This document shows positions 1 to 24,027 of a stretch of 24,027 nt of DNA, one piece after another (position 1 is the first letter of the stretch; the number at the start of each line of letters is the position of its first letter). This DNA comes from a virus: positions 1-24,027 of IMG/VR virus record IMGVR_UViG_3300028114_000106. One strand, given 5' to 3'. Both the position numbers and the translations under genes were made by a program. The notes beneath the pieces are model-generated. The model did no database searches and had not been told where the DNA came from. It saw nothing but the letters and a program-made list of their open reading frames with translations.

Positions 1-296
1 ACCCATCCATCCCAAATTCGGATGTCTGGCGTGAGACTGGTGTTGTGCTGAATCACCATTGCCATGAGGCAGTCGGGGCACTCTCCCCATTTGGTTTGGC
101 ACTTCTCGTCACCTTCCAAAATGGCCTTTCGGCGCTCTGGAGAGATGGAATACTGAGGGTCTTCAAACTGGCACCGATGGCACTTCCGATCTCGGTTCCG
201 ATAGCAGACAGCCTCGTGGCGCTCCATGGCGTCCTTCTTGAACATGCCCTTGGAGCAGTGGTCGCAGTAGTGGCGGGTGACTTTCTTGGTTCTCAT
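1..296 (-). CDS. Zinc-finger protein, partial (runs off left edge)
   Basis: The frame opens at ATG 296 and stays open to base 1, giving 98 visible residues, so the C-terminus is missing. Three Cys clusters are visible. The first is a C2HC-like finger (C11, C14, H27, C31). The second is C39-x2-C42. The third is C66 followed by C73-x2-C76. The N-terminus is strongly basic. This suggests a small metal-binding, possibly nucleic-acid-binding, early phage protein; no specific family is recognised. It lies 4 nt after the SSB stop (TGA-TCCC-ATG), so it belongs to the same operon. The open frame, the codon usage and the spacing support it as real. The function is inferred only from the Cys/His pattern. 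Confidence 0.75.
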   Translation of the reverse strand, partial: MRTKKVTRHYCDHCSKGMFKKDAMERHEAVCYRNRDRKCHRCQFEDPQYSISPERRKAILEGDEKCQTKWGECPDCLMAMVIQHNTSLTPDIRIWDGW

Positions 297-300
297 GGGA

Positions 301-735
301 TCAAAATGGAACGTCGTCTTCTGCTTCGGCCTGCGCTTCCGCCGGCGTCGGCTCCACGGCGGCAGGTCTCGGGCGGGGCGCTGGTGCAGGCCTGTCGGTT
401 GCCTGGCTTTGCGGAGGCCCTCCAACGAACTGCCACTCATCGACCACAACGCGGGTCTTGGTCTCCTTCTTCCCGTCCTTCTCCGTGGTGGTGACGCTGA
501 CGCGGCCTTCGCAGTGCACGCAGCGACCCTTCTTCAGGTTGGCGGCGAACGCTTCGGCACGTTTGCCCCAGATCGTGATGCCGATGAAATCCACCTCTTC
601 CTTCCACTCGTCGTTCACCTTCACGCGGCGGTTGACGGCAAGCGTAGCGTTGCAGACGGCGGTTCCTTTCGGGGTGTATCTGAGTTCAGGGTCCCGGGTC
701 AGGTTCCCGGCAATGAAGCATTTGTTGAGGTTCAC
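301..735 (-). CDS. ssb: Single-stranded DNA-binding protein (SSB)
   Basis: This 144-residue protein has an N-terminal OB fold (about residues 1-106; MNLNKCFIAGNLTRDPELRY at the start, WGKRAEAFAANLKKG in the middle). A Pro/Ala-rich linker follows. The acidic C-terminal tip ends DDVPF, matching the SSB tail that recruits partner proteins. It coats ssDNA during phage replication and recombination. The start is GTG 735, which overlaps the previous stop by 4 nt (GTGA). The length is somewhat short for a bacterial SSB (about 170) but usual for phage versions. It shares an operon with RecT, a RecE-like exonuclease and RusA. The intact tip followed by TGA also shows that TGA is a real stop here. Confidence 0.96.
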   Translation of the reverse strand: MNLNKCFIAGNLTRDPELRYTPKGTAVCNATLAVNRRVKVNDEWKEEVDFIGITIWGKRAEAFAANLKKGRCVHCEGRVSVTTTEKDGKKETKTRVVVDEWQFVGGPPQSQATDRPAPAPRPRPAAVEPTPAEAQAEAEDDVPF

Positions 736-902
736 TTCGCTTCCTTTCTCTGCTTCTGCGCCTTCCCGCTGCGGGCGTATCCGGCCACGCGGATGCCTCG
801 GCGGGCAAAGAACGCCCTATAGCCGCGGTCGATCATGCGCTGGTCTGCGTCCGTGATGGTTGGCATCCGCCATTCCTGAATCTTGATGGTGCTCGGTTTC
901 AT
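732..902 (-). CDS. Small basic hypothetical protein
   Basis: A 56-residue protein starts at ATG 902, overlapping the RusA stop by 4 nt (ATGA), and ends inside the GTGA junction with SSB. It is rich in Arg and Lys, especially in the last 20 residues (RVAGYARSGKAQKQRKEAK). A short conserved-looking core reads TITDADQRMIDRGYRAFFARRGI. No family is recognised. The tight coupling on both sides and its place between RusA and SSB suggest a role linked to DNA transactions, but that is inference only. The longer upstream reading of the same frame (from 1004) lies inside RusA and was not used. Confidence 0.75.
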   Translation of the reverse strand: MKPSTIKIQEWRMPTITDADQRMIDRGYRAFFARRGIRVAGYARSGKAQKQRKEAK

Positions 903-1351
903 TCCACGTCCTCGGTGATTGTGATGTTGCAGCCGGTGCCCATCGACCCCGATGCGTACCGCTTTCGGATCCGCCCGTCCGTGACCTGCGAATCGTCCGC
1001 CCACACCCCGGCGGCGGTGATGGCGTCACAGACAGCCTTGTCGAGGTTGTCGCGGTCAGGCTTACCAGTTGGTTTTGTGGGCGCTGACGCTTTCAGCGTG
1101 TTGGCGTTCTTGCCGCTCCCAAGATGCCCCTTGGGGCGAGGCAGGTAGAACGTCAGGTCGCACCGAAGTGGGACTCCAGCCGGAAATGATCCAGCGACGG
1201 CAACGAGCGCACGCAGCGTGTGAATGACACAGGCCTTCCACTCGTTGGACGTGCCCGGGTTATACATTCGAGCGTGCCCGCGGAATGAAACCGCACGCGG
1301 GCGGGGTTGGGCCACTGGTAGGCCTGGGACGAAGACGGTGAGTGATTTCAT
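899..1351 (-). CDS. rusA: RusA-type Holliday junction resolvase
   Basis: The 150-residue protein matches the RusA endonuclease family, which cuts four-way DNA junctions in a metal-dependent way. Key features are the N-terminal strand followed by PVAQPRPRA, the catalytic segment KPDRDNLDKAVCDAI (D99, D101, K105), and the later acidic pair D119-D120 before SQV. These correspond to the family's conserved aspartates. It would resolve recombination intermediates made by the RecT/RecE-like pair upstream in the operon. The ATG at 1351 follows the previous gene's stop by one codon (TGA-CCC-ATG), in the same frame. Its stop overlaps the next start as ATGA. Confidence 0.93.
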   Translation of the reverse strand: MKSLTVFVPGLPVAQPRPRAVSFRGHARMYNPGTSNEWKACVIHTLRALVAVAGSFPAGVPLRCDLTFYLPRPKGHLGSGKNANTLKASAPTKPTGKPDRDNLDKAVCDAITAAGVWADDSQVTDGRIRKRYASGSMGTGCNITITEDVE

Positions 1352-1354
1352 GGG

Positions 1355-1717
1355 TCAGACGAATTGAATCGGCGGAAGCGGCTGCTCAGCGTTGGTGTTG
1401 CGCCACAGGTGAAGGCAGAACGGGTGCACGTTCACGTGCTTGTCCTTCGGCGGGTGGAACTGAATGACGGTTTCGTCGTCGCGCCAGAACAGATCCTTGA
1501 CCATGGTCATCTCCTCCCACGCAGGGCATCGGTCCGGAAGGCTTACGGACACATGCTCCCATCCTTCGGACTCCGGGTTGTCTTCTGCGCTCCCTGAGGA
1601 GATAACGCGGAGGTTTCCAACGATGAAAAACCCGTGGTTGGCTCCGTACGGAGACGGACCAAGCGCGTGATGGGTTCCGCGGTACTTCTCCACCCGAAGG
1701 TTTGGTTCGTTGCGCAT
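1355..1717 (-). CDS. DUF7694-like phage protein
   Basis: A 120-residue protein resembling the DUF7694 family of small phage proteins of unknown function. Family-like features are GWEHVSVSLPDRCPAWEEM, then KDLFWRDDETVIQFHPP, then VHPFCLHLWR near the C-terminus. I chose ATG 1717, two bases after the previous stop (TGA-AC-ATG). A TTG at 1723 that overlaps the stop is an alternative and would add two residues. It sits between two small Cys-containing proteins and RusA in the early operon. The next gene, rusA, is in the same frame behind a single stop and one CCC codon. The family assignment is from memory of the motif, not a search. Confidence 0.82.
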   Translation of the reverse strand: MRNEPNLRVEKYRGTHHALGPSPYGANHGFFIVGNLRVISSGSAEDNPESEGWEHVSVSLPDRCPAWEEMTMVKDLFWRDDETVIQFHPPKDKHVNVHPFCLHLWRNTNAEQPLPPIQFV

Positions 1718-1719
1718 GT

Positions 1720-1932
1720 TCAAGTCCCCCAGTGCTGCGATTCAAAGTGGCGGCCCATCCGGCGGCGGTTGATCTCGTCGTCGTCGGCGAGGTCTTTAGC
1801 GTGCTGGCGCTCTTCGCACTCATGCGAGCGCTTGAAGCCGATTCCGTCAGTCCACGACGAGCCGCAGTCGTAGTCGCGGAACGTCGCGGCTTCGGTGACG
1901 ATTGGGGACGCGCAGGCGGGGCAGGTTTTCAC
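1720..1932 (-). CDS. Small Cys-rich putative zinc-binding protein
   Basis: A 70-residue protein starting with GTG 1932, which overlaps the upstream stop (GTGA). It begins MKTCPACASPI, a CxxC knuckle, and has further Cys at YDCGSSW and SHECEE, enough for one metal site. The C-terminal half is charged and contains DLADDDEINRRRMGRHF. Short proteins of this type, with a zinc knuckle and a segment describing RR-H/W-rich tails, are common in phage early regions, but I recognise no named family. Coupling to its neighbours makes the gene likely. Function unknown. Confidence 0.75.
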   Translation of the reverse strand: MKTCPACASPIVTEAATFRDYDCGSSWTDGIGFKRSHECEERQHAKDLADDDEINRRRMGRHFESQHWGT

Positions 1933-2201
1933 GACGCCACCTCCCAGTTACTCAACAACCTGTCAGCACCCAAGTCGTGGCAATGTCGGCGAAGCTCTGC
2001 GGCCATGGCATCTCCGGCTTGTTTCATCTTGGCTATTTTCTCCCCCAGCTTTGCGACCTCGCCGCGGAGGCACTCACGGGTCTGCCAGTTGCGGCTCGTC
2101 GGACTGTCTTCGAGAACCAGCGTCTGGCAGGCGTACGCCTTCCCGTGGTCGTAGTGCGTCGTGAACCTCTGGCCGCAGAAAGGGCGTGGTAACTCGATCA
2201 C
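1929..2201 (-). CDS. Hypothetical protein with Cys motif and helical segment
   Basis: A 90-residue protein from GTG 2201, overlapping the exonuclease stop (GTGA). The first part has PRPFCGQRFTTHYDHGKAYAC, resembling half of a zinc ribbon. The middle (ECLRGEVAKLGEKIAKMKQ) looks like a coiled coil, followed by AAELRRHCHDLGADRLL. An earlier start at 2237 would lie inside the exonuclease gene and lacks support. No family is recognised. It is one of several Cys/His-bearing small proteins grouped in this operon (1-296, 1720-1932), which might act as nucleic-acid-binding accessories; that is inference. Confidence 0.72.
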   Translation of the reverse strand: MIELPRPFCGQRFTTHYDHGKAYACQTLVLEDSPTSRNWQTRECLRGEVAKLGEKIAKMKQAGDAMAAELRRHCHDLGADRLLSNWEVAS

Positions 2202-3103
2202 AGCGCCCCCTTTCGCATCCAGCGGGGGAGGTCCCACTCCGCGGCTTCATCGGTGTAGCCGGGCCACTGGTTGGCCAGGACGCATCGGATGTAGGTGTCG
2301 AGGGTGGACTGGTACGCCTCGCGCCCTGCTTGCAGGAGCGCGTCCGTCATCCGGTGAACCTTCACGAGACCGATTGTCCGCTCGTACGCGATGAACTTGA
2401 ACCCGGTGAACATGCTGCTCCCGAGGCGGTCCCAGGCGTCAATGTAGAACGCTGCCTGTAGGTGGTACCCCATGTCCCACGCGTGCCGCTGGAATCCTTC
2501 CGGTGAGGCGTCGGCGCATGTCTTCAGGTCGCCCATGTCAGTCCCGACCGGCACGAGGTCCAGTCGCGCCTTGCACGGGAAAGGGCCGGTGGGGTGATCG
2601 TGGTTCCACAGAAGCGTTACCTCTGTGTCCGCGCCTTCCAGAAGTTCACGGGCCTCGCGGTTGGCAAGCACGCGTTCGAATGCGCACTCGATCTCCTCGA
2701 GGTCGGAGCGGTCGACCACGATGAACCCGGCCGCTTCCTGCATCGCCAACCACTCGCGGCAGTACTTCGTCCGCGGGTTCCATTCCACGAGGTCGCCGGC
2801 TCTTGCTCCACCCTTCTTGACCGTCGTTGAGTCCTCGGGGATGGGGTATGTCTCCGGGATCACCGAGATGGCGGGGAACGGTTTCGACGGTTCGAGGATC
2901 CGGTGGTGGACCAGAGTGCCAAGCACCATCTCCCACGTGGGCGCTTTCGGGTTCTGGAGCTTGTGGTATAGGTGCGCTGGGGTCCTTCCGTGCAGCTCGC
3001 GGAGTTGCGATGCGGACGCGGCCCAGCGGATGCCGTGGTATTTCCCGGGAAGGATGTCCCTGTGGACACCTTCCTTGATCGTGGGGAGTTGGATGGGGCT
3101 CAC
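2198..3103 (-). CDS. RecE-like PD-(D/E)XK exonuclease
   Basis: A 301-residue protein similar to the phage exonuclease family DUF3799/RecE C-terminal nuclease. It would resect dsDNA ends 5' to 3' to give ssDNA for the RecT partner. Landmarks are the early helix SASQLRELHGRTPAH, LGTLVHHRILEP with H66, CKARLDLVP with D182, GDLKTCADAS with D192-x-K194, and YHLQAAFY (Y213, Q216). These correspond to the H, D, D-x-K and Q-x-x-x-Y positions of the RecE/lambda-exo class. The GTG start at 3103 overlaps the upstream stop (GTGA); extending upstream in frame only runs inside the preceding gene. Linkage to recT three genes upstream supports the role. Confidence 0.9.
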   Translation of the reverse strand: MSPIQLPTIKEGVHRDILPGKYHGIRWAASASQLRELHGRTPAHLYHKLQNPKAPTWEMVLGTLVHHRILEPSKPFPAISVIPETYPIPEDSTTVKKGGARAGDLVEWNPRTKYCREWLAMQEAAGFIVVDRSDLEEIECAFERVLANREARELLEGADTEVTLLWNHDHPTGPFPCKARLDLVPVGTDMGDLKTCADASPEGFQRHAWDMGYHLQAAFYIDAWDRLGSSMFTGFKFIAYERTIGLVKVHRMTDALLQAGREAYQSTLDTYIRCVLANQWPGYTDEAAEWDLPRWMRKGAL

Positions 3104-3837
3104 GACGCACCGCCTTCCACCTTCTCCTCGCTCGCCTTCACAAGTGCTTCGAGGCTGGCCTTGAATCCATCGAAGGCGTCCTTGCCGAGGTTGTCGACGA
3201 TCCACTCCTTGGCGCGGCGTGCGGCCTTGCGGATGGCGTCCGAGCGTTCCTTGGTGCTGGGCTGCTCGCTGTGCAGGCGCTCAGAGATGGACTTGGCCCC
3301 TACCTGAATCCGGAGGGCGGTGAACCACTTTCCGTTCTGTCGGCCGATGACGATCACGCCTCGGTCATTTCCTGCTGGCAGGAAGATCGGAAGTTCATCC
3401 CGCTGCTCGAAGACGCTCTCGGCGATGATCAGGTCCTGCTGGAAGTCGTCGCCGGTCATTGGCTCGTCCAAGACTGGGGCGGAGTCCTCCGGGGCGTCCT
3501 CGAGGTAGAAGAACTTCCGGCGAGCCTTCGCGTCGTAGACCACGCGGCAGCGGGCCTCGCGCATCTCGAACCCGGCTTGCAGCTTGTCGCCAAGGCTGTC
3601 GATCTTGGCCTTTGCCTCCTCCGTGCGGAGGTTGAACGAGGCCTTCACGCTCTTGAACTCGCTCTCGACGTTTCGAGCCGCGGCGATGGCCGCTCCGAGA
3701 CTGCTGGCGAATTGCAGCCTCTCGGCGTCGGTGAAGGTGTGCTTCACGAACTTGGCCTCGATCTTCGCGCTGGTCCGTGTCGCCGGATTCGGGTTCTCAG
3801 CGGCTTCTTTTTCGGGGATGTAATCTGCGGATTTCAT
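3100..3837 (-). CDS. RecT-neighbourhood hypothetical protein
   Basis: A 245-residue protein with a helical, coiled-coil-like first half (about residues 35-105; FTDAERLQFASSLGAAIAAA, then ESEFKSVKASFNLRTEEAKAKIDSLGDKL). A central segment MREARCRVVYDAKARRKFF follows, then an acidic linker. Residues about 180-245 form a second, mostly helical domain. Proteins with this helical-plus-Cys-Val pattern often sit beside recT in phages, but I cannot name a family. The ATG at 3837 follows a 21-nt gap after the coiled-coil gene with no strong Shine-Dalgarno site. Its stop overlaps the exonuclease start (GTGA), which suggests coupled synthesis with the nuclease. Confidence 0.8.
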   Translation of the reverse strand: MKSADYIPEKEAAENPNPATRTSAKIEAKFVKHTFTDAERLQFASSLGAAIAAARNVESEFKSVKASFNLRTEEAKAKIDSLGDKLQAGFEMREARCRVVYDAKARRKFFYLEDAPEDSAPVLDEPMTGDDFQQDLIIAESVFEQRDELPIFLPAGNDRGVIVIGRQNGKWFTALRIQVGAKSISERLHSEQPSTKERSDAIRKAARRAKEWIVDNLGKDAFDGFKASLEALVKASEEKVEGGAS

Positions 3838-3858
3838 GATGTGTCTTGCTTGGTTGTT

Positions 3859-4686
3859 TCAGGTTCTGACGACTGCCTTCACATCCTGATAGATGCGAAG
3901 CCCGGGGATATCGCGCTCGCCATGGCGAACCCGGGTGAGGATGTCGTTTCGGCGAACAATGAGGTCGACCAACTCCGGTCGCGCGGCGTGCAGAGCTTTA
4001 ATGTCCAAAACCTCGAACGCCCACGGGTTTGATACGGCGGTTCCGGCGGGCTTTGGCGCGACCGGAGCCGGCGCTCGAAGCGTCTCGTCTTGCGCGAGCT
4101 TTGCCGCGTCCGCCTCTTTCTGCTTCTGGGCGCCCAGAGCGGTAGCCTTCTCCGCCGCCTCCCTGGCTTCCTGCTGGGCCTTGGCGCGGGACTTGGCATC
4201 GGTTGCCTCGCGGGCCTTGCGATCAGCCTCCGCTTTGGCCGCTTCAGCCTCGCGGGCCTGACGGTCCAACTCCCGCTGCTTCGCGGCCGCCTCTTCCTGC
4301 TGGCGTCGCAGTTCGGCCTGGCGCTTCGCCTCGGCCTCGCGGGCGATGCGCTGCTGTTCGGTCACCCACCTCAGGTGGATCCCGGACAGCCGCTTCTTCG
4401 CTAGTTCCAGCGGGTCCACGAATGTCTTGGCGGCGTCGTCGATCTTCCGCCCGAGGTCCAGAGTCGGAGCCTTCGCTTCCTTGCGTCCGTCCTCGGCGAG
4501 CTTTAGAAGCCGGTTGATCTCGCGTAGGGCGTTGAGGATTTCGGACTCGGTGTCGGCGTCGGTGATGGCGTCGGGGCAGAAGTCGGCGGTGTCAATCACC
4601 GCCTTGCGCTTCGAGTAGGCTTCTTCCCACACCTCGACCTTCACTAGGTCGACGCCACTGACGGCGATGAGGTTGGAGGTGCTCAC
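3859..4686 (-). CDS. Coiled-coil recombination-module protein (DUF1351-like)
   Basis: A 275-residue protein coupled to recT (ATGA at 4683-4686). The N-terminal domain is mostly helical (about 1-100). A long charged coiled coil covers about residues 105-210 and is built almost wholly of Ala, Glu, Lys, Arg and Gln. A small C-terminal domain reads WAFEVLDIKALHAARPELVD and ends PGLRIYQDVKAVVRT. This arrangement, and the C-terminal phrase with PGLRI, is typical of proteins next to RecT in phages (DUF1351-like). The exact job is unknown; it may help load or organise the annealase. The coiled coil has strongly repetitive codon content, so shadow frames here are long and should be ignored. Confidence 0.85.
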   Translation of the reverse strand: MSTSNLIAVSGVDLVKVEVWEEAYSKRKAVIDTADFCPDAITDADTESEILNALREINRLLKLAEDGRKEAKAPTLDLGRKIDDAAKTFVDPLELAKKRLSGIHLRWVTEQQRIAREAEAKRQAELRRQQEEAAAKQRELDRQAREAEAAKAEADRKAREATDAKSRAKAQQEAREAAEKATALGAQKQKEADAAKLAQDETLRAPAPVAPKPAGTAVSNPWAFEVLDIKALHAARPELVDLIVRRNDILTRVRHGERDIPGLRIYQDVKAVVRT

Positions 4687-5897
4687 TTCACACCCCCTTC
4701 CACGAACGCCTTTGCCTGCCGCACGAACCCTGCAAGACTGCCCATGATCCTATTCACCAGCGTCTCGTCCAGTTCCTCGAAGCTGTCCACGGTTACCTGC
4801 AGGTTGCGCTTCTCGCCCATCCACTGGCAGAACGCGTCGAAGTTGACGCCGTTCTCCACGAAGGCGTCCGCAATGTGCTGGCGCTTGGCGTCGAGTTCGG
4901 TCTGGGTCTTCGCCTTGATCTTGGCGTAGTTCGCGGCCTTCACGTCCTCGACCGGCTGGAGGTCGGCTTGCCGAACGGGATCCGGTGACGCAGTGTCGGC
5001 GTTGTCGGCTTCGGCTGGGGCGGGTTCTGGGTCGTGTTGCGTGGACTCAATCGCAGCAGCCTGCGGCGCGTGGAACAGCGGCCCGCGTGCCGGGGTGACG
5101 TTGACAGCCTTCTCTATTGGATCCTCGCTGGCGTCATCCTTCTCGACCGCGTCGCGGAACTCCGGAGACAACGGCACCATCTTACAGAGGCGACGAAGGG
5201 CGGTCTTCTTCTTCATCTCCTGCTCGCTCACCCAGTCCGATGGATCCCAAGGGTTCTTTTTCGTGAACCCCTTCTTGAACGCCTGCCAACCCTGGCTGTT
5301 GTCGCGGATGCTGTAGACCTCATCAATGCTCATGACGGCCACCGCAGAGGACCCGTTGGTCATGCGGGCGTAGGCATAGACGGCGATGTCCTGACCGGCC
5401 TCGGCGGGCTTTTCTTCGTCGCGACGGAGGAACCAAGGGACGTGCCGCTTGATCTCGCCCAAGGAGAACTCGAACAGGTCGCCTTCGCGCACAACGTCGG
5501 CGTACAGGTACGAGACTAGTCCGGAACGCATCGCCAACTCGACCAGTCCCTTGTAGTCGATGATGAGAGTGCAGATCATGACGTTGTTGCGATTGTCCTC
5601 GAACGGGATCAGGTGGGCGCGCCTACCGTCCGGCTCCAACCCGAGGGCGGAGCAGTCGAGCATGCAGCGGGTCAGGCTGTCTGCCGTGCATTGGAGGAGC
5701 TTCGGCGTCTTCATGGTCGCCGTCAGAGCGACCCGAATCATGCGCTCGGCCGTCATGTGCTTGGGCAGGACCTTGGCGATCTCCACCCGGAACAGCGGGC
5801 CTTCAAGGAGGCTCTTCACGTCCTTGCGGGCGGCTGACGTTGTTGGCTTTGATGGTGCTTGCGCGGCCTGTCTGACCGCTGGTGTCTGTGTACTCAT
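4683..5897 (-). CDS. recT: RecT-family ssDNA annealing protein
   Basis: A 404-residue protein whose first 270 residues match the RecT/beta-like annealing family. It binds ssDNA and anneals complementary strands, working with the exonuclease at 2198-3103. Diagnostic segments are MTAERMIRVALTATMKTPKL, CSALGLEPDGRRAHLIPF, TLIIDYKGLVELAMRSG, AYARMTNGSSAVAVMS and WVSEQEMKKKTALRRLCK. The C-terminal 130 residues are acidic and extended, with a final helix, and make it longer than the typical 270-residue RecT. The ATG at 5897 has no purine-rich Shine-Dalgarno site. It is preceded by ACATCTCCC, a string also found before an internal ATG in the tail chaperone gene at 16623. Confidence 0.95.
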   Translation of the reverse strand: MSTQTPAVRQAAQAPSKPTTSAARKDVKSLLEGPLFRVEIAKVLPKHMTAERMIRVALTATMKTPKLLQCTADSLTRCMLDCSALGLEPDGRRAHLIPFEDNRNNVMICTLIIDYKGLVELAMRSGLVSYLYADVVREGDLFEFSLGEIKRHVPWFLRRDEEKPAEAGQDIAVYAYARMTNGSSAVAVMSIDEVYSIRDNSQGWQAFKKGFTKKNPWDPSDWVSEQEMKKKTALRRLCKMVPLSPEFRDAVEKDDASEDPIEKAVNVTPARGPLFHAPQAAAIESTQHDPEPAPAEADNADTASPDPVRQADLQPVEDVKAANYAKIKAKTQTELDAKRQHIADAFVENGVNFDAFCQWMGEKRNLQVTVDSFEELDETLVNRIMGSLAGFVRQAKAFVEGGVK

Positions 5898-5913
5898 GGG
5901 AGATGTCTGTCTG

Positions 5914-6051
5914 TTACTTCACCCGCTTCACCGCACCGCTCTGGCGCAGCATTCGGCGGAAATTGCTGGGTCTCTCAGCGCATCGGCTGGCGAGGTAGAT
6001 CAGGAGCGCGTTGGCCCCGATGAACAGGATCCACTGGCAGGCCTCAATCAT
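5914..6051 (-). CDS. Tiny single-TM protein, upstream of recT
   Basis: A 45-residue ORF from ATG 6051 to TAA 5914. It begins MIEACQWILFIGANALLIYL, a clear membrane segment (about residues 6-21). A basic tail follows (RCAERPSNFRRMLRQSGAVKRVK), predicting one TM helix with the C-terminus in the cytoplasm. Its start overlaps the stop of the next upstream tiny membrane protein by 8 nt. It ends 16 nt before recT. The overlap, spacing and amphipathic layout support a real gene. Function is unknown; tiny TM pairs at the head of early operons can serve in superinfection exclusion or lysis timing, but nothing here proves that. Confidence 0.6.
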   Translation of the reverse strand: MIEACQWILFIGANALLIYLASRCAERPSNFRRMLRQSGAVKRVK

Positions 6052-6208
6052 GCTGCCCCCGTGCCTTCGCTCTCCAATGCTCGGCGCTCTTGCGGTAGGC
6101 CTCGGCCTGACGCGTGGCGATTGATACAGCGAGGCATGCGAGGGCGGCTGTCACGATCACGAGACCGCCCATGGCAATGATCCATTGCTGCGCTGTTTGA
6201 ATGTCCAT
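6044..6208 (-). CDS. Tiny single-TM protein with basic helix
   Basis: A 54-residue ORF from ATG 6208 to TGA 6044. A hydrophobic helix (about residues 9-30, IIAMGGLVIVTAALACLAVS) is followed by a charged helical tail (RQAEAYRKSAEHWRAKARG). One TM helix is predicted. The ATG follows a stop-CCT-start junction (TGA-CCT-ATG), the same form seen at several other gene borders in this window. Its stop overlaps the next tiny TM gene by 8 nt. No family recognised. The two proteins look like a pair of small membrane proteins made together ahead of the recombination genes. Confidence 0.6.
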   Translation of the reverse strand: MDIQTAQQWIIAMGGLVIVTAALACLAVSIATRQAEAYRKSAEHWRAKARGQHD

Positions 6209-6211
6209 AGG

Positions 6212-6424
6212 TCAAAATTGGTGCCCCGTCCTCCACGCTCGTTGTCCCCAAGGCGAGGACGGGGCTTTTCCGGTTACTCGTCCAACAACAGGTTGGACGC
6301 GTCGCCGAAAGTGAATGCCACCAACCCGACCCTGCGTGCCCTTGGTCAGCTCAATCCCGCTGGCAGACAATCCAGCGGACACCCATGTCTTTTCGGCACC
6401 CCTTCGGGTTGGTGGCAAAATCAT
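6212..6424 (-). CDS. Doubtful 70-residue ORF within inverted-repeat region
   Basis: The frame runs from ATG 6424 to TGA 6212. Its borders look like real gene junctions. Upstream is TGA-TTTT-ATG, identical to the junction before the tail tube gene at 19453-19462. Downstream is TGA-CCT-ATG. Against it, the protein has an unremarkable, Arg/Gly-rich composition and no recognised motif. The DNA also carries several nested inverted repeats (see 6223-6417), which constrains a coding role. It may be a real small gene, or a non-coding structured segment that happens to be open. Treat as uncertain. Confidence 0.3.
   Translation of the reverse strand: MILPPTRRGAEKTWVSAGLSASGIELTKGTQGRVGGIHFRRRVQPVVGRVTGKAPSSPWGQRAWRTGHQF
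6223..6265. terminator. Hairpin with 11-bp perfect stem, terminator-like
   Basis: GCCCCGTCCTC at 6223-6233 and its exact complement GAGGACGGGGC at 6255-6265 form an 11-bp GC-rich stem with a 21-nt loop. On the plus strand it is followed directly by TTTT. On the minus strand it is followed by ACCAATTTT. It may therefore end or attenuate transcription in either direction. In the minus direction it lies just before the tiny TM genes and recT, where an attenuator would be meaningful. The long loop and short T runs keep confidence low. Confidence 0.4.
6316..6417. other. Nested inverted repeat, possible structured RNA or cruciform
   Basis: A 14-bp perfect inverted repeat (TGCCACCAACCCGA at 6316-6329; TCGGGTTGGTGGCA at 6404-6417) encloses a 5-bp pair (GTGCC 6336-6340 with GGCAC 6395-6399) and an apical 7-bp hairpin (CCGCTGG 6357-6363 with CCAGCGG 6372-6378, 8-nt loop). 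Next to it is a separate perfect 8-bp hairpin (CGTCCAAC 6279-6286 with GTTGGACG 6292-6299). Together with the hairpin at 6223-6265, roughly 200 bases hold an ordered series of stems. This could be a non-coding RNA, a cis-regulatory leader for the recT operon, or a replication or protein-binding site. No known RNA family is recognised. Confidence 0.45.
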
Positions 6425-6428
6425 AAAA

Positions 6429-6599
6429 TCAGAGTTGTCCGGCGTGAATCGCCCGCGCCATGCGGAACAGGTTGGCGGACTCGGCCATGTCGGCCGACAC
6501 GCGCCATAGGATCACAGTCTGCGTCGCGCAACGTCGCCATAGGAGGGCGAGGCGTGCAGCCTGCGCAGCTTGTCCGGTGTAGAGTGGTATAGGTGTCAC
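6429..6599 (-). CDS. Small hypothetical protein, 56 residues
   Basis: An ORF from GTG 6599 to TGA 6429. The encoded protein (YTGQAAQAARLALLWRRCAT, then VSADMAESANLFRMARAIHA) is protein-like, with two predicted amphipathic helices and normal composition. A competing minus frame over the same bases gives an Arg/Pro/His-rich product typical of shadow ORFs. It starts 12 nt after the stop of the 72-residue gene and ends 4 nt before ATG 6424 with TGA-TTTT-ATG. No ribosome-binding site is obvious and the start is non-ATG. Function unknown. Confidence 0.5.
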   Translation of the reverse strand: MTPIPLYTGQAAQAARLALLWRRCATQTVILWRVSADMAESANLFRMARAIHAGQL

Positions 6600-6611
6600 G
6601 GGGCAGGTGGA

Positions 6612-6830
6612 TTATGCGCGAAAGATAGGGCACATGGAGAACTTGCCGAGGGCGTAGATGAATTCTCCGCTGCCAGCGTTGTGAATCTTCACTCGGCGCG
6701 TGTTGCCCTCGGCCTTGACCGTGACAAACTGCCCATTGCGCTCCAGAACCTCCGCTGTGAACACGCAGTCATGATCGCAAATGCTGCGCGCCTTGAGTGT
6801 CATTCCCGCCTGAATTGTTCCGTTCGTCAT
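6612..6830 (-). CDS. Conserved small beta-rich phage protein, first gene of early operon
   Basis: A 72-residue protein starting at ATG 6830. It has an alternating beta pattern (GMTLKARSICDHDCVFTAEV, then QFVTVKAEGNTRRVKIHN) and ends ALGKFSMCPIFRA. Small proteins with this RS-CDHDC-FTA...YSM-P-FRA layout recur in phages and integrative elements, but without a known function. It is the first gene downstream of the paired operator sites at 6852-6888, so it should be the first product of the regulated early transcript. No clear Shine-Dalgarno site precedes the ATG, fitting a transcript that may begin close to the gene. Confidence 0.8.
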   Translation of the reverse strand: MTNGTIQAGMTLKARSICDHDCVFTAEVLERNGQFVTVKAEGNTRRVKIHNAGSGEFIYALGKFSMCPIFRA

Positions 6831-6851
6831 ATGCCGACAATGCGTGATCCA

Positions 6852-6888
6852 TTGCGCGGGCGCAACAGCTATTTTTGCGCGGGCGCAA
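6852..6888. promoter_or_regulatory. Operator pair 1 upstream of early operon
   Basis: Two identical copies of the near-palindrome TTGCGCGGGCGCAA lie at 6852-6865 and 6875-6888, 23 bp apart (about two helical turns). Each has 6-bp perfect arms (TTGCGC/GCGCAA) around GG. The second copy overlaps the 3' end of the HTH gene; the first lies just downstream, 22 bp before the ATG at 6830. Related sites occur on the other side of the HTH gene (7109-7144). The natural reading is that the HTH protein binds here to control the early operon. I do not assign exact -35 and -10 boxes. Confidence 0.75.
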
Positions 6889-7087
6889 TTTTGTTGTCAC
6901 CGATCATCCGGTCAGCGGATTCGAGGAGCGCCAGATACGTCGGCAGGCTGGGCGTTTGCGAGCGGTGGAGAATGCGCCACAGCGTCGAATGCGCGATGCC
7001 CGCATCCTCGGCCCACGTTTGCGTGCTCCATCCGGCCTCCTGAAGTTTGCAGCGAATTGCCCTGAGTTCCTTTCGGAAATTTGCCAT
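6869..7087 (-). CDS. XRE-like helix-turn-helix regulator
   Basis: A 72-residue DNA-binding protein. The HTH reads STQTWAEDAGIAHSTLWRIL (about residues 20-39). It follows a basic N-terminal helix and precedes LPTYLALLESADRM. It is about the length of small Cro/CI-type single-domain regulators. ATG 7087 is preferred. A TTG at 7144 would add 19 residues, but its codons overlap the operator repeats at 7109-7144, so the shorter form is likely. Two operator pairs flank the gene (6852-6888 and 7109-7144). This suggests autoregulation plus control of the early operon and of the divergent gene at 7189. Whether it acts as a repressor of lysogeny or as a Cro-like switch cannot be told. Confidence 0.85.
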   Translation of the reverse strand: MANFRKELRAIRCKLQEAGWSTQTWAEDAGIAHSTLWRILHRSQTPSLPTYLALLESADRMIGDNKIAPAQK

Positions 7088-7108
7088 GGCGGGAAGGTGC
7101 CTGCCGTA

Positions 7109-7144
7109 TTGCGAGGATGCAAGATTGGAGTTGCGTTGGTGCAA
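7109..7144. promoter_or_regulatory. Operator pair 2 in divergent promoter region
   Basis: TTGCGAGGATGCAA (7109-7122) and TTGCGTTGGTGCAA (7131-7144) share the TTGCG-N4-TGCAA pattern and lie 22 bp apart. They match operator pair 1 (TTGC-N6-GCAA) with 3 differences each from its sequence. They sit between the HTH gene start (7087) and the plus-strand gene start (7189), where a divergent promoter is expected. This fits binding by the HTH protein to control itself and the gene at 7189. The variation between copies suggests sites of different affinity. Confidence 0.7.
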
Positions 7145-7188
7145 TGGGTTGGCTAGTTGTGAATCCGAAATGAAACAGAAAAGAACTC

Positions 7189-7374
7189 ATGGACTACCAT
7201 CTGCAAATTGAGCACTTGTGCGCAACTATCGCAGGCCTGCTGAAGGACGTTGAAACCTTGCAGGCGTTGCGAAAGGAGGACGCCGCCAAGCTGAAGCAAT
7301 GGCAGGAGGACGCGAAGTTCGGCCGGCGGTGCCGGTTCTACGTTGAAGCCATGGCAGAGCTTCGGGATCGCTGA
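7189..7374 (+). CDS. Small coiled-coil protein, the only plus-strand gene
   Basis: A 61-residue ORF from ATG 7189 to TGA 7374, divergent from the HTH gene and convergent with the late operon. It is helical throughout (IEHLCATIAGLLKDVETLQA, then KEDAAKLKQWQEDAKFGRR), so it probably dimerises. A weak purine run (AGAAAAG) precedes the start. Its place beyond operator pair 2 is the place of the opposing gene in a phage genetic switch, but it has no HTH of its own. It could be an antirepressor-like partner or a DNA-metabolism accessory; neither is shown. Confidence 0.6.
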   Translation: MDYHLQIEHLCATIAGLLKDVETLQALRKEDAAKLKQWQEDAKFGRRCRFYVEAMAELRDR

Positions 7375-7439
7375 GCCCCTGGATTGATCGCCATGTGCGC
7401 TCCGATTCTCATCGACATGCTCAACTCCGTTGCGCCACC

Positions 7440-7625
7440 TCAAGGCTGCGACGGGAAAGTCGGGTCGTCGAAGTCGTAATCAACCCAAGGCCCGTACTCG
7501 TCAGGTGTGTCGGACTTCACCACCCGGATCCACACCCGGACATTCCCGGGTGCAGCAAACGTCCCCGAGGCTGCGGAATGCCGTGGTTTGCCGCTCGTTT
7601 GACGAGTCCTGACAAGATTCCTGAT
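7440..7625 (-). pseudogene. Remnant of tail-tip gene 3' end
   Basis: In this frame the minus strand encodes SAASGTFAAPGNVRVWIRVV and continues to PTFPSQP and TGA 7440, nearly the same as the last 45 residues of the tail-tip protein (8549-11137). The frame is open only back to a TAA at 7626-7628 and has no start codon, so it is a fragment. Of six base differences from the intact copy, four are silent and two give E to D and G to D. This suggests the fragment was once part of a working gene, or came from a related phage. The glycosyltransferase gene ends inside it in a different frame. Confidence 0.8.
7444..7577. repeat. 134-bp direct repeat, copy B
   Basis: Bases 7444-7577 match 8553-8686 over 134 bp in the same orientation with 6 mismatches and no gaps. 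The repeat unit begins GGCTGCGACGGGAAAGTCGG in both copies and ends GAGGCTGCGGA. The two copies flank the glycosyltransferase gene. Beyond both ends the sequences differ abruptly. Confidence 0.97.
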
Positions 7626-8544
7626 TTAGCGAGAAACTCCGCAGAACCGCCCGAACCACGTCCTCGACCGTGATCGAGGACATGCACCGCGGCAGGTCTC
7701 CGTCCACGTCCGCGCACAGCAGCCTTTCAGCGTCAAGTCGCGACCCGTCACCCAGCGCACGCGTCCGAGCCCTCCAGCAGCCTCCCAGCGCGCAGCAAGG
7801 CAAGGAGCCGATGACGTCGAGGACCCGGTGCCCCGGGTACGAAAACCAATGCGCAGGCTCCCTGCCTCCAGCCACGACGACGCACGGGCGGAGCCCGCGC
7901 ACACCGTCAGGCCTCGGCACTGCGGCCGAAATGTGCATCGGGAGCGTAATTGGACACAGGACACCGGACGCGTGATGCGTCAGCAGGACGAGGTCGCGCA
8001 GCGATGTCCTCCCGACCATGTCGACGACGCCGGAAAGGCGCGGGTGGCAATCCGTTGCAGCGCCCACCTGGACGAACTGCACCCGGCCGCGCAGAGCGTC
8101 TACGACCCCCTGCCACCGCTCGGTAGCCCACCACTTCACCGTGAAGTCCCGCTTCCCGCCTGCGGCGATGATCCAGTAGGGGCCAGCAACCACTGGAGGG
8201 CGTGCGCGCTCCTCCTGCGTCAGGTGGATGTCCCCGCGGAACTCTGTCGTGGCGATGGCGACGCCCAGAACCTCGGAAAGGTAACGGCTGAACCCCTCGA
8301 TGATGTGGCGCGGGGAGTGCCATGATTCGTGGATTGACGGGTAGCGCATCTCGATCATCTCCGCTCCAGTCTCTTCGTCGGGGATGGCGGTGATCCACGG
8401 GTTTCCGGACCACAGGTCTGGATGGTTGGTCCTCACGTCCACCGCGAACCTCCCTGGCTGTGATCGATGCAGGTCCCGCACCGCTGCCGTCAGGGTGACC
8501 ACGTCCCCAGGCGGCATGTTGGTGCGCAGGATGAGGCGGCGCAT
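7501..8544 (-). CDS. GT9-type (heptosyltransferase-like) glycosyltransferase
   Basis: A 347-residue protein resembling family 9 glycosyltransferases, which transfer sugars such as ADP-heptose to LPS. Family-like features are the N-terminal RLILRTNMPPGDVVTLTAAV, a second Rossmann domain starting YWIIAAGGKRDFTVKWW, FVQVGAATDCHPRL, VLCPITLPMHISAA, and a Cys-rich end with CCALGGCWRAR and LPRCMSSIT. ATG 8544 lies 4 nt after the tail-tip stop; the longer upstream frame overlaps that gene. The core ends near residue 305. The last 25 residues are read out of frame through the duplicated tail-tip fragment, so the native stop seems to have been lost. As the last late gene it looks like an acquired cargo gene, perhaps altering host surface glycans. 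Confidence 0.8.
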   Translation of the reverse strand: MRRLILRTNMPPGDVVTLTAAVRDLHRSQPGRFAVDVRTNHPDLWSGNPWITAIPDEETGAEMIEMRYPSIHESWHSPRHIIEGFSRYLSEVLGVAIATTEFRGDIHLTQEERARPPVVAGPYWIIAAGGKRDFTVKWWATERWQGVVDALRGRVQFVQVGAATDCHPRLSGVVDMVGRTSLRDLVLLTHHASGVLCPITLPMHISAAVPRPDGVRGLRPCVVVAGGREPAHWFSYPGHRVLDVIGSLPCCALGGCWRARTRALGDGSRLDAERLLCADVDGDLPRCMSSITVEDVVRAVLRSFSLNQESCQDSSNERQTTAFRSLGDVCCTRECPGVDPGGEVRHT

Positions 8545-8548
8545 GGCA

Positions 8549-11137
8549 TCACGGCTGCGACGGGAAAGTCGGATCCTCGAAATCGTAATCAACCCAAGGC
8601 CCGTACTCGTCAGGTGTGCCGGACTTCACCACCCGGATCCACACCCGGACATTCCCGGGCGCGGCAAACGTCCCCGAGGCTGCGGAGATTGTCACCACCG
8701 GCGCGGAGTAGGGGCTGGACCCGGTGAAGTCTTCACCAGCGTCAACGATTGCGTACTCTATCGACGTGGTTCCAGAAGCTCCGGTGACGGTAACGTTACC
8801 GCTGGCGTCTCGGGAAACCTCCTCCGGAGGTCCGAGCGGAGTCGGGCTCTGGCTGGCGTACGGCGAGAAGATCAGCGCCTTGTGCAGCGAGAGCAGTCCG
8901 GATGAATCGTAGACCGTGGCGTGAACCCAAAACGATGCCGCGTCCTCAAGCGGGAACGTGAACACTGGATCCGGGTATGAGCCCAGTGCGAAGATGTCCG
9001 CGAACGTCATCTCGCGCGTCGGACGGAACGACTGATCGATGATCTCCGTCCATGACTCGTATCCGACCTGCCGGTACTCAATGCGAAGGCGGGTGGCGTT
9101 GCCGTCCGCGTCTTGGACCCTGTCCGTCGTGCTCTCCACGATGTCCCACACGCCCTCCGACGCCAACTCGCGCGGGAACGCGTTCCGGATGAGACCCCAG
9201 CGAGACCCGACCACGCGAGGCTTCCGGCTGGACCACGCGGAGAACTGCGCAGGGAAATCGGTGAGGGTGCTGTCGTAGGTTGAGAACGCGTTGAAGCTCC
9301 GGAGATGAAACGTCATCTCCGTCCCGTCGTTCAGGCGGTCCCGAAACGTGGTGTGGAAATGGCCAACCAGCGAGGAGCGCGGGACAATCCATGCGGTGGA
9401 ATCCTCCAGCCACTCGGCGCGAGGCGTCGCAAAGCGGGAGCGGAGAACGGTGAAATCGTAGGTGTCCGTCGAGACCGCCGCGCTCTCCTGAATGCTCATG
9501 ATTTCAATGTCAGGCACGTCCCCAACGAGGTCCACTAGCCCATCTGTGGATCGGTAACAGATGACGAGCAGGGTGTCGTCCTGGGCGCCAGATGGCCCGG
9601 GCTGTGCGAGGGCAAGCCGCTGGTCCAGAGTCTCCATAATCTCCAGCCGGATGTCCCCGGAGGCGGTGGCGGAGTAATCCGCGTCGACCCGGCACTTCAC
9701 GGCGAACCTGATCTGGGTGCCAATGGCGACGAACGTCCCGGCGCCGTCCTCAACGTCGAACTCGACATCACACCCGGTCACCATCTCGTCCGGCCTGGTC
9801 GCCAGAACCGCAATCCGCGGCTCCCGGCCTGCGGACAGGGCGAGCGGCAGGGGAATCAGGATCGCATCCGTGATGTTGCTCGGCTCTGGCGTGGCGTTCT
9901 CGGGCACGGTGTAGGCTGGGGAGAATGGAACCTGCGGGGAGATGGATTCAGCCTGCCACCGGATGGAGACCCCGCCCTTCTGGCCTCGGCGCATGTCGAG
10001 CACGCGGACGAGTTGCGAGGACCCGGACCCGCCCGGGGTGCTGTCGACGTCCAGCCGGATCCGGTCGCCCGGCTGGATAGGCTCGCCGGCGATTGGGGAG
10101 CCAGTTGGGTGACGTAGGATGGTGGCGGAACGGATGTAGGCGGTACCACTCAGTACCGGGCGGCAGAAACGCTTCGCCCACTCGGCGCAGACGCGGCGGG
10201 CCTGCTCGCTGGAGGTGATCCATTTCCGGTCGATGGACGTGCGCCGATTCTCGCCCACGAGCTGGAGCGCAAGGGGATCGTCATGGATCATGACGTCCTC
10301 CTTGAATTGGCGGTCCTTGTTCGCAAACCGCAACGCGATGCCGGTGGGCACGTCGTCCCACGTCTGTGCGTCGACCTCTGGCGGCTTCGAGTAATCGTTC
10401 TCGGTCAACTGGAGGTATAGCGACAGGCTCCCAGGGTCCAGCGTCGGCTGCACGGCCTCGACCTCTCCCGAGCCGGTGACGCGCAATAGACCTCCGAAAC
10501 TACCTAGGAGCCCGTCGCAAAATGTCCGCGCCTCCTGCTGCGATGTGAGCAGGGGGGCGGCGTAGCTGAGGAGCTTCAGTTCCGCATCGTCTTCAAGGTA
10601 ATCGTGCGCGGACTGGAACGACGCCGCGTCAAGCCTTGCGTCCTCCAACCCAAGCCCGTGACGGCTGGTTAGCAGGTCCGCAACGATGGCCCACGGATTG
10701 GCGCGATCATCAGAGACCGAGGTGGACGTGATTATCCCGGACGGCGGCGTCGGCGCGGCCGTCGCGATGAATTCAATGTTCGGCAGGTTGGTGCGCTCTC
10801 GACCGCACAAGAACCGGCAGAAGACGATGTAGCAGAATCCGCGGTAAGGAGGATGCCCGTGGAGCTCGAGGGCGGCGTCGGCGGTCTGGCTGTCGGTGCC
10901 CCAGTAGAGTTTGATGTAACCACCTTCGAGCAACCACTTCGAGTCTGCGGGCGTGATGGTGTACGGGTTTCCGACGCCTCCATCCGTCCGGTTGATCGGC
11001 CCTTCCCAGATGGCTTTCCCGTCGACGAGGAGCGCGTGCGCCGTGTCGACTAAGCCAGCGCGGAACACGGCAGCGAACGTCGCGTAGTAGTCGTAGCTTT
11101 TTGAGCCTCCGCCTTGGCCTTTTGAATCACTTCCCAT
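8549..11137 (-). CDS. Tail-tip / central fibre protein (GTA-gp15 / phage-tail_3-like)
   Basis: An 862-residue protein. The N-terminus has a Gly/Ser/Lys-rich stretch, SDSKGQGGGSKSYDYYATF, followed by AVFRAGLVDTAHALLVDGKA, the opening of J-like and GTA tail-tip proteins. Residues about 30-420 resemble the hub domains of such proteins (for example HGHPPYRGFCYIVF and ANPWAIVADLLTSRHGLGL). The rest, about 430-862, has fibronectin-like and beta-rich segments ending VWIRVVKSGTPDEYGPWVDY. It probably forms the tip that meets the host receptor. The gene is in the same frame as the 61-residue ORF upstream, separated only by TGA-CCT. Its 3' end is duplicated beyond the glycosyltransferase. Confidence 0.88.
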   Translation of the reverse strand: MGSDSKGQGGGSKSYDYYATFAAVFRAGLVDTAHALLVDGKAIWEGPINRTDGGVGNPYTITPADSKWLLEGGYIKLYWGTDSQTADAALELHGHPPYRGFCYIVFCRFLCGRERTNLPNIEFIATAAPTPPSGIITSTSVSDDRANPWAIVADLLTSRHGLGLEDARLDAASFQSAHDYLEDDAELKLLSYAAPLLTSQQEARTFCDGLLGSFGGLLRVTGSGEVEAVQPTLDPGSLSLYLQLTENDYSKPPEVDAQTWDDVPTGIALRFANKDRQFKEDVMIHDDPLALQLVGENRRTSIDRKWITSSEQARRVCAEWAKRFCRPVLSGTAYIRSATILRHPTGSPIAGEPIQPGDRIRLDVDSTPGGSGSSQLVRVLDMRRGQKGGVSIRWQAESISPQVPFSPAYTVPENATPEPSNITDAILIPLPLALSAGREPRIAVLATRPDEMVTGCDVEFDVEDGAGTFVAIGTQIRFAVKCRVDADYSATASGDIRLEIMETLDQRLALAQPGPSGAQDDTLLVICYRSTDGLVDLVGDVPDIEIMSIQESAAVSTDTYDFTVLRSRFATPRAEWLEDSTAWIVPRSSLVGHFHTTFRDRLNDGTEMTFHLRSFNAFSTYDSTLTDFPAQFSAWSSRKPRVVGSRWGLIRNAFPRELASEGVWDIVESTTDRVQDADGNATRLRIEYRQVGYESWTEIIDQSFRPTREMTFADIFALGSYPDPVFTFPLEDAASFWVHATVYDSSGLLSLHKALIFSPYASQSPTPLGPPEEVSRDASGNVTVTGASGTTSIEYAIVDAGEDFTGSSPYSAPVVTISAASGTFAAPGNVRVWIRVVKSGTPDEYGPWVDYDFEDPTFPSQP
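8553..8686. repeat. 134-bp direct repeat, copy A (within tail-tip gene)
   Basis: This copy encodes about the last 45 residues of the tail-tip protein and ends at its stop codon region. It is 95 percent identical (128 of 134 bases) to copy B at 7444-7577, 1109 bp away. Being in frame and intact, it is the original or functional copy. Confidence 0.97.
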
Positions 11138-11140
11138 AGG

Positions 11141-11326
11141 TCACTTTTTGGCCGGACGGTCCTGCGCCTCGACGGCTTCCTGAGCTATGATCGGGGTGAT
11201 CCATCGTCCAGCCAATCGACGCCTTCCCCACCACAAAGGCACAGGGACGTCCTCCTGCGCGGTCGCAAAGGATTCCTCCTCGGCTGGCAACGTGTCGGTG
11301 CTGGGTAGGTCAAATCCCTTGCTCAT
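11141..11326 (-). CDS. N-terminal piece of the tail-tip protein
   Basis: A 61-residue ORF from ATG 11326 (ATGA overlap with the peptidase gene) to TGA 11141. The phrase VPVPLWWGRRRLAGRWITP resembles the opening strand of J-like tail-tip proteins, where a V-P-V-x-x-G-x-R-x-x-G motif precedes the Gly-rich linker. The 862-residue protein downstream starts directly with that linker and is in the same frame, with only TGA-CCT between. So this looks like the detached head of one protein. Reinitiation would give two chains; stop readthrough would give one of about 925 residues. Confidence 0.75.
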   Translation of the reverse strand: MSKGFDLPSTDTLPAEEESFATAQEDVPVPLWWGRRRLAGRWITPIIAQEAVEAQDRPAKK

Positions 11327-11772
11327 GACATGGGCCTCCAGACGCGGGCGAGTCGTTCGCGATACAGGCGTTCCACGCACGGCAGGATGGCGGCTCCCGT
11401 GGTTCCGATGCACTGGAAAAACCGGCCGCCGTCGAGACGCAACCCGATGTGGTGTATGCACTGCCCCACGCGGAAGCCGAGGATGTCCCCGGGTTGCTCC
11501 TGCCCGACAGGCACCGGCGCGTACAGGTCTGGCAATCCGTCCAGCCACGACTCCATCAGGGAAAGGTTCTGGTGCCTCGACCACCCTGGCGATCCATCCG
11601 GCACCGTCGAGGTCGCGAAGCCGGCATCCTGAAGCACGCCAGCAACGGCGAAATGGCAGGAGGCTCCGACACCGCGGACGCGGGAGTGTGCACGCCACGG
11701 GGTTCCGACCCACGACTCGGCGACAGCGTTGAGATGCAAGACGCGGATCGGGTTTTCGAAGAACGGGGTCAT
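11323..11772 (-). CDS. NlpC/P60-type tail peptidase
   Basis: A 149-residue protein like the NlpC/P60 cysteine peptidases found beside GTA-type tail hubs, which cut peptidoglycan during DNA entry. The catalytic segment is SWVGTPWRAHSRVRGVGASC with Cys at residue 39. The His motif is CIHHIGLRLDGGRFFQC (H107/H108), after GDILGFRVG. The family more often has a D-C pair; here it is S-C, which is seen in some phage members. The ATG at 11772 overlaps the DUF6527-like gene stop (ATGA), and its own stop overlaps the next start. Order hub, peptidase, tip matches GTA gp13-gp14-gp15. Confidence 0.88.
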   Translation of the reverse strand: MTPFFENPIRVLHLNAVAESWVGTPWRAHSRVRGVGASCHFAVAGVLQDAGFATSTVPDGSPGWSRHQNLSLMESWLDGLPDLYAPVPVGQEQPGDILGFRVGQCIHHIGLRLDGGRFFQCIGTTGAAILPCVERLYRERLARVWRPMS

Positions 11773-12080
11773 TCGTCATTCCTCATCTCAACGGTCTTCC
11801 CGGCGTGGTCGTGTGTGCAGTCTCCAAGAAACTCAATCCGGCCGTCCCGGATGAAGCAGTGGCAGACGGCTGGAGGAGCGCCGTCCTTGCCTGCGTCCGG
11901 GCCGGGGTACTTCACGAGAACGGACGGCGACAGGGTTGGCTTTTCCAGGCTCTTGTTCCATTGCCACGCCTGCCTGTGCGGAGGGATTGGAACGCCGTGG
12001 TACTCTCGGCACCCGGGGCAATGCCAGATGACCCGTTGGTGCGGGTCGGTGCCGCCTATGTCTACAAGGCTTGATTTCAT
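11769..12080 (-). CDS. DUF6527-like zinc-binding protein
   Basis: A 103-residue protein from ATG 12080 (ATGA overlap with the hub gene). It carries the pattern WHCPGCREYHGVP (C21, C24), WQWNKSLEKPTLSPSVLV, CHCFIRDGRIEFLGDCTHDH (C73, H74, C88, H90) and HAGKTVEM. This is the layout of the DUF6527 family, small metal-binding proteins common in phages with unknown function. A longer frame from 12473 lies inside the hub gene and is not used. Its place between the hub and the tail peptidase is notable, since such proteins are usually found away from the structural core. It may be a tail assembly or tip accessory; that is inference. Confidence 0.85.
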   Translation of the reverse strand: MKSSLVDIGGTDPHQRVIWHCPGCREYHGVPIPPHRQAWQWNKSLEKPTLSPSVLVKYPGPDAGKDGAPPAVCHCFIRDGRIEFLGDCTHDHAGKTVEMRNDE

Positions 12081-14083
12081 TTCTTGCCTGCGTTTCCGCT
12101 GTTGCGTTTGACCGCGATCAAGTTCGGCGCGGCAATCGGGACGAACGGGAACCCGCCGAAGTTGTCGCCGTTCGCGAACTTGTCCTCGGCGGTCTCGATG
12201 GTCCCGTCGTAACCCGGGATGAGTTGCCACAGAACCTCCGACGTCGTGACAGCCGGGGATGGCGCGTAGGCCAGCGTGACCGTCAGGCTCCCGCCAGATT
12301 CCGCGGTCGAGGAAATGATTGGGATCCGGGCGTAGTTCGGGGCAGGCCGGACAGCGTACCCGAGGGCGAAGTAATTCGCGGCGAGCGTCGGCAGCGCGCC
12401 CCCGGGCCATGCCAGCGTGTCCAGCGTCACCACCTCGTTGGTCTGTGAGGTTGCGGTGCCCGTGAACGTCCAATCAGCCACGTCCAACCCGTTACCATCC
12501 TCCCCGAGCGCCCAGTTGTCGCGGGTCTGCATCAGGGTCCGAGGGATGACTCGGTCAAAAACGGCGGCGGCTCCGTCAATCGTTGCCTGCAAGGATCCGC
12601 TCCTGCGCTTCACCCCGCGAACGTGCCCTGTGAAGATCGCTTCCTTGCCGGCGATGTCGGTCGGGTCCGCCTCATAGATCGTCAGCGTCATCCGCTCCCA
12701 GAGCGTGCCTGCAACGGACCGGAGCAGTGGGTTGTCTGTCCAGATGCCTGTCTTGAGGCTCACGCTGGTCTTGTCGATTGCCGTGCTCTGTGTGATGTCA
12801 CCGTGCTCAATTTGCTTAGCTGTCCACGTCGGGGAGGTTCCAAGGTCGGCGTCGTGACTGGTGAACGTCCACGACTCAGCCCCGGCCGTGAACTCGTACA
12901 GGTACACCACTGGATCGAGGACTCCAATCGTGGTCCCCGCCGTCTCCCCGCTTGGCGTGCTAACCTCCTCTCGGATTTCTACAAGGCCAACCGTGGTCGT
13001 CATGACCGGGAGCTTGTCGGCGCGGATGGTGATCGTGTCGGCGGCGAACCTGACCAAAGCCAGCGTGATGATGGCGGTGGACGCGGCGGCGAGCGTGCCC
13101 GGGGATGAATCCAGCGTCAGGACGTTGCCTGCAATCGACAGGACGTTGCGCGTGATGATTGACCCGTCCGTCAGAAGGAACGCCACGCGACGGTAGGACC
13201 CGAGCGCGGTGGCATTGTTCAAGGTGACGTTCGCGGACCCGCTCGACGTGTTCGAGGCGAGCCGCATTTCCTCCGTCCAGACCGGGATCCAGAACGGTTT
13301 CACGCTCCCGGTGTGGTCAGAGAACCACCGGAGCAGCTTCGAGAGCGCGGTAGGACCGTTCAGCGTGAGCGTGTGCTGCGGGTTGCGGACGGCGAGCTGC
13401 GGGTAAACGTGGCGGGCAACGTCGCGGCCGAACCCGATCCGTTGGCTGAACTCGACGGTGACGGAGTTGGCCCCAGGGTCAGTGGCCTTGAAGTCCAACA
13501 GTTCGAGCGGGAAGACGTAGGTGGTGACCCCTGCAACGGTTGGTCCCGGGGTCCACGTTTCGCTCGGAATCGTGACCGCCTCGTCGGCTGGCCCGGCCTC
13601 ATCGAATCGAACCTGCCCGCGAACCCATCGCGGGTCCAAGAGGTCCCAGTCCACGGGTTGCGTCAGGTACCCGCGCATGGTTGGGACGGAAACTTGTGAC
13701 CCGGTCGGCGTCGGGGTGGACGTCGCCCATGTGCCAGACGACAGAGCCCCAGCCTCGCCTTGAGTGCCGGTTACCCAGTGCTTGGTTTCCAGCGTCGCGG
13801 ATTCCCCAGCGCCAAACCCTGCGGGCCAGAGTGGAACCTGCACAGGCAACTCCCCGCTGGACGTGTGCGAGGTCTCGCGCTGCGCGGCGTAGAGTGCCGT
13901 GCTGATGGTGACGGTGTACTCCAGTCCAAGGCGCAGTGTGGACGACAGTGCCCTCCGGGTCTCGCGGCCCGTGAGCCCGCGCTCCTTGTCGGTCTCCACG
14001 GATGCTCGCAGCGTCATGCCGCGGCCGTCCGGGACCCACAGGCACGCCTGCCGGCTTTCGCTGTCGAGGGTGACCGTTGTCAC
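12077..14083 (-). CDS. Tail hub protein with BR0599-like C-terminus
   Basis: A 668-residue, beta-rich protein from GTG 14083 (GTGA overlap with the tape measure gene). An N-terminal segment (about 1-330) resembles distal tail proteins, with FSQRIGFGRDVARHVYP. The middle and C-terminus (about 350-668) match the DUF2163/phage BR0599 type seen in GTA gp13. Examples are VYLYEFTAGAESWTFTSHDA, and near the end EDKFANGDNFGGFPFVPIAA. So it may fuse two tail-tip roles in one chain: distal tail ring and hub. The typical Cys pair of the BR0599 end (ligands in GTA gp13) is not obvious here. Position directly after the tape measure supports the role. Confidence 0.8.
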   Translation of the reverse strand: MTTVTLDSESRQACLWVPDGRGMTLRASVETDKERGLTGRETRRALSSTLRLGLEYTVTISTALYAAQRETSHTSSGELPVQVPLWPAGFGAGESATLETKHWVTGTQGEAGALSSGTWATSTPTPTGSQVSVPTMRGYLTQPVDWDLLDPRWVRGQVRFDEAGPADEAVTIPSETWTPGPTVAGVTTYVFPLELLDFKATDPGANSVTVEFSQRIGFGRDVARHVYPQLAVRNPQHTLTLNGPTALSKLLRWFSDHTGSVKPFWIPVWTEEMRLASNTSSGSANVTLNNATALGSYRRVAFLLTDGSIITRNVLSIAGNVLTLDSSPGTLAAASTAIITLALVRFAADTITIRADKLPVMTTTVGLVEIREEVSTPSGETAGTTIGVLDPVVYLYEFTAGAESWTFTSHDADLGTSPTWTAKQIEHGDITQSTAIDKTSVSLKTGIWTDNPLLRSVAGTLWERMTLTIYEADPTDIAGKEAIFTGHVRGVKRRSGSLQATIDGAAAVFDRVIPRTLMQTRDNWALGEDGNGLDVADWTFTGTATSQTNEVVTLDTLAWPGGALPTLAANYFALGYAVRPAPNYARIPIISSTAESGGSLTVTLAYAPSPAVTTSEVLWQLIPGYDGTIETAEDKFANGDNFGGFPFVPIAAPNLIAVKRNSGNAGKK

Positions 14084-16077
14084 GTTCCAGACCTCCAGTT
14101 CCGCTTCATGAGGTTCACCACGACGGTCTCGAACTCCGGATCCTGTTCAAGGTCTCGGGCGGTGCGCTCGTCGCTGACGATGACGATGCGCTGCTCGCGC
14201 CCTCCTGCCGATTGCGGAACGGCTCCGGTCGTGTTCATCGCTTCAAGGGCGTCTACGCCAATCGATGCCGTTGCCGGCGCCGACATGACGAACTCCCGCC
14301 CGTGGACGATGCCGGCCGGGGTCGAGGTCCCGAGGTTGCCGGTGTATCCGCCCTCGGCAAACCCGGACAACGCCTTCCCCAGGACGATGCCCTGCGCGGC
14401 GGCGATGAAGCCCGGGGAAGCGGCGGCGGCTCCGCCATAGCTGGCAATCGTGGCCAGCGTTGCGGGCGACGCCCAGACGGCGGCCTGCGCGGCGGCAATC
14501 GGGATCATGGCGGACACGGACGCGGCTTGGATGGCCTTGCCTGCCGTCGCCATCAGGATTTGCGTGGCCACCCACCGCACGCCCATCTCGATGATGGCAT
14601 TGATGACGGTCGAGAGAATCGTGGTCCCGATGTTCGCCAACGCCTGTCCCCAGGACTGCGTGCGCATGATGACCCCCGTCAGGTTTGAGGAGATGGAGGA
14701 AATTCCGGTGTTGAAGACGTTCGAGAACGTGGCGGCAATCTGCGCCGCCCAGCTTCCCCACTGGTTTTGAAGGTCGAGCATGGTCTGGCTCCAGACCATT
14801 GTCGTTTCGGATGCCCCAAGCTGGTTCAACTCCGCCTGGACTGTCGCCTGTTCACGCATCAACGAAACCCGCTTCTCCAATTGCGCCACAGCCTGCTCGT
14901 TCTGGACGATCTCGCCTTGAGCGTTTTCGAATGCGCTCTCGTCGAGCTTAACGGAGTCAATTATTGCGATCTCGCGCTTCAGTATAGCTTCGCGCTGAAG
15001 GAGTCGGTTCCGCTGCTCTTGGCGCTGTTGAGCGTCAGACATTCTGGAGGCGGCGCTCTGGCCATCGATGACGCCTACTTCCGCCAGCGTGCGCTGGATG
15101 GCTTGGTTTCGGGATTGGTAATTGATGGCCCCGACAGCGGCGGCTGTCTCCGTGAGGTTCTTGTTTACGTCCTCCGCAGGCCTTCGCAATTCCTCCAGCC
15201 GCTGCTTGTATGCCGCGATGGCATTGACCCCATCCTTCCACGCTTCGTCCATCGCCTTCACCGGGTCCAACGTCTCCCACAATGTCCCGTAGAACGCTCC
15301 TCCAGCCTGTGTCATCACGATCCAGAACTCAGCAATGGATTCAGTCGTTGTGCGAACAGCGTCCCGCAGTATGTCCCACCCACCAGAAATTCCTTTCCCG
15401 TCAGCGTTTGCCGTCAACGCGGCCAGCATGACCTTTGAAAACTCGGTGATCGCCGGGGTGACTCCTTGAACCAACTCGAACTTGAGCCCCTTTGCCATTG
15501 CGCCCAAGCGCTCCATGTCCAAGCGAAGATCCTTCGCAGCCTTCGCCGCATCCCCATCCACCACGATGCCGAACCGGCGCGCCTCGTCGGTCAACTCGCG
15601 CAACCCGTCCTCGCCCTTGTTCAGGACCGGAATCAAGGCAATGCCAGCCTCGCCGAACAGGTTCATGGCCATGGCCGTCTTCTGCGGCCCGTCCGGCATG
15701 CGGGAGAAGATGTCCGCCTGGCGCATAAGTTCGGCGGACAGGTCCCCGATGACTCGACCCTGACTCTGCGCCTTCTCGACGTAGCCCTTCATGGCTTCTG
15801 GCAGCTTCGACTGCTCGACCCCGGTGGCGCGGAGCGCGTACTGGAACGAAGACAGGAACTCCGTGCTGACGCCGAACTTCTCGGCCTCCGTCGCGGTCTT
15901 CGCGATCTCGCCATTGATGGCGGCAAACTCTCGGACGATGGCGGACCCGGCCACCGCGGCGCCGATTGCGGACAGTCCAGCCACGACCGAGCGCATGCGG
16001 TCTCCGATGCCGTTGATGCCCTTAGAGACCTCGTTCAGCCCGAGGAGGGCAATACGGATGTTGAGCGTTTCAGTCAT
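14080..16077 (-). CDS. Tail tape measure protein
   Basis: A 665-residue protein that sets tail length and occupies the tail tube. The N-terminal part is helical with GINGIGDRMRSVVAGLSAIG and FGVSTEFLSSFQYALRATGV. The middle has long helices with KREIAIIDSVKLDESAFENA. The C-terminal third is hydrophobic and Ala-rich (about 490-600), then GFAEGGYTGNLGTSTPAGIV, a common ending in these proteins. At about 0.15 nm per residue the tail would be near 100 nm. ATG 16077 overlaps the chaperone frame by 8 nt. The two chaperone frames directly upstream are the usual neighbours. Confidence 0.95.
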   Translation of the reverse strand: MTETLNIRIALLGLNEVSKGINGIGDRMRSVVAGLSAIGAAVAGSAIVREFAAINGEIAKTATEAEKFGVSTEFLSSFQYALRATGVEQSKLPEAMKGYVEKAQSQGRVIGDLSAELMRQADIFSRMPDGPQKTAMAMNLFGEAGIALIPVLNKGEDGLRELTDEARRFGIVVDGDAAKAAKDLRLDMERLGAMAKGLKFELVQGVTPAITEFSKVMLAALTANADGKGISGGWDILRDAVRTTTESIAEFWIVMTQAGGAFYGTLWETLDPVKAMDEAWKDGVNAIAAYKQRLEELRRPAEDVNKNLTETAAAVGAINYQSRNQAIQRTLAEVGVIDGQSAASRMSDAQQRQEQRNRLLQREAILKREIAIIDSVKLDESAFENAQGEIVQNEQAVAQLEKRVSLMREQATVQAELNQLGASETTMVWSQTMLDLQNQWGSWAAQIAATFSNVFNTGISSISSNLTGVIMRTQSWGQALANIGTTILSTVINAIIEMGVRWVATQILMATAGKAIQAASVSAMIPIAAAQAAVWASPATLATIASYGGAAAASPGFIAAAQGIVLGKALSGFAEGGYTGNLGTSTPAGIVHGREFVMSAPATASIGVDALEAMNTTGAVPQSAGGREQRIVIVSDERTARDLEQDPEFETVVVNLMKRNWRSGT

Positions 16078-16369
16078 TGGCGGCCTTCTTCAGTTGGTTG
16101 GCGAGTTTTTGGAACCCGGCTCCGCCCTTTTTGCTCATGACGGCGGAGAACGCGGTTGCCATCAGGGCGAGCGCGGCCGATTGGTCCCGCGCCTCCTTCC
16201 GGCGTTTGTGTTCCAGCATCCATTCCAGTTCCGTCAGCGTATGGTTTTCTGCCTCGCGTGCGGTCATTCCAAGTTCCACCGCGCACTGGCAGACGTACTG
16301 CGGGAGGCTTACACCTTTGGTTTGACGCCGATTTCCTCCGCGGTCTTGAGGCTGCGGGCACAGTAGTCG
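16070..16369 (-). CDS. Tail assembly chaperone, frameshift extension (gpT-like)
   Basis: This frame continues the upstream chaperone after a -1 shift at 16369-16375, adding 99 residues and ending at TGA 16070. It is open throughout from the slip site. Its end (LTELEWMLEHKRRKEARDQS, then SKKGGAGFQKLANQLKKAAN) is the small helical second part that tail chaperones carry. A GTG at 16279 could start a separate 69-residue form, but no ribosome site is evident and the slip site explains the frame better. The predicted fusion is about 234 residues if the upstream start is GTG 16773. The fusion normally helps wrap the tape measure, encoded next. Confidence 0.85.
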   Translation of the reverse strand, partial: RLLCPQPQDRGGNRRQTKGVSLPQYVCQCAVELGMTAREAENHTLTELEWMLEHKRRKEARDQSAALALMATAFSAVMSKKGGAGFQKLANQLKKAAND

Positions 16370-16773
16370 AAAAAACGGGCATTGGCCTCCTTCAACCCGG
16401 TTGCGACCTCGGCGAATGACTCAGGGGTCAACGTCTCAGCCCAGCCCTTGGGCTTCAGCAGCACGGCCTCGATAAACGTCTGCTCCGGCAGGATGCAGGA
16501 TGTTACTTTCGTGTACCGCCTCACCGGGATTTCCCGGAGTTCGACGTTCTCGGGAGGCATCGGGTTTTTCCCGTCCTCAGCCTCGAAGGTGACGGTGATG
16601 GTGCGTGGATATTTGGATTCCATGGGAGATGTGGAGTTGTTCACAGTTTCGCGGATGTGCATGCGGGCGCTGTAGCCCGTGAGATTGATGGCGACGTCGT
16701 CGGCGTCGGTGTAGAGCACCTGCGTCTGGAACGTCGACCCGGCGTCGATTTCAAGGTTGTGGATCTGTGCCAC
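16309..16773 (-). CDS. Tail assembly chaperone (gpG-like), with odd N-terminal extension
   Basis: A 154-residue ORF from GTG 16773. Residues about 51-154 look like the tail chaperone (LREIPVRRYTKVTSCILPEQ, LTPESFAEVATGLKEANARF). Residues 1-50 are unlike it. They resemble the start of a different phage protein type (AGSTFQTQVLYTDADDVAIN, NLTGYSARMHIRE). ATG at 16623 (residue 51) is preceded by ACATCTCCC exactly as recT is at 5897. So the chaperone proper may start at 16623 (104 residues), the first 50 codons being a fragment of another gene. The slip site near the end joins it to the downstream frame. Confidence 0.8.
   Translation of the reverse strand: MAQIHNLEIDAGSTFQTQVLYTDADDVAINLTGYSARMHIRETVNNSTSPMESKYPRTITVTFEAEDGKNPMPPENVELREIPVRRYTKVTSCILPEQTFIEAVLLKPKGWAETLTPESFAEVATGLKEANARFFDYCARSLKTAEEIGVKPKV
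16369..16375 (-). other. -1 ribosomal frameshift slippery site T-TTT-TTC
   Basis: On the minus strand the heptamer TTTTTTC spans 16375-16369. In the chaperone frame it reads T TTT TTC, the standard X-XXY-YYZ form for -1 slippage. After the slip, the frame CGA-CTA-CTG is open to 16070 and joins the second chaperone domain. The location just before the tape measure is the normal place for this event in siphophages. Confidence 0.85.
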
Positions 16774-16776
16774 AGG

Positions 16777-17019
16777 TCACGCGACGGGAGCGCCAGGGAC
16801 TCCAGGGTCGTTTGCCAGCATCTCGGTCATCTTGGGGATTCTGACGGATGGGTGAAGAGTTCCCGGCGGCAAAGGCTTTGGAATCTTCGCCCGTTTCGCC
16901 AGCGCATCAAGGCGCGTGGATTGCGATTCGGTCAGCGTGATCCCACAGCATGGGTGCGCCTCAAGGTGGCACTTTTCATCCTGCTCCGCGTTCGTCAGCG
17001 GTGTCAGGTTCTTGCTCAT
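16777..17019 (-). CDS. Small hypothetical protein with Cys-Cys motif
   Basis: An 80-residue protein from ATG 17019 (ATGA overlap with the TM/coiled-coil gene). It has CHLEAHPCCGITLTESQSTR in the first half, with three Cys and two His within 11 residues, a possible metal site. A helical stretch follows (TRLDALAKRAKIPKPLPPG), and a Pro-rich end. No family recognised. The chaperone frame begins after TGA-CCT, in the same frame. Its position between tail genes suggests a tail accessory role, unproven. Confidence 0.7.
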   Translation of the reverse strand: MSKNLTPLTNAEQDEKCHLEAHPCCGITLTESQSTRLDALAKRAKIPKPLPPGTLHPSVRIPKMTEMLANDPGVPGAPVA

Positions 17020-17288
17020 TTCTCACCCCACCCTTCCGCGGTTTGGTTCGACTTCGCGATGCCCGCCTTTGCTTCCAAGCGAATCAGTCGACGCTCATGA
17101 TCCTCCAGCCGGTCGACGACGACTTTGATTCGGGAGTCGATGATTAGAACGTTCTGCGCAGTTGACGCCCCTTGGAAGTACACCCCGGCCGCGAGAAACG
17201 CACCAGCCGCAACCCCAGCAAGGATTGCCCACAGGAGTTTCAGAGACAGGTTTACCCGCGTCGATTCGTCGATTGATTTTGGTGGCAT
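17016..17288 (-). CDS. TM plus coiled-coil protein, i-spanin-like layout
   Basis: A 90-residue protein from ATG 17288, one base after the beta-helix gene's stop (TGA-T-ATG). The N-terminus is basic (PPKSIDESTRVNLSLK). Then comes a TM helix (about 18-38, LLWAILAGVAAGAFLAAGVY) and a charged helical segment (DSRIKVVVDRLEDHERRLIR) to about residue 75. One TM helix with a C-terminal coiled coil outside the membrane is the layout of inner spanins. It is, however, not next to the lipoprotein at 19726-20166, so a tail-linked or host-membrane role is equally possible. A longer frame from 17381 lies inside the preceding gene. Confidence 0.7.
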   Translation of the reverse strand: MPPKSIDESTRVNLSLKLLWAILAGVAAGAFLAAGVYFQGASTAQNVLIIDSRIKVVVDRLEDHERRLIRLEAKAGIAKSNQTAEGWGEK

Positions 17289-17289
17289 A

Positions 17290-18915
17290 TCAAGCGGTGG
17301 CTTCGCGTTCCCAGATTTCGATTGTCGTCCCGGATTCCTGCAAGTTTGTTCCGAGCGTCGTCGTGTGGTTGAGCGTTGCAATCAAGGCGGCGGTCCCCTG
17401 GGCGTGCAGGGCGATTTGGTTGGCCGCCTCGCAGGTTGCGAACGTCTCTTGGAGGTAAAGTTCCGCCGTGTTCGATGCCTTGAACACCGCGTTTCCGGAT
17501 CCGCCCAAAACCGTTCGGGTTCCGCGGGTCCCAAGGCACCAGAGCTTCGATGTCTCAATGATGTGAATGTTTGCCCCGGTTTTCGTTGGCCCGTAGACGC
17601 CGCCAACGTCGATGCCGACAACGTTGTCGTGATAGGTCAGGTCGTTGTTGCTGGTGCTCGTGAATTTGCCGTTGTCGTAGCCCGCGCACCCATCAGTCAC
17701 CACGAACATTCCAGATGAGCCGTCCGCGTGGAAGTTGAACCCGTCCTTCACGTTGGCGATGGCCTCGCAATCCTTGATGAAGACCCGGCCGGTGACGCGG
17801 CGGATCCGAAGCCCGTCAAGTGCAGATTCCAGCGTGCCCGCGTACTTGAACATGCAATCCACAGCGACCACGTTGCGGGTTGACGCGGGGTCGATGTAGA
17901 GCGCACCAGAGTTGCCGCCGCTGAAATCGATGCCCTCGAAATAGAGGTCCGTCGTGCAGGACAGGAACGCGGCGGTGTAGGTGTTGCAGTAGATCCCAGT
18001 GTTCGCGTAGGTCGGCGCAACCCCGTCAGCGCGGTGCAGGTAGAGCGTGGATCCGGACTGGAAAAAGGAGTTCGGCGTCGTGTCGCAGGTTGCGATTTCC
18101 GATGTGAGGCGGGTCAGCTCCTCCGGAACTCCGAGCGCCGTCAGGTCCAAGAGGTCCATTACCCGACGCGTGGCCTCGCAGTTGCTGACCACGTAACAGT
18201 TGGTGTACGTTCCATCCTTGGTCGTCGGAAATGAGGCGACGCTCTTTGAGGCGCGGTGGTCAACACGGCCACCGTACCCAATGAACGCGCAGTGCTGCGT
18301 GGGTTCCACTAGTGCGCCAGTTGGAGGCGTTGGCCATCCGCTGGCGCGGCCATTGATGCTGTGGGTGTCCCGGTAGACGCGATTGGTTCCACCTCGAATC
18401 AGCACCCGATAGGGCGCGGACGTGGCGTTACCCAATGTGATTGCGGCATTTATGTCGCGGACGGCGAGACTGAAATCACCCTCGAACGATCCCAGCCCGC
18501 TGTTGCTGTTGTTCCCGTTCAGGACGTCGACGTGGTACACCGGCCCGGTCCAGATTGCCGCGTTGACAAGGCTGCGAGGGTTGACCGTTGTCTTGTACCC
18601 GTTCGAGAATTTTTCGATCCCGAGCGGGAACGTGGACGGCCATCCGATTTCCGCGGGTATCTGAAGGAGGCGGTTCAGGGTCACGGCTTCGGCACCTTGG
18701 TTGTCGGGTTGGGATGCTGGTGGCGTCGGTGGGTTTGGAGCGGCTGCGTCAAAATCAATATGGGTCGGCCCAGTGTTCGAGAACACGGTTCCAAGCCCTG
18801 GTGTAATCGTCGCTGGCGCCGTGTTGTCGAACGCGGTCGCGCCTGCCGGCGTGATTGCGGCTGGCCCGGTGTTTGAAAACGCCGTCGCCAGCCCGGGCGT
18901 GATAGGATCGGCCAT
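17290..18915 (-). CDS. Right-handed beta-helix protein, putative tail decoration or receptor-binding protein
   Basis: A 541-residue protein. Residues 5-52 are three tandem 16-residue repeats (ITPGLATAFSNTGPAA type). A Pro-rich linker follows. From about residue 120 the sequence has the short beta strands and Asn/Gly turns of a pectate-lyase-like beta-helix (VYHVDVLNGNNSNSGLGSFE, YFEGIDFSGGNSGALYIDP, RVFIKDCEAIANVKDGFNFH). Such folds serve as tailspikes or surface-polysaccharide binders. It has no clear signal peptide. ATG 18915 follows TAA-CCT in the same frame as the tail tube protein. Lying between tail tube and chaperones, it is not at the usual tip position, so it may decorate the tube. 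Confidence 0.78.
   Translation of the reverse strand: MADPITPGLATAFSNTGPAAITPAGATAFDNTAPATITPGLGTVFSNTGPTHIDFDAAAPNPPTPPASQPDNQGAEAVTLNRLLQIPAEIGWPSTFPLGIEKFSNGYKTTVNPRSLVNAAIWTGPVYHVDVLNGNNSNSGLGSFEGDFSLAVRDINAAITLGNATSAPYRVLIRGGTNRVYRDTHSINGRASGWPTPPTGALVEPTQHCAFIGYGGRVDHRASKSVASFPTTKDGTYTNCYVVSNCEATRRVMDLLDLTALGVPEELTRLTSEIATCDTTPNSFFQSGSTLYLHRADGVAPTYANTGIYCNTYTAAFLSCTTDLYFEGIDFSGGNSGALYIDPASTRNVVAVDCMFKYAGTLESALDGLRIRRVTGRVFIKDCEAIANVKDGFNFHADGSSGMFVVTDGCAGYDNGKFTSTSNNDLTYHDNVVGIDVGGVYGPTKTGANIHIIETSKLWCLGTRGTRTVLGGSGNAVFKASNTAELYLQETFATCEAANQIALHAQGTAALIATLNHTTTLGTNLQESGTTIEIWEREATA
18760..18903 (-). repeat. Three 48-bp coding repeats in beta-helix gene
   Basis: Residues 5-20, 21-36 and 37-52 of the beta-helix protein align as ITPGLATAFSNTGPAA, ITPAGATAFDNTAPAT and ITPGLGTVFSNTGPTH. 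Each is 48 nt. The DNA copies have diverged, mainly at third positions, so the protein pattern is kept. They may form a binding or anchoring segment at the N-terminus. Confidence 0.85.
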
Positions 18916-18918
18916 AGG

Positions 18919-19455
18919 TTACAGGGTGCCGGTGTTGAGCGTGCTGTGGAGCGTCTTGGCCATAACCGGGAACGTGGCCAACTGGTTGTTCGACGCCACC
19001 TCGCCGTCAATGGACAGGATCACCCACAGGTCAACGGTGTTGATCAGCGTGTTGCTCTGGTCGTACTGCTGAACCTTCAACCATGCGCGCTTCTCGCTTC
19101 CTTCGAGCGGATTGAACTGCGTCGAGGATGAAGTCAGCGCCAGCGAACCGAAGAGAAGCTCCACCATCTCGGCGCGCACCTCTTCAATGGTGAACGATAG
19201 GTCCAGCTTTTCCTCCGTGTGGATCATGTCGTAGCGCACCCGGCGACCCGGGATGCCCTTCATGATTTCGATCTCCGTCTTGTCCTTGGTGACCGAGAAC
19301 TCAGGCGGATTGCCGAGGCTGATCCATCCCAAGTCCGCGGCCCCAGGCTTCGCCTCGCGGCCGCATGTTCCAGCTGACGGGGATGTGTAGGCCACGCCCT
19401 CGCGGAAAAACGAGAGGTGGGTGCTGATGACGCGATTGCGGGAACTAAGTGCCAT
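18919..19455 (-). CDS. Major tail tube protein (gpV-like)
   Basis: A 178-residue beta-rich protein in the slot after the tail terminator, as for lambda V. Segments include SRNRVISTHLSFFREGVAYT, LGNPPEFSVTKDKTEIEI, HTEEKLDLSFTIEEVRAEMV and LWVILSIDGEVASNNQLATF. Length and beta pattern fit hexameric tube proteins. ATG 19455 comes 4 nt after the previous stop (TGA-TTTT-ATG). It is followed in the same frame by TAA-CCT-ATG and the beta-helix protein, so readthrough of the TAA would make a tube protein with a beta-helix extension. Confidence 0.85.
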   Translation of the reverse strand: MALSSRNRVISTHLSFFREGVAYTSPSAGTCGREAKPGAADLGWISLGNPPEFSVTKDKTEIEIMKGIPGRRVRYDMIHTEEKLDLSFTIEEVRAEMVELLFGSLALTSSSTQFNPLEGSEKRAWLKVQQYDQSNTLINTVDLWVILSIDGEVASNNQLATFPVMAKTLHSTLNTGTL

Positions 19456-19459
19456 AAAA

Positions 19460-19729
19460 TCAGGAGTTGGTGCTGCGGTTGTTGCGGGCCTCGTTCACGA
19501 CGGTGTCAACAAATCCCGGCTGGTGAATGGGAGAGCGGAGAAGTTCGCGCCACTCCCCGATGGTGACGTCAGCGGGGCGGGCTTCCATGAGGGCGTCGTA
19601 AGCCTCGATGAGGCTAATCGCTGCGGCGCGTCCGATCTGGATCGGGACGGCGGCTCCTGGAATTGCGACGGAGGCGATGCTGGCAGCGATGCCGACCCCA
19701 GTCTTGATGGCTTCGGTGGTATTGCTCAT
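19460..19729 (-). CDS. Small hydrophobic-N-terminus hypothetical protein
   Basis: An 89-residue protein from ATG 19729 (ATGA overlap with the lipoprotein gene). Residues about 8-35 are hydrophobic (VGIAASIASVAIPGAAVPIQ), rich in Ala, Ile and Val, and could be a TM helix. The rest is soluble and helical (IEAYDALMEARPADVTIGEW). It completes a block of three coupled membrane-associated genes between tail terminator and tail tube. It may be a second holin-type or lysis-regulating protein; no family is recognised. Confidence 0.68.
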   Translation of the reverse strand: MSNTTEAIKTGVGIAASIASVAIPGAAVPIQIGRAAAISLIEAYDALMEARPADVTIGEWRELLRSPIHQPGFVDTVVNEARNNRSTNS

Positions 19730-20166
19730 TTGGCGATGGCTTGGAGTTGTCTGCGAAGGTCGTCCACCTCTGCGGTGGCAATGGGCTCAACGGGCGCGTT
19801 AAGCCCGGCCTGCTTCGTGGCAATCCACGCTTCGACGGTTGCGCGGACGGCGTCGGAGTAGCGGCCGTGCAGGTCAACCACGCGTCCGTACTCTTTGGTC
19901 ATCTCATATCGGCGGTCGAGGTACCCGCCGGGGTCTGCGGCGCGGGTCGCGTCGTTCTTCGCGTCTCGGTCAGCGAACGAAACGCTCCACGCTCGGATTG
20001 CGCCCTCGACTGCGGCGTCGGACGCCTTGATGGATGTGTGCGACGCGCGGGCAATGCTCGCTGGGGCTTTGCAGCCAATGAGCAGAAATGGCGCGGACAG
20101 TGAGAGCGTGAACAGGCAGAAGACGAAAGCTGCGGCAAGCCTCTGGATGATTTGGGATAGTTTCAC
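19726..20166 (-). CDS. Lipoprotein, putative outer spanin-like lysis protein
   Basis: A 146-residue protein from GTG 20166, overlapping the holin-like gene stop (GTGA). The N-terminus is a lipoprotein signal: basic start (KLSQIIQRL), hydrophobic core, and a lipobox LIGC with Cys at residue 32. The mature part (about 115 residues) is charged and helical (GGYLDRRYEMTKEYGRVVDL, VDDLRRQLQAIAK). Directly after a holin-like gene, an outer-membrane lipoprotein is a good candidate for an o-spanin-type partner, although o-spanins are usually shorter. There is no C-terminal TM helix, so it is not a unimolecular spanin. Other lipoprotein roles, such as blocking superinfection, are possible. Confidence 0.72.
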   Translation of the reverse strand: MKLSQIIQRLAAAFVFCLFTLSLSAPFLLIGCKAPASIARASHTSIKASDAAVEGAIRAWSVSFADRDAKNDATRAADPGGYLDRRYEMTKEYGRVVDLHGRYSDAVRATVEAWIATKQAGLNAPVEPIATAEVDDLRRQLQAIAK

Positions 20167-20429
20167 GGTTTTGGGATTACGGTTGTGTTTCCGGTGCGGT
20201 TTGAAAACTGGCGAAATGCTTGGTTCAACCCGGTGGCAGCAAGGCCCGCTTGGATCCCAGCAACCACGTTGTGCGGTTCCCATCCAGCGAGAGCGGGCAC
20301 GGTCGCCGCTCCAATTCCGGCCACGAGTGTCGGGATCATGTAGTCCGGGAACCTTCGCCAAGTTTTGGCGAGCCCGCCGATTCCGAGGGCGATGCCGGTC
20401 GCTGCTGCTGCTGCTTCAGTGGTGGTCAT
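20163..20429 (-). CDS. Holin-like small membrane protein
   Basis: An 88-residue protein from ATG 20429 (ATGA overlap with the tail terminator gene). Residues about 5-22 and 31-72 are hydrophobic (AAAAATGIALGIGGLAKT; MIPTLVAGIGAATVPALAGW; VVAGIQAGLAATGLNQAF). The order Pro-x-hydrophobic helix, short turn, Gly-rich helix, then ATG-x-x-Q and a charged tail recalls small phage holins such as the Hol44 type. It is followed by a lipoprotein gene, which supports a lysis role. No endolysin gene is in this window. Confidence 0.68.
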   Translation of the reverse strand: MTTTEAAAAATGIALGIGGLAKTWRRFPDYMIPTLVAGIGAATVPALAGWEPHNVVAGIQAGLAATGLNQAFRQFSNRTGNTTVIPKP

Positions 20430-20875
20430 GGAATGGTGCAGGGTTTGGCGATCTGGACGTGGTAGGAGAACACCCCGTCCTCATCGACGCTCAGGTTCAA
20501 GAAATTTGCCGGCACGGTGTAACGCTGCTCACCGGGTCCCGGGTCGCTGGCGGTCAGCCCGGTCACGATTGCCTCCACGAGTTCTAGGATGTTCCTGTCC
20601 GCTCCTCCGGTCTCCGCGTTCTGAACCGGGTTAAGCATAACCTGAACGACGAACTCGCACTCCATGACGGTCAGTCGGCCGGCCGCGCTGGTGCGCCTTC
20701 CCGTGATCACCGGGGACACCAGCACGCACGCGCCGACGCCGTTCAACGCGGACTCGACTGCCTCATCCTTCAGCCCGTCGTCGAAGAGCACAGGCACCGC
20801 GGGCGCGGTCGTGAACGCGGACAGCGCGGACAGGATGTCGACGGCGTCCTGCTGGACTTCGTGCAGGGAAATCAC
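20426..20875 (-). CDS. Tail terminator / completion protein (gpU-like)
   Basis: A 149-residue protein from GTG 20875 (GTGA overlap with the upstream gene). It has an alpha/beta layout with HEVQQDAVDILSALSAFTTA, VLFDDGLKDEAVESALNG, RLTVMECEFVVQVMLNPV and RNILELVEAIVTGLTASD. That matches tail terminator proteins, which cap the tube and join it to the head. Position after the gp10/gpZ-like gene fits the standard head-tail order. The call rests on layout and context more than on a sharp motif. Confidence 0.72.
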   Translation of the reverse strand: MISLHEVQQDAVDILSALSAFTTAPAVPVLFDDGLKDEAVESALNGVGACVLVSPVITGRRTSAAGRLTVMECEFVVQVMLNPVQNAETGGADRNILELVEAIVTGLTASDPGPGEQRYTVPANFLNLSVDEDGVFSYHVQIAKPCTIP

Positions 20876-21561
20876 TTGGCACCGCCTTTCCGCTTCCGGG
20901 CGATGTATTCAAGCATGTCGTCCCGTGTCAGCTTCAACGCCTTGTCAATCTCGGGTGAAATCTTACCACTGGTCAGGGCAGAGGCGAGTTTCTGGGATGC
21001 CTCGTCATCGCCCCACGCGAACGTCACGGCTGCCCCGTCCTTGGTTCCGGAGTAGGTCGATCGGGCGAGGCGGCGGCCGTAGCGGTTCAGCCGGTTCACG
21101 GGACGCTCGCCGAACTGGTCAGCCTTGAACTTTTGCGACAACCCAGGGAACGACGTGCCGCGGGCGAGGATGCCCCGGCCGGACTCGCGGATGTTGAGTT
21201 CGCGGGCCACGGCGATCTGCTGGAACGTGCGGCCCTCTTTCTTGAGCGCGCCCTTCCGGTTGGTCTCCATGAACGCGCCAGCGCGGCGGCTCCGGACGTC
21301 GGTCTGCGTGGCAACGGTGCGCTCCCGAGCGTAGCGGATGGCGCGGGCGCGGATGCGGATTCCTTTGCCAGCCTTCAACCGCGCCTCGCCCTCTGCGCGG
21401 ACGGTGCCTTTTCCTGGGCTGCGGGACTTCATTCGCTTGGACAGGTGGAACGAGAACCGGGCGGCGCGGGAGGCGACCGCGGTGCGGGTGTCGCGGCCGT
21501 AGACCTGTGCGTACTCACGGAGTGCGGCGTTGAATGACTCAACCGTGTTGTGCGTGCTCAT
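20872..21561 (-). CDS. HK97-gp10/gpZ-like head-tail completion protein
   Basis: A 229-residue basic protein from ATG 21561 (ATGA overlap with the connector gene). It starts STHNTVESFNAALREYAQVY and has ARFSFHLSKRMKSRSPGKG, then many Arg/Lys residues (RIRARAIRYARERTVATQTD). It ends LTRDDMLEYIARKRKGGAK. Basic helical proteins of this size between neck and terminator genes belong to the gp10/gpZ type that completes the tail top. The long N-terminal extension of the frame (to 22014) lies in other genes and is rejected. Confidence 0.72.
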   Translation of the reverse strand: MSTHNTVESFNAALREYAQVYGRDTRTAVASRAARFSFHLSKRMKSRSPGKGTVRAEGEARLKAGKGIRIRARAIRYARERTVATQTDVRSRRAGAFMETNRKGALKKEGRTFQQIAVARELNIRESGRGILARGTSFPGLSQKFKADQFGERPVNRLNRYGRRLARSTYSGTKDGAAVTFAWGDDEASQKLASALTSGKISPEIDKALKLTRDDMLEYIARKRKGGAK

Positions 21562-21866
21562 CCAGACACCTCGCATTCGCAGTCGATCCAATCTCCGGCT
21601 CGGCGGGTGGTCCGGATCCGGAACGTCAGGCCGTCCGCGTCTGTGAACGCTTTCCCGGACTCTGGAGCAACGGACGCCAGCACGCGCACCATGGCGGCTT
21701 TGCGTTCCTTCAGTCGCGTGGTCTTGGCCCCATCGGACGAGTCGTCGAGAGCAACGAAATCGACCGTGCCCTGGACGGGCAGGTCGTCGTAAAAGAGCCC
21801 GCCCGGGAGCGCCGTGGAAAGCACGGAGAACCCTTTTCGGAGCGCGAGTTGGGCGGGGGTTGGCAT
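21558..21866 (-). CDS. Neck / head-tail joining protein (gpFII-like)
   Basis: A 102-residue, mainly beta protein from ATG 21866. Segments include LPGGLFYDDLPVQGTVDFVA, KAAMVRVLASVAPESGKAFT and TFRIRTTRRAGDWIDCECEV. The size, beta content and place before a gpZ-like gene suit the FII-type joining protein. The start follows the upstream gene by one codon (TAG-TCC-ATG), in the same frame. No diagnostic motif; the call is from order and fold type. Confidence 0.7.
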   Translation of the reverse strand: MPTPAQLALRKGFSVLSTALPGGLFYDDLPVQGTVDFVALDDSSDGAKTTRLKERKAAMVRVLASVAPESGKAFTDADGLTFRIRTTRRAGDWIDCECEVSG

Positions 21867-21869
21867 GGA

Positions 21870-22160
21870 CTACTTCTTGCGCTTCGTGTCGGCCGGAGGC
21901 GTGGGAGGCGTCTTCGCATCCTCGTCCTTCGTGTCGGCCGGAGGCGTGGGAGACGCGGCTTCCTTTGGATTCTGGAACTTGACGCGGGACGTGATCCCGG
22001 AGCCGGACTCCCAAAGCTGCACCTCGGAGTACTCCGGATGTTCGCGGAGGCTCTTCAGCTTCTTGACCTGCGCCTTCTGCTCCTCGATCGGGACGGTGGT
22101 GTCGGACAGGAAAAGCACGCTCTGGTCGTGCTGCACTGCGACTGTGATTGCGGTCCTCAT
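21870..22160 (-). CDS. Small Pro-rich-tailed protein, head module
   Basis: A 96-residue protein from ATG 22160 with a good ribosome site (GAAAGGAACC before ATG). Residues 1-62 form a compact beta/helix part (ITVAVQHDQSVLFLSD; VQLWESGSGITSRVKF). The tail carries two PTPPADTK copies (residues 71-78 and 86-93) with acidic and Lys-rich spacers, ending KRKK. It may be an assembly or head-neck accessory. Function unknown. Confidence 0.75.
   Translation of the reverse strand: MRTAITVAVQHDQSVLFLSDTTVPIEEQKAQVKKLKSLREHPEYSEVQLWESGSGITSRVKFQNPKEAASPTPPADTKDEDAKTPPTPPADTKRKK
21882..21952 (-). repeat. Two 26-bp tandem coding repeats (45-nt period)
   Basis: A 26-nt sequence (starts CTTCGTGTCGGCCGGAGGCG) occurs at 21882-21907 and again, unchanged, at 21927-21952. 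Both encode PTPPADTK in the small head-module protein. Exact identity suggests recent duplication by slippage, with repeat number possibly variable. Confidence 0.9.
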
Positions 22161-22177
22161 GGTTCCTTTCTGGAAAT

Positions 22178-22199
22178 CCCCGCGCCTCGGCGCACGGGG
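22178..22199. terminator. Hairpin before small head-module gene, attenuator-like
   Basis: On the minus strand CCCCGTGC pairs with GCGCGGGG (one T-G wobble) around a 6-nt loop. It is followed by ATTTCC and, 10 nt on, the ribosome site of the gene at 22160. It lies in the 74-nt gap after the secreted-protein gene. The short T run makes it a weak terminator; partial termination would reduce expression downstream of the highly expressed capsid genes. Confidence 0.4.
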
Positions 22200-22234
22200 T
22201 TTATTGCGGGGTCAGCCACCGAGCCCGCTGGCGG

Positions 22235-22828
22235 TTATCGCGCGGCCTTGTACTCAACGGTGATCGTGTTGATCTGCGAGGCGCTTGTGCCATCTAGGTC
22301 GATCAGGAGCGGGCGCCCTTCGGAGCCGACAAAAGTCTCGGAAATAACCGAGACGGTTGCGGCAGCCACCGGGATCTGTGCGTTTACGGTTGCGATATAG
22401 AGCTGATCCCCGGCGGCGAGCGCGAAGTTCAAGTTCTCGTTGAACGTCACGCTGGTGGCGGTGTCGCTGGCAACCACGCACCGCTGGTAGGTGTTGTTCG
22501 CCACTGATCGAACAATCACGATGTTATTTGCGGCGAATGCTGACGCGCCTGACGCGTGGGTGACAACGGTCTGATCAGAGGGGGCGGTGGCAGTGACTGG
22601 GATTCCCGCGGCGGCGGTGTACCCCTTGATGGTGCTCGCGGCCTTGTCGGAGGTCGCGGAGAAGTACAACACCACCGGCTGGCCTGCGCGGCCCGCCGGG
22701 GCGATGTAGTATGTGTTCGTCGCGCCGATGTCGGTCGACGTGCCGGAAACCCACCGCTGCGCCTGCGCGGGAAGCAGCAGGCACGCAAGGGCGAGGATTG
22801 CGAGGATTTGGTTGAAGGTCTTCTTCAT
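22235..22828 (-). CDS. Secreted-looking beta protein beside capsid gene, possible decoration protein
   Basis: A 197-residue protein from ATG 22828, with a ribosome site (AAGAAAGGAACC). The first 23 residues are a textbook Sec signal: KK, a Leu/Ala/Ile core, and AQA before Q24. The mature part is beta-rich, with Thr/Ala-rich strands (TYYIAPAGRAGQPVVLYFSA; CVVASDTATSVTFNENLNFA) and ends INTITVEYKAAR. In the slot directly after the capsid gene a decoration protein is usual, and the mature part suits that. A Sec signal there is not, since capsid proteins assemble in the cytoplasm. It may be exported on purpose, or the segment may act otherwise. Confidence 0.78.
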   Translation of the reverse strand: MKKTFNQILAILALACLLLPAQAQRWVSGTSTDIGATNTYYIAPAGRAGQPVVLYFSATSDKAASTIKGYTAAAGIPVTATAPSDQTVVTHASGASAFAANNIVIVRSVANNTYQRCVVASDTATSVTFNENLNFALAAGDQLYIATVNAQIPVAAATVSVISETFVGSEGRPLLIDLDGTSASQINTITVEYKAAR

Positions 22829-22858
22829 GGTCTTGGTTCCTTTCTTGGAAGTTCAGGA

Positions 22859-24027
22859 TCAGGCGGAGACAAGTCGCTTGATTGCAGCCTCGTTGCCCTT
22901 GGCGCTTCCGAAGTTGCACTCAATAACCTGCCTTGTGCTGTCGTTGTCCGGAGAACCCCAGCGACGGAATTCAAAGGTGGCCCCGGTCGCGGGATCCACA
23001 ATCGCCTCGTACTGGCTCAGGTTCTGGAGCACCTCAGGCGTCGGGGTGATCGGCGCGTTGGCGAACAGTAGGCCCGCCGGGTTTGCGGCCATGCCGACAA
23101 GGTTCTCGCCGTTGGCGGGAACGAAGTTAGCCTCGTAGATGTCGAATCCGTTGACCCGAGGAGGGCGACCATCGCGCACCCCCTCGACGCCGCCGTAGGC
23201 CAGCGCAGACTTGATGCTCGTGTCCTTCAGGAGCGCGGTGTGGTAGGTGACGCTCAGGATCAGCGAGCGCATGTTTCCCCAGTTGGCCGTGGAGCACACG
23301 CCAGCCAAGTCGGCGATGTCGTCAGAGTCAAACCCAGCGGCGGCACCGGTGAAGGATGCAGCCCCAAAGTTCGCGGCGGTAACTTTGCCAAGGACGGACT
23401 GGACCACGTCGTAACCGAGGCGTTCCACGCGCTTCTTGATGTGGGTCAGGATGTTGAGGGCGGGCTGTCGGCGAAGCTCGTCGGACGTGTAGGAGAACGC
23501 CTGAACCAGACGCTGGTCAATGTTGACCTCGCGCGATGCGGTCGCGGTGTCAGCCATCGCATACGTGCCGTTGAAGGCCACGCTGGCAACGCCAACCAAG
23601 TCGATGAAAGGCACATTGACCTTGTTGGTGCCTTCGAGAGTCACACCGCCAAGCACAGTCGAGAACGCGTTCAGCGGCAGGAGCGCGATGGCGAAGGCTT
23701 CAATAGCCTCCTGAAAAATCACCTGACGCTTCAGTTCGGTCGAAATGGTGTTCGTGTTCTGGATCAGCGGGAAGATTCGGTCCCGGTTCCGCCTGTACTC
23801 GTTGGCGAACGCGATGCCGTTGCTGCGGGCGGTGTGCGGGTTGAACCTGTCCGAAGCGCTTACGCGGCTCCGGATCTGCGCCAACTCTTTGCAGATGATA
23901 GTCGGATCCTCCGCCGTAATCCGGACGGAGTGAACAGGCGACGTTCCGGGGATGTTCTGCGGCAATGCGCGGAGAGCGTTCAGGACGGTCTCGTCGGCGG
24001 CGGCACGCCTCACCCAGTCCTCGCGGC
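22859..24027 (-). CDS. Major capsid protein, partial (5' end outside window)
   Basis: The frame is open to the right edge. It gives 388 visible residues before TGA 22859, and the GTG at 24013 is probably internal. Capsid-like features are a helical N-terminal part (QIRSRVSASDRFNPHTARSN), a central VPFIDLVGVASVAFNGTYAM, long-range YDVVQSVLGKVTAANFGAAS, and a C-terminal beta region (VNGFDIYEANFVPANGENLV, EFRRWGSPDNDSTRQVIECN). The length and pattern agree with an HK97-fold coat protein. It leads a late operon whose order is head, neck, terminator, tail. Confidence 0.85.
   Translation of the reverse strand, partial: REDWVRRAAADETVLNALRALPQNIPGTSPVHSVRITAEDPTIICKELAQIRSRVSASDRFNPHTARSNGIAFANEYRRNRDRIFPLIQNTNTISTELKRQVIFQEAIEAFAIALLPLNAFSTVLGGVTLEGTNKVNVPFIDLVGVASVAFNGTYAMADTATASREVNIDQRLVQAFSYTSDELRRQPALNILTHIKKRVERLGYDVVQSVLGKVTAANFGAASFTGAAAGFDSDDIADLAGVCSTANWGNMRSLILSVTYHTALLKDTSIKSALAYGGVEGVRDGRPPRVNGFDIYEANFVPANGENLVGMAANPAGLLFANAPITPTPEVLQNLSQYEAIVDPATGATFEFRRWGSPDNDSTRQVIECNFGSAKGNEAAIKRLVSA

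Follow-up and report, generated by a model that had tools for sequence, protein, structure and literature searches.

How did a phage come to carry an enzyme gene between two copies of the end of its own tail gene? The window analysed here, i.e. the whole stretch of DNA, is the complete 24,027-base IMG/VR record of an uncultured phage. On its minus strand, genes for the capsid, the tape measure, the hub, an NlpC/P60-like protein and the tail tip are followed by a glycosyltransferase gene and, farther left, by genes for RecT, a DUF3799 nuclease, RusA and a single-strand binding protein (SSB) (Table 1). The closest cultured relative of the capsid is that of Verrucomicrobia phage P8625 (28% identity), a weak hint as to the host. 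On the left side of the locus, the stem-loop TTGCGCGGGCGCAA is present twice, 23 bases apart (6852-6888), between a small ORF (6612-6830) and an HTH gene; these stem-loops are possibly an operator or terminator pair.

Table 1. Coordinates in the window of the features discussed in the text.
Feature	Position	Strand	Basis
Single-strand binding protein	301..735	-	PF00436, 4.8e-29
RusA Holliday-junction resolvase	899..1351	-	PF05866, 1.4e-21
PD-(D/E)XK nuclease-like protein (DUF3799)	2198..3166	-	PF12684, 1.9e-14
RecT single-strand annealing protein	4683..5897	-	Pfam RecT, 2.8e-35
Convergent 61-aa ORF, downstream (X) side	7189..7374	+	ORF list
Intergenic gap, 65 bp, from the end of the tail operon to the convergent small ORF	7375..7439		
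Lower copy, 3'-terminal fragment of a putative second tail-tip allele, in frame to TGA, 95% identical	7440..7577	-	
Single irregular joint, glycosyltransferase side meets tail-gene fragment	7577..7578		tail homology begins at 7577
Spacer, 61 bp, G+C 0.49, between glycosyltransferase core and lower copy	7578..7638	-	
GT9-family glycosyltransferase, 347 aa as read	7501..8544	-	Pfam PF01075 (Glyco_transf_9), 5.2e-7
Glycosyltransferase conserved core, residues ~1-302	7639..8544	-	end of alignments with homologues
Upper copy, the tail-tip gene's own 3' end (45 codons and the stop TGA)	8549..8686	-	
Tail-tip / baseplate-hub-like gene (J-like), 862 aa	8549..11137	-	ORF and profile matches

The tail-tip assignment is based on a match to the PHROG tail family phrog_1101 (1.1e-19), with phrog_4271 (tail) also matched, and on the place of the gene after the tape-measure, hub and NlpC/P60-like genes; Pfam Phage-tail_3 remained below its cut-off. 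By tblastn, the sole match of the tail gene among cultured phages was the "GTA-like baseplate hub protein" of Pseudanabaena phage Pan1 (7e-6).

The first-pass annotation had described two 134-bp copies of the tail-gene end matching at 128 positions, with four of the six changes silent. This count was correct on realignment, and four further bases, including the TGA stop, lengthen the repeat to 138 bp and add a seventh difference, which is silent. A repeat search of the window gives 131/138 identical positions (95%) at a spacing of 1109, with identical runs of 40, 36 and 23 bp. No other repeat in the window comes near this length, the next family measuring only 29 nt. The onset of the 138-bp repeat is abrupt (7577/8686) and its end coincides with the tail-gene stop (7440/8549). 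The lower copy keeps the register of the tail gene and its frame is open to the same TGA, but no tail-gene similarity was found above 7577; besides the tail gene itself, the contig holds only this 45-codon end as a match to it. As an independent observation, two 29-bp direct repeats, 45 bp apart (21882-21955), lie in the C-terminal part of ORF 21870-22160 and encode a repeated TPPADTK-type peptide.

The gene between the copies belongs to the GT9 family, with a PF01075 profile score of about 29.7-29.8 bits against a curated cut-off of 22. Its frame runs on the minus strand from the ATG at 8544 and, as had been proposed, it ends out of frame within "copy B", the stop at 7501 falling inside 7440-7577; this label fits the lower-coordinate copy only when the copies are named in the order of transcription. 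The frame crosses half of that copy, which encodes about the 25 last residues of the glycosyltransferase, out of register. Since the alignments with viral homologues stop at residues ~300-308, the core of the enzyme is complete at about 7639. The motifs GGKxDFTxKWW, GGREP and CCxxGGCW are intact and, in a 16-member alignment, the window enzyme keeps 63 of the 75 columns invariant in the 15 homologues, main motifs included. It is nevertheless an outlier, with 12 of these 75 residues changed compared with 0-4 in the other members. Judging from its family, it probably modifies either a glycan on the host surface or a protein of the virion; virion glycosylation is mentioned for mycobacteriophages in PMC11256854, which cites Freeman et al. 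2023.

At its 5' side, the glycosyltransferase gene starts 4 nt past the tail stop codon (TGATGCCATG), a junction that looks like an ordinary operon junction. In a simple consensus scan of 6500-8800 the gene was neither preceded by a promoter-like site nor followed by a terminator; the one weak terminator-like stem in that region lies inside the gene. In the codon comparison proposed in the first-pass annotation, codon use agrees with that of the neighbours (GC3 of 0.805 versus 0.72-0.83), so a recent foreign origin is not supported and the gene more likely came from a related phage than from a foreign genome. At the 3' side the situation is different: as judged from the sequence, 7577/7578 is the only non-homologous joint of the locus. 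The spacer next to it has a G+C content of 0.49, versus 0.67 for the enzyme gene and 0.64 for the tail gene, and contains a small inverted repeat, CTCGT-CAA-ACGAG.

We then considered the seven differences between the copies, which lie at positions 7554, 7551, 7510, 7473, 7467, 7464 and 7443 of the lower copy. Third codon positions hold six of them (P ~0.007 under neutral change) and five are silent (P ~0.023 under neutral change); these P values weaken if some of the changes arose in the functional copy after the duplication. The two differences that are not silent are a Gly/Asp and a Glu/Asp change. Because the differences are mostly at silent third positions, they suggest, with the moderate weight that seven differences allow, that the copies are alleles which diverged while both worked as tail genes.

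We consider it probable that the locus is a recombination scar, left by one illegitimate, out-of-register crossover between two related phages. The first parent would have had a tail-tip gene with the glycosyltransferase gene directly after it; the second, a related phage, a tail-tip allele whose end differed by about 5% and which was followed directly by the X side, from 7439 downwards, so that the 65-bp gap would be the native downstream flank of this second allele. The crossover would have fused the 3' side of the glycosyltransferase gene of the first parent to the tail gene of the second at a site 45 codons short of the stop, giving the order tail, glycosyltransferase, tail-end fragment, X, with the glycosyltransferase gene flanked by 138-bp direct repeats. 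Such a product would be viable, because neither the tail gene nor the core of the enzyme was broken. Insertion of a segment made of tail end and glycosyltransferase gene would give the same final sequence, but it requires a second exchange. It had been proposed that the gene entered by recombination near a tail-gene end or by exchange with a related phage. Recombination with a related phage at this place is the best-supported part of that proposal, given that most differences between the copies are silent and at third positions; entry of the gene at this site is less well supported, in view of its neighbour-like codon use, its operon-like start and the sole irregular joint at its 3' end. The glycosyltransferase gene may have long stood beside the tail gene and have been joined only later to the tail-gene end of a second phage.

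Other origins have to be weighed against this crossover. The last 138 bp could have been copied past the glycosyltransferase gene within a single genome, by slippage, by template switch or by tandem duplication of tail end and glycosyltransferase gene with loss of the second glycosyltransferase gene, after which the copies drifted. Such an in-situ duplication makes a second phage unnecessary, and a short copied segment would fit with a repeat that ends at the stop codon and with the lack of further tail sequence. However, a dead copy should change at all codon positions, and here six of seven differences are at third positions and both frame and stop are open; as the differences are so few, we regard this origin as no more than rather unlikely. 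The coding-type divergence and the in-frame stop would be accounted for equally well if two ancestral paralogous tail-tip genes had surrounded the glycosyltransferase gene and the second had been reduced to its end, but there is no trace of the gene body, the homology halts at 7577 and only the 45-codon end matches, which makes such a relic improbable.

Two further possibilities concern the nature of the copies themselves. The contig comes from a metagenome, near-identical strain contigs are known (L037, 99.9%), and two strain variants could have been joined during assembly. Yet the contig contains no N (0 bases), and a k-mer chimaera would be expected to switch within the repeat, where the longest identical run is 40 bp, and not outside of it at 7577/7578; we give an artefact of this type a very slight chance. 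The position and the length of the copies also resemble the variable and template repeats (VR/TR) of a diversity-generating retroelement, the upper copy being the variable repeat and the lower one the template, a geometry similar to that of phage BPP-1. The substitution pattern effectively refutes this possibility, whose probability we take as negligible: the differences are not confined to template adenines, only two of the seven lying at would-be template adenines (coding strand), and most are silent. A search for reverse transcriptase (PF00078), positive controls included, gave no match in the contig, which may be a fragment.

We searched viral contigs, bacterial genomes, cultured phages and plasmids for relatives. 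No parent and no empty-site relative was found among them and, beyond the one remote hub protein mentioned above, they contained no usable relative of the tail gene; a degenerate pattern for the C-terminus of the tail gene found no relative either. Capsid and hub searches identified the same phage type in five contigs (L037-L041), of which L037 and L038 are near-identical sisters and L039 and L040 are relatives with 85-92% capsid identity, but every one of these contigs stops short of the locus, that of L037 ending at window base 12528. No prophage was found with the capsid profile against bacterial genomes. A RecT relative (L042) turned out to be a different phage, and L018, a contig whose glycosyltransferase is 51% identical and which also gives a weak tape-measure match, lacks a similar tail gene.

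In the broad viral GT9 group we kept 80 loci, 35-51% identical to the window enzyme. None of the 80 has notable flanking direct repeats (the longest, 26 bp, is not adjacent to the gene), and a recurrent GT9 cassette was rejected on this ground: the repeat-flanked glycosyltransferase is a single event. In the sampled viral loci, the genes next to the GT9 gene encode methyltransferases and further sugar transferases rather than tail proteins. Among these loci, the closest GT9 relatives (50-51%; L003 at 2298-4070, L018 and L029) are fused to an extra domain of ~280 residues, and L018 and L029 also bear a weak tape-measure match. A similar gene order around the GT9 gene, followed by simple-repeat coding stretches, was seen in L013, L019, L026, L028, L033 and L036. 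Our literature searches found no published partial tail-gene duplication flanking a gene.

The arrangement could also be undone. It had been predicted that a deletion between the copies would excise the gene cleanly and leave an intact tail gene, and on paper this holds: in silico, wherever in the repeat the exchange is placed, the tail gene reads through without interruption as an 862-aa protein, whose end is one of three variants. The 1109-bp deletion restoring the plain tail gene, through the RecT of the phage or the RecA of the host, is plausible because RecT, the nuclease, SSB and RusA are encoded and the repeats share runs of 40, 36 and 23 bp. The shortest segments that suffice for pairing are given as 23-27 bp with Red-beta and 31-34 bp with RecA (PMC3945230), and genes 22% diverged recombine efficiently under Red-type systems (PMC2327257). 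RecT is the candidate agent for both the original exchange and the deletion, with the DUF3799 nuclease as its possible partner, and unequal exchange between the repeats could amplify the glycosyltransferase gene. We consider it very unlikely that the repeats act as a switch, with routine RecT-driven loss and re-acquisition of the glycosyltransferase in the population while the tail gene is kept; if they did, the phage would alternate between enzyme-bearing and enzyme-free forms.

The arrangement resembles several known systems in part. In lambda-like phages, the morons lom and cor, which encode outer-membrane or exclusion proteins, adjoin the tail-tip gene J. As in that case, the additional gene lies directly downstream of the tail-tip gene; unlike lom and cor, it encodes a GT9 enzyme, it is flanked by repeats of the tail gene and, in the simple scan, showed neither a promoter nor a terminator of its own. 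Lambdoid mosaicism, in which modules are exchanged at short diverged homologies (PMC3945230, PMC2327257), is also comparable, and the phage encodes RecT, but in contrast to homeologous exchange by RecT/Red one side is non-homologous here and a partial duplication was left. For prophage e14 of E. coli, PMC6379469 describes that it carries a near-identical replacement of the 3' end of icd, that a 163-bp duplicate is left, with a conservative Asp/Glu change between the ends (citing Hill et al. 1989), and that excision restores icd. The likeness to this account is that the 3' end of the target gene is duplicated almost identically and that excision would restore the gene. Unlike e14, which integrates site-specifically as a prophage, the segment here holds the glycosyltransferase gene alone, and an integrase-borne element of this type was rejected since no tyrosine integrase (PF00589) matched in the contig. 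In pneumococcal merodiploids, recombination of partly repeated fragments during transformation gives large duplications (PMC3784515). The common point is that unequal crossing-over yields a duplication bordered by repeats; the pneumococcal case differs from this phage locus in that it concerns bacterial transformation and large duplications.

The existing picture of phage mosaicism is unchanged by this repeat-flanked glycosyltransferase, which is best filed as another product of mosaicism with a well-preserved scar. It shows with unusual clarity how an enzyme gene can come to be attached to a tail gene that stays intact, in a phage with its own annealing recombinase. If both forms are present in the reads of the sample, the locus would allow repeat-mediated gene loss to be measured in a natural population of an uncultured phage.
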